From positions 1 to 64,000 of the forward strand of contig JAKADY010000001.1 in NCBI GenBank assembly GCA_021826065.1: a stretch of DNA of 64,000 nucleotides, written 5' to 3'. Shown here one piece after another: positions 1 through 64,000 of this stretch (the first letter of the stretch is position 1; each line of letters opens with the position of its first letter). The translations under genes were made by a program, and so were the position numbers. The notes under the pieces were generated by a model. The model made no database searches and was not told the origin of the DNA. It saw only the letters and a program-made list of their open reading frames with translations. Origin of the DNA: Pseudomonadota bacterium. GTDB taxonomy: Bacteria; Pseudomonadota; Gammaproteobacteria; Burkholderiales; Thiobacillaceae.

Positions 1-134
1 TGCGAGATCAGGTTGCGCACCCGCGCGCTGTCGATGAGCTCCTGCCCCTTGAGTACACCGCCCAGCAGCAGGCCGATGACCACCAGGACGATGGCCAGCT
101 CGATCAGGGTGAATCCGGTCAGCACGCGCGGCAT
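1..134 (-). CDS. Type IV prepilin-like protein, 3' part outside window
   Basis: The minus-strand reading frame starts with ATG at 132-134 and runs off the left edge, leaving 44 codons. It begins MPRVLTGFTLIELAIVLVV, a short positively charged leader, the prepilin peptidase site G/F, and Glu at position +5 followed by a long hydrophobic helix. This is the class III signal of type IV pilins and type II secretion pseudopilins, which PilD-type peptidase cleaves and methylates at the inner membrane. The specific pilin cannot be told because the variable C-terminal domain is missing. Confidence 0.88.
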   Translation of the reverse strand, partial: MPRVLTGFTLIELAIVLVVIGLLLGGVLKGQELIDSARVRNLIS

Positions 135-343
135 GGCACACCCGGCCAAGCAAGCCGCGCGCCCGCCGGCGGCGCCGGCCACATGGCGTCCGGCCGCCGC
201 GAAGGGGAAGACGGCCGTCGGTTTACCGACGGTCCTGTCCGAAATTTGACCATGCGCGGGAGGGGGCATGGCGCGCAGTGTACGCGCCCGCGATGTGCTC
301 CTCAATTTCCCGGTCACAGCGCCGATGATTTAATTTCGTGATC
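135..343. other. Divergent intergenic region between prepilin and histidine kinase
   Basis: These 209 bases separate two genes pointing away from each other, so they must hold both promoters. I see no recognisable operator, repeat or small gene in it. Confidence 0.5.
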
Positions 344-2146
344 ATGAAGACGTCCGAACCCACCACCACCGCCGGCCGGCTGCCCCCTGTGGATGGCGGG
401 GCCGTCGCCAGTGCGCTGACGCGTCAGGGCAACCGCACCCTGGCCCTGATGCTGCTCCTGTTGCACGCCGCCTTCGTCTGGGGCGAGGGCTCGACCTGGG
501 GCCAGGCCGTCACCCTCGCCCACTATGGCGCCTTTCTGCTCTGGCAGCCCTTTCTGAGCGGTGCCCAAAGGCTGCCGTGGTCCCGCGCCACGGCCGTCCT
601 GGCCGTAGGCGCCGGGCTCGCCATCTGGCCGGCACCCTGGGCTGTCACCCTGTGGTGCCTCATGCTCGCCGGACTCCTGGGTGGTATCGCCCTGGGTTCA
701 GGGGGCTGGCGCGAGCGCCTGCCCCTGCTGCTCGCCTCCGCCTATCTGGTCGCCCTCGTCGTGCTCTGGCTCTTGCCGCGCGCGCTGGGACTGGCGGCCG
801 TGACCCCGTGGCCGCTCGGGAGGGACGCCCTGGTCCTCGTCCCCCTGCTCCTGCTCTTCGTGCCGGCGACACGGCCGCGCGATGCGGTTGCCGGCACACA
901 GCTGCTCTATGCCCTGGTGATCTTCCTGCTGGTGGGCGTGCTGTTGCTGGGCGGCTACACGGTCATGCGGGTGGCGGACACCGGTTACTTCCGCGGCATG
1001 TGGATCAGCAGCCTGATCCTGGCCGGGGTCCTGCTGATGTTCGTCTGGCTGTGGAACCCGCGCGGCGAGTATGCCGGGCTGCGCAACCTGTTCTCCCGCT
1101 ATGTGCTCTCGCTGGGCCTGCCCCTGGAGGAATGGCTCAAGCAGACGGCCGAGGCGGCGGAGAAGGAGGCCGACCCCGAGACCTTCCTGCGCGCCACCAT
1201 GGAAGGGTTTTCCAACCTGCCCTGGACGACCGGGGTCACCTGGCAGACCGCCTATTCGCAAGGCCGTCTGGGTCGCGAGAGCCGGCACAGCAGCCGCTTC
1301 CACCACCTGGGGGTCGAGGTCGTGTTCTACACCGAGCGCCCGCTGAACCCCGCCTTCGCCCTGCAGCTGCGGCTGCTGACCAATGTGGTGGGTTACTTCT
1401 ACGCCGCCAAGATCCGCGAACAGGCCCTGCACACCAACGCCTACACCCAGGCCATCTACGAGACGGGCTCGCGGCTCACCCACGACGTGAAGAACATGCT
1501 GCAGTCGCTCAAGACCCTGAGCTCCGCCGCCGAGCACAGCGGACCAGAACAGGCCGAGGAGCTGCAGCAGCTCATGCAGCGGCAGATGCCGCAGATCGTC
1601 AAGCGGCTGGAGATCACCCTGGACAAGCTGAAGTCCCCCCACCGGCAGGACGAGCCGGGCGCCGGCCAGGGCCAGGTCCTCGCGCGCGAATGGTGGCGCG
1701 ACCTCAAGGCCCGCTACAGCCAGGACGATATCGATTTCCAGACCGACGACCCCAACGCCGAGGGCTGGCTGCCCCAGGAACTGTTCGAGAGCGTGGCCGA
1801 CAACCTGCTGCAGAACGCGCTGCGCAAGCGGCGCCAGGACCCGGAACTGCATATCCGGGTCTGGTTCACCCTGCGCGACGGCCCGCAGCTCAAGGTGACC
1901 GACGATGGCGCGGCGGCACCGCCCGAGGTGGTGCAAAAGCTCTTCCATGCCCCGGTCTCGAACTACGACGGGCTGGGCATCGGTCTGTACCACGCCGCCC
2001 GGCAGGCCGCCCAGCAGGGGTTCCGCCTGGCGCTGGAGGAAAACCGGGAAGGCGAGGTGAGCTTCCGGCTCTCCCCCGCCACACACACGCATGAGGCTCA
2101 GGATGCTGAAATGGCTACGCGCCCGCACGACCGGCCAGCCGGTTGA
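344..2146 (+). CDS. Membrane sensor histidine kinase
   Basis: About 600 residues. The N-terminal third (about residues 28-210) is a run of hydrophobic helices, probably seven or eight membrane segments. A GAF-like region follows, then a kinase core with H-box THDVKN (His near residue 380), an N-box around ESVADNLLQNA (near 482) and a G2 motif GLGIGLY (near 544). The layout resembles the PrsK-type kinases of exopolysaccharide/PEP-CTERM systems, but no partner response regulator or PEP-CTERM gene is adjacent, so that is only a resemblance. ATG at 344 is preferred over GTG at 338. The 3' end overlaps the next gene by about 50 bases, so the two are probably co-translated and work in one signalling pathway. 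Confidence 0.85.
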   Translation: MKTSEPTTTAGRLPPVDGGAVASALTRQGNRTLALMLLLLHAAFVWGEGSTWGQAVTLAHYGAFLLWQPFLSGAQRLPWSRATAVLAVGAGLAIWPAPWAVTLWCLMLAGLLGGIALGSGGWRERLPLLLASAYLVALVVLWLLPRALGLAAVTPWPLGRDALVLVPLLLLFVPATRPRDAVAGTQLLYALVIFLLVGVLLLGGYTVMRVADTGYFRGMWISSLILAGVLLMFVWLWNPRGEYAGLRNLFSRYVLSLGLPLEEWLKQTAEAAEKEADPETFLRATMEGFSNLPWTTGVTWQTAYSQGRLGRESRHSSRFHHLGVEVVFYTERPLNPAFALQLRLLTNVVGYFYAAKIREQALHTNAYTQAIYETGSRLTHDVKNMLQSLKTLSSAAEHSGPEQAEELQQLMQRQMPQIVKRLEITLDKLKSPHRQDEPGAGQGQVLAREWWRDLKARYSQDDIDFQTDDPNAEGWLPQELFESVADNLLQNALRKRRQDPELHIRVWFTLRDGPQLKVTDDGAAAPPEVVQKLFHAPVSNYDGLGIGLYHAARQAAQQGFRLALEENREGEVSFRLSPATHTHEAQDAEMATRPHDRPAG

Positions 2147-3443
2147 GGCTCCCCCGCCGGCCACACCGGCCGAAACCGCGACGGCGCCCGACTACCTCAG
2201 GCGCGAGCCCGTGCTAAACCGCGAGCGGGAGGTCTGCGGCTACGAACTCAACCTGGAGCGCCCGCAGGCCCAGCGCAACCGCCACCCCAGCGCCCAGCGT
2301 TTCCTCGACGGCGCCCTGCTCGATCGGATCGGCAGCCCCGAGTTCGCCGCCGTCCTCGGCAGGCGCCTGGGCCTGCTGCCGCTGCACCCCGTCTCCCTCG
2401 ACCTGCCACAGCTCGACCGGCTTGCCGCGCAAGCGGCCACATCGGGCCAGAGCCTGGTCATCGGCCTGCTGGGGGATGCGGAAGGGGTGGCGCCCGAGGC
2501 CGTGCTCGAGCGCGTGAAGGCCCTCAAGACGGCCGGGCTGCGGCTCGCCTGTGCCGAGTCGCTGGAGGGCGGGCCGCTCGCCCCACTGCTGCCGCTGGCG
2601 GACTACCTCACCATCGATGTGGCGGCACTCGACCCGCCCAGCCTGCTGGTACGCCAGCGCGACCTGCTCAGGCGCTATCCCCAGGCGCGTCTGATCGCCC
2701 GCAACGCCGACACACACGAGACCCTGGAGGCCTGTCGCCGTCTCGCCTTCACCCTGTTCCAGGGCCGTTGCATCACCCATCGGCCGGCCTGGCGCGAGCC
2801 ACGGATGGACAGCAACCGCATGGTGGTGGCCCAGCTCATCGCCCAACTGCGCCAGGACCCGGAGGACCTCGGCCAGGTCGCCCTGCTCGCGCGCCTCGAC
2901 CCCGTACTTGCCTTCCGACTCCTGCGCTATGTCAACTCGGCGGCCATGGGCTTGCGTCACAAGATCGCCTCGCTCGAGCACGCCATGACCTACATCGGCC
3001 GCGAGGGGCTCTACCGCTGGCTGACGATGCTGTTGTTCTACGCCGGCAAGCCACAGCCCATGGACGAGGCCCTGCGCGAGACGGCCCTGGCCCGGGCCCG
3101 CCTGACCGAGCTGCTGGCGCAGACCCGACTGCCGCGCCCGCAGGCCGAGATGGCCTTCATCGCCGGCCTCCTCTCGCTCGCCGACTTGCTGTTCCAGATG
3201 CCGTTGCCGGAGGTCGTCGGCCAGCTGGGGCTGCCGGAGGCGGTCGTCGCCGCCCTGCTCAGACGGGAGGGGATCTACGGGGAGCTGCTCGCCCTGGCCA
3301 TCGCCTGCGAGGAGGCCGACCAGGCCGGTATCGCCGCCCTGGCCGATTGCCTGGGGCAGAGCCCCGCCCAGGTCAGCGCCCGCCACCTCGAGGCCCTGGT
3401 CTGGGCGGTGGAGCTCACCGACAACCTGCGCTCCGGGCTCTGA
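2091..3443 (+). CDS. EAL-HDOD (YuxH-type) signalling protein
   Basis: A 450-residue protein with an N-terminal EAL-like domain (about residues 35-215) and a C-terminal HDOD domain (about 235-430, with VVAQLIAQL and LRYVNSAAM). The EAL signature is replaced by ELNLE, so cyclic-di-GMP hydrolysis is unlikely and the domain is probably a sensor or scaffold. HDOD proteins of this family occur in two-component and c-di-GMP networks. ATG is at 2091 with a second in-frame ATG at 2103; both lie inside the kinase gene, which argues for translational coupling. It converges with pdxJ. Confidence 0.85.
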   Translation: MRLRMLKWLRARTTGQPVEAPPPATPAETATAPDYLRREPVLNREREVCGYELNLERPQAQRNRHPSAQRFLDGALLDRIGSPEFAAVLGRRLGLLPLHPVSLDLPQLDRLAAQAATSGQSLVIGLLGDAEGVAPEAVLERVKALKTAGLRLACAESLEGGPLAPLLPLADYLTIDVAALDPPSLLVRQRDLLRRYPQARLIARNADTHETLEACRRLAFTLFQGRCITHRPAWREPRMDSNRMVVAQLIAQLRQDPEDLGQVALLARLDPVLAFRLLRYVNSAAMGLRHKIASLEHAMTYIGREGLYRWLTMLLFYAGKPQPMDEALRETALARARLTELLAQTRLPRPQAEMAFIAGLLSLADLLFQMPLPEVVGQLGLPEAVVAALLRREGIYGELLALAIACEEADQAGIAALADCLGQSPAQVSARHLEALVWAVELTDNLRSGL

Positions 3444-3466
3444 CGAGAAGGCGGCCGTGTGGCCGC

Positions 3467-4198
3467 TCAGCCGTGCTGGGCCGCCTCCACCATCAGGCGC
3501 TTCATCTCCGCCACCGCCCGCTCCCAGCCGACGAACAGGGCCTGGGCGACGATGGCGTGGCCGATGTTCAGCTCCGCCACGCCGGGGATGGCGGCGATGG
3601 CCTGCACGTTGTGGTAGTGCAGGCCGTGGCCGGCATTGACCTGCAGGCCCAGGCCGCGTCCGACCTGCACCGCGCGACGGATGCGCTCGAGCTCGGCCTG
3701 CAGCTCGGCCTCGTGCTTGGCCTCGGCATAGCGGCCGGTGTGGATCTCCACCACCGGCGCCCCGGCGCGCCGGGCTGCCTCGAGCTGGGCCTCCTCCGCA
3801 TCGATGAAGAGCGACACGCGGATGCCCGCTGCGCCGAGCCGCTGGCAGGCCTCACGCACCCGCTCGAACTGGGCGGCGACGTCCAGGCCGCCTTCCGTGG
3901 TCAGCTCCTGCCGCCGCTCCGGCACCAGACATACGTCCTGTGGCCGCACCTCCAGGGCGATGCCGATCATCTCCTCGGTGACCGCCATCTCCAGGTTCAT
4001 GCGCGTGGTGAGCAGCCGCCGCAGCATGCGCACGTCCTCGTCCTGGATGTGGCGGCGATCCTCGCGCAGATGCAGGGTGATCGCGTCGGCCCCGGCCGAT
4101 TCGGCCACCAGGGCGGCCTGCACCGGGCTGGGGTAAGGCGTGCCGCGCGCCTGGCGCAAGGTGGCGACGTGGTCGATGTTGACGCCGAGTCGGATCAT
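3467..4198 (-). CDS. pdxJ: Pyridoxine 5'-phosphate synthase
   Basis: Condenses 1-deoxyxylulose 5-phosphate with 3-amino-2-oxopropyl phosphate to pyridoxine 5'-phosphate, the last ring-forming step of DXP-dependent vitamin B6 synthesis in the cytosol. The protein is 243 residues, normal for PdxJ, and opens [19 protein letters not shown] with the family's N-D-H and R motifs. ATG at 4196-4198 gives the canonical N-terminus; upstream in-frame codons give a low-complexity extension and were rejected. In many betaproteobacteria pdxJ lies directly before acpS-nagZ; here that pair is about 15 kb away, so the cluster has been split. Confidence 0.95.
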
Positions 4199-4205
4199 TT
4201 TGGCT

Positions 4206-4226
4206 GCGGGGTGAGAGGTGAGGGAT
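4206..4226. repeat. Short GTGAG-rich low-complexity repeat
   Basis: A short run of GTGAGAGGTGAGGG-type sequence just upstream of pdxJ. Related runs occur at 55919-55955 and 56667-56692. Function unknown. Confidence 0.45.
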
Positions 4227-4264
4227 AGGGACAATCTCGCTGGGCGCCGGTCTGGACTCTTCAG

Positions 4265-4499
4265 CCTAAAAACCGCAGTTGAACGCGCCCGAAGGCGGGT
4301 TTGTGCGCGTGGTGGGCCAGGCGCGACGACACAACAGGGTCTCCCCCTGTAAGGAGGAGCAACGCAGCCAGACGGGCGTACAAGACCGAAGGCGGGCGCG
4401 TAGCGGGCTCACCTTCTGAAAGATCGTGATCGAAGGCATAATGTTCAATGAATCCAAGATGTTACGGTGCCGATGAAGCGGTCAACTGCGGTTTTTAGG
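4265..4499. mobile_element. MITE-like structured element, copy 1 (long form, 235 bp)
   Basis: Flanked by TTCAG on both sides (4260-4264 and 4500-4504), a perfect 5-bp target duplication. Ends are inverted: CCTAAAAACCGCAGTTGA at the left and its complement at the right, about 22 bp with one mismatch. There is no transposase. Compared with the short copies it has about 97 extra bases inside the first hairpin, bordered by duplicated CGAAGGCGGG. The insert holds a small hairpin at 4334-4350 (ACAGGG, loop, CCCTGT) followed by AAGGAGGAGC. Its right edge touches the stop codon of the next gene. Other copies: 25613-25750, 47413-47647, 58661-58799. Confidence 0.85.
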
Positions 4500-4500
4500 T

Positions 4501-5643
4501 TCAGTGCAGACCCTGCTCAGGCCGCCCCATGCCGACGGCCAGGCCCTCGGCGAAGGCGCGCACCGTGTCGGCCTTGAGCTGCTCGGACTTCTTCTGGGCG
4601 TCGCGGATCAGGGCGCGGATCCAGACCTCGCCCTGGCCGCCCAGCGCCTTGCGGTCGTCGGCATCGGCGAAGGCGGGATAGAACATGCGCCGGCGCCGGT
4701 CGCGGTCGAACCAGTAGGCATTCTGCGCGACGTACTCGTAGCCGAAAGGCAATAGCGCGGCGCCGAACTCCGGGGCGTGCGGCCAGCCCTCGCGGCCCTG
4801 CGCCGCAGCGCCGATGAAGCCCGCCTCGGCCAGTTTCGCCACGAAGCGGGCCGCCTCGCGCAGGTGCAGGTGGGCGACATAGAGGTAATGGCTGCGGCGC
4901 AACGTCCAGGCCGCCAGCCCCTCCGCATCGGTCTCCCACACGGGCATCTCCGCCGCCGGTGTGCCCAGGGCATTGACGTGGTGCAGCACCAGGCCGGCGG
5001 GGTGCGCGAGCATCGCCGGGTTGCGCCCCTCGATGTAGTTGACCACGCTTAAGGCGAGCCGCAGATAGGCGGTCGACCCCGTGCGGATGTCGGGATCGGT
5101 CTGCAGACGCTTGTGCAGCTCGAACAACGCCATCAGCCGGTCGGCCGGCATGGGGGCGACCAGTGTGAGCTGGTGGCCGTCGGGGAAATCGCCGCCCACC
5201 GCGTCGTCCTCGCGCATCGGGAAGACGCGCAGGTTGTAGTGGCCCTCCAGGTGGCGGCCGAGGATGTCGAGCCAGGCGCCGGGGTGCAGGGTCTGCACGG
5301 TCTGCCCCAGTTCGACGAAGCGCTCGGCGGTGGTCAGGGTGACCGCCTCGTTGCCGCGATAGCTCAACTCCAGGGAGGAGAGCCCGCCCGCGTAGCGGAA
5401 GCGCGCCTTGTGCCCGTCGGCGTCGATCCACTCCGCCGACCAGCCCTTTTTCTCCCAACGGAAGCTCTCCGCGGCGAGATCGCCCAGCAGCAGCCGGTCG
5501 GGCAGGTCCGCCGCCGACCTGACCTCCGAGAAGTGCGCCACAGGGATGCGCACCGGGCGCTCGATGGCCGGCAGGGGGATCAGTTTCGGAAAGGCCGGCG
5601 CGCCGTCGGTCGGCCGGGTTTCAGCGGTGGGGGTCTGCGCCAT
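4501..5643 (-). CDS. Conserved-looking hypothetical protein, 380 aa
   Basis: I do not recognise a family. The protein is soluble-looking, with no signal peptide or membrane helix, has mixed alpha/beta character and a charged C-terminus. Coding quality is good: codon usage matches neighbours and the frame is uninterrupted. It starts at ATG 5641-5643. The stop codon (4501-4503) lies within the 5-bp target duplication of MITE copy 1, so that insertion landed exactly at the gene's end without removing the stop. Confidence 0.7.
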
Positions 5644-5865
5644 GGTGCAAGTATAGCGACCCTGTCAGACTTGCTGCGAGCCCATGCCCCCGCCCACCAC
5701 CCGCAGCGGCGGACAGACCATGGGGGCAGGGCAAGCCCGCCTGTCGACCATGGGCTGCCGGGGGTCGGGCCATCCCACTGGGGCGGGCCAGTCCGGCAGA
5801 AGCCCTGTCACGGCTTCCCGGAAGGATTAGAATCGGCCAACCAACCCCATCATCGCGAGGACACT

Positions 5866-6261
5866 ATGTCAGCCTACGGTTTCTCCATCCAGATCGACCT
5901 GCCCTTCGACGCCGCCGTCGCCAAGACCATCGAGGCCCTCAAGCAGGAGGGCTTCGGCGTGCTCACCGACATCGACGTCAAGGCCACCCTCAAGGCCAAG
6001 CTCGACGTCGAGCGCCGCCCCTATCGCATCCTGGGCGCCTGCAACCCGCCGCTCGCCAACCAGGCCCTGAATGCCGAGGACGACATCGGCCTGCTGCTGC
6101 CCTGCAACGTGGTGGTCAAGGAGGAGGCCGACGGCAAGGTCACCGTCGCCTTCCTCGACCCGGACGTGATGGTCAAGCTGGTGGACAAGCCGGAGGTCCA
6201 GGAGATCGCGCGCGAGGCGCGGGCGCGCCTGATGCGCGTGCGCGACAGCCTCGCCGCCTGA
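5866..6261 (+). CDS. DUF302 family protein
   Basis: 131 residues covering a single DUF302 domain, with the typical N-terminal pattern of a beta strand then [20 protein letters not shown] and a core containing [13 protein letters not shown]. Function is unknown; members are often found in sulfur and metal stress settings. ATG at 5866 is preceded by GAGG at suitable distance. It converges with the thioredoxin-like gene. Confidence 0.88.
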
Positions 6262-6291
6262 GGCATCGGCCCGCCGTCCGGCGAGCGGGCA

Positions 6292-6834
6292 TCACAGCCC
6301 GCTCGCGGTCCTGGCTGCGCGGGTCCTGTCGCGATAGCCCTCGATCAGCTGCTGGATGCGCTCGCTGCTGACCGGCCCGGCGATCACCTGGTGCTGCCGG
6401 CCGTCGGGGCTGTAGACATAGGTGGTGGGGTAGAACAAGGTGGGGCCGATGCGGCGCGACTGGGCGTCGGCGTCCGTGCGGTTGCCGCCGAGGACGTGCG
6501 CCTGATAGCGCATGCCGGCGCGCTCGATGGCCTGGCGCACCGAGGCCTCGTCGCTGCCGTAGTCGACCGCCACGCCGATCACCACCACGTCTCGCCGGGC
6601 GTTCAGCGCGTTGAGTTCGGGCACCTCGTGATAGCAGATCGGGCACCACGGGGCCCAGAGGTTCACCAGCACCCACTTGCCGCGAAAGGCCGAGAGCTTA
6701 AGGGGCTTGCCCTGCATCGTGGTGAGCTGGATGTTGGCCGGCTCGGGGCTGACACTGGCGTGAGCGGGCTTGAGCGGCAGCAGGGCAAGGCCGGCGAGAA
6801 GACACACAGGGATCCAACGGTTGAGGCGACGCAT
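6292..6834 (-). CDS. Periplasmic TlpA-like thioredoxin-fold protein
   Basis: 180 residues with an N-terminal Sec signal peptide (MRRLNRWIPVCLLAGLALL, cleavage near HAS) and a redoxin domain with active-site WCPIC at about residues 63-67. The domain ends with the cis-Pro region PTTYVY. TlpA/ResA-type proteins reduce disulfides in the periplasm, often for cytochrome c maturation or copper-site assembly. Substrate unknown here. A perfect 6-3-6 dyad lies about 80 bases upstream (6915-6929). Confidence 0.88.
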   Translation of the reverse strand: MRRLNRWIPVCLLAGLALLPLKPAHASVSPEPANIQLTTMQGKPLKLSAFRGKWVLVNLWAPWCPICYHEVPELNALNARRDVVVIGVAVDYGSDEASVRQAIERAGMRYQAHVLGGNRTDADAQSRRIGPTLFYPTTYVYSPDGRQHQVIAGPVSSERIQQLIEGYRDRTRAARTASGL

Positions 6835-6914
6835 GTAAGACGGTCGGGGACGGGTCTGTCTGCGTCCCCGGTGTTGTGGCTGACACGAGAAGTATCGGTT
6901 CTCGTCGTGAATAT

Positions 6915-6929
6915 GATTAGATGCTAATC
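6915..6929. promoter_or_regulatory. Perfect dyad, candidate operator for the TlpA-like gene
   Basis: GATTAG-ATG-CTAATC, a perfect inverted repeat in an AT-richer patch between the thioredoxin-like gene start (6834) and the end of the deacetylase gene (6973). Position suits a repressor or activator site. The regulator is not identified. Confidence 0.45.
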
Positions 6930-6972
6930 GTGCCCGCGGCCTGACGATCGGCGGCTTGTTGCCGACTTGCCA

Positions 6973-7968
6973 TCAGGCCGCCAGCAGGCCCTCGATGACC
7001 GCGCACCAGGCCGCGCCGAGATTGTCGGGGTCGTAACCGCCGCCGTCAAGGGCGACCAGGCGCCCGGCGCAACGGCGGTCAGCCAGACGGGCGAGACGCC
7101 GCGCCACATGGCCGTGCACGGCGGCGCTCAGATCGAGATGCGTGATGGGGTCGCCGGCCAGGCTGTCGGCGCCGCACTGCAGCAGGATGAACTGCGGCGC
7201 GGCCGCGTCCAGGAAACGCTCCGCCGCTGCCCACTGCGCCAGGAATTCGGCGTCGTCGGCCCCCGGCGGCAGCGGCAGGTTGAGCTTGGTCCCCACAGCC
7301 GCCCCGACGCCGGTCTCCTCGCGCGCCCCGGTGCCGGGATAGAGCCAGCGGCCGTCCTCGTGCAGATCGACGATGTAAACGCCGGGGTCGGCGGCGAAGG
7401 CGTAATAGACCCCGTCACCGTGGTGTGCGTCGATGTCCACATAGGCGATGCGCGCAAGGCCATACCGCTGGCGCAGGTGTTCGATGGCCACGCCGCAGTC
7501 GTTGAACACGCAGAAGCCCGCCGCCCGGTCACGGCGCGCGTGGTGCAACCCGGCGATGGGAACGAAGGCGCGCGTGCAGCCACCAGACATCACTGCATCC
7601 ACCGCGGCGAGGGTGGTGCCGACCACGCGCGCGGCCGCCTCGTACAACCCCGGCAGCGCCGGCGTGTCGCCCAGGTCCAGGAAGCCCACGCCGGCGGCGC
7701 ATTGTTCCCGCACGCGGGCGATGTGCGCCTGGGTGTGGAAAAGACCCAGCTCCGCCTCGCTGGCCTCGGCCGAAGTCCGCAGCATCACCCGGGCGGCCAG
7801 CCCGCTCGCGCGCAGCGCCTCGATGAAGGCCGGATAGCGCGCCGGGCCGAAGGGGTGGTGGGCGCCGAAGCGGTAGCGCCCCAGCGCCGCGTCGGCAAAG
7901 ACGCAGACCGTGGGCGGGTCGCGTCGGGCGGCGTTCGATCGTGGTGCCGGGCGGCCGACGGCGGTCAT
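6973..7968 (-). CDS. Histone deacetylase-family (AcuC/class II-like) hydrolase
   Basis: 331 residues of the arginase/deacetylase fold. The zinc and charge-relay motifs are visible: GLHHARRDRAAGFCVFND and YVDIDAHHGDGV, plus DLHED and GGGYDPDNLG near the C-terminus. Bacterial members deacetylate polyamines, small amides or protein lysines such as acetyl-CoA synthetase; which of these applies cannot be told. It starts 6 bases after the preceding small gene's stop, suggesting an operon. Confidence 0.9.
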   Translation of the reverse strand: MTAVGRPAPRSNAARRDPPTVCVFADAALGRYRFGAHHPFGPARYPAFIEALRASGLAARVMLRTSAEASEAELGLFHTQAHIARVREQCAAGVGFLDLGDTPALPGLYEAAARVVGTTLAAVDAVMSGGCTRAFVPIAGLHHARRDRAAGFCVFNDCGVAIEHLRQRYGLARIAYVDIDAHHGDGVYYAFAADPGVYIVDLHEDGRWLYPGTGAREETGVGAAVGTKLNLPLPPGADDAEFLAQWAAAERFLDAAAPQFILLQCGADSLAGDPITHLDLSAAVHGHVARRLARLADRRCAGRLVALDGGGYDPDNLGAAWCAVIEGLLAA

Positions 7969-7974
7969 GGCGGG

Positions 7975-8304
7975 TCAGCCGGCCCGCGGCGAGAAGTGGG
8001 CGGCGGCATCGCCACGGGCGATGCTGAGCTCGATCTCGCCATAGCCCTGCACCGGCATGAGCCCCTCACCGCAGCTGCAGCCGCCGACCCATTCCGTGAA
8101 TAAGACCCCCAGCCGCGCGCGGATGGCATCATGAGAGGCCTCCGCCGCAAGCAGGCGCAGGGTCACCCCCTCCACCCGGCCGCCCTGGGTCGTCAAGGCA
8201 TCCAGCGGCAGACATTCGGGCGGCAGGGCCGCGAGCTCCGACCTGAGGGTCGGCTCGAAGGCGGGGGTGCCCCAGGCTCTCAGACTTTCAGGCAAAGCGG
8301 TCAT
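7975..8304 (-). CDS. Small hypothetical protein
   Basis: 109 residues from ATG 8302-8304 (an earlier in-frame start at 8343 is less likely because it lacks a good ribosome-binding site). No signal or membrane segment. A CSCG motif sits near residues 83-86 in a C-terminal region rich in charged residues. Lies between the ribonucleotide reductase and the deacetylase in one direction and is close to the latter. Family not recognised. Confidence 0.65.
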   Translation of the reverse strand: MTALPESLRAWGTPAFEPTLRSELAALPPECLPLDALTTQGGRVEGVTLRLLAAEASHDAIRARLGVLFTEWVGGCSCGEGLMPVQGYGEIELSIARGDAAAHFSPRAG

Positions 8305-8421
8305 GGCGCTGCTCAGGCAGTCCTGTCCAGAGGCATAGATCAAGGCCTGGCGTGCGGTGTATTCAGGAATGAGGGACGTCTTCGGCAGCGCAGCGCCCAG
8401 ACGCCTACGTCATGACCTGGC

Positions 8422-11400
8422 TCACCCACACACCCCCACCGCCCCGCAGGCGGTGCAGAAGTCGCAGCCATCCTTGCGGATCACCGTGTCGTTGCCGCAT
8501 TCCCTGCAGCGCAGCCCTTGCATGGCCGGCAGTCGCGGCGGGCTGCCCGGCTCGGGGGCGGGCGCCTGCAGGATACCCATCTGCTGGATGGGGTAGCCGT
8601 CCTCGGTGAGGATGCCCAGCATGGCGTAACGGTGGATGATCAGCCGCGCCACATAGGCCACCGTCGAGGGCCAGGTGCGGCTTCGCTCCGAGCCCGGCTC
8701 CTTAGCCATGAAGTCGCCCAGCGGCTCGGGGTAGTCGAGGAGCTTGCGGAGCTTCATGCCGATCCAGGCCGGGTCGATCACCCGCATGTCCAGCGACAAC
8801 AGCTTGCACAGGCCGTCGAGCGCGCGCGGGTATTCGCCGGCGAGCCAGACCGAGTAGGGGCGTGTGCGCCCGTCGGGCAGCCGGATCTCCTTGAGCCCCA
8901 GGACGAAGTCGTCGCCGCTGGCGGGGTTCAGCACGTCCACCGTCCAGGACAGCGTGCCGTCGGTGCCGGTCTTGGGTTCCTTGAGGCTGAACAGGGCGTC
9001 GAGCACCGGGGTGGGGCCCTCGACGTCCAGGGCCTGCAGCTGCTCCAGGCGCCAGCGGATGATCTGCGCCACGCCGGAGACGATGCTGGGCACCGGGCGC
9101 GGCTCGCCGTTGGGCGGGAAGGGGATGGAGCAGGCGTCGTCGCCACGGGTCTTGGCCAGGGTGTCGAGCTTGAGTCTGAGCCAGGCGCGGTCGTTGGCGC
9201 GCATATCCATGGACAGGCTCTTGGCCAGCGCGCCGAGGCCGCGCGGCTGCTCGGCGCCGTTGACCCAGACCTCGAAGGGGAAGGCGCGGCCGTCCTCGGT
9301 GTCGATGTGGCCAACGAACAGGGCGAAGCTGCCCTGCGGGTATTCGATCATGTAGCTCCAGGACGGATTGCCGCCGGGCAGCCGCGGCCGGCCGGGCCAT
9401 TTGAGGCTCTCCAGCACCGGGGCGGGCAGGGTCTTGATCTCGATGCGGCGGTTGACGTCCGTGGTCTCGAAATCCTGCGGCGCCGCCTTTTCCGGCTCAA
9501 CGCTCAACACCGCCCCCAGCACGGCGTTGGGCCGATAGGTGGCCAGCCCCTTGAGCCCGGCCTTCCAGGCGGCGAAATAGAGGTCCTGGAAATCGCTGTA
9601 GGGGTAGTCGGCCGGCACGTTGACCGTCTTGGAGATGCTCGAATCGATGTAGGGGGCGACCGCCGCCACCATCTCCATGTGCGCCTGGGCGCTGATCTCC
9701 AGGGCGGTCACGAAGGCGGGGGTGAGCGGCGCCTCCTCCCCCTCCTGCTCGCGGTACAGCCGCCAGGCGTGGTCCTGCACCAGATACTCCTTGAAGCTGC
9801 CGTCGGCCTGGCGCTTCTTGCGTGTGTAAGTCCAGGAGAAGGGCGGCTCGATGCCGTTCGAGGCATTGTCGGCGAAGGCGAGCGAGATGGTGCCGGTGGG
9901 GGCGATGGACAGCAGGTGCGAGTTGCGGATGCCGTGTTTGCGGATCTCCGCCTTGAGCTCGGCGGGCAGGCGCGAGGCGAAGTTGCCGCCGGACAGATAC
10001 AGGTCGGCGTTGAACAGCGGGAAGGGGCCGCGCTCGCGCGCGAGCTCGACCGAGGCGGCATAGGCCGCATCGCGCATGAACTCGGCCACCCGCGCGGCGA
10101 ATTCGCGCGCCGGCGGGGTGTCGTAGCGCAGGTTGAGCATCACCAGGGTGTCGCCCAAGCCGGTGAAGCCCAGCCCCACGCGGCGCTTGGACTGGGCCTC
10201 CTTGTGCTGCTTCTCCAACGGCCAGGCGGTCAGTTCCAGCACGTTGTCGAGCATGCGCACCGCCACCGGCACCACGCGGCCCAGGGCCTCGAAGTCGAAG
10301 GCCGCGGCCGGGGTGAAGGCACCCTTGACGAAGCGGGTCAGGTTGACCGAGCCCAGGCAGCAGCAGCCATAGGGCGGTAAAGGTTGTTCGGCGCACTGTC
10401 CGGTCACGAGGCCGTTGAAGACCACCGTGTTGTGGTCGGGTTGGGTGGTGTCGTAGACCGCTTCGCGACCGGCATACTCAATGCGCAAGACCCGGGTTGC
10501 GAAGCGCTGCCGTTTGCGCAGGACCTTGCCGGCCGCCCACTTGTGGTATTTGAGGCCTTTGCTGGGCAGCAGAAAGCCGATCTCCCGCATGAAGACATCA
10601 CGGGATTCTCCGTCGATGATGAGCTCGTAGAGTGACTGGCAGGGGAATTCCCGCTGGCCGCCGCAACCGTCCGGCAGGCTGCGTCCGGCAGCCTGCCGGC
10701 GCAGGTGTATCCGGCTGAATACGCCAAAATTCGCAAGCAGTATCTGCACATCCTGCAACAGGCCCCGATGTACCGAGCTCAGCCGCACGGAGCAAGTCTG
10801 GCTGCCACGCGACACGTTCACCGTGCCATCGGTCTGGAACAGACCCTTGAGGTAACCCTTGACACACGCCTCACTACCGCGCCAGACGAGCTCTGGCACG
10901 CGCAACTTACTCTCCCGTGTGAAGCCGTATAGGGCCAACGCGCGGGCCAGCAGGACCGAACGGATAAAGACATAGTTTCTCTGAGGCACAGCGACGGCGC
11001 TGACGCGGTAGTTACGCGGTGCGAACGAAAGTCCGGCGACCAGCTCGTTGACCGTGTTGACCACACGCTCGGCCAAGGCCCTGTCCTCGTTCCACAGATT
11101 CACCACCGCAGCCTCCTGCCCATTGCCACGGTGGGTGAAGTGCCCATCGCCGGTGATCAGGCCCAGCAAAATACCCAGGGCCTCATTGCCCTCCTGACCA
11201 AACTGGCCTTTGCCCGATTGCACCCAGATCTCGTCGCCAGGCTCAAGCTCCCGCAGCTTGATCTTGCCGCGACGGGTATAGAACTCGTGCCAGGCCGTGG
11301 CCTTGATCTCATAACCGTCCTGCGTCACCACCCGATAGACATCGGCCATCGTCGCGGTCATGAACGCGGGCACTGCCGCGCGCACCTGCGTGCCCCGGTC

Positions 11401-12390
11401 ACTCACCCCCAAGGCCCGGTTGTCTACGGTCGCCAGGATCGGCGCCCCCGAGGCACAAAGCTCGCTGATGGGGATGAGACCGTATTGCGTGGCCAGTCGG
11501 GTGTCCCCGGTGACACACGGGTTGGTCGCCTCGATGGTCTCGCAGTAGTAGAGGTTGTTGTCGCGGTTGATGCGGTCCAGGAAGAGCACGCCCGGCTCGG
11601 CATGGTCGTAGGTGGAGCGCATGATCTGCTCCCACAGCGCGCGGGCGCGCACTTTGCGATAGACCCACAGGCCGTCGGCCCGCTGGTAGGCGCCCTCGGC
11701 GATCTGCTCGTCGCCGGGGCGGGCCTTGTGCGTGAGCTCCACCTCGCCATCGGCCTCCACCGCCGCCATGAAGGCATCGGTCACGCCGACTGAGATGTTG
11801 AAGTTCCTCAGGTCCCCCGCGTCCTTGGCGTGGATGAATTCCTCGATGTCCGGGTGGTCGCAGCGCAGCACCCCCATCTGCGCGCCGCGCCGGCTGCCGG
11901 CCGACTCCACCGTCTCGCAGGAGCGGTCGAACACGCGCATGTAGGACACCGGGCCGCTCGCCTTGGACTGGGTGCCGCGCACCAGGGCACCCTTGGGGCG
12001 GATCGCGGAGAAGTCGTAGCCCACGCCGCCGCCACGGCGCATGGTCTCGGCTGCCTCCAGCAGCGCCACATAGATGCCCGGTTTGCCATCCGCCTCGCCA
12101 GAGATGGTGTCGCCCACCGGCTGCACGAAGCAGTTGATGAGGGTGGCGGCCAGCTCCGTGCCGGCGGCCGAATTGATGCGCCCGGCGGGGATGAAGCCCG
12201 CCTCCATGGCCTCGAAGAAGCGCGCCTCCCAGCGGGCGCGCTGGCGTTTGTCCTCCACCGAGGCAAGCGCCCGCGCCACCCGGCGGCGCACGTCGAAGGC
12301 GGTCTGCTCGTCCCCCTTGGCATACTTCTCCAACAGGACCTCGGTGGAGATGGCCTGGGCGGCGAGCTCGGGGAAGAGCATGTCCTGCAT
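8422..12390 (-). CDS. nrdJ: Adenosylcobalamin-dependent ribonucleotide reductase with intein
   Basis: Class II reductase that makes deoxyribonucleotides with a B12 radical and no oxygen requirement. The precursor is 1322 residues: extein part 1 (291 aa), an intein (374 aa), then extein part 2 (657 aa), giving about 948 residues after splicing. Extein motifs include [29 protein letters not shown] with the catalytic N-x-C-x-E, and a C-terminal zinc-ribbon-like C-x2-C/C-x2-C end. ATG 12388-12390 has GGAG upstream; the longer start at 12438 was rejected. Two NrdR-like boxes lie upstream. No cobalamin riboswitch is evident. Confidence 0.95.
10396..11517 (-). other. Intein with LAGLIDADG homing endonuclease inside NrdJ
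   Basis: 374 residues inserted between NP and C of the NPCAEQ motif. Residue 1 is Cys (CVTGDTRL, block A). Block B has TAWH at about 74-77, the two endonuclease motifs are [11 protein letters not shown] (about 117-127) and [11 protein letters not shown] (about 222-232), and the last block contains [10 protein letters not shown] and ends NGLVTGQ before the +1 Cys. The terminal residue is Gln rather than the usual Asn, a rarer but known splicing variant. The +1 Cys is also the enzyme's radical-forming Cys, so no active reductase exists before splicing. Confidence 0.95.
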
Positions 12391-12479
12391 GATCGACGTC
12401 TCCTGTGCAGACACAGACGCGCGGGGGGATGAACTCAAGTTAGACCATCTCCCCGATGGGGCGAGGGAAATCCTTGGGG

Positions 12480-12527
12480 AAACTATATCTAGTTATTCAC
12501 ACCTGTTCAAACCCAGATATCTAGTGT
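12480..12527 (-). promoter_or_regulatory. Tandem NrdR-box-like sites upstream of nrdJ
   Basis: Two 16-mers resembling the NrdR consensus ACACWATATATWGTGT lie at 12512-12527 (minus strand ACACTAGATATCTGGG) and 12480-12495 (minus strand TAACTAGATATAGTTT). Their centres are 32 bp apart, about three helical turns, as in known NrdR operators. They would place nrdJ under the nucleotide-sensing repressor NrdR. NrdR itself is not in the window. Confidence 0.7.
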
Positions 12528-12585
12528 TCTGCCGGGCCAGAGCGCAGCGCATCCCCCAGCAGCGGGGCTGACGCCCTCTTGCCGG

Positions 12586-13350
12586 TCAGTCGAGCTGGGC
12601 GATCACCGGGGCGTGGTCGGACGGACGTTCCAGGCGCCGAGGCGCGATGTCGATCTGACAGGCGCGGCAGCGCTCGGCCAGGGCCGGTGACAACAGGATG
12701 TGATCGATCCTGAGGCCCAGGTTGCGGCGGAAGGCGGCCATGCGGTAGTCCCACCAGGTGAAGCTGCCCTCGGGCTGGTCGAACAGCCGTAAGGCGTCCT
12801 TGAGCCCCAGGTCGAGCAGGGCGCGAAAGCGCGCACGCTCCTCGTCGGAGACCAGGACCTGTCCGGCCCACAGGGCCGGGTCGTGCACATCGCGGTCCTC
12901 GGGGGCGATGTTGAAGTCGCCCAGCACCGCCAGGCGCGGATACCGGGCGAGCTCGGCGCGCAGCCAGGCGATCAGGGCGTCGAGCCAGTCGAGCTTGTAG
13001 TAGTACTTGTCAGAGCCAACGCTCTGGCCATTGGGCACGTACAGACACACCACCCGCATGTCGCCCAGGGTCGCGGCCAGGACACGCTTTTGCTCGTCCT
13101 CGAAACCCGGGATGGAGGTCAGGGGATCGGCCGCCGCCTCGCGGGTGAGCAGGGCCACGCCGTTGTAGGTCTTCTGGCCCGCATAGAGGGCCCGGTAGCC
13201 GGCAGCCTCGATCTCGCCCAGCGGGAAGCTGGCGTCCTCGGTCTTGGTCTCCTGCAGACACACCACATCCGGTTGCTGGGCCGCGAGCCAGTCCTTGAGG
13301 TGCGGCAGGCGCACCTTGAGCGAATTGACGTTCCAGGTGGCGAGTCTCAT
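12586..13350 (-). CDS. xthA: Exodeoxyribonuclease III
   Basis: 254 residues of the EEP fold, acting in base-excision repair as AP endonuclease and 3'-5' exonuclease. It opens [18 protein letters not shown]; catalytic motifs include [20 protein letters not shown] and the terminal SDHAP. ATG 13348-13350 gives the family N-terminus. It sits alone between nrdJ and the HU gene, both in the same direction. Confidence 0.95.
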
Positions 13351-13433
13351 GCGCACGGCGGGGCATGCCGCCCGATACGGCCTTCAGGCGGGCTGCCGGG
13401 CGCAGGCCGCCCGGCAATGGGGCAGGGTTGGGG

Positions 13434-13724
13434 TTACTTCTTCTTTTTCGCCCTGTTGGCGGCGGCGGAGAGTGCCGCCCCGGGACGGAAGCGCACCACC
13501 TTCTTGGCCGGGATCTTCATCTCCTTGCCGGTCTGCGGGTTGCGGCCGGTACGGGCCTTGCGCTCCTGCACGCTGAAGGTGCCGAAGCCGACGAACTGCA
13601 CGTTCTCGCCCCGCGCCAGGGCCTCGGTGATGGCCTCCATGGCCACGTCGATGATGGTGCTGGTGGCGGCCTTGGAGGCGTTGGCCTTGGCGGCCACCGT
13701 GGCGATGAGCTCGGATTTGTTCAT
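13434..13724 (-). CDS. HU-family nucleoid protein
   Basis: 96 residues, an abundant DNA-bending chromosomal protein. It begins MNKSELIATVAAKANASK and carries the arm motif GRNPQTGKEMKIPAKKVVRF with the intercalating Pro. The C-terminal Lys-rich tail (AANRAKKKK) is slightly longer than the E. coli form. A strong AGGAGG lies a few bases before ATG 13722-13724. Symbol hupB is plausible but paralogues cannot be separated here. Confidence 0.93.
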   Translation of the reverse strand: MNKSELIATVAAKANASKAATSTIIDVAMEAITEALARGENVQFVGFGTFSVQERKARTGRNPQTGKEMKIPAKKVVRFRPGAALSAAANRAKKKK

Positions 13725-13919
13725 GGTGGGGTTTCCTCCTGTAAGAGACGGCGGATGAGCTGGTGTTACTGGCCTCCCGAGGGATGGCCTCCGCACTGTA
13801 AAGGCCCGGGGCGTGATTTGCAACGCCTGTGCGCACAGGACGCGGTCCCGCAGGCCGCGGCCGCGCGGATTGCTTGCCCCGAGGCGGGTGCGTTGCGCAT
13901 AATGGAAAGCTCCCCGCCC

Positions 13920-14006
13920 GCCCGGGTGGCGGAATTGGTAGACGCACGGGACTCAAAATCCCGCGCCAGCGATGGCGTGCCGGTTCGACCCCGGCCCCGG
14001 GCACCA
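13920..14006 (+). tRNA. tRNA-Leu (anticodon CAA)
   Basis: An 87-nt class II tRNA with encoded CCA. The acceptor GCCCGGG pairs with CCCGGGC, the D-arm is GCGGAATTGGTAGACGC, the anticodon stem-loop is CGGGA-CTCAAAA-TCCCG (anticodon CAA), there is a long variable arm and a T-arm with TTCGACC. Its 3' half is duplicated immediately downstream. Confidence 0.97.
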
Positions 14007-14260
14007 GCGTCACAAGCACCCCGTTGCGCGCGATTTCGGCGCAGGCTGACGTGAGCGCAGCGAACGTCAAGCCGCGCAGCGGCGGCCGTAGCCAAAATCC
14101 CGCGCCAGCGATGGCGTGCCGGTTCGACCCCGGCCCCGGGCACCAGCGTCACAAGCACTCCGTTGCGCGCGATTTCGGCGCAGGCTGACGTGAGCGCAGC
14201 GAACGTCAAGCCGCGCAGCGGCGGCCGTAGCCAAAACCCGCGCCAGCGATGGCGTGCCGT
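13954..14260 (+). repeat. 139-bp tandem repeat containing the tRNA-Leu 3' half and a two-hairpin core
   Basis: A unit of exactly 139 bp begins in the anticodon loop at 13954, repeats at 14093 and begins a third time at 14232, where it is cut short near 14260. Each unit carries the tRNA 3' half through CCA, a spacer, and a core with two hairpins: GACGT-loop-ACGTC then GCCGC-GCA-GCGGC (14048-14083 and again 139 bp later). The two complete units differ by about one base, so the duplication is recent. The extra tRNA halves lack the 5' half and cannot be tRNAs. The core resembles 34315-34372 next to xerC. Confidence 0.9.
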
Positions 14261-14295
14261 GCGCCCCCCTGCGATCCGCGTGCCACTTCACAATA

Positions 14296-14324
14296 AAAAA
14301 ACCGCCCCGGCGGGGCGGTTTTCA
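14296..14324 (-). terminator. Rho-independent terminator after soxX
   Basis: Perfect stem AACCGCCCC / GGGGCGGTT with a 3-base loop, followed on the minus strand by a run of T. It would end the soxAX transcript; the short T-tail on the other side makes weak bidirectional action possible. Confidence 0.85.
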
Positions 14325-14349
14325 CGCGTGGTGCGCGAGGCCGGACGCG

Positions 14350-15003
14350 CTACTTGTTCACCGGCGACTCGGGCGACACCAGATAGGCGACGATGTCGGC
14401 GATCTGCTCAGGACGCAGGATGCCGTGATAGCCGATGCGTGGCATCTGCGAACAGGCGCTGTAGGCCTGCGGGTTGTAGATCTTCTCGTAGGTGTACTTG
14501 ACGATGTCCTCGCCCGCGCCCCGCAGTTTGCCGTAGTGCATCAGGCTGGGACCGATGGTGCCAAAGGCAACCTCCTTGGGATCGGCACCATGACAGGCAT
14601 AGCAGTTGCCGCCGTTGCCGCCTTTCTGCCGCTCCGGCTTGTCCGGCTCGATGCGGCCGATGCGCATGCCGAAGCCGGCAGCGAAGAGTTTCTCGCCGTT
14701 CTTCCAATCGCCCATCAGCTTGCCATCTGCCGGGTATTTGATCGTCGCCTTTTCGCGCGCGTTGATCTCGGCGGCGATCTTTTCGGGCGGGTTGTCGCGG
14801 TAGAGGTTGCAGGCCTGCAGGGTTTCGTCCTGCTTGAGCCGCGACAAGTCCTGCCCCTCGCCGGGCAGGAAGCTTGCCTCGATGTATTTGGCCACCAGGG
14901 CCTGGATCTTGGGATCGGGCCTGGGTGCAGCCTTGTCGGCTGCGTGGGCCAGCCCCGTCGCGACCAGGGCGGCCGTGAGTGTCGCCAGTTTGATCGTCTT
15001 CAT
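14350..15003 (-). CDS. soxX: Thiosulfate-oxidation cytochrome SoxX
   Basis: 217 residues with a Sec signal (MKTIKLATLTAALVATGLAHA) and one haem c motif CYACH near residue 134; the Met ligand is probably in the CSQMPRIGYHG stretch. SoxX forms the periplasmic SoxAX complex that attaches thiosulfate to the SoxYZ carrier. It lies 12 bases after soxA. No soxYZ, soxB or soxCD is in the window, so the rest of the pathway is elsewhere. Confidence 0.9.
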   Translation of the reverse strand: MKTIKLATLTAALVATGLAHAADKAAPRPDPKIQALVAKYIEASFLPGEGQDLSRLKQDETLQACNLYRDNPPEKIAAEINAREKATIKYPADGKLMGDWKNGEKLFAAGFGMRIGRIEPDKPERQKGGNGGNCYACHGADPKEVAFGTIGPSLMHYGKLRGAGEDIVKYTYEKIYNPQAYSACSQMPRIGYHGILRPEQIADIVAYLVSPESPVNK

Positions 15004-15015
15004 GTCCTGTCCTCC

Positions 15016-15825
15016 TCAACGCTTGATACCGGGAATGTCGAGTACCGCACCACGCCCTTGGTCGGTCAGGTAGCTGATGAGCGCGACGGTCGCCGGCGAG
15101 GCGTAATCGACGTCCGGCAGCCGCATCTGCCACATGCAGTCCCAGATGCGGTGTTGCATGTTGCGGACTACCCCGTGTGAGACGCGATAGGTCGGCCAGG
15201 TCTTCATCGTCCGCTGCGCATCGGCCTTGTTGTGGTAGTTACCCAGCTCCTGCAGGCGGATGCGCTTGCCGTCCTGCCCGTGGCAGGTGGCACAGGAGAA
15301 GTCCATCGGCCCCATGCGCGTGTGGAACAGGGCCTCGCCCACCGCGCGCATCTCTTTCTCTTTGGGGTGCTTCATGGGCGGGTTGAGCTTCATCCCGTCG
15401 GACTGCACGGAGATGTAGGCGGCGATGGCCTCGAGGTCGGTGTTCTGCTCGTTGGCGCGTTGGTCGGCGAAGAGCTTCTTCTTGATCTCCTCCGGCGTGA
15501 AACCCTGCAGCTTCACCATGCAGGTCATGATACGCGACTCCAGGTCCTCGACCTTGTCGGTATCCTTGAAGTAGCGGGGCAGCTCGGCGAATGCGCCCTT
15601 GAGCACCCCCGGTCCCTTGCCGAAGTCGCACTTCTCCAGCGAAGTGTTCTTGGGGCCACGCTTCTCCTTGAACAGCTGCTCACCGCGGTCGACGACGAGG
15701 TTGCCTGGGTTCGCGAACTTGTCCTGTAGAGCCGCGCGGTATTCGTCGGCGGTCTTCAACTCCTGTGACAGGGACAGGGTGGGGGCCAGCAACAATAGCG
15801 TCGCCAGCAGCGTCTTTTTCTGCAT
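15016..15825 (-). CDS. soxA: Thiosulfate-oxidation cytochrome SoxA, single-haem type
   Basis: 269 residues with an N-terminal signal (MQKKTLLATLLLLAPTLSLS). Only one CxxCH motif is present (CATCH, about residue 179), so it is the mono-haem form. The usual paired Cys (KCDFGKGPG and MTCMVKLQGF) remain, and the active-site Cys is in WDCMWQMR, the haem-ligating cysteine persulfide of the family. With SoxX it conjugates thiosulfate to SoxY. RBS GGAG is present upstream. Gene order here is soxA then soxX. Confidence 0.9.
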   Translation of the reverse strand: MQKKTLLATLLLLAPTLSLSQELKTADEYRAALQDKFANPGNLVVDRGEQLFKEKRGPKNTSLEKCDFGKGPGVLKGAFAELPRYFKDTDKVEDLESRIMTCMVKLQGFTPEEIKKKLFADQRANEQNTDLEAIAAYISVQSDGMKLNPPMKHPKEKEMRAVGEALFHTRMGPMDFSCATCHGQDGKRIRLQELGNYHNKADAQRTMKTWPTYRVSHGVVRNMQHRIWDCMWQMRLPDVDYASPATVALISYLTDQGRGAVLDIPGIKR

Positions 15826-15970
15826 ACCGTCTCCTTTCTCCTAAATCCATCGAGGGTTGATGGCGGGCCAAAGTCTACAGGTTAACGTCGGCTCGATGTC
15901 TATAACCACGACGCCCTGGTACGAATCCACCGGTTGCGGCTGAATGGACCGCCGCGCCGCGATGCTTGCC

Positions 15971-16000
15971 CTTGAAAGGCTCGGGATGCGCCCCTATCAT
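15971..16000 (+). promoter_or_regulatory. Sigma32-like heat-shock promoter of groESL
   Basis: CTTGAAA at 15971-15977, 13-base spacer, then CCCCTATCAT at 15991-16000. This closely follows the sigma32 consensus CTTGAAA / CCCCATNT. It abuts the CIRCE operator, so the start point falls in the repressor site. Confidence 0.78.
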
Positions 16001-16026
16001 TAGCACTCGCAGCGCACGAGTGCTAA
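16000..16026. promoter_or_regulatory. CIRCE operator
   Basis: TTAGCACTC, nine bases, GAGTGCTAA: a perfect match to the HrcA-binding inverted repeat. It lies between the heat-shock promoter and groES. hrcA is not in this window. Confidence 0.97.
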
Positions 16027-16075
16027 CACCGTGCTGTATTTCATTTTCAGCCCAACGAGTTTTCAAGGAGGAACC

Positions 16076-16366
16076 ATGAAGATCCGCCCCCTGCATGACC
16101 GTGTGATCGTCAAGCGCCTCGAGGAAGAGCGCAAGACGGCCTCGGGCATCGTCATCCCCGACACCGCCGCCGAGAAGCCCGATCAGGGCGAGGTGATCGC
16201 CGTCGGCCCCGGCAAGCGCAACGACAAGGGCGACCTGATCGCCATGGACGTCAAGGTCGGCGACCGCGTGCTGTTCGGCAAGTACGCCGGGCAGACCGTC
16301 AAGGTCGAGGGCGAGGAGCTCCTCGTCATGCGCGAAGAAGACATCATGGGTGTCATCGAGAAATAA
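16076..16366 (+). CDS. groES: Co-chaperonin GroES
   Basis: 96 residues, the cap of the GroEL folding chamber. It opens [19 protein letters not shown] and has the mobile-loop region around [15 protein letters not shown] and the roof turn after GKRNDKG. ATG 16076 has AAGGAGG upstream. First gene of the groESL operon, behind both a sigma32-like promoter and CIRCE. Confidence 0.98.
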
Positions 16367-16483
16367 GCGCCCCCTGCGACTGCGTGTCTGCAGTGTCCCA
16401 ACGCCAGGTCCTCAAGCGGCTGGCAAATCCGAAAACCCCGGTGTTCCGGCATCGGCCAGGAACACGAACGAGATCAGGAGTAA

Positions 16484-18130
<1,647 letters not shown>

Positions 18131-18155
18131 GCGCCCACGCGCTTACCCTCCACGC

Positions 18156-18191
18156 AAAAGCGCCACGGTCTACACCGTGGCGCTTTTTTTC
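18156..18191 (+). terminator. Rho-independent terminator after groEL
   Basis: AAGCGCCACGGT / ACCGTGGCGCTT stem with a short loop, followed by seven or more T on the plus strand. It also faces infA, which ends just downstream on the other strand. Confidence 0.92.
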
Positions 18192-18208
18192 GTCTGCGCG
18201 ACCTCCGT

Positions 18209-18475
18209 CTAGTGGCGGCGGCGCGGCCGCGTCGGCGCCGCCGGTGCGGGCCTTGTGTCCAGATGCCGGAAGGTGATGCGCCCCTTGCTCAGGTCATAAG
18301 GCGACAGTTCCAGCGTCACCCGGTCGCCGGCCAGGATGCGGATGTGGTGCTTGCGCATCCGGCCCGCACAATAGGCCACCAGGTGATGGCCGTTCTCGAG
18401 CGTGACGCGGTAGCGTGAATCGGGCATGACCTCGTCCACCACGCCTTGCATTTCCAGGATTTCCTCTTTGGCCAT
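18209..18475 (-). CDS. infA: Translation initiation factor IF-1 (paralogue type)
   Basis: 88 residues with the S1/OB fold: [42 protein letters not shown] and [20 protein letters not shown]-1 occupies the ribosomal A site during initiation. It has a C-terminal extension of about 15 residues, rich in Pro, Arg and Thr, beyond the usual 72. Betaproteobacteria often carry a second infA away from the ribosomal-protein operon; its position next to a cold-shock gene fits such a paralogue. RBS GGAG present. Confidence 0.93.
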
Positions 18476-18498
18476 AGCCCTCTCCGAAAACGTGCATT

Positions 18499-18527
18499 AA
18501 AAAAGCCCGGCGTGGCCGGGCTTCATT
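18499..18527 (-). terminator. Rho-independent terminator after the cold-shock gene
   Basis: On the minus strand AAGCCCGGCCACGCCGGGCTT forms a stem followed by TTTTT. It lies between the cold-shock gene and infA, so the two are separate transcripts apart from readthrough. Confidence 0.9.
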
Positions 18528-18561
18528 TGCGGACGGGCAGCCCTAGACCGCCCGTCTGCCG

Positions 18562-18768
18562 TCAGTCCGCGCTGCGGATGTTGGCGGCCTGCAGCCCTTT
18601 GGGGCCGCGGGTCACGTCGAAGCTCACGCGCTGGCCTTCCTTGAGGGTCTTGAAGCCGCTGCCCTGGATCGCGGAGAAATGGGCGAAGAGATCGTCGCCG
18701 CCGCCTTCCGGAGAGATGAAGCCGAAGCCCTTGGAATCGTTGAACCACTTCACAGTGCCTGTTGCCAT
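18562..18768 (-). CDS. Cold-shock protein (CspA family)
   Basis: 68 residues, a single cold-shock OB domain with RNP1-like [10 protein letters not shown] and RNP2-like LFAHFSAI. It binds single-stranded RNA as a chaperone. The upstream 190 bases on the minus strand are AT-richer with A/T runs, as expected of a long structured cold-shock leader, but no specific cold box was identified. Confidence 0.95.
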
Positions 18769-19104
18769 AATGATGATTTCCTAACAAAAACAAACAAAAA
18801 GGGGTTGACCCCCGGTTGGGGCGATGGTCAAGCAGGCAGGATGATGGGGAACGAACACCGCGGGACCGCGGCGGCAGGACCGGACAACAACAGCACGACT
18901 TGATATCGCAGCCCGCACAGTACACGCAAACCGCCAGGCAGGCAAACATTATTTTGCGGCGGCCATCTTTGCCTTGGCTCATGGCCGTGTGGACAGCCAT
19001 TCCCGGTGGTATCTTAAGCCTCGTGATGCGCACCCCCCGTCTTCATTACGCTCCGCCTGCCGGCGCCAGCCTCGCCGCCGGCGGCCCACCCCCTCGCGTT
19101 GGCC
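18769..19104. other. Divergent intergenic region, cold-shock leader and acpS upstream
   Basis: Gene-free. The left part (to about 18960) is the likely 5' leader and promoter of the cold-shock gene. The right part up to acpS has no promoter, operator or repeat that I can point to. Confidence 0.5.
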
Positions 19105-19488
19105 ATGATCCACGGCATCGGCACTGACATCGTCGCCGTTGCGCGCATGCGCGGGGTGCACGCACGGCATGGCGAGCGTCTGGCGGCGCGCCTGCTGAGC
19201 CCCGCGGAGTGGCCCGGCTACTTGCAGGCCGCGGACAAGCCGCGCCTGCTGGCCAAGCGCTTCGCCGCCAAGGAGGCCCTGGCCAAGGCCCTGGGCACGG
19301 GGCTGCGCGCCCCGGTGAGCCTGGCCAACATGGGGGTGACGCACGACGTGCACGGGCGACCGGGCTTCACCTTCGACCCCGAGCTGGAGCGCTGGCTTGC
19401 CGCGCGCGGGGTCAAGCGGGTGCATCTGAGCCTGGCCGACGAGGTGGACTACGCCGTCGGCTTCGTCGTGGTGGAGGGCGGGCCGTGA
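19105..19488 (+). CDS. acpS: Holo-[acyl-carrier-protein] synthase
   Basis: 127 residues. Transfers the phosphopantetheine arm from CoA to apo-ACP for fatty acid synthesis. Motifs IGTDIVAVARM at the start and RFAAKEALAKALGTGL hold the Mg-binding Asp and Glu. ATG 19105 gives the standard N-terminus. Its TGA overlaps the GTG start of nagZ (GTGA), so the two are translationally coupled. Confidence 0.96.
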   Translation: MIHGIGTDIVAVARMRGVHARHGERLAARLLSPAEWPGYLQAADKPRLLAKRFAAKEALAKALGTGLRAPVSLANMGVTHDVHGRPGFTFDPELERWLAARGVKRVHLSLADEVDYAVGFVVVEGGP

Positions 19489-20585
19489 CCGCCGAGCGTC
19501 TGCCTCTGGGCCCCCTGATGCTGGACGTGGTCGGCACCGCGCTGACGGAGGACGACCGCCGGCGGCTGCTGCATCCGCTGGTGGGCGGGGTCATCCTCTT
19601 CGCCCGCAATTACGAGAGTCCGACGCAGGTCGCCGAGCTCACGCGCGCCATCCACGCCCTGCGCACGCCGCCGCTTCTGATCGCCGTGGACCACGAGGGG
19701 GGCCGCGTGCAGCGCTTCCGCGCCGGCTTCACGGCGCTGCCGCCCTTGCGCGCCATCGGCGCGTTGTGGGACACGCAGCCGCAGACGGCCAAACGGCTGG
19801 CGCGCGATGCCGGTTATGTGCTGGCGGCCGAACTGCGCGCCGTGGGCGTGGATTTCAGCTTTGCCCCGGTGCTGGACCTGGATTACGGTGCGAGTGGGGT
19901 GATCGGCGACCGCGCCTTCCACCGCCACCCCCAGGCGGTGGCCGAACTGGCCCACGCCCTGATGCTGGGCATGGCCGAGGCGGGCATGAACGCGGTTGGC
20001 AAGCACTTCCCCGGCCACGGCTTCGTCGCCGCCGACTCGCATACCGACGTGCCGGTGGACGAGCGCGACCTGGCCGACCTGGAATTCGCCGACTTGATCC
20101 CCTTCCGTCAGCTCATCGACCTGGGCCTGGCCGGCATCATGCCCGCCCATGTCATCTACCCGCGCGTGGACGACCGGCCGGCGGGCTTCTCCCGGCGCTG
20201 GCTGCACGAGCTGCTGCGCGGCCGCTACGGCTTCGAGGGGGCCATCTTCAGCGACGACCTCGCCATGGAGGGGGCCAGCGTCGCCGGCGACGTGGTCGCG
20301 CGCGCACAGGCGGCGCTGGCAGCCGGCTGCGATATGGCGCTGCTGTGCAACCGCCCCGACCTGGCCGAAACCCTGCTCGCGCGGCTCGCCTGGCAGCCGC
20401 ATGCGGTGTCGCTCATCCGGCTCGCGCGCATGCACGGCCGCCCGCATCCGCCCGACCGCACGACCCTGCACGAGAGTGGCCGCTATGTCCAGGCGGTGCA
20501 CCGCCTGGCCGGCCTGGGCCAGGCGGACGCCGACCTGGCCCTGGATGACCCCACCGACTATCTCGGCAAGCGTGGCACGACCTGA
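19485..20585 (+). CDS. nagZ: Beta-N-acetylhexosaminidase
   Basis: 366 residues, glycoside hydrolase family 3 single-domain type, which removes GlcNAc from anhydro-muropeptides in cell-wall recycling in the cytosol. Substrate motif KHFPGHG and the catalytic loop His in DSHTDVP are present; the nucleophile Asp is in IFSDDLAMEG. GTG 19485 overlaps the acpS stop by 4 bases. The last codons overlap the next gene. Confidence 0.95.
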   Translation: MTAERLPLGPLMLDVVGTALTEDDRRRLLHPLVGGVILFARNYESPTQVAELTRAIHALRTPPLLIAVDHEGGRVQRFRAGFTALPPLRAIGALWDTQPQTAKRLARDAGYVLAAELRAVGVDFSFAPVLDLDYGASGVIGDRAFHRHPQAVAELAHALMLGMAEAGMNAVGKHFPGHGFVAADSHTDVPVDERDLADLEFADLIPFRQLIDLGLAGIMPAHVIYPRVDDRPAGFSRRWLHELLRGRYGFEGAIFSDDLAMEGASVAGDVVARAQAALAAGCDMALLCNRPDLAETLLARLAWQPHAVSLIRLARMHGRPHPPDRTTLHESGRYVQAVHRLAGLGQADADLALDDPTDYLGKRGTT

Positions 20586-21510
20586 GCTTTCCCTCGACCG
20601 GGATACCGATCACATCCACCATCACTTGGGCCATGCCGGCGAACACCGGCACCTGACCGGGGCGCTCGTGCTGACCTTAGGCTTCGCCCTGGTCGAAGCG
20701 GTGGCGGGCTGGTGGTCGGGCTCGCTCGCCCTGATCGCCGATGCCGGCCACATGCTCACCGACTCCACGGCGCTCGCCCTGGCGGCCCTGGCGGCCTGGC
20801 TCGCGCGGCGGCCGCCCTCGGACCGGCACACCTATGGCCTGGTGCGCGCTGAGGTGCTGGCCGCGCTCGCCAATGGGCTCATCATGCTGGGCCTGATCGG
20901 CTTCATCGCCTATGAGGCCGTGCAGCGCTTCCAGCAGCCGCGCGACATCCGCGGCGAGGCGGTGCTGGTGGTCGCCGTCATCGGCCTGCTGGTCAACCTG
21001 CTGGTGGCCTGGCGGCTTGCGCGCGGCGGTCAGGACCTCAACACACGGGCGGCGCTGCTGCACGTCATGGGCGACCTGCTGGGCTCGGTGGCGGCCATCA
21101 CCGCCGGCACGGTCATCCTCGCCACCGGCTGGACGCCCATCGACCCGCTCCTGTCGCTGGTGGTGGCGGGGCTGATCCTCTTCTCAGCCTGGCGGCTACT
21201 GTCCGAGGCGCTGCAGGTCCTGCTCGAAGGGGTGCCGCCGCACATCGACATCCAGGCGGTGGGGCGCAATCTCGCCGCGCTCAAGGGGGTGCGCTCGGTG
21301 CACGACCTGCACGTCTGGACGCTGTCCTCGGGCAAGATCGCGCTGTCCGCCCACCTCGACCTCGAACGCCTGGACGATTGGCCGCGCATCCTTCTGCAGG
21401 CGCGCGCCCTGCTGGCCCGCGAGCACGGCATCGGCCACGTGACCCTGCAGCCGGAAGCGGGCGATAATCCTGTCTTGCAACATTTGCCGACTGCATCACG
21501 CACACCATGA
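20572..21510 (+). CDS. Cation diffusion facilitator (Zn/Co/Cd efflux)
   Basis: 312 residues, six membrane helices and a C-terminal cytoplasmic domain, CzcD/ZitB type. The metal-site residues are HMLTD in helix II (DAGHMLTD) and HVMGD in helix V; the N-terminus is His-rich (DHIHHHLGHAGEHRH). Proton-driven export of Zn and similar metals is the family role. GTG at 20572 overlaps the end of nagZ by 14 bases; its stop overlaps the next gene (ATGA). Confidence 0.9.
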   Translation: MARPELSLDRDTDHIHHHLGHAGEHRHLTGALVLTLGFALVEAVAGWWSGSLALIADAGHMLTDSTALALAALAAWLARRPPSDRHTYGLVRAEVLAALANGLIMLGLIGFIAYEAVQRFQQPRDIRGEAVLVVAVIGLLVNLLVAWRLARGGQDLNTRAALLHVMGDLLGSVAAITAGTVILATGWTPIDPLLSLVVAGLILFSAWRLLSEALQVLLEGVPPHIDIQAVGRNLAALKGVRSVHDLHVWTLSSGKIALSAHLDLERLDDWPRILLQARALLAREHGIGHVTLQPEAGDNPVLQHLPTASRTP

Positions 21511-22682
21511 AACGACGCCGCATCCACTCCCAACACCGCATGAGCCGCGACGCCGAGCGCCTGGTCTGGCTGGCGCAGGGGCTGGCGGAATCCGGAAGCC
21601 GTGTCGAGGACGCCTACTGGGAAGGCGAACTGCAGCAGCACCTCGGCCGCCTGCTCGAGAGCGGCCAGGAGGAGGCCATCAACCTCGCCCTGGACCGCCT
21701 GCACGAGACCAACGGCCGCGGCTATGACGAGCTGGCCGACCTGGTGGAATCCATCGCCGAGGCCGACCTCATCACCACCAGCGAAGGGCCGCGCCATTGC
21801 CTGCTCATCGCCCTGCCGGTGCTGGCCTGGTCGCGCTACAGCATTCCGGCGCGGCGGCTGCCGGACGAGGTGGTGACCGCCTTATCCAACCATCTGGGCG
21901 CCCATGTCCTGGCGGCGGACGTGCGCTTGACCCTGGCCGACTTTCTCTATAGCCCCGACCAGCTCCCCTACGGCTATGCGCAGACCCGGCGCTATGCCGA
22001 GAGGCTGTGGCAGGCCCTGCGCGAAGGCCGCGCCTACCATGAGGACCCGGCGCGGCTGCCGGAGGTGGTGCCCTACATCTCCGACGTGCGCTACATCCTG
22101 GGCGCCGTCATGGTCCCGCCGGCACACCCCGTCTTCCGCTGGAACGAGGCCGACGGCAACCGCGACCAGGCGCTCGTGCAATGGCGCGCCCAGGCGGCGC
22201 CCAACCTGCAGTCCGTGCTCACCGGCTGCGGCTTCGAGCTGCAGCTGCCCGACGCCTATTTCGCCGCCTGGCGGCGGGCCGACCGCGAAGGCCGCCCCTA
22301 CTCCCTGCGGGCGGCGGTGGCCTATCTGCAGGCCATGCTCGACCTCAAACCCGGGCAGTTGCGTGCGGTGGCCGCCCCCTTCTATGACCGACGTCTGGAG
22401 GAGTGGCGCGTGAGCTTCGCCCCCAGGGACGGCGGCGAGGTGGTGCACGGCGTGGTCTGGCCCCTGCTCGGCGCCGAGGACGAGACCACCGATTCCGGCG
22501 GCGAGATCGAACAGGTCCTGCGCGCCGCCGGCGTGGGCGAGGTGGTCGTGCTGGAGCAGCGCTTCCCCCTCGAATACTGCGAGGACTGCGGCGCACCGCT
22601 CTATGCCAACGCCGAGGGCGAGGTGGTGCACGCCGAAATGCCCGAACAGGACACCCAGGCGGTCCCCACGCACCTGCACTAA
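21507..22682 (+). CDS. DUF2863-type protein
   Basis: 391 residues, soluble, starting MKRRRIHSQHRMSRDAERLV with the family-like SGSRVEDAYWEGEL stretch, a middle region RYSIPARRLPDEV, and a C-terminal CEDCGAPLY zinc-ribbon-like motif. I match it to DUF2863, a betaproteobacterial family of unknown function, from memory of its pattern. It overlaps the efflux gene by 4 bases and the UDG gene by 1, forming a tight operon. Confidence 0.72.
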   Translation: MKRRRIHSQHRMSRDAERLVWLAQGLAESGSRVEDAYWEGELQQHLGRLLESGQEEAINLALDRLHETNGRGYDELADLVESIAEADLITTSEGPRHCLLIALPVLAWSRYSIPARRLPDEVVTALSNHLGAHVLAADVRLTLADFLYSPDQLPYGYAQTRRYAERLWQALREGRAYHEDPARLPEVVPYISDVRYILGAVMVPPAHPVFRWNEADGNRDQALVQWRAQAAPNLQSVLTGCGFELQLPDAYFAAWRRADREGRPYSLRAAVAYLQAMLDLKPGQLRAVAAPFYDRRLEEWRVSFAPRDGGEVVHGVVWPLLGAEDETTDSGGEIEQVLRAAGVGEVVVLEQRFPLEYCEDCGAPLYANAEGEVVHAEMPEQDTQAVPTHLH

Positions 22683-23329
22683 TGGGCGCCGCCACGCACG
22701 GCGAGGCGCCGCCGGATTGCCGGCTGTGCCCCCGCCTCGCCGACTACCGGGCGGACAACCGCCAGCGCCACCCCGCCTACCACAACGCCCCCGTGCCCGC
22801 CTTCGGCGAGGATCAGGCGCGCCTGCTGGTGGTCGGCCTGGCCCCGGGGCTGCACGGCGCCAACCGCACCGGCCGCCCCTTCACCGGCGACCACGCCGGC
22901 CTGCTGCTCTACCAGACCCTGCATGCGCACGGCTTTGCCGACCGGCCAGCCTCGATCGCCCGCGACGACGGCCTGAAGCTCGTGGGCTGCCGCATCACCA
23001 ACGCCGTGCGCTGTGTGCCCCCGCAGAACCGGCCCGAGACCGCCGAGGTCCGCCGCTGCAACCCCTACCTCGCCGCGGAGATCGCCGCCCTGCCCCCGGG
23101 GGCCGCCATCCTCGCCCTGGGCCAGATCGCCCATGCCGCCGTCCTGCAGGCACTGGGGCGCAAACCCGCGCACCACCCCTTCGCCCACGGCGCCCGCCAC
23201 CCCCTGCCCGACGGCCGTACCCTGTTCGATAGCTACCACTGCTCCCGCTACAATACCCAGACCGGCCGCCTCACCCCGGCCATGTTCCATGCCGTCTTCG
23301 CCGACATCCGCCGCCATCTGGAGGTCTGA
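22682..23329 (+). CDS. Uracil-DNA glycosylase, family 5-like
   Basis: 215 residues. Removes uracil or deaminated bases from DNA. The motif GLAPGLHGANRTGRPFTGDHAG is that of iron-sulfur UDGs of family 5 (UDGb). Four Cys (CRLC near residue 13, VRCVPP, and RRCNPYL) fit a 4Fe-4S cluster. The C-terminal substrate motif is DSYHCSRYN. ATG 22682 overlaps the previous stop. Confidence 0.9.
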   Translation: MGAATHGEAPPDCRLCPRLADYRADNRQRHPAYHNAPVPAFGEDQARLLVVGLAPGLHGANRTGRPFTGDHAGLLLYQTLHAHGFADRPASIARDDGLKLVGCRITNAVRCVPPQNRPETAEVRRCNPYLAAEIAALPPGAAILALGQIAHAAVLQALGRKPAHHPFAHGARHPLPDGRTLFDSYHCSRYNTQTGRLTPAMFHAVFADIRRHLEV

Positions 23330-23332
23330 ACC

Positions 23333-23521
23333 ATGCCTGTGGTCACCATCAAGCTTGCCGGCAGCCTCACCCGCGAGCAGAAGAAAAAGATCGCCGAGGA
23401 GATCACCGACACCCTCGAGCGCATCGCCCTCAAACCCCGTCGCTACACCTACATCGCCTTCGAGGAGCTGCCCGACGAGAACTGGGCCATCGCCGGGCAG
23501 TTGTTGGACGAGGAGGGCTGA
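23333..23521 (+). CDS. 4-oxalocrotonate tautomerase-family protein
   Basis: 62 residues. MPVVTIKLAGSLTREQKKK supplies the catalytic Pro that becomes residue 1 after Met removal; Arg residues in the middle are typical. It begins 3 bases after the UDG stop. The substrate is unknown; the gene is probably the last of the operon starting at acpS. Confidence 0.85.
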   Translation: MPVVTIKLAGSLTREQKKKIAEEITDTLERIALKPRRYTYIAFEELPDENWAIAGQLLDEEG

Positions 23522-23742
23522 GGCCCGCCTGGGTCGTATATCACGCGGATGCCTGACGTCGAGGGTCAGGTGCGCGCAAGCTGCCGGCGAATCCGCAAGA
23601 GACCGGACGCCGCGAGGGGATGGCGGAAGCCAAAGGTTTTGTTTGAGCCCGCGCCGCTCGCCCCGCTCCCCGCAGCGCGAGTCAAGCACCACCAATATGC
23701 TGGCGTGGGGCGGGGTGTCACACCTCACCGACCGCCCGATGA
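23522..23742. other. Intergenic, nothing recognised
   Basis: No gene with coding character, no terminator and no promoter could be supported here. It precedes a strong imperfect inverted repeat. Confidence 0.45.
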
Positions 23743-23807
23743 GGCCCAATGTTCCGGTTCAGCGGCGGGCTGCGCAGCGGACCGTCCACTGCAACCGGTT
23801 ATGGGCC
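23743..23807 (+). other. attC-like imperfect inverted repeat
   Basis: GGCCCAAT at the left pairs with ATGGGCC at the right, and the inner GGTTCAGCGG pairs with CCACTGCAACC leaving one unpaired base. The right end reads GTTATGGGC. The length (65 bp), nested arms and unpaired base resemble an integron attC site, and TA genes such as the adjacent hicBA remnant are common integron cassettes. Only one copy is present and no integrase, so this stays tentative. Confidence 0.3.
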
Positions 23808-23814
23808 GCCCGTC

Positions 23815-24035
23815 TCATCCGGCCGCCCATGCCGCGGACAGCAGCGCGGCTTGTTCCAGCACGCCGGCCTGTTTGAGCAAGCCGACGAGCGTGACTATTT
23901 TGATTTCTCAGTGGTTTGGCACAACACACCCATGGAGCCTCGAAACACGGCGATATGGCTGCCGTGTTGACGAGTGACCTCAAAACCGGGACGTTCCAGT
24001 GCCTGGACGACTTCGCCACCGGAAACGACAGGAAT
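23815..24035 (-). pseudogene. hicA toxin remnant
   Basis: Directly after the hicB stop the same frame reads IPVVSGGEVVQALERPGF then EVTRQHGSHI, the HicA RNA-binding domain core with its catalytic His. It then goes out of frame and stops at 23895; the C-terminal LVGLLKQAGVLEQA follows out of frame. There is no obvious start codon. It is a dead mRNA-interferase toxin. Confidence 0.75.
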
Positions 24036-24212
24036 TCAGGCATACGCCGGAACCTGAAAGGAGGTCGGCAGAGAGCGGCCGATAATGGAGATAGGAGACT
24101 CTTCCGGATAAAGTTCTGTGGCCTCGCGCAAGTTACTCAGTGCTTCCTCGACGGTTTCGCCTTGCGTAATCGTTCCCGTCTCCAGGTTATAGGCAACATA
24201 GCCGCCCTCTCG
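24036..24212 (-). pseudogene. hicB antitoxin, 5'-truncated
   Basis: The frame reads EGGYVAYNLETGTITQGETV then EEALSNLREATELY, the HicB partial RNase-H-fold domain, and ends normally at 24036. The expected N-terminal beta strand is missing; upstream sequence is a palindromic repeat (24226-24311) whose arrival probably removed the 5' end. With hicA also broken, the module is inactive. Confidence 0.72.
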
Positions 24213-24225
24213 GGCAGAGTGTTTA

Positions 24226-24311
24226 GGGTCAGGTCTTGCGTTGCTGCATAGATGGAAGTGGCAAGCAAGGGCGCAAGGGCGGTTCATGTGCTCATGCAAG
24301 ACCTGACACCA
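24226..24311. repeat. REP-like palindrome with GGTCAGGTCTTGC ends
   Basis: An 86-bp element bounded by GGGTCAGGTCTTGC at 24226 and its inverted copy GCAAGACCTGAC at 24297-24308. Such termini are typical of REP/BIME repeats mobilised by RAYT transposases. No RAYT gene is in the window. Confidence 0.65.
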
Positions 24312-24364
24312 CGATCGGCGCATGATCATGCGAGTCGGGGGCCGTTTCACCTAGAATCGCCCTG

Positions 24365-24988
24365 ATGAACCTTTCTCTTCGCCTCCGACAGCTCGGTACA
24401 GTCGACTACGAGCCGACCTGGCGGGCGATGCAGGACTTCACCGCGGCGCGCGGGCCGGACACGCCGGACGAGCTGTGGCTGCTGGAGCACCCGCCGGTGT
24501 TCACCCTGGGCCAGGCCGGCCGGCGCGAGCATCTGCTAAGGGACATCGGCGTGCCGGTGGTGGCCATCGACCGCGGCGGGCAGGTGACCTATCACGGGCC
24601 GGGGCAGGCCGTGGTCTACGTCCTGCTCGACCTGCGGCGGCGCGGCTACGGGGTGAAAGAATTGGTCCGGCGCCTGGAGCAGGCCGTGCTGGATCTGCTG
24701 GCGGCACATGGGGTCATAGGGTCCAGGCTGGACGGGGCGCCGGGGGTCTATGTGGCGCAGGCGGATGGGCGACTGGCGAAGATCGCCGCGCTGGGCCTGC
24801 GCGTGCGCAACGGCTGCACCTACCACGGCCTGGCGCTCAACGTGGACCTCGACCTCGCGCCCTTCATGGCGATCAACCCATGCGGGCATGCCGGCATGGC
24901 GGTGACCCGGCTGAAGGATCTGGGGGTGGGGCTGGACGTGGAGACGGCGGGCCTGGCGCTGGTGCGTCACCTGAGAGCGCTGCTTTGA
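24365..24988 (+). CDS. lipB: Octanoyltransferase
   Basis: 207 residues. Moves octanoyl from ACP to lipoyl domains of 2-oxoacid dehydrogenases and GcvH, the first step of lipoate synthesis. Motifs: HPPVFTLGQAG, RGGQVTYHGPGQ, the catalytic Lys in AKIAALGLR, and the acyl-accepting Cys in NPCG. lipA, often adjacent, is not here. Confidence 0.96.
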   Translation: MNLSLRLRQLGTVDYEPTWRAMQDFTAARGPDTPDELWLLEHPPVFTLGQAGRREHLLRDIGVPVVAIDRGGQVTYHGPGQAVVYVLLDLRRRGYGVKELVRRLEQAVLDLLAAHGVIGSRLDGAPGVYVAQADGRLAKIAALGLRVRNGCTYHGLALNVDLDLAPFMAINPCGHAGMAVTRLKDLGVGLDVETAGLALVRHLRALL

Positions 24989-25102
24989 GCATTCGGCCCT
25001 TGGATGGGCTGGGTTGAGTCGTCCATCAGAGTCTCCCGCTCTGAAAGGGGGCGGGCGCCTTGGCATACGGCAACTGCGTCCTCAGGGCACCACAGTATCA
25101 AG

Positions 25103-25141
25103 CCCTCTCCCCGGCCCTCCCCCGCTTGCGGGGGAGGGAGA
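25103..25141. repeat. GC-rich CCCTCCCCC hairpin repeat
   Basis: A perfect 11-bp stem CCCTCCCCCGC / GCGGGGGAGGG with a 2-base loop, in the lipB-queD gap. The same hairpin type appears near 35330 and 47341 as part of a longer composite repeat. The rest of 24989-25217 shows nothing else I can name. Confidence 0.75.
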
Positions 25142-25217
25142 GAAACCCGGCACCGGGCGTGTCGGTGGCAAGCCCCGCCGGCCTTGTGTTGGAGCAGCGA
25201 ATCTTGTGAGTATGCGC

Positions 25218-25574
25218 TTACTCACCGGAGTAGATGCACCCCGAGTGCGCCGTCTCCTGGACGATAACCTTGGACAGGGCGGGCAGATCCCCCTTGAGGT
25301 GTTCCCAGATCCAGATGGCGAGGTGCTCGCTGGTGGGGTTGGCCAGTCCGGGCAGGTCATTGAGGTAGCGGTGGTCGAGCTTTTCGCGCAGGCGCTGGAC
25401 GGCGGCCTCGACCTCGGCGAAGTCCTCCACCCAGCCGAGCTGCGGGTGCAGGGGGCCGCGCAGGTGCACCTCGACACGGAAGGAGTGGCCATGCAGGCGG
25501 GCGCAGGGGTGGTCGGGGGGCAGGTGGGGCAGCCGGCGCGCGGCCTCGATGTGAAAGACGTGGAAGATCTCCAT
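25218..25574 (-). CDS. queD: 6-carboxytetrahydropterin synthase
   Basis: 118 residues, T-fold. Converts 7,8-dihydroneopterin triphosphate to 6-carboxytetrahydropterin for queuosine/7-deazaguanine tRNA modification. Zn ligands are in FHIEAARRL and CARLHGHSF (catalytic Cys with HGH); NPTSEHLA and the terminal Glu region are also present. QueC, QueE and QueF are not in the window. Confidence 0.92.
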   Translation of the reverse strand: MEIFHVFHIEAARRLPHLPPDHPCARLHGHSFRVEVHLRGPLHPQLGWVEDFAEVEAAVQRLREKLDHRYLNDLPGLANPTSEHLAIWIWEHLKGDLPALSKVIVQETAHSGCIYSGE

Positions 25575-25612
25575 GCGTGTGAAGGAACGGGGTGATCGGT
25601 GTACACCATTAT

Positions 25613-25750
25613 CCTAAAACCGCAGTTGAACGCGCCCGAAAGCGGGCGCTTCGCGTGTTCACCCTCTGGGAGCGGATGACCGGAGGCAAAAATCTCTTGC
25701 ATCAGCAATCTGTTACGAAACCGTGAGAGCGGTCAACTGCGGTTTTTAGG
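25613..25750. mobile_element. MITE-like structured element, copy 2 (short form, 138 bp)
   Basis: Same inverted ends as copy 1, with one A lost at the left (CCTAAAACCGCAGTTGA). Flanks ATTAT and ATGAT match in 4 of 5 bases. The first internal hairpin is intact: GCGCCCG-loop-CGGGCGC. It lacks the 97-base insert. It lies between divergent queD and the ChaN-type gene. Confidence 0.82.
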
Positions 25751-25826
25751 ATGATGCGCTAGACTGTCCCTGCGCTGTGCCGGCAGGGCCCTGAACTTCG
25801 CCCGCGGGCGCCTGTCCACCATCTCT

Positions 25827-26981
25827 ATGCGATTACCCGCCCTGGTCCTTTGCGCCCTCACCCTGCTGCCCGTGACCGGCTGTGCCTCCGAGGCGGCCCC
25901 CCAGGCCACGGCCTGCGGACGGCCCGGGGTGTGGCTGAGCCCCGCCGACGGTGGCGTTCGTGCGGCCAACGCCACCGAGCTGCTCACCCGTCTGGCCGGC
26001 CAGCAGGTGGTCCTGCTGGGTGAGACCCACGACAGCGCCGAGGATCACCGCTGGCAGCTGCACACCCTGGCACAGCTCCACGCCCTCAGGCCCGATATCG
26101 CCATCGGCTTCGAGATGTTCCCGCGCCGGCTCCAGCCGGTCCTGGACCGCTGGGTGGCGGGCGAGCTCTCCGAGGCTGAATTCCTGCGCCAGACCGACTG
26201 GGACCGGGTCTGGGGCTATGACGCGCGCATGTACATGCCGCTGTTCCACTACGCCCGCATGAACCGGCTGCCCATGCTGGCCCTCAACGTCGAGCGGGGA
26301 CTGGTGTCGGCGGTCGATGCCAAGGGGTGGGATGCCGTGCCCGCGGCCGAGCGTGAGGGCCTGTCGCGGCCGGCCGCACCCCCGCCGCCGTACGTCGAGG
26401 AGCTGCGCCGGGTCTTTGCCCACCACCCCGAAAAGCGGCAGGATGAGGCCGCCTTCGCCCGCTTCGTCGAGGCCCAGGCCACCTGGGACCGTGCCATGGC
26501 CCAGGCGATCGCCGCTCATCTCCAGCGTCAGCCCGACGCCCTGGTGGTGGGGATCATGGGCTCCGGCCACGTCCGCTTCGGCCACGGGGTGGCCCACCAG
26601 CTTAAAGACCTCGGCGTGACCCGGGTGGCCAACCTGATGACCCTGGAGGCCGATGGCCGCTGTGAGGGGCTCACGGCGGGGCTGGCCGATGCGATCTACC
26701 TCGTGCGCGCGCCGCAGTCCGATCCGCCCCGCCTGGGCATCGCCATGGAGAGCGTGGCCGGCGGCATCCGTGTCGCCCAGGTCACGGCCGGCAGCGTGGC
26801 GGAGCAGGCGGGCCTCAGGGTCGGCGACGTGGTCGCCGAGGCTGCCGGCGTGGCGGTGCGCTCACCCCTGGCGATGCGCCAGACCATCGAAAGGCAGGCA
26901 CCGGGGACCTGGCTGCCGCTCAAGGTCCGCCGCGACGGTCAGGAACTCGAGATCGTGGCGCGCTTCCCACCGACCCGGTGA
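25827..26981 (+). CDS. ChaN-family lipoprotein with PDZ domain
   Basis: 384 residues. A lipoprotein signal with lipobox PVTGC is followed by a ChaN-like domain (about residues 45-280; VVLLGETHDSAEDH, GFEMFPRR, IMGSGHV) associated with haem or iron binding, then a C-terminal PDZ domain (about 295-380). It probably sits on the periplasmic side of a membrane. Its stop overlaps the GTG of the peptidase gene, so the two are coupled. Confidence 0.85.
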   Translation: MRLPALVLCALTLLPVTGCASEAAPQATACGRPGVWLSPADGGVRAANATELLTRLAGQQVVLLGETHDSAEDHRWQLHTLAQLHALRPDIAIGFEMFPRRLQPVLDRWVAGELSEAEFLRQTDWDRVWGYDARMYMPLFHYARMNRLPMLALNVERGLVSAVDAKGWDAVPAAEREGLSRPAAPPPPYVEELRRVFAHHPEKRQDEAAFARFVEAQATWDRAMAQAIAAHLQRQPDALVVGIMGSGHVRFGHGVAHQLKDLGVTRVANLMTLEADGRCEGLTAGLADAIYLVRAPQSDPPRLGIAMESVAGGIRVAQVTAGSVAEQAGLRVGDVVAEAAGVAVRSPLAMRQTIERQAPGTWLPLKVRRDGQELEIVARFPPTR

Positions 26982-28975
26982 GCGCAGACCGCTGCATCCG
27001 CACCCTGGCCAGGGGGCTGGCCGCCGTCCTGCTGGTCTTCGCCCTCGTCGCCTGCGCTGAGCCGCCGCGGCTCGAGCTGGACGTGCGGCTCGACCCCGAG
27101 ACCCGTGAACTGACCGCGCGCGCCCAGCTAAGCGGCGTGGAGGGGCCGCTGCGCTTCCAACTGGACCCCGGCCTGCGCCTCACCCGGCTGGTGGCGGACG
27201 GTCGGGCGCTGCCGCTGCCCCCCGCCGGGGCGCCGGTGAGCCTGCCCGCAGGCCGGCGCATCACGGTCGAATACGGCGGACGTCTTTCACCCCTGCCCCA
27301 GGCCGACCACCGCCAGGTGCTGGGCCGGCTGCCACCGAGTGCGAGCCCGGCGGGCAGCTTCCTTCCGGCCGGTACGGGCTGGTACCCGGACCCCGGCGTG
27401 CCCTTCGCCTACCGGCTGCGCCTCACCCTGCCCAAGGGGCAGAAGGGGCTGGTACCCGGCAACCGCCTGCGCGAATCGGCGGATGCGAAGGGGTACAGGG
27501 CAGAGTTCGATTTCCCCCATCCGGCGGGGGGGATAGACCTGATGGCAGGGCCTTACACAGTGAGTGAGCGCATACTCACGCTGGATGACGGCAGACGGGT
27601 CCGCATCCGCACCTGGTTCCACCCCGAGCTGGCCGACCTTGCCCCCGATTACCTGGCCGACTCGGCCCGCTACCTCGAACGCTACAGCCGTCTGATCGGG
27701 TCTTATCCCTTCGACGACTTCGGCGTGGTCTCCAGCCCCCTGCCCACCGGCTTCGGCATGCCCAGCCTCACCTATCTGGGGCGCGAGGTCCTGCGCCTGC
27801 CCTTCATCCGCCAAAGTTCACTCGGGCACGAGGTGCTGCACAACTGGTGGGGCAATGGCGTCTATCCGGACTGGGAGCGCGGCAACTGGTCGGAGGGCCT
27901 GACCACCTTCCTCGCCGATTACGCCTACAAAGAGGACGAGGGCGAGGCGGCCGCACGTGAGCTGCGCCTGGCCTGGCTGCGCGACCTTCTCGCCGTACCG
28001 GAAGCCGAGGACCGGCCGCTCACCCGCTTCACCGCGCGCACACACGGCATCGCCTCGGTCATCGGCTACAACAAGGCGGCCATGGTCTTCTTGATGCTGC
28101 GCGACGAGATCGGCCGCGAGGCCTACGAGCGGGGCCTCAGGCTCATCTGGGCGCGGCACCGCTTCCGCACGGCCGGCTGGGACGACCTGGAACGGGCCTG
28201 GTCGGAGGCCGCCGGGCGCGACCTCTCGGCCTTTTTCCGGCAATGGGTGGAGCGCGCCGGGGCCCCCCGTCTGCGGCTGGAGGCGGCCGAACAGGCCGGC
28301 GGGCGGCTCAAACTCACCCTCGCGCAGGCGGGCGACCCCTACACGCTGAAGGTGCCGATCGCCCTGCGCATCTATCCAGACCGCATCGAGCGGCGCGTGG
28401 TGACCCTGGATGCCGCCCGCGCCACGCTGAGCCTGCCGGTCGGCGGGCTGGTGCAGGCGGTGGAGCTGGACCCGGATTTCCGGCTGTGGCGGCGGCTCGA
28501 TCCGGCCGCACTCCCCCCGATCCTGCGCGAGGTGTTCATTGCCCCGCAGACGGGGCTCGTGCTGGCGGAGGCGGACGACGCCTGGCAAGCGGCGGCGCTT
28601 AAACTCGCCGGTCGCGTGCTGGACCACGCCCCGCGCACGCTCCCGCCCCAGGATACGCCGCCTGCGCACCTGCCGCTGCTGATCCTCGGCGGTCAGGCCG
28701 CAGTGGAACGGACGCTCAGCCGCCTGGGCCTGCCCCCGTCCCCGCCCAGCCTACAGGGACAAGGCAGCGCCCAGGTCTGGGCCGGGCGGGATGCGAATGG
28801 CCGGCCCTACGCGGTCGTGCGTGCCGACAGTGCCGAGGCCCTGGACGCACTGCAACGCGCCCTGCCGCACTATGGCCGGCAGAGCTGGCTCGTCTTCGAG
28901 GCCGGTCGGGTACGCGACAGGGGCACCTGGCCCGCGCGCGCCGAGCGCATCCCGGTCATCCAGCGTGGCGGTTGA
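26978..28975 (+). CDS. M1-family metallopeptidase-like lipoprotein
   Basis: 665 residues. N-terminal lipoprotein signal with lipobox VAC, a beta-sandwich N-domain, then a gluzincin core with zinc motif HEVLHNWWGN (about residue 285) and the third ligand in WSEG 18 residues later. The exopeptidase GAMEN motif is not clear (GFGMPSLTYLG instead), so endo/exo specificity is uncertain. Coupled to the ChaN-type gene by GTGA overlap; the pair may process haem proteins or peptides at the cell surface, which is inference. Confidence 0.82.
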   Translation: MSADRCIRTLARGLAAVLLVFALVACAEPPRLELDVRLDPETRELTARAQLSGVEGPLRFQLDPGLRLTRLVADGRALPLPPAGAPVSLPAGRRITVEYGGRLSPLPQADHRQVLGRLPPSASPAGSFLPAGTGWYPDPGVPFAYRLRLTLPKGQKGLVPGNRLRESADAKGYRAEFDFPHPAGGIDLMAGPYTVSERILTLDDGRRVRIRTWFHPELADLAPDYLADSARYLERYSRLIGSYPFDDFGVVSSPLPTGFGMPSLTYLGREVLRLPFIRQSSLGHEVLHNWWGNGVYPDWERGNWSEGLTTFLADYAYKEDEGEAAARELRLAWLRDLLAVPEAEDRPLTRFTARTHGIASVIGYNKAAMVFLMLRDEIGREAYERGLRLIWARHRFRTAGWDDLERAWSEAAGRDLSAFFRQWVERAGAPRLRLEAAEQAGGRLKLTLAQAGDPYTLKVPIALRIYPDRIERRVVTLDAARATLSLPVGGLVQAVELDPDFRLWRRLDPAALPPILREVFIAPQTGLVLAEADDAWQAAALKLAGRVLDHAPRTLPPQDTPPAHLPLLILGGQAAVERTLSRLGLPPSPPSLQGQGSAQVWAGRDANGRPYAVVRADSAEALDALQRALPHYGRQSWLVFEAGRVRDRGTWPARAERIPVIQRGG

Positions 28976-29072
28976 GACTGCCCTTCGTCCTGGCGGACAG
29001 TAGGGCTGCAAGCTGCCGCGCTGCGCCTCGCCGTCTTCGCGCGTCCTAATGGACAATCTGGGCTGAATTTTC

Positions 29073-29101
29073 TGGATTCCGGCCTTCGCCGGAATGACGG
29101 T
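29073..29101. repeat. Dispersed hairpin CTGGATTCCGGCCTTCGCCGGAATGACG
   Basis: A perfect 8-bp stem ATTCCGGC / GCCGGAAT with a CTTC loop, between convergent genes. This sequence type is a common dispersed repeat in proteobacteria and could end both transcripts. Confidence 0.7.
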
Positions 29102-29139
29102 CTAGGGTTTATTCAGGGTTTCCGTAGCAGAGCGTCTGG

Positions 29140-30702
29140 CTAGACCAGGCACTCGCCCACCAGCTCGACCTCGCCCGTCTCGTCCACGCTCTCGATGCGC
29201 ACGTCGTAGCCCCACAGCCGGGCGACATGACGCAGCATCTCGGGCGTGCTCTCACCCAGGGGGCGTCGGTTGTGCATGAAGTGGCGCAGGGTGAGCGAGC
29301 GGTCGCCATAGAGGTCGACGTTCCAGACCTGGATGTTGGGCTCGCGGTTGCCCAGGTTGTACTGGTCGGCAAGGAGCTGGCGGATCACCCGGTAGCCGGC
29401 GTCGTCGTGGATGGCGGCGATCTCGAGCTGGTCCTCCGCGTCGTCGTCGAGCACGGCGAAGAGCTTGAGCTCACGGATGAGATGCGGCGAGAGATACTGG
29501 GCGATGAAGCTCTCGTCCTTGAAGTTGCGCATGGCGAAGTCCAGGGTCTTCACCCAGTCGGAGCCGGCGATGTCGGGGAACCAGCGGCGGTCCTCCTCGG
29601 TGGGTGCCTCGCAGATGCGGCGGATGTCGCGGAACATGGCGAACCCCAGGGCATAGGGGTTGATGCCACTGTAGGCACGGCTGTAGTAGGGCGGCTGGTA
29701 GACGACGTTGGTGTGCGACTGCAGGAATTCGAGCATGAAGCCGTCGGTGAGCTTGCCCTCCTCGTAGAGGTGGTTGAGCAGGGTGTAGTGCCAGAAGGTG
29801 GCCCAGCCCTCGTTCATCACCTGGGTCTGCCGCTGTGGATAGAAGTACTGCGCGATCTTGCGTACGATGCGGACGATCTCGCGCTGCCACGGCTCCAGGC
29901 GCGGGGCGTTCTTCTCGATGAAATAGAGCAGATTCTCCTGCGGCTCGGGCGGGAAGCGCGTCTCCTGTTTGGCCTTGGCCGCCGACTCCTTGGGCGGCAG
30001 GGTGCGCCACAGGTCGTTGACCTGGGACTGCAAATAGGCCTCGCGCTCGCGCTGGCGCGCCTTTTCCTTGGCCATGGAGAGTTTGGCCGGGCGCTTGTAG
30101 CGATCCACCCCGTAGTTCATCAGGGCATGACAGGAGTCCAGGATCTCCTCGACGGCCTCCTCGCCATAGCGTTCCTCGCACTCGGCGACGAAGTTGCGGG
30201 CGAAGACCAGGTAGTCGAGGATGCCCTCGGCGTCGGTCCAGGTGCGAAAGAGGTAGTTGCCCTTGAAGAAGGAGTTGTGGCCGTAGCAGGCGTGGGCGAT
30301 GACCAGGGCCTGCATGGTCATGGTGTTCTCCTCCATCAGATAGGCGATGCAGGGGTTGGAGTTGATGACGATCTCGTAGGCGAGCCCCATGTGGCCGCGC
30401 TTGTAGCTCTTTTGCGTGGCCATGAACTGCTTGCCGAAGGACCAGTGGTGGTAGCCAACCGGCATGCCCACCGAGGAGTAGGCGTCGATCATCTGCTCGG
30501 AGGTGATGACCTCGATCTGGTTGGGGTAGGTGTCGAGGCCATAGTGCGCCGCCACCCGCGCGATCTCCTGGTCGTAGAGGCGCAGCAGGTCGAAGGTCCA
30601 CTCCGAACCCTCGGACAGGTAGCGGCGGCGCACGACCGCACCGGCGGCGGCCGGCGCAGGGGTGTTCTCAGGCGCTTGGGGGGCTTGCGGCTCGGTGCTC
30701 AT
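29140..30702 (-). CDS. spoVR: SpoVR-family protein
   Basis: 520 residues, matching the YcgB/SpoVR family. Visible signatures: YPNQIEVITSEQMIDAYSS, GMPVGYHHWSFGKQF, ACYGHNSFFKGNY and MNEGWATFWHY. Molecular function unknown. The N-terminal 25 residues are Pro/Ala-rich. Its start overlaps the yeaH stop by 4 bases, and it is the third gene of the prkA-yeaH-spoVR operon known from stress and stationary-phase responses. Confidence 0.93.
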   Translation of the reverse strand: MSTEPQAPQAPENTPAPAAAGAVVRRRYLSEGSEWTFDLLRLYDQEIARVAAHYGLDTYPNQIEVITSEQMIDAYSSVGMPVGYHHWSFGKQFMATQKSYKRGHMGLAYEIVINSNPCIAYLMEENTMTMQALVIAHACYGHNSFFKGNYLFRTWTDAEGILDYLVFARNFVAECEERYGEEAVEEILDSCHALMNYGVDRYKRPAKLSMAKEKARQREREAYLQSQVNDLWRTLPPKESAAKAKQETRFPPEPQENLLYFIEKNAPRLEPWQREIVRIVRKIAQYFYPQRQTQVMNEGWATFWHYTLLNHLYEEGKLTDGFMLEFLQSHTNVVYQPPYYSRAYSGINPYALGFAMFRDIRRICEAPTEEDRRWFPDIAGSDWVKTLDFAMRNFKDESFIAQYLSPHLIRELKLFAVLDDDAEDQLEIAAIHDDAGYRVIRQLLADQYNLGNREPNIQVWNVDLYGDRSLTLRHFMHNRRPLGESTPEMLRHVARLWGYDVRIESVDETGEVELVGECLV

Positions 30703-31964
30703 GCGGTCGCCTTTTTCCTGAACAGCTCACGGAACACGGGGTAGATGTCCTCCAGGCCCAGGATGCGCTGCATCGCGAAGTTGCGGTTGACCGACTTCAC
30801 ATACTCGTACTGGTGCCAGAGGCTTTGGGGATGCTCGGCCTGGATCTCGACATAGGCGTAGTACTGCACCAGGGGCAGGATGTCGTTGACCAGCAGCTCG
30901 CGGCAGCGCGGCGAGTCGTCCTCCCAGTTGTCGCCGTCGGAGGCCTGGGCCACGTAGATGTTCCAGGCGGCGCTGGGGTAGCGCGTGCGGATGATCTCGC
31001 TCATCAGCTCGAGGGCGCTGGAGACCACCGTGCCGCCGGTCTCGCGCGAGGTGAAGAAGTCGTCCTCGTCCACCTCCTTGGCCACCGTGTGGTGGCGGAT
31101 GAACACCAGGTCGATCTTCTCGTAGCTCTTGGTGAGGAAGAGGTAGAGCAGCATGAAGAAGCGCTTGGCGATGTCCTTGCGCTCCTCGTCCATGGAGCCG
31201 GAGACGTCCATGACGCAGAACATCACCGCCTGGCTGGTGGGCTGCGGCTGATCGGTGCGGTGGGCGTATCTCAAGTCCCAGGTGTCGAGGAAGGGCACCG
31301 CGGCGACCTTGGCCTTGAGCGATTCGATCTCCTCGCGCAGCTGCTCCGCCTCGGCGCTCGCGCCTTCGCCCCTCGCCTCCAGTTCGGCAAGGGCGGCCTC
31401 GACCTCGGCCAACCGCTCGCGCGGCCCCGCCGCCATCGCCAAGCGCCGGCCGATGGCTTGCTTCATGGAGCGCACCACGTGCAGGTTGGCCGGATTGCCC
31501 TGGCTGACGAAGCCGGCGCGGACTTTCTTCACCTCGGGCGTGGCGGTCAACTGCTTCTTCACCAGGTCCGGCAGGGCCAGGTCCTCGAAGAAGTAGTTCA
31601 TGAACTCTTCCTTGGTGAGTTCGAAGACGAACTCGTCCATGCCCTCGCCCTCGGGCGATCCGCCCCGCCCGCCCTGTCCGGCCCCACCCTCCGGCCGGTC
31701 GATACGGTCGCCGGTGACGAACTCCTTGTTGCCCGGGTGCACGATGGTGCGCCGCCCGCCGGGCCCGTGGTGGAAGACCGGCTCGTTCAGGTCCTTGGAC
31801 GGGATGGAGATCTTCTCACCGCGCTCCAGGTCGGCCACCTTGCGCCCGGACACCGCCTCGGCCACCGCGCGGCGGATCTGCTGCTTGTAGCGGCGCAGGA
31901 ACCGCTGGCGGTTCACCGCACTGCGGTTCTTGCCCGAAAGACGGCGGTCGACGAAGGCGCTCAC
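30699..31964 (-). CDS. yeaH: YeaH/YhbH family (DUF444) protein
   Basis: 421 residues. N-terminal RRLSGKNRSAVNRQRFLRRY is typical of the family; a Gly-rich linker sits at about 90-110; the C-terminal half is VWA-like (FCVMDVSGSMDEERKD). Works with PrkA kinase in stress signalling. A helical segment rich in Glu and Ala (about 185-225) is likely a coiled coil. 13 bases after prkA. Confidence 0.93.
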   Translation of the reverse strand: MSAFVDRRLSGKNRSAVNRQRFLRRYKQQIRRAVAEAVSGRKVADLERGEKISIPSKDLNEPVFHHGPGGRRTIVHPGNKEFVTGDRIDRPEGGAGQGGRGGSPEGEGMDEFVFELTKEEFMNYFFEDLALPDLVKKQLTATPEVKKVRAGFVSQGNPANLHVVRSMKQAIGRRLAMAAGPRERLAEVEAALAELEARGEGASAEAEQLREEIESLKAKVAAVPFLDTWDLRYAHRTDQPQPTSQAVMFCVMDVSGSMDEERKDIAKRFFMLLYLFLTKSYEKIDLVFIRHHTVAKEVDEDDFFTSRETGGTVVSSALELMSEIIRTRYPSAAWNIYVAQASDGDNWEDDSPRCRELLVNDILPLVQYYAYVEIQAEHPQSLWHQYEYVKSVNRNFAMQRILGLEDIYPVFRELFRKKATA

Positions 31965-31977
31965 GCGTTCACACCCC

Positions 31978-33897
31978 TCAGGAGGTCTTCCTGGCGCGCA
32001 GATACCACTCGGCGAGCAGGCGCACCTGCTTCTCGGTATAGCCCTTGGCCACCATGCGCGCGACGAATTCCTGGTGTTTCTTCTGCTCCTCGCTGGAGGC
32101 CTTGGCGTTGAAGGAGATCACCGGTAGCAGGTCCTCGGTGTTGGAGAACATGCGCTTCTCGATCACCGTCCTGAGCTTCTCGTAGCTGGTCCAGGCCGGG
32201 TTTTTGCCCTGGTTGGCGGCGCGTGCGCGCAGCACGAAGTTGACCACCTCGTGGCGGAAGTCCTTCGGGTTGGCGATCCCGGCGGGCTTCTCGATCTTCT
32301 CCAGCTCGGCATTCAACTGGGCCCGGTCGAGGATCTCGCCGGTGTCGGGGTCGCGGTACTCCTGGTCCTGGATCCACATGTCGGCGTAGGTGACATAGCG
32401 GTCGAAGATGTTCTGGCCATACTCCGAATAGGACTCCAGATAGGCCGTCTGCAGCTCCTTCTCGATGAACTCGGCATAGCGCGGCGCCAGATACTCCTTG
32501 ATGTAGGCGATGTAGCGTTGCTCCACCTCGGGCGGGAACTGTTCCTGCTCGATCTGCTGCTCCAGCACATAGAGCAGGTGCACCGGGTTGGCGGCGATCT
32601 CGCTATGGTCGAAATTGAACACCTTGGACAGGATCTTGAAGGCGAAACGGGTGGAGATCCCCGTCATGCCCTCGTCGACCCCGGCGAAGTCGCGATACTC
32701 CTGGTAGCTCTTGGCCTTGGGGTCGGTGTCCTTGAGGTTCTCGCCGTCATAGATGCGCATCTTGGAGTAGATGCTGGAGTTCTCCGGCTCCTTCAGCCTT
32801 GTGAGCACCGAGAACTGCGCCAGCATCTCCAGCGTGCCGGGGGCGCAGGGGGCCTCGGCCAGCGAGCTGTTGCGCAGCAGCTTCTGGTAGATCTTCACCT
32901 CCTCGCTCACGCGCAGGCAGTAGGGCACCTTGACGATGTAGATGCGGTCGAGGAAGGCCTCGTTGTTCTTGTTGTTCTTGAAGGCCTGCCACTCGGATTC
33001 GTTCGAGTGGGCGAGGATGATGCCGTCGAAGGGGATGGCGCCGAAGCCCTCGGTGCCCTTGTAGTTGCCCTCCTGCGTGGCGGTGAGCAGGGGGTGCAGT
33101 ACCTTGATCGGCGCCTTGAACATCTCGACGAATTCCAGCAGGCCCTGGTTGGCCAGGCACAGGCCGCCGGAGTAGCTGTAGGCGTCGGGGTCGTCCTGGG
33201 AATACTTCTCCAACTTGCGGATGTCCACCTTGCCGACCAGGGAGGAGATGTCCTGGTTGTTCTCGTCGCCCGGCTCGGTCTTGGCGATGCCCACCTGGCC
33301 CAGCACCGAGGGCCAGCGCTTGACCACGCGGAACTTGGTGATGTCGCCGTTGTACTCGTGCAGCCGCTTGACTGCCCAGGGCGAGAGCACCTTGTTCAGA
33401 TACCGCCGCGGGATGCCGTACTCCTGTTCCAGGATCTCGCCGTCCTCGTCGGCGGAGAACAGGGCGAGCGGCGAGTCGTTCACCGGCGAGCCCTTGATGG
33501 CGTAGAAGGGGGCGTGTTCCATCAGGTGCTTGAGCTTTTCCGCCAGCGAGCTCTTGCCGCCGCCCACCGGGCCCAGCAGGTAGAGGATCTGCTTCTTCTC
33601 CTCCAGGCCCTGGGCGGCATGGCGGAAATAGGAGACGATCTGCTCGATGGTCTCCTCCATGCCGTAGAAGTCCTTGAAGGCCGGATAGATCTTGATCACC
33701 TTGTTGGAGAAGATGCGCGACAGCCGCGGGTCCTTGCGGGTGTCCACCAGCTCCGGCTCGCCGATGGCGGCGAGCATGCGTTCCGCCGCCGTGGCGTAGG
33801 CCATGCGGTCTTTCTTGCACAGCGCGAGGTATTCCTCCAGGGTGTACTCCTCCTCCTCGCGGCGGTAACGGGCGATGTACTGGTTGAACAAGCTCAT
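31978..33897 (-). CDS. prkA: Serine protein kinase PrkA
   Basis: 639 residues (YeaG). An AAA-like N-terminal module with Walker A GPVGGGKSS (about residue 110) and a C-terminal kinase-like module. Characteristic stretches: MSLFNQYIARYRREEEEYTL, YSGGLCLANQGLLEFVEMF and AHSNESEW. ATG 33895-33897 gives the family start; an upstream in-frame extension was rejected. First gene of the operon. Confidence 0.95.
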   Translation of the reverse strand: MSLFNQYIARYRREEEEYTLEEYLALCKKDRMAYATAAERMLAAIGEPELVDTRKDPRLSRIFSNKVIKIYPAFKDFYGMEETIEQIVSYFRHAAQGLEEKKQILYLLGPVGGGKSSLAEKLKHLMEHAPFYAIKGSPVNDSPLALFSADEDGEILEQEYGIPRRYLNKVLSPWAVKRLHEYNGDITKFRVVKRWPSVLGQVGIAKTEPGDENNQDISSLVGKVDIRKLEKYSQDDPDAYSYSGGLCLANQGLLEFVEMFKAPIKVLHPLLTATQEGNYKGTEGFGAIPFDGIILAHSNESEWQAFKNNKNNEAFLDRIYIVKVPYCLRVSEEVKIYQKLLRNSSLAEAPCAPGTLEMLAQFSVLTRLKEPENSSIYSKMRIYDGENLKDTDPKAKSYQEYRDFAGVDEGMTGISTRFAFKILSKVFNFDHSEIAANPVHLLYVLEQQIEQEQFPPEVEQRYIAYIKEYLAPRYAEFIEKELQTAYLESYSEYGQNIFDRYVTYADMWIQDQEYRDPDTGEILDRAQLNAELEKIEKPAGIANPKDFRHEVVNFVLRARAANQGKNPAWTSYEKLRTVIEKRMFSNTEDLLPVISFNAKASSEEQKKHQEFVARMVAKGYTEKQVRLLAEWYLRARKTS

Positions 33898-34233
33898 GAT
33901 CACCTCTCGATGTGACGGTCTACGACGCAACCCGGACCGATCCCTGGCCGGCGGCACTGTCTCGATGCCGCGGGTGCACGCTAGGTGAACCGGGAGCGAC
34001 TATCAGACTAGCAACACCCGTGCCATGTTCAAGTCGGCTGCAAATCATTGCTTTGACACCCGTGCCACGCTTTGGTGCCATGCCGTTCCAAGAGACAACC
34101 CTCACGCCAGACCCCGGCACCGGTGCGCACCACAATGGCGCATAGCACACACACCCTGCGGAGACTATAACGGCGTTTTGGTGGCCGCACTGGAGTGGGT
34201 CATGCCGGACGCCCTGCATGCGCCGCATGCGGT
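33898..34233. other. Intergenic upstream of prkA
   Basis: Holds the prkA promoter by position. I could not identify a -24/-12 or other specific promoter, and there is no coding region with normal codon bias. Confidence 0.4.
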
Positions 34234-34287
34234 TCACTTCTTGCGCGCCCGTGGGTGCGCCTGGTCGTACACCTTGGCCAGGTGCTG
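34234..34287 (-). pseudogene. Detached second copy of the xerC 3' end (54 bp)
   Basis: The minus strand reads QHLAKVYDQAHPRARKK then TGA. The live xerC ends QHLAKIYDQTHPRAKKR then TAA at 34382. Both segments are 54 nt and about 76% identical, with conservative amino-acid changes (I/V, T/A, K/R), so both evolved as coding sequence. The detached copy uses GC-rich codons like the rest of the window, while the live tail uses AAA, CGA, AGA and TAA. It may be the original end displaced by an insertion. Confidence 0.85.
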
Positions 34288-34381
34288 ACAACAAGCCGCA
34301 GGCTTGTTGCGGTGAAGGCCAACATGAGCGCAGCGAATGTTAAGCCCGCGCAAGCGGGCGGCCGGAACCAAAATCCGCCCG
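34288..34381. mobile_element. Two-hairpin element between the two xerC tails
   Basis: Contains AACAT-loop-ATGTT (34321-34341), then CCCGC-GCAA-GCGGG (34345-34358), and CCAAAATCC. It aligns with the core beside tRNA-Leu (14044-14100), where the first stem is GACGT/ACGTC: two compensatory changes. A further hairpin AACAAGCC-GCA-GGCTTGTT lies at its left. There is no coding capacity. Confidence 0.75.
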
Positions 34382-35386
34382 TTATCTCTTTTTCGCTCGC
34401 GGGTGCGTCTGATCGTAGATTTTGGCCAGGTGCTGAAAATCCAAATGCGTATACACCTGCGTGGTGGACAGGCTGGCATGGCCCAGCATCTCCTGCACCG
34501 CGCGCAGGTCGCCGGAGGACTGCAGGACGTGCGAGGCGAAGGAATGGCGCAGGGCGTGCGGGTGCACGCGCTCGCGGATGCCGCGTGTCAGGGCCAGGCG
34601 CTCGAGCCGCGCCTGCACCACGCGCGGGCTGATCCTTGCGCCGCGTGCACCGACGAACAGCGCCGGTGTGTCGCCCGCCAGGCTGGCGCGCACGGCGAGC
34701 CAGTCGCGCAGCGCCGCCAGGGCCAGACGTCCCACCGGCACGATGCGCGTCTTGCGCCCCTTGCCGGTGACGCTGACCTCGCCCGTGTCGAGCGCGACAT
34801 CGGACAGGTCCAGCCCCACCAGCTCGGCCAGGCGCAGGCCTGAGGAATACATGAGCTCGAACATGGCGCGGTCGCGCCGGGCGATGGGGTTATCGCCCGG
34901 CGGTGCGTCGAGCATGCGGGCGAGGGCGTCCGGGGTGAGGGTGTGGGGCAGGCGCCTGGCGCCCTTGGGCGGGCGCAGGCCCGAGCAGGGGTTGGCCTGC
35001 AAGCGGCCCTGGCGGCCGAGCCAGGTGTAGAAGCTACGCCAGGCCGAGAGCATGCGCGCAAGGCTGCGCGGCGCGTAGCCACGGGCGTGCAGCTGCGCCA
35101 GGCAGCGGCGCAGGTCGTGCGACTGCAGCGCCTCCGGCGGCCGCTCGCCGGCGTGGATGGCGAGCCGCTTGAGGTCGCCGGCGTAGAGCGCGACCGAGCG
35201 CGGGCTGTAGTGGCGGCCGCGCAGGTGGGTGACGAAGGCGTCGATGTCGGCGCGGAAGCGTTCATGGCCTGCTGGCCGACCCCTCTCGCGATCCACGGGC
35301 GCTTGGCCATGAACGCCCCTCTCCCCCACCCCCTCCCCCACTGGGGGGGAGGGGAGCGTCTCGATCGCCGTGCGATGCCGGCTCAC
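34382..35386 (-). CDS. xerC: Tyrosine recombinase XerC
   Basis: 334 residues. With XerD resolves chromosome dimers at dif. The SAM-like N-domain starts near HERFRADIDAFVTHL; catalytic residues are in GLRLAELVGL, the H-x-x-R box PHALRHSFASH, GHASLSTTQ and the Tyr of QVYTHLD. GTG 35386 overlaps the DUF484 stop (GTGA). Residues about 11-43 are encoded by a GC-rich composite repeat (35258-35354) and are extra to the family. The last 17 codons may be a replaced 3' end. Confidence 0.93.
   Translation of the reverse strand: MSRHRTAIETLPSPPVGEGVGERGVHGQAPVDRERGRPAGHERFRADIDAFVTHLRGRHYSPRSVALYAGDLKRLAIHAGERPPEALQSHDLRRCLAQLHARGYAPRSLARMLSAWRSFYTWLGRQGRLQANPCSGLRPPKGARRLPHTLTPDALARMLDAPPGDNPIARRDRAMFELMYSSGLRLAELVGLDLSDVALDTGEVSVTGKGRKTRIVPVGRLALAALRDWLAVRASLAGDTPALFVGARGARISPRVVQARLERLALTRGIRERVHPHALRHSFASHVLQSSGDLRAVQEMLGHASLSTTQVYTHLDFQHLAKIYDQTHPRAKKR
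35258..35354. repeat. GC-rich composite repeat inside the xerC 5' coding region
   Basis: Made of GCGTTCATGGCC (35258-35269), its perfect inverted copy GGCCATGAACGC (35305-35316), then a CCCCTCTCCCCCACC tract and a CCCCTCCCCC / GGGGGAGGGG hairpin up to 35354. The same parts in the same order occur at 47341-47682. It is read through in frame by xerC. Confidence 0.8.
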
Positions 35387-36036
35387 GGCAGGAAACGGCT
35401 CACCGCGGCGGCGGTGAGCTCGGCCAGCCAGGTGAGGTAGAGGGTGCCCATCTCCGGATAGAAACGCGCGGCGTCCTCCGAGGCCAGGGCGAGCAGGCCG
35501 CCCAGTCCCGGCTCACGGATCGGCGCCAGGGCGAAGGAGCGTAGGTGCGGGCCGGTCTCGCCGAACCAGGCGCGGACCTCTTCGGGTGCCTCGTGGCCGC
35601 AGCGCGGTGTGCCCAGGCCCTCGGCCAGCAGTCGCACCGCTTCGCTCACCGGCCCGAACTCGGGCATGGCCGGGGCCGCGCCCTCCGACCACAGCCGCAG
35701 ACCCACATGCGGCACGGAGAAATCCTCGCGCAGGCTCAGGTAAAGCGCGGCGAACACCGCATCCAGGCTCTTCGCACGCATGAGCCCCAGGGCCAGCTTG
35801 TGCAGCTTCTCGCCGATGGCGTCGTTCTCCTCGGCGAACTGAATGAATTCGCGCAGCTTCGCCTCCAGCCCGCGCGCGCGGTCGCGCAACAGCATCACCT
35901 GCCGCTCGCCGAGCGAGATGGTCTGGCCGCTGTAGGGATGCGGCACATTGAGGGTGGCGAGCAGGTCGGTGTGCTGGGTGAAGAAGTCCGGGTGGTCCTT
36001 CAGATACTGGGCCACCTGGTCAGGATTGAGCATCAT
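35383..36036 (-). CDS. DUF484 family protein
   Basis: 217 residues, GAF-like domain preceded by a helical N-terminus ([19 protein letters not shown]) and a predicted coiled coil around residues 45-75. Conserved between dapF and xerC in many proteobacteria; role unknown. ATG 36034-36036 overlaps the dapF stop. Confidence 0.92.
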
Positions 36037-36863
36037 AGTTCGATTTCCCCTTGAAAAACGGTCACCGCCGGTCCGGTCATGTACACCGGCGCCTCCCCCC
36101 CGGCCCAGGCGATGGTCAAGTCGCCGCCGCGCGTGGTCACGCGTACGGGGCTGTCCAGCAGATCGCGCTGGATGCCGGCCACCGCGGCGGCGCAGGCGCC
36201 AGTACCGCAGGCCAGGGTCTCGCCGCTGCCGCGCTCGTAGACGCGCAGCAGGATGCGATGGCGGTCGAGCACCTGCATGAAGCCGACGTTGACCCGCTCC
36301 GGGAAGCGGGGGTGGTATTCGATGAGCGGCCCCAGTTCCGCCACGGGCGCGCGATGGACGTCCTCCACCACGGTCACTGCGTGCGGGTTGCCCATGGACA
36401 GGGCGGAGATGACGAGGCGCTGACCGCGCACCTCCAGGTCGTAGATGAGCGAGCGCTGGGGGGCCTCGAAGGGGATGTCGCGCGGCTCGAAGCGCGGCGG
36501 CCCCATGTCCACGGTGACCAGCCCGTCGTCCTCCAGGCGCGGCACGATGATGCCGGCGGCGGTCTCCACGCGGATGGCGCGCTTGGTGGTGAGGCCCTGC
36601 TCGTGCACGAAGCGCACGAAACAGCGCGCGCCGTTGCCGCACTGCTGCACCTCGGCCCCGTCGGCGTTGAAGATGCGGTAGCGAAAGTCGGCGTCGGCGC
36701 GGGTGGGCGGCTCGATGAGCAGCACCTGGTCGCAGCCGATGCCGAAGTGCCGGTCGGCGATGAAGCGCAGTTGCTCGGGGGTGAGGGCGACGCGCTGACG
36801 GATGCCGTCGAAGACGACGAAATCGTTGCCCAGCCCCTGCATCTTGGTGAATTTCAGCTTCAT
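36033..36863 (-). CDS. dapF: Diaminopimelate epimerase
   Basis: 276 residues. Interconverts LL- and meso-diaminopimelate for lysine and peptidoglycan. Two catalytic Cys lie in [10 protein letters not shown] and [10 protein letters not shown]; it opens [17 protein letters not shown]. Overlaps both neighbours by 4 bases in the run CoA-binding gene, dapF, DUF484, xerC. Confidence 0.97.
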
Positions 36864-37279
36864 GCCGGCATCAGGGCGATGTAGTCCTTGTAGATGCAGC
36901 GGTCCATCACCACCGTGAGCCCCGCCGCCTGTGCGCGCGCGGCCGCCTCGGCGTGGACCACGCCCTCCTGCAGCCAGATGGCCTTGGCACCGATGGCGAT
37001 GGCCGCTTCGACGATGGCAGGCACGTGTTCCGGGGCGCGAAAGACATCGACCAGGTCCACGGGGAAGGGGATGTCGGCAAGCCGCGCATAGGCCTTTTCC
37101 CCGAGCACTTCATCGACTGCCGGGCGTACCGGCACGATGCGGTAGCCGAAGCGCTGCAGCGCCCGCGCCACCGTGTGGCTGGGCCGGTCGGGTCGGGGGG
37201 AGAGGCCCACCACGGCGATGGTCTTCACCCCCTGCAAAAGGCTGCGGATTTCGTCAGGTGTGGGCGGCTGGTAGGGCAT
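36860..37279 (-). CDS. CoA-binding domain protein (YccU-like)
   Basis: 139 residues, Rossmann fold with [13 protein letters not shown] near residue 24 and WLQEGVV near 97. Family members bind CoA; function unknown. ATG 37277-37279 preferred. Starts the small operon ending in xerC. Confidence 0.9.
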
Positions 37280-37372
37280 GGTTGGCGTACGCGGTTCCCG
37301 TCGCGACAAGGATAACCGAGGCGGCACTGCACTGTTGAGCGCCGTTTTCTCCCCTGCACGGATCCATGGCCA

Positions 37373-37795
37373 TCAAGCCTGCCAAGGATCGACCCGCTCA
37401 AGATCCTCGATCAACTCGAAATCTGCAGTATTGCGGGTGGCGAGGCGCATACGGTGGGCGAGCGCGATGGCAGCGATCTGGGCATCCTCGACCGTGATCG
37501 GCCGCCCGGCACGGGTGCGTTTGGCGACAATGATCGCATAGTGGACGGCCGCCACCTCGTCAAAGGGCAGGCAGCGACCGGCGAAGTCCTCCGAAAACAT
37601 GGCGACGGCGGCCTGGCGCAGACCTTCTCGGCGACGGCCGGGTGGCATCAGCGCCAGGCCGAGCTCGATCTCGGCGCGGGTGACGGCACTGATCCACAAC
37701 CCCTCCGGGTTTTGCGCGTTCAGCCAGGCTACGACCTGTGGTGCCGGCCGTGGGCGCATGAACTCGGACAGGACGTTGGTGTCCAGCAGAATCAT
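37373..37795 (-). CDS. fitB: PIN-domain toxin, FitB/VapC type
   Basis: 140 residues. The PIN ribonuclease acidic residues are visible: LLDTNVLSE, the Glu in RAEIELGL, and the Asp pair in VEDAQIAAIA with a later TRNTADF. Its ATG overlaps the antitoxin stop. The partner's operator resembles the FitAB site, so FitB is the better name than generic VapC. Confidence 0.88.
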   Translation of the reverse strand: MILLDTNVLSEFMRPRPAPQVVAWLNAQNPEGLWISAVTRAEIELGLALMPPGRRREGLRQAAVAMFSEDFAGRCLPFDEVAAVHYAIIVAKRTRAGRPITVEDAQIAAIALAHRMRLATRNTADFELIEDLERVDPWQA

Positions 37796-38043
37796 TGTCC
37801 ATCATCCCAGTCGGATGGCTTGCGGGGGAGGTGACGCTCGGGCAGCACGAATTCGGCATCCGCCACCGCGGCGAAACGTTGCCTCAACCGATCGCCAAGG
37901 CCACCCGGCGCGGTCGGGGGCATCAGGGCAGCCTTGAGGATCCGGCGTGCCTCTTCCTCCATCGACACCCCGTGCCGTGCAGCGCGGAGCCGCAAGGCCT
38001 GCTTCAAGGCATCGTCCAGATTGCGTATGGTCAAGGCAGACAT
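37792..38043 (-). CDS. fitA: Ribbon-helix-helix antitoxin, FitA type
   Basis: 83 residues. N-terminal RHH DNA-binding domain (MSALTIRNLDDALKQALRLR), followed by a flexible toxin-neutralising tail with LPERHLPRKPSDW. Upstream of the toxin with 4-base overlap, the usual antitoxin-first order with autoregulation. Confidence 0.88.
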   Translation of the reverse strand: MSALTIRNLDDALKQALRLRAARHGVSMEEEARRILKAALMPPTAPGGLGDRLRQRFAAVADAEFVLPERHLPRKPSDWDDGQ

Positions 38044-38060
38044 GGTCTCAGCGTGAGCAA

Positions 38061-38086
38061 TGCTATCAATGATTACAATGCTAGCA
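38061..38086. promoter_or_regulatory. FitAB-like operator
   Basis: TGCTATCA (38061-38068), ten bases, TGCTAGCA (38079-38086), just upstream of fitA. The left half is identical to the known FitAB half-site TGCTATCA and the right differs from its complement TGATAGCA by one base. Spacing is slightly shorter than in the gonococcal operator as I recall it. Confidence 0.65.
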
Positions 38087-38154
38087 CAAGACTATTGTAG
38101 TCGTCCGTCCCCATCCGACCATTCGCTGCTGGGCGATGCGCCGATACGCTCGTC

Positions 38155-38652
38155 TCACAGCGGCTTGATCATCACGTAGTCGTCCATGACGAATCCGCCG
38201 CCGATGTCCTCCTCGATCTCGCGCGCGACGACGAAGCCGTATTTGCGATAGGCGGCGATGGCCGTCCGATTGTGGCGGTTGACGCGCAGGACGAGGTGGC
38301 TGCGGCCTTGCGCGCGGGCGCGCGCCTCGACGCGTTCGACGAGGGCATGCCCCAGGCCCCGGCGCTGCCAGTCCGGGTGCACGTAGAGCTTGTCCAGCTT
38401 CACGCCGCCGCCCTCCAGGTGATAGCTGTGGGCGAAGGCGATGAGCCCGTCCTCCACGCGCGCCACGTCCCAGTGGTCGCCGCGGGCGAGCTGCTGGCGG
38501 ATGAGCGGCGGGTGGTAGCGGCGCGCCAGCATGTACTCGATCTGCTCTGGGCTGATGATGCCGGGGTAGTGCGCGCGCCAGATCAGGGCGGCGAGCGCTG
38601 CCAGGGCCTCGGCCTCGTCGGGCATGAGGTGGGTGAGTGAATACTCGCTCAC
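38155..38652 (-). CDS. GNAT-family acetyltransferase
   Basis: 165 residues with the acetyl-CoA motif DWQRRGLGHALV and motif B NRTAIAAYRKYGF. Substrate unknown. GTG 38650-38652 overlaps the lpxA stop (GTGA), so it is the last gene of the gnnA-gnnB-lpxA operon and might modify an envelope sugar or a protein; that is inference. Confidence 0.88.
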   Translation of the reverse strand: MSEYSLTHLMPDEAEALAALAALIWRAHYPGIISPEQIEYMLARRYHPPLIRQQLARGDHWDVARVEDGLIAFAHSYHLEGGGVKLDKLYVHPDWQRRGLGHALVERVEARARAQGRSHLVLRVNRHNRTAIAAYRKYGFVVAREIEEDIGGGFVMDDYVMIKPL

Positions 38653-39413
38653 CGGCAGTGGGCGTAACCCCGCTTGGTGGTGCGGATGAAGGCGGCCAGC
38701 TCACGCACGGCGGCACTGGTATCCGCCTCCAGGGCGGTGAGCAGCTCCGCTTGCGCTGTCTGGGTGCGCAGCCGATGCAGTGCCCGGCGCAAGGCGGCGA
38801 TGTCCGCGGCGTCCACCCCGGCCCGGCGCAAGCCCACGACGTTGAGCGCGCGGGTGCGCGCGGGGTTGCCGTCGGCGATCATGAAGGGCAGGCAGTCCTG
38901 GTTGACGCGGCTGCTCGCCGCCACCAGGGCCATGCGGCCGATGCGGCAGAACTGGTGCACGGTGACCGCCCCGGAAACGAAGGCCCGGTCGCCCACCTCG
39001 ACGTGGCCCCCCAGCAGCGCACCGTTGGCGAGGATGACCCGATTGCCGAGCTGGCAGTCGTGCGCCACATGGCTCATGGCCATGAGGAAGTTGTCGTCGC
39101 CCAAGCGGGTCTCACCGCCTTCGTGGTTGCTGCGGTGGATGGTCACCCCCTCACCGATGCGGTTGCCCGCGCCGATCACCACGCAGCTCGGACAGTCCTT
39201 GAACTTGAAGTCCTGCGGCTCGCCGCCGATCACCGCGAACTCGGCGATGCGGTTGGCCGCGCCCATGCGGGTGTATCGCTTGATCACGGCGTGCGCGGCA
39301 ATAGTGCAGCCGTCGCCGATCTCAGTGTCGGCCTCGATCACCGCGTAGGGCCCCACCGAGACGTCACGGCCAAGGTGCGCGCCGGGGTCGACGAGGGCGG
39401 TGGGATGGATCAT
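38649..39413 (-). CDS. lpxA: LpxA-type acyl-ACP:UDP-amino-sugar acyltransferase
   Basis: 254 residues of left-handed beta-helix hexapeptides. The catalytic His is in HVAHDC (His118); TIHRS and the C-terminal NVVGLRRAGV helix bundle are typical. It adds the first 3-hydroxyacyl chain in lipid A synthesis. Not beside lpxD-fabZ-lpxB as usual but directly after gnnA-gnnB, so the substrate is probably the 3-amino analogue of UDP-GlcNAc, giving an amide. It may be the only lpxA or a second one. Overlaps gnnB by 4 bases. Confidence 0.9.
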   Translation of the reverse strand: MIHPTALVDPGAHLGRDVSVGPYAVIEADTEIGDGCTIAAHAVIKRYTRMGAANRIAEFAVIGGEPQDFKFKDCPSCVVIGAGNRIGEGVTIHRSNHEGGETRLGDDNFLMAMSHVAHDCQLGNRVILANGALLGGHVEVGDRAFVSGAVTVHQFCRIGRMALVAASSRVNQDCLPFMIADGNPARTRALNVVGLRRAGVDAADIAALRRALHRLRTQTAQAELLTALEADTSAAVRELAAFIRTTKRGYAHCR

Positions 39414-40510
39414 GTGGCCTGCGCGCTGCGCACCACGGCACAGATGCGCTCGATCTGCGCTTCGGTGAGCATGGGCGAGATGGGCAGGGACAGCACCCGT
39501 TGTGCGGCCGACTCCGCCACCGGAAGTTGCACGTCGCGGCATTGCTCGGCAAAGAGCGCCTGGCGGTGCAGGGGAATCGGGTAGTAGATGGCGCTGGCGA
39601 TGCCGGCCTCGGTCAGGGCCCGCTGGATCGCATCGCGCCGCTCGCTTTGCAGGGTGTACTGGTGGTATACGTGCAGCCCCTTGCCGTCGGCATAGGGGGT
39701 CACCACCCCGCTGTCCGCGAGATGCTCGTTGTAGGTCTGGGCGATGCGGCGGCGGGCGGCGTTGAAGCTGTCGATGCGTTTCAGCTTCACCCGCAGGATG
39801 GCCGCCTGCAGCTCGTCCAGCCGGCTGTTGTAGCCCAGCACGTCGTGGTGGTAACGCTGGCGGCTGCCGTGGTTGGCCAGCACGCGCAGGCGCTCGGCGA
39901 GGTCATCGTCGTCGGTGATGACCATGCCGCCGTCGCCGAAGGCGCCCAGGTTCTTGCTGGGATAGAAGGAGAAACAGCCTACCTCGCCATAGGCGCCGCT
40001 CTTGCGCCCGCCGTATTCGGCACCAAAGGATTGCGCGGCGTCCTCGATGAGCTTGAGCCCATGCCGACGGCACAGTTCGGCGATAGGGGCGAGGTCCGCG
40101 GGCTGGCCATAGAGATGGACTGGGATCACCGCGCGCGTGCGTGGGGTGATGGCCGCCTCGATGCGGCTCGGATCGATGTTGTAGGTGCGCGCATCGATGT
40201 CGACGAACACCGGCCACGCCCCGCACATGGCGATGGTCGAGGCGGTGGCGACAAAGGTGAAGGGTGTGGTGATCACCTCGTCGCCGGGCCCCACCCCGCA
40301 GGCGCGCAAGGCCAGCAGCAGGGCGTCGGTGCCCGAGGCGCAGGAGATGGCGTGGCGCACCCCGCAATAGGCCGCCACCTCCTGTTCGAAGGCGCGCACG
40401 TTGGGCCCGCCGATGTACTGCGTGGCGGCCAGCGCCTGCAGCACGGCGGGCTCCAGCTCGTCCTTGAGCAAGGCGTATTCCGCCTTGAGATCGACCATAG
40501 GGATGTTCAT
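39410..40510 (-). CDS. gnnB: DegT-family aminotransferase, GnnB-like
   Basis: 366 residues, PLP-dependent. The Schiff-base Lys is in FYPSKNLGAFGDGG; GTDALLLALRA and the EDAAQSFGA motif bind PLP. In Acidithiobacillus ferrooxidans GnnB aminates the 3-keto group of UDP-GlcNAc made by GnnA. The same gene order with lpxA supports this role over O-antigen sugar amination. Overlaps gnnA by 4 bases. Confidence 0.85.
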   Translation of the reverse strand: MNIPMVDLKAEYALLKDELEPAVLQALAATQYIGGPNVRAFEQEVAAYCGVRHAISCASGTDALLLALRACGVGPGDEVITTPFTFVATASTIAMCGAWPVFVDIDARTYNIDPSRIEAAITPRTRAVIPVHLYGQPADLAPIAELCRRHGLKLIEDAAQSFGAEYGGRKSGAYGEVGCFSFYPSKNLGAFGDGGMVITDDDDLAERLRVLANHGSRQRYHHDVLGYNSRLDELQAAILRVKLKRIDSFNAARRRIAQTYNEHLADSGVVTPYADGKGLHVYHQYTLQSERRDAIQRALTEAGIASAIYYPIPLHRQALFAEQCRDVQLPVAESAAQRVLSLPISPMLTEAQIERICAVVRSAQAT

Positions 40511-41445
40511 CTGGGCGTGTTCCTCTGCATGAGTTCGGCGATCTCCAGCGCCAGGGCCAGCGCGCGCCGGCCGTCCTCACCGGTGACCGGCGCCGCGCGG
40601 CCTTCGCGCACGGCGGCGGCGAAGGCCTCGATCTCGGTCTGCAGGGCGTCCGCCGCCGGCACGGCGATCTCGGTGAGATGGATGGGCGAGGCCGGGTCGT
40701 CGCTGCGGCAGGCGCGGCTTGCACGCCGCTCGCCGAAATCGATGGCGAGATACTGGTCCTTGAGGAAGAGGCGCATCTTGCGCAACGTGCCGGCGCTCAC
40801 CCGGCTGGCGGTGAGGTTGGCGACACAGCCGTTGGCGAATTCGAGGCGGGCGTTGCCGATGTCGATGCCATCGGTGAGCACGGGCGTGCCGCTGGCGCGC
40901 ACCTCGGTGACCGGGCTATCCACCAGCGACAGGATCAGGTCCAGGTCGTGGATCATGAGGTCCAGCACCACGCTCACGTCGGTGCCGCGCGGCTTGAAGG
41001 GGGCCAGCCGGTGGGCCTCGATGAAGCGGGGCGGCTGCTCGAGCAGCGGCCGCAGCGCCAGCCAGGCGGGGTTGAAGCGCTCCAGGTGCCCCACCTGCAG
41101 CAGGAGACCGCGCGCCCGTGCCAGTTCGATGAGGGCGTCGGCCTCCGCCACGGTCTGGGTGATGGGCTTTTCCACCAGCACGTGCACCCCGGCCTCGAGA
41201 CAGTCGCGCACCACCCGGTGGTGGTGCTCGGTCGGCACGGCCACCGACACCGCGTCCACCCGACCCAGCAGCTCACGGTGATCGGTGTAGGCCGTGCTGC
41301 CGACCTCGGCGGCCACAGCCGCCGCACGCGCCGGGTCGCTGTCGGCCACGCCGACAAGCTCGGCCCCGGCCAGGGCCGCCCATTTCTGGGCATGAAACCT
41401 GCCCAGGTATCCCACACCGATCACACCGACGCGCAGCGCACTCAT
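40507..41445 (-). CDS. gnnA: Gfo/Idh/MocA oxidoreductase, GnnA-like
   Basis: 312 residues. NAD-binding GVIGVGYLGRFHAQKW, the EKP motif (VLVEKPITQ), and DLMIHDLDLI with the catalytic His region. Expected to oxidise the 3'' hydroxyl of UDP-GlcNAc to a ketone for GnnB. First gene of the operon gnnA-gnnB-lpxA-GNAT. Confidence 0.85.
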   Translation of the reverse strand: MSALRVGVIGVGYLGRFHAQKWAALAGAELVGVADSDPARAAAVAAEVGSTAYTDHRELLGRVDAVSVAVPTEHHHRVVRDCLEAGVHVLVEKPITQTVAEADALIELARARGLLLQVGHLERFNPAWLALRPLLEQPPRFIEAHRLAPFKPRGTDVSVVLDLMIHDLDLILSLVDSPVTEVRASGTPVLTDGIDIGNARLEFANGCVANLTASRVSAGTLRKMRLFLKDQYLAIDFGERRASRACRSDDPASPIHLTEIAVPAADALQTEIEAFAAAVREGRAAPVTGEDGRRALALALEIAELMQRNTPR

Positions 41446-41487
41446 GCCGACAGCCCCCGGGCGAATTTCGCAAAAGTTTGGTACAGG

Positions 41488-42357
41488 TCAGTCATACAAG
41501 GGCGGTTCCCCCGGCGGCCGGGTCTTGAAGCGGCGATGCAGCCAGAAATACTGTTCGGGCATCTGCCGCACCTGCGCTTCGATGAAGGCGTTCATGCGGC
41601 GTGTGTCGGATTCTACATCGTCGCTGGGGAAATCCCCCCATGCCGGGTGAAACCGCACGACATAGCCCTCGCCCTCCTGGCGGACCACGCAGGGCACCAC
41701 GCGCGCGCCAGTGATGCGGGCGAGCCGCGGCAGCGCGGTGACCGTGGCGGTCGGCACACCGAAGAAAGGCACGAAGATGGCGTCACGCCCGCCGAAGTCC
41801 TGGTCGGGCAGATAGTAGAACGGCAGGCCTTTGCGGATAGCGCGCAGGGCCGGCTTGATGCCCTCGTGGCGGGCGATCAGCTCGGAGCCGCCGAAGCGGC
41901 TTCGGGCATGGCGCAGCATGCGGTCGATGTGGGGGTTGCGCACCCGCTTGTACATGGAGGCGAACTGCACCGGCAGCAGGGTGAGCCGCACCCCGCCCAG
42001 GTTCAAGCCGACGAAGTGCGGCGCGAGGAGGATCAGCGGCTGGCCCAGGTGGCGCTCGAAGTGCTCCAGGCCCTCGAGCCGCACCAAGCCTTCCAGTTCT
42101 TCGCGGCTGCCCCACCAGGCCACCGCCTCCAGCAGGCTCGCTCGCCCCAGGGCGCGGTAGTGCGCCTTGAGCAGCCGCTGGCGCGCCGCCGCGTCGAGTT
42201 CGGGAAAGCACAGGCGCAGATTGGTCTCGCCGATGCGGCGGCGCGCACCGCCCAGGGCGTGGAGCAGGAGGCCGAACCCCTCGCCCAGCCGACCCAGCGC
42301 AGGGATGGGTAGCAGGCGGTAGAGCACATGGAGCAGGGCGATGCCGAGGCGGGTCAT
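41488..42357 (-). CDS. LpxL/HtrB-family acyltransferase, second copy (HX4N)
   Basis: 289 residues with an N-terminal membrane anchor (MTRLGIALLHVLYRLLP). The family motif H-x4-D/E is here H-F-V-G-L-N, with Asn in place of the acid. The rest is intact: YKRVRNPHID, the DQDFGG and VPFFG substrate regions. Late acylation of lipid A at the inner membrane is the family role; the Asn may lower or alter activity. ATG 42355-42357 overlaps the previous gene's stop. Confidence 0.85.
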   Translation of the reverse strand: MTRLGIALLHVLYRLLPIPALGRLGEGFGLLLHALGGARRRIGETNLRLCFPELDAAARQRLLKAHYRALGRASLLEAVAWWGSREELEGLVRLEGLEHFERHLGQPLILLAPHFVGLNLGGVRLTLLPVQFASMYKRVRNPHIDRMLRHARSRFGGSELIARHEGIKPALRAIRKGLPFYYLPDQDFGGRDAIFVPFFGVPTATVTALPRLARITGARVVPCVVRQEGEGYVVRFHPAWGDFPSDDVESDTRRMNAFIEAQVRQMPEQYFWLHRRFKTRPPGEPPLYD

Positions 42358-43208
42358 GCCGCCGCCTCCTCGCCGGGCGGCGGGGGGGCGTCGCCCGGCC
42401 GCTTGTAGCGGCGGTAGCGCCACAGGTACTGCTCGGGGTGGCGGCGGATGAGGGCCTCCAGTGCGGCATTGAGCCGCGCCGCGGCGGCCGCGGCGTCGTC
42501 GGGGAAGTCGGGCAGGGGCTCCACCCACAGCCGAAACCCTCGCCCCCAGGTGAGGCGCTCGCAGAACAAAAGCAGCGGCACCGCCCCGGTGGCGCGGGCC
42601 AGCCGGAAGGCCAAGGTGGGGGTGTAGGCGGGCCGGCCGAAGAAGGGCGCCCAGACACCGTCGCCGCGGCTCGCCACCTGGTCGGGCAGGATGCCCGCCG
42701 CCTCGCCGCGTTTGAGGGCGGCGAGCAGGGCGCGCACCCCTTTGATGTCAGGGGCGGCCAGGCGGGCCTGACCACGTTCACGCCCCATGCGCATGAGGCG
42801 GTCGGCCCAGGCCTGGCGCGGCGGCCGGTAGAGCTCGACGATCGGCATGTGGCTGGCGACATAAAGCCCGGCGAGTTCCCAGCAGCCCAGGTGCGGTGTC
42901 ATCGCCAGCACGCCGCGGCCGCTCTGACGCGCGGCCTCCAAGTGCTCCAACCCGCGCACCTCGCGCACCAGGGCGATGGACGCGGTGAACGGCCGCAGCC
43001 AGACCGGCAGGAGCTCCAGCACGCCCATGCCGAAGTGCATGGCCACCCTGAGCCGAAGCCCCAGGCGATCGAGGCCGGCCTGGCGCAGATTGGCGCGCAG
43101 GTCGGCACTCCGCCCCGAGAAGGGATGGGCGACGAGACCCAGCAATGCACCCAGGGCGTGGAGCAGCGGTAAGGGCAGACGGGCAATGAGGCGCAGGTAC
43201 GGGAACAT
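42354..43208 (-). CDS. LpxL/HtrB-family late acyltransferase
   Basis: 284 residues from ATG 43206-43208 (an in-frame ATG at 43262 would add 18). H-x4-E is intact in TPHLGCWELAG. DQVASRGDGVWAPFFGRPA follows. Divergent from metK, in the usual betaproteobacterial arrangement. It adds secondary acyl chains to Kdo2-lipid IVA. Confidence 0.85.
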   Translation of the reverse strand: MFPYLRLIARLPLPLLHALGALLGLVAHPFSGRSADLRANLRQAGLDRLGLRLRVAMHFGMGVLELLPVWLRPFTASIALVREVRGLEHLEAARQSGRGVLAMTPHLGCWELAGLYVASHMPIVELYRPPRQAWADRLMRMGRERGQARLAAPDIKGVRALLAALKRGEAAGILPDQVASRGDGVWAPFFGRPAYTPTLAFRLARATGAVPLLLFCERLTWGRGFRLWVEPLPDFPDDAAAAAARLNAALEALIRRHPEQYLWRYRRYKRPGDAPPPPGEEAAA

Positions 43209-43369
43209 GCCCGAGTGGCGGGGCAGTCGTGGGTTGACGGTCGGGATGGACAAGGCTAGCATGCCCAGACCGCCGAGTTAACGGACAACTTGCAGGGCGG
43301 ATGGCCGCGTCGGGTTCATGCAACCCTGGCCGCGAGCCGAAAAAATACTGCTAAAGCGTCGCCTGCTCT

Positions 43370-43404
43370 GGGCCCGGAGCCGGTAACGCCGGCGAGACGG
43401 GCCC
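43370..43404 (+). other. Candidate structured leader of metK
   Basis: GGGCCCG / CGGGCCC closes an asymmetric internal loop (GA opposite GAGA) and an inner stem GCCGG / CCGGC with a TAACG loop, ending 20 bases before the metK start. It does not match SAM-I, SAM-II or SAM/SAH riboswitch signatures that I know. Confidence 0.4.
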
Positions 43405-43424
43405 AATTAGTTTCCGGAGCAGTC

Positions 43425-44588
<1,164 letters not shown>

Positions 44589-44649
44589 GGCGGCAGCGGC
44601 CGGACTTCGGGGGTAACATAAGGCCTGGTGGAGACGCCAGGAGGTGAGG

Positions 44650-45219
44650 ATGCTGAGCGCAGTGCGACACCTGACCAGTGAGGCCGAGTATCTGGCCATG
44701 GACGCGGCCAGCGACGTGCGGTACGAGTACATCGCCGGCGAGGTCTATGCCATGTCCGGCGGCACGCTGCGGCACAACCGCATCACAGGAAATCTCTATG
44801 TCGAATTGCGTCAGGCGCTGAAGGGCCGCCCCTGTCAGGTCTTTATGAGCGACGTGCGGCTCAAGGTGGCCGCCGCCGAGGCCTACTACTACCCGGATGT
44901 GATGGTGGCCTGCGGCGACCCCCCTTTCGCGGCGGACGCCACACAGACCCTGGAGGCCCCCGTGCTGGTGGCGGAGGTGCTCTCGCCGGCGAGCGAGACC
45001 ATCGACCGGCGCGAGAAGCTCTCCGCCTACCGTCGGCTGCCAAGCCTCATGGAATACGCCCTCGTCAGCCAGGACAGCCGGCGGGTCGAGATCTACCGCC
45101 GGCAGGGCGACATCGGCTGGCTCTACCTGGAGTTCCTGGCCGGACAGACGGTTCAGTTCGCCTCGGTGGACGTGACCCTGCCGCTGGACGAGCTGTATGC
45201 CGGCACGGACGTGACGTGA
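44650..45219 (+). CDS. Uma2-family (DUF820) nuclease-fold protein
   Basis: 189 residues, PD-(D/E)XK-like fold with YYYPDVMV, the E of VAEVLSPASE and K of REKLSAYRRL. ATG 44650 preferred over GTG 44644. Function of the family is unknown; often transferred. Sits between metK and ahcY. Confidence 0.85.
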   Translation: MLSAVRHLTSEAEYLAMDAASDVRYEYIAGEVYAMSGGTLRHNRITGNLYVELRQALKGRPCQVFMSDVRLKVAAAEAYYYPDVMVACGDPPFAADATQTLEAPVLVAEVLSPASETIDRREKLSAYRRLPSLMEYALVSQDSRRVEIYRRQGDIGWLYLEFLAGQTVQFASVDVTLPLDELYAGTDVT

Positions 45220-45231
45220 GGAGGACGGGGC

Positions 45232-45705
45232 ATGCGCTGGGCGGATGTGTTGGCCGACAAGTCGTTGCAGGACCTGCCCTACAAGATCGAACTCGACCGT
45301 TGGGGGAATGTGGTGATGAGTCCGGCGAGCAATCGGCATGGACGACTGCTGGGCGTCATCTATTCACTGTTGGAGAAGATCGGCCACGGTCGCGCCTTGA
45401 TCGAGTGTTCCATCGACACCCCGGAGGGGGTCAAGGTCGCCGATGTGGCCTGGGGCTCTGAGGAATTCTTCGCCCGGCACGGTTACACCACACCCTATCC
45501 CGAGGCACCGGAGATCTGTGTGGAGATTCGCTCCCCCGCCAACTCGGAGGAAGAGATGCGTTTCAAGACCCGGCTTTATCTCGAGGCCGGCGCCCGCGAG
45601 GTGTGGATCGTCCTCGAATCGGGCGAGGCGCGCTTTTTCGGCCCGGAGGGGGAGCGCAGCCAGTCCGTGTATGGTATCGACCCGCGACCGCATCTCGAAC
45701 ATTGA
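45232..45705 (+). CDS. Uma2-family protein, second and divergent copy
   Basis: 157 residues, shorter at the N-terminus but with GVKVADVAW, EICVEIRSPANSEEEM and K in FKTRLYLEAGAREVWIV. Starts 12 bases after the first copy. The two differ widely, so this is not a recent tandem duplication. Confidence 0.85.
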   Translation: MRWADVLADKSLQDLPYKIELDRWGNVVMSPASNRHGRLLGVIYSLLEKIGHGRALIECSIDTPEGVKVADVAWGSEEFFARHGYTTPYPEAPEICVEIRSPANSEEEMRFKTRLYLEAGAREVWIVLESGEARFFGPEGERSQSVYGIDPRPHLEH

Positions 45706-45715
45706 ACTCGCCTCA

Positions 45716-45791
45716 CGCCGAGGGGCGCTGCGACCCGCCGCGAGGCGGGCCAGGCTCGGTGGCGGGGTGACCTTGTGGCAACGGCGCCCGT
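45716..45791 (+). promoter_or_regulatory. S-adenosylhomocysteine (SAH) riboswitch
   Basis: The conserved CCGAGGGGCGCTGCGACCC opening, a variable hairpin CCCGCC / GGCGGG, then CCAGGCTCGG closing P1 (CCGAG 45718-45722 with CTCGG 45755-45759), and AACGGCGCCC whose GCGCCC (45784-45789) pairs with GGGCGC (45723-45728) as the pseudoknot. It lies 19 bases before ahcY, where SAH binding turns the gene on in this family. Confidence 0.94.
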
Positions 45792-45810
45792 TCATTCTTG
45801 AGGAGCAGCA

Positions 45811-47220
<1,410 letters not shown>

Positions 47221-47340
47221 GGCTGCATCCGAACGCCGATCCACCAGCACGACGCGGCCGCTGCGCATGCAGCTGCCCGTGGTGCCTTCCTTTGACACAA
47301 GCGCATTACTGTGAAAAACGGCGTAGCCGATCACGAAGCA

Positions 47341-47682
47341 CCCCTCCCCCGCCTGCGGGGGAGGGGTGGGGGAGAGGGAACCGTTCATGGCCGCCACCAC
47401 AACCGCTTTTAACCTAAAAACCGCAGTTGAACGGGGCCGAAGGCCGGTCCAAGCGGGTGGCTGGCGCGAAGCATTGATGCCGCAGGGTCGCCCCCTGCAA
47501 GGAGGAGCGCCAAAGCCAGGCGCGCGCTTGGACCGGAAAGCGGGCCCGTAGCGGTCTCACCCACAGGGTCATGCTGACCGGAGGCAGAATCGCTCGCCTC
47601 ATCAATCTGTTACGAACACATAGGAGCGGTCAACTGTGGTTTTTAGGTTTATAGGCTGGGGCGGCCAACAGGCCATGAACGG
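47341..47682. repeat. GC-rich composite repeat, interrupted by MITE copy 3
   Basis: A 12-bp hairpin CCCCTCCCCCGC / GCGGGGGAGGGG, then TGGGGGAGAGGG, CCGTTCATGGCC (47381-47392), and after the MITE its inverted copy GGCCATGAACGG (47671-47682). Same layout as 35258-35354 in xerC. The MITE lies inside the spacer, so it arrived later. Confidence 0.8.
47413..47647. mobile_element. MITE-like structured element, copy 3 (long form, 235 bp)
   Basis: Exactly the length of copy 1 though internally diverged. Flanks TTTAA and TTTAT match in 4 of 5. The insert forms a 12-bp stem CCGGTCCAAGCG (47444-47455) / CGCTTGGACCGG (47525-47536) and a hairpin GCAGGG-TCGCC-CCCTGC (47482-47498), which in copy 1 is ACAGGG/CCCTGT, a compensatory change. 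AAGGAGGAGC follows the hairpin in both. Confidence 0.85.
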
Positions 47683-47692
47683 TTATGGCACA

Positions 47693-47893
47693 TCAGTAGT
47701 GGTACCGGCACTGGATGACAATCAGCGTCTGTCCATCGATCGGTAGACGAGTCGGTGTTCCTCGTTGATCCGGCGCGACCGACCGCCTCGATGAGCGGAT
47801 GGATCCGCTTGATCATGGCCCGGTCTTCGACCGACCAGGCCGTGTGTACTCCTCCCATGCATTCGGCGTGAAGCAGATGCGCAGCCGACTCAT
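47693..47893 (-). pseudogene. yoeB toxin, broken by two frameshifts and a deletion
   Basis: Starts with ATG overlapping the yefM stop. Pieces in different frames: MSRLRICFTPNAWEEY; AWSVEDRAMIKRIHPLIEAV; SRRINEEHRLVYRSMD; and TLIVIQCRYHY at the true end. The segment that normally joins helix 2 to the SRRINEEHR strand is deleted. The mRNA-interferase toxin is therefore dead. Confidence 0.85.
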
Positions 47894-48147
47894 TCGGGAT
47901 CGACGAGCGCACGCGGCTCGGCAAGCCCCTGGCGATCCTGTTCGACCGATTGCAGCAATCGCCGCGCGTTGGCAGGACTGCGCAGCAAGTAATCGGTCTC
48001 TTGCCAGGCCTCGAAGTCCTCGAGCGACATCATCACCACCGGTCGGCCTTTTTGCCGCGTGATAATGATCGGGGCATGGTCGTCGTTGACCTTGTCCATG
48101 GTACGCGCCAGGTTGTTACGGGCTTCGGTATAGGTGATCGCTTCCAT
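47890..48147 (-). CDS. yefM: YefM antitoxin (Phd/YefM family), intact
   Basis: 85 residues: MEAITYTEARNNLARTMDKV, PIIITRQKGRPVVMMSLEDF and a C-terminal helix WQETDYLLRSPANARRLL. It would bind its own promoter and neutralise YoeB, but its toxin partner next door is broken, so it is an orphan antitoxin. Confidence 0.92.
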   Translation of the reverse strand: MEAITYTEARNNLARTMDKVNDDHAPIIITRQKGRPVVMMSLEDFEAWQETDYLLRSPANARRLLQSVEQDRQGLAEPRALVDPE

Positions 48148-48348
48148 ATAGCTCTACACAAATGGGGACCGCACCTCTCAGCATGCCGGCGCGGCTCGCT
48201 CAATGCAAAGACCCGGTGATGGCCTCCGGAAGATACCGACCGCTGGGAGCGCGAGCAAACCATTTCCCCCTACAAGGCGCAGGGTGGAATTCCCCGGCGT
48301 TTGGCCATAAGTTGTCACTTGTCGCCTTTATGAGCCGAGCATTCCGCC

Positions 48349-49860
48349 GTGCAGCCACCCACCCCTGGCATCGCCTTCGACAACACCTATGCCCGCGAGC
48401 TGCAGGGCTTTTACGTCGATTGGCAGCCGACCCCGGTACGCGCCCCCGCCCTGGTCTTCTTCAACCGGACACTGGCCGAGGAATTGGGGCTCGCGCTCGA
48501 CGGTCTCACGGCCGATGACCTGGCGGCGATCTTCTCCGGCAATCGGCTACCGGCCGGGGCGCAGCCCATCGCCCAGGCCTATGCCGGCCACCAGTTCGGT
48601 CACTTCGCACCGCAGTTGGGCGACGGCCGGGCCCTGCTGCTCGGCGAGGTGATCGACCGGCAGGGCCGGCGTCGCGACATCGCGCTGAAGGGCTCCGGTC
48701 GCACGCCCTTTTCACGGCGCGGTGACGGCAAGGCGGCCCTGGGGCCGATGCTGCGGGAGGTGCTCATCGGCGAGGCGATGCATGCCCTGGGCATCCCCAC
48801 CACACGGGCGCTGGCGGTGGTTGCGACCGGCGAGCCGGTCTTTCGCGAGCGCACCCTGCCGGGGGCCATCCTCACGCGCATCGCCGCCAGCCATCTGCGC
48901 GTGGGCACCTTCCAGTACTTCTGGGCGCATGGCACGCCCGAGATGGTGCGCCGGCTGGCCGACTATGCCATCGCCCGGCACTATCCCGAGCTGAACGCCA
49001 CCGAGGACCGCTACCTGGGCTTACTGCGTGCCGTAGCGGAGCGCCAGGCGCAGCTCGTCGCGCAGTGGATGCACGTGGGCTTCATCCACGGGGTGATGAA
49101 CACCGACAACATGAGCATCCCTGGCGAGACCATCGACTACGGTCCCTGTGCCTTCATGGAGGCCTATGATCCGGGCGCGGTGTTCAGCTCCATCGACGAG
49201 ATGGGCCGCTATGCCTATGGCGAACAGCCTCGCATCGCCCGCTGGAACCTGGCGCGCCTGGCCGAGACCCTGCTACCGCTGTTGAGCGATGACGAGGGAC
49301 ACGCCATTGCGCTCGCCACCGAGGTGATCGATGGCTTCGTCGCCCGCTACCAGGAATATTGGCTCGCTGGACTGCGCGCCAAGCTGGGGCTGCGGCGCGC
49401 GCTGTCCGACAGCGCCGACACCGCCTTGGGCGAGGCCTGGCTGGACCTGCTCGCTGCCCAGCAGGTGGACTACACCCTGGCCTGGCGCTACCTGGCCGAT
49501 GCGGCGGAGGGCGATGCGGCGCGGCTGCGCGACCTGTTTCCGGGCCAGCCGGGGCTGGAACGGTGGCTTGCGCGCTGGCGCGAGCGCTGCGTCGCCGAGG
49601 ACAGTGAGGAAGGGGGCGAACCCGACGCGGCGGCCGCGCGCGCCGCGCGCATGCGCCGGGTAAACCCCTGGCTCATCCCGCGCAACCATCGGGTGGAGGA
49701 GGCGCTGGCCGCCGCCTCCGAGACGGGCGACCTCGCCCCCTTCGAGAGGCTGCTAAAGGCCCTGCTGCGCCCTTATGAAGAAGATCCGGCTTTATCCTAT
49801 TATGCCGAGCCAGCGCCAGCCGAGTTCATGGCCGGTTTCCGCACCTTCTGCGGGACCTGA
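48349..49860 (+). CDS. selO: Protein adenylyltransferase SelO
   Basis: 503 residues (YdiU/UPF0061). A pseudokinase-fold enzyme that AMPylates proteins in redox stress. Motifs: YAGHQFGHFAPQLGDGRA, LKGSGRTPFSRRGDGKAALG, and the metal-binding NTDNMSIPGETIDYGPCAFM. GTG 48349 is used; no in-frame ATG lies nearby. Bacterial form without selenocysteine; ends TFCGT. Confidence 0.95.
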   Translation: MQPPTPGIAFDNTYARELQGFYVDWQPTPVRAPALVFFNRTLAEELGLALDGLTADDLAAIFSGNRLPAGAQPIAQAYAGHQFGHFAPQLGDGRALLLGEVIDRQGRRRDIALKGSGRTPFSRRGDGKAALGPMLREVLIGEAMHALGIPTTRALAVVATGEPVFRERTLPGAILTRIAASHLRVGTFQYFWAHGTPEMVRRLADYAIARHYPELNATEDRYLGLLRAVAERQAQLVAQWMHVGFIHGVMNTDNMSIPGETIDYGPCAFMEAYDPGAVFSSIDEMGRYAYGEQPRIARWNLARLAETLLPLLSDDEGHAIALATEVIDGFVARYQEYWLAGLRAKLGLRRALSDSADTALGEAWLDLLAAQQVDYTLAWRYLADAAEGDAARLRDLFPGQPGLERWLARWRERCVAEDSEEGGEPDAAAARAARMRRVNPWLIPRNHRVEEALAAASETGDLAPFERLLKALLRPYEEDPALSYYAEPAPAEFMAGFRTFCGT

Positions 49861-50118
49861 ACACCCCGCGGCCAGCCGGGCAGGGCAACGGCGCTCGGGC
49901 GGCCGTTGGACTCTACTGGGGCAACCCTGTTTCTTGTGCAACAAAAAGTCACATCCGCCTCGCACTCGGGCCGCTAGCAACGGTTTTTCGCGGTGCCAAT
50001 GCGGCCCTGTGCGACCTGTAGCAGGAAATTGCAATCCCGGCTTGCATTCGTCTTGTCTGCCAGCCGTTGAGGATACAACCTGGCCTGACATGCTCCTTCT
50101 GTAGGCCGCGGCGGGCCA
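49861..50118. other. Convergent intergenic region, nothing recognised
   Basis: 258 bases between selO and the C39 peptidase gene. I see no clear terminator, repeat family or gene. Short ORFs here have no coding character. Confidence 0.45.
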
Positions 50119-50838
50119 TCAGTGCAAGACGCGGTGCGCCAGTTGCGACACCGCAGCGGCGCTCTGCCGGCGCGGCGTGCGGGTGAAAAAATCCTCTCTG
50201 GCCATGACATTGGCCCGGGCCGGCAGCACGGCCAGGAACTTCCCCGCCAGATCGCCATCATCCTTGTCCGCCCGCGTCTGCCACATCTCGAGGAACTGGC
50301 TGCGGCTGTAGGTGCGGTTGCCCAGGCTGGGGTCGGCCAGCCACACCGTGTCGCCATCGATGCCGCGCAGCACGGAGAAGTGATCGTCCTTGCGATGTTT
50401 CACATAGACGATGACCGGCATCTTGAGCCGGGCCAGTTGCTCATAACTTGCGGCGAAGCCCTGCGCCTTGAAGCCGTACTGCGCCAGCGCGCGCGCCATG
50501 TCGGCGAAGCTTGCCCGCCCATCGCCCTTGTCCATGGCCTGCAAAAGCTGCGCCTCGGTCAGCCGCTGGCCGTAGTATTCGTTGAGCAAAGTCGCCAGGG
50601 CGGCCGCGCCGCAGGAATAGTCCAGATCCTGCTTGACCACACGGTCGTCACGCAGCCGTTTCCAGCTCTTGACCGGCACAAGGCCGGACGCCGAGTGCGT
50701 GGCGAGGATCACGCTCTCGGGGCCGGGTGATGTTGCGGTGTTGGCTTCACCCGGCGTGTCGGGGGATTGCGCTTGCGCGAAGCCGCAGGCCGAAACCAGC
50801 GCGACGAACAGGTTAAAGCTTGCGCGCACGGGGCGCAT
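50119..50838 (-). CDS. Periplasmic C39-family peptidase
   Basis: 239 residues. A Sec signal (MRPVRASFNLFVALVSACG, cleavage after AQA) is followed by a C39 papain-like domain with catalytic Cys in DYSCGAAALATLL (about residue 86), His in HFSVLRG and Asp in DPSLGN. C39 enzymes cut after double-glycine leaders. Usually they are fused to ABC exporters; here there is no transporter and the enzyme is predicted to be secreted, as in FapD of the Fap amyloid system. The likely substrate is the precursor at 52055-52513. Confidence 0.88.
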   Translation of the reverse strand: MRPVRASFNLFVALVSACGFAQAQSPDTPGEANTATSPGPESVILATHSASGLVPVKSWKRLRDDRVVKQDLDYSCGAAALATLLNEYYGQRLTEAQLLQAMDKGDGRASFADMARALAQYGFKAQGFAASYEQLARLKMPVIVYVKHRKDDHFSVLRGIDGDTVWLADPSLGNRTYSRSQFLEMWQTRADKDDGDLAGKFLAVLPARANVMAREDFFTRTPRRQSAAAVSQLAHRVLH

Positions 50839-51416
50839 CAACCCATGCCTAAAGACCCCGCGCCGGACGGCGGCGGGACAACCCCGAGCATGGCCATGAC
50901 GATGCCCAGCACCGCGAACAGGACGCCGGTCGCCAGCATGGCCGGAATCAGGCCGACGACGATGCCGCCGATGCTGTAACCCAGCCCCGCCTTGGGGATC
51001 GCACCCGAGAGGGCATTGGCCCCCACCCAGACCGAGTACAACCACAACGGCAGCGTCAGCAGATAAGGCACGCCGAGCGCCGTCAGGCCCGCTCCGAGCG
51101 TGTCGGCCACCAGCCAGGAAGCGGCCACCAGATTGAACAGATCGCCCTGCCCGTCCCAGCGCCCGCCGCGCTTCATCCACCATTTGAGCACGGCCACGAT
51201 GACGAGAAACGCCGTCCAGACCGACAGCACCATGAAGGGGATGGCCAGCCACGGCGGCATGCCGGGCGTCTCCGGCGTGCCGCCAGTCAGGCCCGGATCG
51301 AGGCCGGTGAGCATGCCGATCAGGGTGATGGCCAGCACCGACTGCCAGCGGGGGAAGGCGAAACGATCAAAGGGGAGTTCGCGCAGGAGGAAGAGGGAGA
51401 GGGCGGAGTTGATCAT
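50838..51416 (-). CDS. YIP1-like membrane protein
   Basis: 192 residues with about five membrane segments and a short Pro/Gly C-terminus. The stretch AIPKAGLGYSIGGIVVGLIPAML is typical of YIP1-domain proteins. It overlaps both neighbours, so it belongs to the operon. Role in export or immunity is inference. Confidence 0.7.
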   Translation of the reverse strand: MINSALSLFLLRELPFDRFAFPRWQSVLAITLIGMLTGLDPGLTGGTPETPGMPPWLAIPFMVLSVWTAFLVIVAVLKWWMKRGGRWDGQGDLFNLVAASWLVADTLGAGLTALGVPYLLTLPLWLYSVWVGANALSGAIPKAGLGYSIGGIVVGLIPAMLATGVLFAVLGIVMAMLGVVPPPSGAGSLGMG

Positions 51417-51703
51417 CTTGTTGTGTCGGCAGCAGAGTTTTTCGACAACCGTTGAACCACTACGGCTACAACAAAGGCAGCAAAACTCATCAAAAATGCG
51501 TCAACGAAGGTGGTTAGCGTATCTTGCGCCCGATTATTCATCCATGAAAAAAGGTAATAAATTGGCGCGTAAGATACAAATATTTTCAGGAGGGATACAA
51601 GCGCCATGGGGAGCGTGAGAGGATATCTGGTGAATAATTGGGCAAGAACAAGCAAGGCCATAATTTGGATGCCAAACATACCGCCGTATAGCATTTGAAT
51701 CAT
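51413..51703 (-). CDS. Small membrane protein, possible immunity protein
   Basis: 96 residues from ATG 51701-51703, three predicted membrane helices (GIQIMALLVLAQLF, LLKIFVSYAPIYYLFSW, AFLMSFAAFVVAVVV) and a charged tail. Sequence is noticeably more AT-rich than flanking genes. Overlaps the YIP1-like gene by 4 bases. Family not recognised. Confidence 0.65.
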   Translation of the reverse strand: MIQMLYGGMFGIQIMALLVLAQLFTRYPLTLPMALVSLLKIFVSYAPIYYLFSWMNNRAQDTLTTFVDAFLMSFAAFVVAVVVQRLSKNSAADTTR

Positions 51704-51708
51704 GGTCG

Positions 51709-52026
51709 TCAGACAAAGTGGGGAAAGAGTTTGTAGATGGCGGCGTGCGTGATGATCAACAGAAGCATATGCGCCTCCCAGAGGAAGGCGTTCCAAATTT
51801 CCGCGTATCTGCTAAAACAGCGCATCTTTTGAGCCATCAGCGCAAAAACCTCCAGGATGCTGGCCACCAGTCCGTATAGACCAAGCGCCAACCCTTCGAG
51901 ATGCATGAAACCATATGGGCCATGAAATTTCAGACCATACAGCAGAATGGCCACCCCCAACGCCAAAGCGGCATGCGCCAGATGAATACCTGTTTTTGTG
52001 CTCACCGAGACGCGAGAGGTGGCCAT
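51709..52026 (-). CDS. Small membrane protein, possible immunity protein
   Basis: 105 residues from ATG 52024-52026; a TTG start at 52086 would overlap the precursor gene. About four hydrophobic helices. AT-rich codon usage like its neighbour. 28 bases after the precursor gene and 5 before the next. Family not recognised. Confidence 0.62.
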   Translation of the reverse strand: MATSRVSVSTKTGIHLAHAALALGVAILLYGLKFHGPYGFMHLEGLALGLYGLVASILEVFALMAQKMRCFSRYAEIWNAFLWEAHMLLLIITHAAIYKLFPHFV

Positions 52027-52054
52027 GGCTGATAGAGTCAATACAAAACCGCCA

Positions 52055-52513
52055 TTACCACCATCCTCGACCTGCGCCGTAGCCAATCAGCGCCCCTCGA
52101 CCAGCTGAGAAACTCAGTCGGCCAAGCGCACCGCCAATGGATTGGGTAGGACGAAAAGCGCCCCATGCCGCGCCGACACCGATAGATCGAGCAAGGCCCC
52201 ATGCGACGCTGCTGGGCGAAGCATTGCGGTTATAAACAGCACTCGTCATGTAACCGTATGCGCCCGACAAACCGCCCACGAATCCTCCCGCAACATTCAG
52301 CCAATACGCCCCCTCCGTCTCCTTCATCTCCTGATCGGACAGCGCCGCCAGTTGCATCGGCTGGTGGGCGTTGTCGAACAGCGCGGCCATGTCCGCCTCG
52401 GTGAAGGCGGCGACAGGTTGGGTTGCGGCTTCGACCTGCGCTTCCGTCGCATAAGCCTGTGCAGACAGCATCCCGACCGAGGCCAGGGCAAGAACAGCGT
52501 GTTTCAACTGCAT
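52055..52513 (-). CDS. Secreted precursor with Sec signal and double-glycine-type leader
   Basis: 152 residues in three parts. (1) A Sec signal MQLKHAVLALASVGMLSAQ ending AYA. (2) A propeptide ending LSDQEMKETEGA (about residues 58-69), which matches the leader of class II bacteriocins with GA as the cut site. (3) A mature part of about 83 residues rich in Gly, Ala and aromatic residues (AGGFVGGLSGAYGY; ends GYGAGRGWW). RBS AAAGGAG precedes ATG 52511-52513. The two-stage leader suggests export by Sec and trimming by the periplasmic C39 enzyme. Confidence 0.75.
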   Translation of the reverse strand: MQLKHAVLALASVGMLSAQAYATEAQVEAATQPVAAFTEADMAALFDNAHQPMQLAALSDQEMKETEGAYWLNVAGGFVGGLSGAYGYMTSAVYNRNASPSSVAWGLARSIGVGAAWGAFRPTQSIGGALGRLSFSAGRGALIGYGAGRGWW

Positions 52514-52666
52514 GATATAGACTCCTTTCGTGTCACGAAGATAACAACAAGCCTCGCAAGACTCCCGAGGCACTCTTTGACGGTGTTGGCCCACCGCCAA
52601 ACCTTGCGCGGATCGGGCAGTGTGCCCGTTCCGCATAATTCTTCCCAAGCCGGCTCGCACGCCCTT

Positions 52667-53557
52667 TCACCGCAAGGTGTAGAGCCAGTTCAGTCGGAAT
52701 TCCGACCCGCCCGACCCCGAGGCGTTGGCCTTGAACGTGGCGTTGAGCGTGTTGCCGCGGTCGAAACCGTAGCCCGCGCCGAGGACGAGGTCGGTGGCGG
52801 TGCGGGCGATGCCCTGGGGGGAGCCGTCGATCCGGTCGGTTTGCCGGCGTGTCCATTGCAGTCCGGTGGTCAGCGTCACCCGGTCGTTCACCGCGAAGCC
52901 TACCGAGGGGTTGACGAGCAGCAGGTTGCCGGGCTTCAAGTCCTGTTCGCCTTCGCGGCGGGTTTGATTGAAGCGGTAGCCGGCGGTCAGCGAGAACACG
53001 ATGGGGTCGATGGCCTTGTAGGTGGTGATCCCCAACATGGCGGACTTGAAGCTGGCTGTGTCGTGGCGGTGTTTCTCGGCCAGGGCCAGTTCGGCAAAGC
53101 CCAGTACGGCGGGGGCGTCGTCGTCTTTTTTGAACTGGACGTTCACCCCCGCCCAGGCATCGGCGAGGCGGGTCTCTCTGCTGGAAGACGTGCCCGATAG
53201 GCCGCTCGTGCGCTGGCTGGAAGTCAGGCCGCTGGCGCGCGTGTAGATCTCCGTTTTGGCGGTCAGCCCGTAGCGCAGCCCGACGGTGCCGACGAGGGTG
53301 TCCGAGTTGCCGATACTCGTGCCGATGGCGGTCGGGATCGTGACGAACGAGGCGGGACCGGTCTGCACGACGATCGGCGCGCCGGTGGACACCCCCTGGC
53401 GATCCACGTTGGCATAGGCGAAGGAGAGATCGAGCTTGACCTTGCCTTGGTCGGTGATCAGGTCTTCGACGGTAAGGGGCAGGTCGGCGAACGCCGGGAC
53501 GCCAAGACAAGACAAGGCGGCGGCCAGGCCGGGAACGACAGGCGGACGGAAAGGCAT
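52667..53557 (-). CDS. Outer-membrane beta-barrel protein
   Basis: 296 residues. Sec signal (MPFRPPVVPGLAAALSCLG, cleavage after AFA), then alternating amphipathic strands (VKLDLSFAYANV, DTLVGTVGLRYGL, VFSLTAGYRFN) and a C-terminal strand ending FRLNWLYTLR. Probably about 12 strands. It may be the export pore or receptor for the peptide system; FapF offers a precedent of a barrel beside a C39 enzyme. Its promoter has a G13 run. Confidence 0.75.
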   Translation of the reverse strand: MPFRPPVVPGLAAALSCLGVPAFADLPLTVEDLITDQGKVKLDLSFAYANVDRQGVSTGAPIVVQTGPASFVTIPTAIGTSIGNSDTLVGTVGLRYGLTAKTEIYTRASGLTSSQRTSGLSGTSSSRETRLADAWAGVNVQFKKDDDAPAVLGFAELALAEKHRHDTASFKSAMLGITTYKAIDPIVFSLTAGYRFNQTRREGEQDLKPGNLLLVNPSVGFAVNDRVTLTTGLQWTRRQTDRIDGSPQGIARTATDLVLGAGYGFDRGNTLNATFKANASGSGGSEFRLNWLYTLR

Positions 53558-53591
53558 GGAACTCCCTGTGAGCGGCTTCTGATTTTTCGTG

Positions 53592-53624
53592 ATCCTATGG
53601 CCCCCCCCCCCCCACTATTGTCAA
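53592..53624 (-). promoter_or_regulatory. Candidate phase-variable promoter with G13 tract
   Basis: On the minus strand TTGACA (53624-53619), 21-base spacer containing thirteen consecutive G (53613-53601), then TAGGAT (53597-53592), 35 bases before the beta-barrel start. Loss of about four G would give the ideal 17-base spacer. Poly-G/C tracts between -35 and -10 drive phase variation in neisserial porA and opc. Confidence 0.65.
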
Positions 53625-53820
53625 GTGAAACTTCTGCGACAAATGGCCGCTCGCCGGGCACGGTCGGCGCGGCAATCGGTGGTCGGTCCACCACCAGCTT
53701 AGTCCGAGCGCCCATGTTTCATGTGAAACAAGACCCCTGGCTCACCAGCGCCAACGCGTGCCCACCCCATCCGGTTGAAGCTACACTTCGCGTATCGTAG
53801 CCCGGCTTGCACCTCTGGCG

Positions 53821-54549
53821 ATGGACCTACACCGCCCACTGTCCATGTATCCCAGCGCCGGACGACTCGTCATCCTCGACGCCGATGGCACCACCATCGA
53901 CGCCTTCAGCGCCATCGAGCGGACCTTCGCCTATCACGGCATGGCCATCGGCGACCTGGCGCGCTTTCAGAAACGGCGACACCTCTTCAAATACCTGGGC
54001 GGGCTGAAGGAATTCCCGGCCAACCTGAAGCGCCAGCTCGGCAAACAGCGCCGCCGGCAGCTCATCGCCACGCTGACCGAGGTCTATCGCGACGAGGCCC
54101 GCCTGTTTCCGGGGATCTCCGAGCTGGTGAGCGCACTCATTGCCGCCGAAGGCATCCATGTGGGCGTCGTCACGCGCAACATCACCCTGGAGCCCGCCGA
54201 GACCCTGCGCCAGCTCTTCCGGCGGCACGGCATCGACACCGATGCGATGGACTTCCTGGTCAGCGTCCCCCTCGGTGAGACCAAGACCCCGCACTTCCGG
54301 GCGGTGCGCGAGGGCCTGGGCATCAACCCGGCGCGCGCCTACGTCTGCGGCGACGAACATCGCGATTATCTCGCCGCCATCGCCACCGGCATGCACCCTT
54401 TCATCGTCTCCTACGGCTTCGAGGATCATGGCCGACTCACGCAAAAGTTCGGCGTGCCCGAGGAGGTGATCTCGCGCACACCGTTCGAGCTGAGCGCGCG
54501 CCTGCGCCATACCCTGGACCTGGCCGGTGGCAGCGGCCTGGAACGATGA
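53821..54549 (+). CDS. HAD-superfamily hydrolase
   Basis: 242 residues. Motif I is LDADGTT with the nucleophile Asp (about residue 20), motif II VVTRN, motif III ETKTPHF, motif IV CGDEHRDYLAA. Phosphatase of unknown substrate, phosphoglycolate-phosphatase-like. ATG 53821 or 53845 are both possible. The region before it (53625-53820) holds no other feature that I can support. Confidence 0.85.
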   Translation: MDLHRPLSMYPSAGRLVILDADGTTIDAFSAIERTFAYHGMAIGDLARFQKRRHLFKYLGGLKEFPANLKRQLGKQRRRQLIATLTEVYRDEARLFPGISELVSALIAAEGIHVGVVTRNITLEPAETLRQLFRRHGIDTDAMDFLVSVPLGETKTPHFRAVREGLGINPARAYVCGDEHRDYLAAIATGMHPFIVSYGFEDHGRLTQKFGVPEEVISRTPFELSARLRHTLDLAGGSGLER

Positions 54550-54608
54550 GGCGGCGCACCGCTCCATAATCTCATTCGCTCAACTCCCAGTCGTACAGGA
54601 CTTGCAAC

Positions 54609-55916
54609 ATGGACCTCAAGGCCACACTCAAGCGCTGGCTGCCCCCTCTGCTGCTCCTCACGGCGGCGGCCGCCGGCCTCTGGGCCTGGCAGCCCTGGCA
54701 GGACAAGACGCCGCAACCACAATACCGGCTCGGCAAGGCGACCGAAGGGCGGCTGTCGGCGGCGGTCTCCGCCAGCGGCACGCTCGGTGCCCTCGTGACC
54801 GTGCAGGTCGGCTCCCAGGTCTCGGGCCAGATCGCCGAGCTGCTGGCGGACTTCAATGCCCCGGTGAAAAAGGGTCAGGTCATCGCCCGTCTGGACCCGG
54901 CCGCCTTCGAGACCCGGGTGGCCCAAGCCCAGGCCGACCTGCGCGCTGCGGAGAGCGCCGCCCAGGTGGCGCGCGAGACCCTCACCGTGCGCCAGGCCGA
55001 GCTCGCCAAGGCCCGCATCGCCCTGGATGACGCCGGCCGCAATCTTGAACGCAAACGGGCCCTGGTGCGCGAGCAGTTCATCTCCCCAGCGGAGCTCGAC
55101 AGCGCCCAAGCCGCCTTTGAGACCGCACGCGAGCAGGTGCGCCTGGCCGAGGCCGGTGTTCGGGTGGCGAGCGCCCAGCTCCACAACGCCGAGGCACTGG
55201 TGGCGCAGCGTCAGGCCCTGCTGCGCCAGGCACAGGTGGAGCTCGCCCACACCGTGATCCGCTCGCCGGTCGATGGCGTGGTCATCAGCCGCAACGTGGA
55301 CGTCGGTCAGACCGTGGCCGCCAGCCTGCAGGCGCCGGTGCTGTTCACTATCGCCCAGGATCTCCGGCAGATGGAGGTCAACATCGCCGTCGACGAGGCC
55401 GACGTGGGGCGCGTGCGGCCCGGGCAAAAGGTGCGCTTCACCGTCGACGCCTATCCCGGCGAGCGCTTCAGCGGCCAGGTCACCGAGATCCGCAAAGCGC
55501 CGCAGACCGTCAACAACGTGGTCACCTATAGCGTCATGGCCACCGCCGCCAATCCCGACGGCAAGCTCCTGCCCGGCATGACCGCCAACGCGCGCATCCT
55601 CACCGAGGAAAAGGAGCGCGTGCTGATGGTGCCCAACGAGGCCCTGCGCTTCCGCCCGCTTAATCCGGACGGCTCGCCGGTCAAGCTGGAGGTGCGCAAC
55701 CGCGAGGAGGGGCCGGGTATCCCCGGCCGCGTCTGGGTCCTGGGTCGGGACGGCCGACCCCAGCCCATCGCCCTGCGCCTGGGGGTGAGCGACGGCCGGG
55801 CGACCGAGGTCCTGCGCGGTGAGATCCGGGATGGCACCGAGATCATCCTGGGCTACGAGGAGGGTTCCGAACCCAAACCCAAACGGCAGACCCGGCCGTT
55901 CGGTGGCGGCCTGTGA
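54609..55916 (+). CDS. macA: MacA-like periplasmic adaptor (HlyD family)
   Basis: 435 residues. One N-terminal membrane anchor (PPLLLLTAAAAGLWAW), a lipoyl/barrel-sandwich region (VSASGTLGALVTVQVGSQVSG), a helical hairpin coiled coil about 110-210, then beta-barrel and membrane-proximal domains. Links an inner-membrane MacB pump to an outer-membrane channel for peptide, macrolide or siderophore export. Followed by separate ATPase and permease genes. Confidence 0.9.
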   Translation: MDLKATLKRWLPPLLLLTAAAAGLWAWQPWQDKTPQPQYRLGKATEGRLSAAVSASGTLGALVTVQVGSQVSGQIAELLADFNAPVKKGQVIARLDPAAFETRVAQAQADLRAAESAAQVARETLTVRQAELAKARIALDDAGRNLERKRALVREQFISPAELDSAQAAFETAREQVRLAEAGVRVASAQLHNAEALVAQRQALLRQAQVELAHTVIRSPVDGVVISRNVDVGQTVAASLQAPVLFTIAQDLRQMEVNIAVDEADVGRVRPGQKVRFTVDAYPGERFSGQVTEIRKAPQTVNNVVTYSVMATAANPDGKLLPGMTANARILTEEKERVLMVPNEALRFRPLNPDGSPVKLEVRNREEGPGIPGRVWVLGRDGRPQPIALRLGVSDGRATEVLRGEIRDGTEIILGYEEGSEPKPKRQTRPFGGGL

Positions 55917-55918
55917 TG

Positions 55919-55941
55919 GGGTGAGCGGTGAGGGGTGAGGC

Positions 55942-55955
<14 letters not shown>
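55919..55955. repeat. GTGAG-type low-complexity repeat
   Basis: Five imperfect copies of about seven bases (GTGAGNG) fill the macA-ATPase gap. The GTG start of the ATPase gene lies inside them. A complementary run, CCTCACCCCTCACCCC, encodes the end of the same gene at 56667-56692. Confidence 0.6.
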
Positions 55956-56702
<747 letters not shown>

Positions 56703-56706
<4 letters not shown>

Positions 56707-57935
56707 ACCTGTTCGACACCACCGTGAGCGCCCTGCGGGCGCTACGCGCCAACAAGCTGAGGAGCGCGCTCACCACCCTGGGCATCATCATCGGGGTGGC
56801 GGCGGTGATCACCATGCTGGCGGTGGGCGAGGGGGCCAAGCGCACCGTACAGGAGCAGTTGAAGAGCCTGGGTAGCAACCACATGATCGTCTTTCCCGGC
56901 ACCGTGACCGCGAGCGGGGTGCGCTTGGGCACAGGGACTCGCAACACCCTGACCGAGGGCGACGCCCGCGCCATCGCCGAGGAGGTGCCCGGCGTCTTGG
57001 CCGCCGCCCCCGGCATGCGCGGCACCGCCCAGGTGGTGCACGGCAATCTGAACTGGTCCACGGTCGTCTTCGGCGTCACCCCCGAGTGGCTGATCGCCCG
57101 CGAGTGGCGCATCGCCCGCGGCCGGGCGCTGGACGACAACGACGTGCGCACCGGCGCCAAGGTCGCCCTGGTGGGCCAGACCGTGGCCGACATGCTGTTC
57201 GGCGGCACCGATCCCACCGGCCAGGTGATCCGCGTCAAAAACGTGCCCTTCGAGATCGTCGGCTTGCTCGCCGCCAAAGGCCAGAGCTTTTCCGGCACCG
57301 ATCAGGACGACCTCATCCTGCTGCCGATCAGCACCGCGCGCAGCCGCGTCCTGGGCGGCGGGCCGGGGCGTAGCCGCACGGTCGGCCACATCTCGGTGAA
57401 GATGGCCGACGGGGTGGACATGAAGGAAGCCGAGATCAAGGTGCGCACCCTGCTGCGCCAACGCCACCGCCTGCAGCCCGATCAGGACGACGACTTCAAC
57501 ATCCGCAACCTGTCCGAGGTGGTGGAGGCGGAACAGGCCGCCTCCGGCACGCTGTCCAGCCTGCTTGCGGCGGTGGCCGGCGTGAGCCTCTTGGTGGGCG
57601 GCATCGGCATCATGAACATCATGCTGGTGTCGGTGACCGAGCGCACACGCGAGATCGGCATACGCCTGGCCGTGGGGGCGCGTGGCCGCGACATCCTCGG
57701 CCAGTTCCTCACCGAGGCGGTGATCCTGTCGCTCATCGGCTCGGTCGTCGGCGTCGCCCTGGGGCTCGGCAGCACCCTGGCGCTCACCCACTTCGCCGGC
57801 TGGGAGGTCGTCCTGCAGCCGCACGCCGTGCTCCTGGCGGTGGCCTCCGCCAGCGTGGTGGGCATCTTCTTCGGCTGGTGGCCGGCGCGCAAGGCGGCGC
57901 GGCTGTCCCCCATCGACGCCCTGCGCTACGAATGA
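56703..57935 (+). CDS. ABC exporter permease (MacB/FtsX type)
   Basis: 410 residues. TM1 near residue 25, a long periplasmic domain (about 50-280), then three C-terminal TMs with the FtsX signature NIMLVSVTERTREIGIRLA. Overlaps the ATPase gene by 4 bases and the regulator by 4. Confidence 0.92.
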
Positions 57936-58611
57936 ACCACGCCCAGGCACATCCGTCCGAGCGCCTGCGGCGTCTCTTCCCGCCGCTCGCCGACCTGCCA
58001 CCCTCGCTCGCCGTGGAACTGGAGCGCCGCCTGCAATGGGTCCGGGTACCCGCCGGCACCCTATTGTTCGACACCGGCGCCCCCTGTCAGGCCCTACCGC
58101 TGGTGCTGGAGGGCAGCATACGGGTCAGCAAGCGCAGCGAGGCCGGACGCGAGATCGGCCTGTACCGCGTGCTGCCGGGCGAGATCTGCATCGTCACCTT
58201 GAGCTGTCTGCTGGGCGGTGACGACTACCCGGCCACCGGCGTGGCAGTCGAACCCCTGCACCTGGCCACCCTGCCGCGACCCACGTTCCTGCAGCTCACG
58301 GAGGCGCCCCCCCCTTCCGGCAGATGCTCTTCCACCTCTATGGCGAACGCATCGCCGGCCTCATGCAGCTGGTCGAGGAGGTGGCCTTCCACCGCCTGGA
58401 CGAGCGGCTGGCCGCCTGGCTGGTGGAGCGTGGCCCGCACATTGCGCTGTCACACCAGGCCATCGCCCAGGAGCTCGGCAGCGTGCGCGAGATCGTCTCC
58501 CGCCTGCTCAAGCAGTTCGAGGAACACGGCTGGGTGCGCCTGGGGCGTGGTCATGTGGAGGTGCTTGATCCGGTCGCCTTGATCAACGCACGGTTGCAGC
58601 CGCCTGCCTGA
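57932..58611 (+). pseudogene. Crp/Fnr-family regulator frameshifted at a C8 tract
   Basis: Starts with ATG overlapping the permease stop. The cyclic-nucleotide-binding-like domain reads to LTEAPP, then eight C (58307-58314) shift the frame; the HTH part continues in another frame as FRQMLFHLYGERIAGLMQ and LSHQAIAQELGSVREIVSRL. Nine C would restore a 226-residue protein. It may be phase-variable, a recent mutation or a read error. Likely regulates the exporter. Confidence 0.85.
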
Positions 58612-58660
58612 CACGGCAGACCCCGGCTTCTGTCTGCCTGTCACATGCGCTATGGTTAAA

Positions 58661-58799
58661 CCTACAAACCTCAGTTGACCGCTCCTTTGGTCTTGTAAGG
58701 GTCTGACGATGCACACGATTCTGCCTTCGATTGCCCACACCCATAAGGTGAGACCGCTACGCGGCCGCCTTTCGGCCGCGTTCAACTGAGGTTTTTAGG
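58661..58799. mobile_element. MITE-like structured element, copy 4 (short form, 139 bp, reversed)
   Basis: Lies in the opposite orientation. Flanked by TTAAA on both sides (58656-58660 and 58800-58804), a perfect 5-bp target duplication. In its ends the G of CCGCAG is T and the partner C is A (CCTCAG / CTGAGG), so pairing is kept. First hairpin CGCGGCCG-AAAGG-CGGCCGCG. Lacks the 97-base insert. Confidence 0.85.
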
Positions 58800-58874
58800 T
58801 TAAAACGTGGTCACCGATCCCGGCCCCCGTGAGGAGGCGTCGGGTTCGACAGCCGCCACGTCCGGAGGATTGCC

Positions 58875-59255
58875 ATGCCCAGAGTCATCCCTGTCCTGCT
58901 CTTGAGCCTTGCCCTGGCGACAGCCGGTGCGCAGGCGCAGGAGGGTCCACCCCCCACAAGCCCCAACCTGCCGCAGGCCGAGGGGCTGCCCTTCAGCGCC
59001 TTCCTCACCGAGGCGGAGATGCGGCTCATGTTCGACTACCTGCGCGATGCCATGATCGCCTCGCTCAAGGGCGAGCCCTACCGCATGCCGCCCGAATTGG
59101 CGCACACCCTCGCCCGGGTGCAGGAACGCCTCATGCGCAAGGGCAACGCGGCGGTACGGCAGATGATGGAGATGATCCAGAAGGACCTGGACCGGGCCCT
59201 GGAGGAGATGAAGCCCCCCGCGTCCGAGCCCAAGCTGGAGCAGACCCGAGGCTAG
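58875..59255 (+). CDS. Small periplasmic hypothetical protein
   Basis: 126 residues with a Sec signal (MPRVIPVLLLSLALATAGA, cleavage after AQA) and a mostly helical mature part with many charged residues (MRLMFDYLRDAMIASLKG, RQMMEMIQKDLDRALEEM). Family not recognised. Flanked by MITE copy 4 and a convergent MFS gene. Confidence 0.65.
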   Translation: MPRVIPVLLLSLALATAGAQAQEGPPPTSPNLPQAEGLPFSAFLTEAEMRLMFDYLRDAMIASLKGEPYRMPPELAHTLARVQERLMRKGNAAVRQMMEMIQKDLDRALEEMKPPASEPKLEQTRG

Positions 59256-59375
59256 AAGACGAGCCTGGAGGGGCCGGTCTCAACGACGGGCCGCCCGACT
59301 GGCACGACTGTGGGCGTCGATGATTAGGGACTTGAGGGTTTTCTTCATGGGATTCCGATTCCTTGACGTAGTGGA

Positions 59376-60680
59376 TCAAACGGCCGGGTTGAGCCGTGGG
59401 TGGGTCTCGGCGCAGGCCAGCAGGACGACGAGACCGGAAACGAACATGGCGGCGGCGGTGAACCAGAAGCCCGCCTCGAGGCCGCCGAACCCGGCAGCGA
59501 CCGCCCCGAGCAGCAGCGCGCCGATGCCGTAGCCCAGGTCGCGCCAGAAGCGGTAGATGCCGATCGCCGAACCGCGCCAGTTGGGGTGGGCGATGTCGGA
59601 GACCGCGGCTGAGAGGGTGGGATAGAGCAGCGCCATGCCCAGGCCCATCACCGCCGCGGCAAACGACCACCACAGCTCGCCCTCGCCCAACAGCACCAGC
59701 ACCACACCGCCGCCGCACAGCCACATGCCGGCGACGATGGGGCGCTTGCGGCCGACACGGTCGGACCAGTGGCCGGTGAAGAACTGCGCCACGCCCCAGA
59801 CGAAGCCGTAGACGCCGACCACCCAGCCGATGCCGGCGAGGCTCAGGCCCTGCTGGTAGAGGTAGACGGGAAAGAACACCCAGACCAGCGCATCGACGAA
59901 CTTTTCCACTAGGCCGGCCTGACTGATGGCGGCCATGCGGACATCGCGCCAGGACATGAGGGCAAAGACCTCCCAGGTGCTTGGGTGGTCAGCGATGTTG
60001 GTCGGATAGCGCGGCCGCGGCCCGCTCATCCGGCCGGCGACATGACGGCGGCCTTCGGCGTGCGCCCAGGGCAGGGTGTCCTTCACCCAGACGAGCGTCA
60101 GCAGCCCGGCGGTGGCGATCACCGTCAGGCCGAAAACCAGCAGGCCCTCGCGCGGCCCGAAGGCAGTGGCGAGGTAGCCGGTGACGATACCCGCCACGGC
60201 GACACCGAAGTAGCCGGAGAACTCGTTAAGCCCAATGGTCAGGCCACGCTGGTTGGCGGTGGTGAGGTCCAGCTTGGCCGTCTGCGTCATGGACCAGGTC
60301 AGCCCCTGATTGACGCCGAGCAGCACCGTCGCCGCGACGATCCAGTCCCAGCTCGGGGCATGGAGGATCATGAATGGGATCGGCAGCGCGACTAGCCAAC
60401 CGATCAACAGCACCCGCTTGCGGCCGATGCGCTCCGACAGCCGCCCAGCGACGAAGTTGAGCGCGCCCTTGACGCAGCCGAAGGCGGTGACGAAGGCCAT
60501 CAGCATCATGAACGAGCCCTTGGCCACGCCGAACTCGGTCTCGGCCAGGGCCGGCACCACGGTGCGGAACATGCCGATGGTGAGCCCGACGAAGAACACC
60601 TGCACCAGCTGGTGCGTGAACTGGGCGAAATTGTGGCGGATCCCATAGCGGTACTCCGCCACCTCCCGCGCGAGTGTCAT
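59376..60680 (-). CDS. MFS transporter
   Basis: 434 residues, 12 membrane helices. Loop motifs GRLSERIGRKRVLLIG and GHWSDRVGRKRPIVAG are the two MFS A-motifs. Its ATG overlaps the persulfide-dioxygenase stop, so it belongs to the sulfur-linked operon and may move a sulfur compound such as sulfite; the substrate is inference. Confidence 0.88.
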   Translation of the reverse strand: MTLAREVAEYRYGIRHNFAQFTHQLVQVFFVGLTIGMFRTVVPALAETEFGVAKGSFMMLMAFVTAFGCVKGALNFVAGRLSERIGRKRVLLIGWLVALPIPFMILHAPSWDWIVAATVLLGVNQGLTWSMTQTAKLDLTTANQRGLTIGLNEFSGYFGVAVAGIVTGYLATAFGPREGLLVFGLTVIATAGLLTLVWVKDTLPWAHAEGRRHVAGRMSGPRPRYPTNIADHPSTWEVFALMSWRDVRMAAISQAGLVEKFVDALVWVFFPVYLYQQGLSLAGIGWVVGVYGFVWGVAQFFTGHWSDRVGRKRPIVAGMWLCGGGVVLVLLGEGELWWSFAAAVMGLGMALLYPTLSAAVSDIAHPNWRGSAIGIYRFWRDLGYGIGALLLGAVAAGFGGLEAGFWFTAAAMFVSGLVVLLACAETHPRLNPAV

Positions 60681-61414
60681 ACGCCCTGGCCCAGGTTGAA
60701 CGCCACCATGCGCGCCATCTCCGCCGGGCGTGGCGGGAGCTCGCGTGTGAGGGCCTCGACGAAGGCGTCGCGCGCCAGGGACAACATGGGGTTCCAGCGC
60801 TTCTCAAAGCCCAGGGTGGACGCCGGCTTGCCGGATAGGCCGGCGCCGCACACGCTGCCCGCCACGTGACCCGGATAGAGCTCCACCTCGTTGGGCAGAG
60901 TCAGCAACTTCGCCTGCAGGCTGTCCCAGAGCTGCCCGGCCATCTCGCGTTCCCGGCCGGCGAGGTCCGGCCGGCCCACGGCGCCGACGAACAGGGTGTC
61001 GCCGGTGAGCACGAACCAGGGCGCCTCGCCCCGGCGGCGGTCGGTGACCAGCAGACAGACCGAATCCGGCGTGTGGCCGGGGGTGTGCAGCACCTCGATG
61101 CCGACATTGCCCACCTCGATGCGCTGACCGTCCCGCAGGGGCTCGAAGGGGAAGCCCACGCGTCCGGCATTGGCCTCGTGCAGGCAATAGACACCGCCGC
61201 ATCGCTCTGCCAGGGCGCGGCCGCCGGAGTAGTGGTCGGCGTGCACGTGGGTGTCGATGACTTGGGTGATCTTCACCCCCTGGCGCTCGGCCTCGACCAG
61301 GAACCAGTCCTCGTCACCCAGCACCGGGTCCACAGCCACCGCCACATGGCAGGAGCCGCAGCCGAAGAGATAGGACAGGGTGGCCTCTTTGGTGGCCAGT
61401 TGGCGGAAAAACAT
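60677..61414 (-). CDS. Persulfide dioxygenase-like metallo-beta-lactamase
   Basis: 245 residues from ATG 61412-61414, with AGGAG upstream. Iron site motifs THVHADHYSGG, HTPGHTPDSV, TGDTLFVGAVGRPDL and YPGHV match ETHE1/Blh-type enzymes that oxidise glutathione persulfide to sulfite. Downstream of an ArsR-rhodanese regulator, as in bigR-type operons. Confidence 0.88.
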   Translation of the reverse strand: MFFRQLATKEATLSYLFGCGSCHVAVAVDPVLGDEDWFLVEAERQGVKITQVIDTHVHADHYSGGRALAERCGGVYCLHEANAGRVGFPFEPLRDGQRIEVGNVGIEVLHTPGHTPDSVCLLVTDRRRGEAPWFVLTGDTLFVGAVGRPDLAGREREMAGQLWDSLQAKLLTLPNEVELYPGHVAGSVCGAGLSGKPASTLGFEKRWNPMLSLARDAFVEALTRELPPRPAEMARMVAFNLGQGV

Positions 61415-61510
61415 GCGCTTCTCCTCTTGGTATTCGCAAAACAAAACCTACCCGGCCATGACGCCTGCGTCGGCACGCCGCGCGCGAAGGCCGGCACTGC
61501 GGTCAGACGT

Positions 61511-62176
61511 TCACGACCCGGTCACCACGGGCAGGCCGTGGGCCCGCCATTCGGCCACGCCATCCTCCAAGCGGGTGGCGGCGTAGCCCTGCTGGCTCAG
61601 CAGCTCCACCGCCTCCTTGGCCATCAGGCAGAACGGCCCGCGGCAGTAGGCGACCACAGGCTTGTCGCGCGGCAGTTCGGCAAGGCGCTGTTGCAGCTCG
61701 CTCAGCGGCAGTGACCGGGCATAGGGCAGGTGGCCGGCGGCGTACTCGGCCTCGGGACGCACGTCCAGCACCACCACCTCGCCCTTGCGCGCCTGTCGCA
61801 GCAGCGCCTCCCGGCTCATGGGCTGAAGCTCGTCGGCATGGGTGGCCAGGTTGGCCAGCGCTGCCCGCAGCTCCAACAAGCGCGCCTCGGCCAGCGTGCG
61901 GATCGCCACCCAGAAATCCGCCACACTGGCGTCAGTCAGGCGGTAATAGACGTACTTGCCCACCTTGCGGGTCTCCACAAGGTGCGCCATGCGCAGCTCC
62001 TTGAGGTGGGCGCTGGCCAGCTTGACCGAGATCTCGGCCTCCGCCGCCAGCCGCTCCACCGTCATCTCGCCCTGACACAGCAGCTCGATCAGCTCCAGCC
62101 GCTTGGGGCTGCACACCGCCTTGCCGATGCGGGCGACCTGGGCGTAGAGAAGGTCTTTGGTCTGGCGTTTGTTCAT
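61511..62176 (-). CDS. ArsR-family regulator fused to rhodanese
   Basis: 221 residues. N-terminal winged helix (about 15-95; recognition helix around SVKLASAHLKELR) and C-terminal rhodanese (about 120-218) with active Cys in YCRGPFC. Two Cys lie in the first helices (AVCSPKR and LLCQGE); the second sensor Cys of BigR/SqrR near residue 108 is not seen. Probably senses persulfide and represses the downstream dioxygenase and transporter. Confidence 0.88.
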   Translation of the reverse strand: MNKRQTKDLLYAQVARIGKAVCSPKRLELIELLCQGEMTVERLAAEAEISVKLASAHLKELRMAHLVETRKVGKYVYYRLTDASVADFWVAIRTLAEARLLELRAALANLATHADELQPMSREALLRQARKGEVVVLDVRPEAEYAAGHLPYARSLPLSELQQRLAELPRDKPVVAYCRGPFCLMAKEAVELLSQQGYAATRLEDGVAEWRAHGLPVVTGS

Positions 62177-62470
62177 TTGCGAATGATCTAACGACTATTG
62201 GAATGTGTCAATGGCCTTGTCCTCACAGGGGCCTTTCTCGCCGAGATTCCTCTATGAAGCGGACAGACCGCTACCCTACTCAAGCGGTCGCGGCAGGTCC
62301 GGGCTGTGCTGGGCCAGTGCGCGAGGGCGCAGTTGTATGGGATGACTCAGGATGTGGACCGCAGCGGATGCTCTCCCCGCCATCGTGACCCAGTGCGTAT
62401 CGGTCTCGCTGTCCAATGCCGTCAGGTCTTGGGCGGCAGCTGAAAATGAGGCTGCGACGGGGTTTTTCGC
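62177..62470. other. Intergenic upstream of the ArsR-rhodanese gene
   Basis: Holds the regulator's promoter; an AT-rich stretch at about 62178-62205 may be the operator but is not a clean dyad. Nothing else recognised. Confidence 0.4.
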
Positions 62471-63235
62471 CTACTGAAAGAAACCCTTGTCCAGCAGCTC
62501 CAGGGTGAGCAAGCGATAGGCCTGTGCCCCCGGACTGTCACCGGCGTAGGCGAAGATGTCCATACCGTGCGCCGGGCTCTCGGCCAGCGCCGGGTCGTCG
62601 GGGATGCGCGTTTCGCACAAGGCCTCGCCGTATTTCTGCCTGAGCGTGGCCAGGGCCTCGCGGCACTGCGGCTTGGCCTCGTCGTAACGGGTCAGCACCA
62701 CGCGCCGCTCGATCCGCCGCTGCAGCGGCTGTTCCAGCACCTTGAGGGCGATGTCCAGACGGTTGAGACCCTGGATGGTGAGGAAGTCCGCGGTCACCGG
62801 GATCAGCACCCGCTCGGCAGCGAACAGGGCGTTGAGCGAGAGCACGCCCAGGGCCGGGGCGCAGTCGATCAGGACCGGGCCGGCGTAGGCGAGCTGTCCC
62901 TCGGCCAGGCCCTGCCGGAGCTTGCCGGCGACGCCCGGGGTGCTGCCGAGCAGGGCGTCGATCTTGGACAGGTCCGGGTGGCCAGGGATGATGCGCACCC
63001 CGTTGCGCAGCGGCCGCACCATGTGTGCGAGCGGCCTTCCGGTGCGGAAGAAACCGGACATGCAGGCCTCCGAGGGCACCCCGCGCACCCCCAGGGCCAG
63101 GCTCACGTGCGCCTGCGGGTCGAGGTCGAGGATCAGCGGCTGGCGCCCGAGCACGGCCAGGCCGGCCGCGACGTTGAGGGTGGTGGTGGTCTTGCCCACC
63201 CCCCCCTTCTGGTTGAAGACCGCAATGACCGCCAT
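62471..63235 (-). CDS. ParA-family ATPase
   Basis: 254 residues. Deviant Walker A KGGVGKTT (about residue 10), Walker A' LILDLDPQAH and Walker B VLIDCAPALG. No N-terminal HTH, so it is the small ParA/Soj or MinD-like type. No parB is adjacent. It begins 6 bases after the glmS stop, suggesting co-transcription. It could position a cellular cargo rather than the chromosome; unknown. Confidence 0.9.
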   Translation of the reverse strand: MAVIAVFNQKGGVGKTTTTLNVAAGLAVLGRQPLILDLDPQAHVSLALGVRGVPSEACMSGFFRTGRPLAHMVRPLRNGVRIIPGHPDLSKIDALLGSTPGVAGKLRQGLAEGQLAYAGPVLIDCAPALGVLSLNALFAAERVLIPVTADFLTIQGLNRLDIALKVLEQPLQRRIERRVVLTRYDEAKPQCREALATLRQKYGEALCETRIPDDPALAESPAHGMDIFAYAGDSPGAQAYRLLTLELLDKGFFQ

Positions 63236-63240
63236 GGGAC

Positions 63241-64000
<760 letters not shown>

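Follow-up and report, generated by a model that had tools for sequence, protein, structure and literature searches.

How a peptide precursor that carries both a Sec signal and a double-glycine leader is matured and released is the question raised by positions 50119-53624 of the window, the 64-kb stretch of Thiobacillaceae DNA that was analysed here. In class II microcins and bacteriocins, an ABC exporter uses its own C39 domain to remove leaders of this kind at the inner face, whereas the present locus combines a Sec signal with a C39 peptidase predicted to be periplasmic and has no ABC exporter. The initial annotation interpreted this arrangement as a two-step maturation route (Sec, then C39) feeding an outer-membrane barrel, to be refuted by a lack of homologous clusters elsewhere, by precursor homologues without the leader or by a cytoplasmic C39 protein. 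None of these three came true and the two-step reading is supported, the cleavage itself remaining inferred.

Organisation of the operon

All six genes previously described as lying on the same strand were recovered as open reading frames on the minus strand (50119-53557), in the transcription order barrel, precursor, P0004, P0003, P0002 and C39 peptidase. The C39 gene (50119-50838, minus strand; 239 aa counted from its own ATG) encodes a secreted peptidase with the N-terminal signal MRPVRASFNLFVALVSACGFAQAQ, a Pfam Peptidase_C39 match (E=1.4e-25) and intact catalytic residues Q70, C76, H153 and D169, which are shared by all 64 relatives. Apart from this stand-alone gene, the C39 search gave no match in the 2.74-Mb genome and revealed no C39-ABC exporter. 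No ABC domains are attached to the window enzyme, in agreement with the proposed C39 enzyme that has its own signal peptide and no ABC transporter. Signal peptides were called by eye and with a simple rule rather than with SignalP. Under a strict rule they were present in 66 of 101 relative C39 ORFs, many of the misses being fragments, and the enzyme family does not appear to be cytoplasmic.

In the C39 tree, window-type peptidases form one unbroken group with weak support (48), placed beside Fap-like C39s and distant from those of ABC exporters. Two NCBIfam identities were rejected, as the protein scores 85.2 bits against a cut-off of 330 for the FapD equivalog (NF058616) and 84 bits against a cut-off of 475 for Acinetobacter FilB (NF050078). 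The putative pilus system Fil of Acinetobacter, to which FilB belongs, shares the stand-alone C39 peptidase, but its pilus genes are absent from the operon.

The barrel gene (52667-53557, minus strand) encodes 296 aa including a signal peptide. FapF was the sole match below E=1 when its profile was compared with the PDB (E=1.2e-4), the AF2 model (pLDDT 82.8) contains 12 long strands and the best 18 Foldseek matches are all FapF chains (top E=1.5e-13, TM 0.68); the predicted structure bears out the outer-membrane barrel and assigns it to the FapF fold. The N-terminal coiled-coil of FapF is missing from the model, in which the first strand starts from residue 40 of 296, signal counted.

P0004 (51709-52026, minus strand), the first ORF past the precursor, and P0003 (51413-51703, minus strand) are small and AT-rich, as had been noted, with GC contents of 0.525 and 0.436, respectively, against 0.675 for the window, and about three hydrophobic, probably transmembrane, segments each. 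The GC content of P0003 is the lowest among the genes of the region. No homologue of either was detected in the other loci, and both are considered candidate immunity proteins, P0003 being the second, on the basis of position, low GC and analogy. P0002 (50838-51416, minus strand) is a conserved multi-helix membrane protein with 12 homologues (49-76% identity) adjoining C39 genes and an AF2 model of pLDDT 85. The YIP1-like identity first suggested for it was rejected as unsupported, Yip1 having matched one of 13 homologues at E=0.037 and the fold search having given no match. In one other locus (L034:5090-5980), an immunity candidate ORF is joined in frame to a P0002 homologue.

Upstream of the barrel gene, a promoter-like site (53592-53624, minus strand) comprises TTGACA (53619-53624), TAGGAT (53592-53597) and a 21-nt spacer containing a G13 tract (53601-53613), the only homopolymer of at least nine nucleotides in the window. 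A consensus promoter scan with spacers of 16-18 found nothing at 53592-53624, and the site with its 21-nt G-tract spacer was therefore examined on its own. Similar sites precede the barrel in three further loci, L038 (TTGACA-N21-TATAAT, with G10 in the spacer), L034 (G7, spacer of 17) and L047 (G8), although these spacers were read by eye and the lengths of G-tracts in draft assemblies may be wrong. The poly-G tract in the spacer suggests a slippage-controlled, phase-variable promoter, the switching being inferred from the sequence. The C39 reading frame of L084 itself contains a G13 tract (6143-6155), which may switch that gene on and off.

Leader, core and the exchange of modules

The precursor (52055-52513, minus strand; 152 aa) was expected to carry both a Sec signal and a later leader, and both are conserved across a family of 55 unique sequences. 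Signal and leader together occupy aa 1-69 (52307-52513, minus strand), as delimited by the alignment of the leader family. The Sec-type signal ends in ..SAQAYA, its final Ala being conserved in all 20 aligned rows, and is followed by an acidic pro-leader whose last residues, LSDQEMKETEGA, form a double-glycine-type (GA) site. The register matches the double-glycine consensus at L-12 (53/55), S-11 (51/55), E-8 (53/55), M-7 (52/55), T-4 (52/55), G-2 (52/55) and A-1 (41/55), with M in place of L at -7, T in place of I at -4 and A as the usual residue at -1, so this type of leader is retained by the precursor homologues.

The predicted mature core (YWLNVAGG..GRGWW; 52058-52306, minus strand; core family 0) is a cationic, Gly-rich peptide of 83 aa with a charge of +6 and eight GxxxG motifs. 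Across the family, cores have a median length of 75 aa and are cationic in 41 of 44 cases, leaders are acidic in 44 of 44, and GxxxG occurs 143 times in the cores compared with 104 +/- 8 after shuffling. The LSxxE(L/M)xx(T/I)xG(G/A) leader, the cationic Gly-rich core and the small membrane proteins with a putative immunity role are shared with class II microcins and bacteriocins. Pfam gave no match for any core tested and nothing meaningful for the partner ORFs, and no PHROG was assigned to the precursor or barrel. Among the cores of L004, L064, L102, L096, L034, L045 and L081, some resemble small enzymatic toxin domains and not pore formers, for example ..FHAGSGxRxTHxHxxxRNGxHVWYGxPR, which has no Pfam match.

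Leaders and cores have diverged to different extents, with median pairwise identities of 0.42 and 0.20, respectively. Identical or near-identical leaders precede unrelated cores (L052, L063, L096 and, on an Acinetobacter plasmid, L102) and related cores are found behind diverged leaders (L004/L064/L102 and L034/L045); judged by these exchanges, leader and core are separate modules. Related cores also share the family of the downstream ORF (17 of 69 pairs versus 4 of 914), a result reached by none of 2000 permutations. In nine of nine GC-rich hosts GC3 drops at the predicted cut site (leader, 0.80; core, 0.52; p=0.002), and the GC3 of the leader is no different from that of the C39 gene in such hosts. 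The window follows the same pattern, with GC3 of 0.78 in the leader and 0.52 in the core, and of 0.46 and 0.63 in the two small genes compared with 0.83-0.88 in the other genes measured. This combination of module exchange, composition break and core-partner co-variation is the pattern expected if toxin-immunity cassettes were exchanged within a constant export framework.

Distribution and relationship to known systems

Homologous clusters are widespread. A C39 scan of genome contigs yielded 52 loci from beta- and gammaproteobacteria and Helicobacter, in addition to two metagenome bins labelled Nitrospirota and Bacteroidota, labels that may be wrong. Barrel, leader and C39 occur together in 34 of these loci, and in 28 of the 37 with upstream sequence of 3.4 kb or longer. 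Within the order the distribution is sporadic, with a window-group C39 in about nine of 300 genomes; in a close-relative sample, precursor relatives were absent from the other 100 genomes. A search of 300 genomes of the order with the leader alignment returned ten copies at E<1e-9 in seven genomes, all of them among the roughly nine C39 carriers (hypergeometric chance of the overlap, 9e-13), with the leaders within about 4 kb of C39. The seed loci of the leader model had been identified by way of C39, but the genome search itself did not use C39. Matches at E=2e-4 to 1e-3, which covered only the N-terminal part (mainly the signal peptide), were set aside.

In the plasmid collection, C39 and barrel were found in the identical five records, two of them from N. 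gonorrhoeae and of chromosome size, the other three being Acinetobacter plasmids. A 6.3-kb plasmid among these carries a relaxase and is mobilizable, its barrel gene spanning the start of the record. A plasmid search with the L045 core gave no match, and the search for phage relatives returned only two distant NHLM-ABC matches.

Two other arrangements of C39 genes were observed. A second, mostly signal-bearing group in the same order (L013-L032) mostly adjoins repeat proteins rich in Gly and Asn, in many cases accompanied by a small protein with an RGG/RGRE-type site, and looks Fap-like with its own substrates. In the gammaproteobacterial loci L067, L073, L074, L080 and L084, a signal-bearing protein immediately precedes C39; it is a DUF2059 protein in L067 and appears alike by eye in the others.

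FapD/FapF had been offered as the only known precedent, but the Neisseria nap island, composed of NapP, NapF, NapA/B/C and NapI (PMC11798529; 2025), proved closer. A Neisseria C39 of the window group (58-60% identity, same tree group) lies directly upstream of hisS, including in a record named N. gonorrhoeae. This is the reported location of napP (PMC11798529), indicating that the window system belongs to the nap type, with FapD/FapF as a more remote precedent. The window barrel is 43% identical to a gonococcal barrel, and a shorter related barrel ORF occurs in the island itself. Leaders of the window family are present in the Neisseria locus L096 (E=3.5e-15), unlike in L101, an N. gonorrhoeae record whose barrel ORF beside C39 is short and in whose island no intact window-family leader was found.

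In addition to the related C39 by hisS, the two systems share a FapF-type barrel with double-glycine peptides between, a centre of low GC content, homopolymer tracts that suggest phase variation and a candidate immunity gene. The window system differs in the clear Sec signal on its precursors, the general cassette pattern and the presence of P0002. The passage of Naps through the inner membrane was left open, with NapH suggested (PMC11798529); the signal peptide conserved in the window family speaks for Sec. The Pseudomonas Fap system likewise has a Sec-exported C39 peptidase, FapD, which is needed for secretion and whose substrate was called unclear, and a 12-strand FapF-type barrel (PMC5557850), but its products are amyloid repeats and its FapF carries the N-terminal coiled-coil.

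Nature of the product

The locus is probably a modular bacteriocin-immunity operon exported via Sec, a periplasmic C39 peptidase and a FapF-type barrel, a reading for which there is no experiment. The precursor would cross the inner membrane through Sec with removal of its signal peptide, after which the C39 peptidase would recognise the LSxxEMxxTxGA leader in the periplasm and cut after GA, a step that is inferred and not shown. The cationic, Gly-rich core would then leave through the barrel, as inferred from the fold of the latter. Killing is likewise inferred, and protection of the producer by the small downstream membrane proteins is proposed from the co-variation seen in other loci. The core and its putative immunity gene would be exchanged as a cassette, the leader and export genes otherwise staying conserved, and slippage of the G-tract in the promoter may turn expression on or off.

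The product had been left undecided between a bacteriocin with immunity proteins and a surface peptide or amyloid, and the evidence favours the bacteriocin over the amyloid. In a Fap-like functional amyloid or surface fibre, the product would pass the barrel and assemble on the cell surface, as could be expected from the FapF-like sequence and fold of the barrel, from FapD being similarly a Sec-exported C39 required for secretion (PMC5557850) and from the position of Fap-like C39s next to the window group in the tree. This is nonetheless unlikely: the cores are short, cationic, Gly-rich and mutually unlike (median identity 0.20), they lack the Asn/Gln repeats reported for FapC and they travel with partner ORFs. 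No Asn/Gln-rich amyloid repeat subunit was found in the core sequence or in any gene of the operon, there is no FapB/C/E-like gene and the barrel has no N-terminal coiled-coil.

Self-directed lysis peptides, as proposed for the Neisseria Naps, would instead act in stationary phase by lysing the population that produces them. The nap island, with its related C39 by hisS, is ascribed a role in autolysis and not in competition; its peptides promoted autolysis, and synthetic mature gonococcal Naps did not inhibit competitors (PMC11798529), the latter result counting against the bacteriocin reading. The matched families of core and downstream ORF across distant hosts, however, resemble toxin-immunity pairs, carriage on a small plasmid fits a bacteriocin, and the short barrel ORF and missing family leader of the gonococcal record suggest that the gonococcus is maybe an atypical host, making self-lysis an unlikely explanation of the family. 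Double-glycine leaders also serve Gram-positive signal peptides, and a role in communication or competence could be imagined on this ground, but it is very improbable given that the operon has no sensor or regulator gene and that the cores are long (median 75 aa), hypervariable and accompanied by partner ORFs.

With relatives carrying swapped putative toxin and immunity genes in many bacteria and on plasmids, the bacteriocin operon proposed here suggests that Gram-negative antibacterial peptides may use a secretion route that is little known so far. Whether Sec, periplasmic C39 and FapF-type barrel constitute a general Gram-negative route for modular, horizontally shuffled bacteriocins, with interchangeable toxin-immunity cassettes, some enzymatic-looking cores, a phase-variable promoter and the nap island as a member partly decayed in the gonococcus, is a broader proposal that could fall either way. 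The family offers a clear substrate architecture for a periplasmic C39, namely a Sec signal followed by a canonical double-glycine-type leader, in dozens of testable peptidase-substrate-barrel sets, and it provides the nap island with a possible role that would replace autolysis or add to it. The family further suggests that a large number of Gram-negative bacteriocins are still uncatalogued and would escape ABC-based genome mining.
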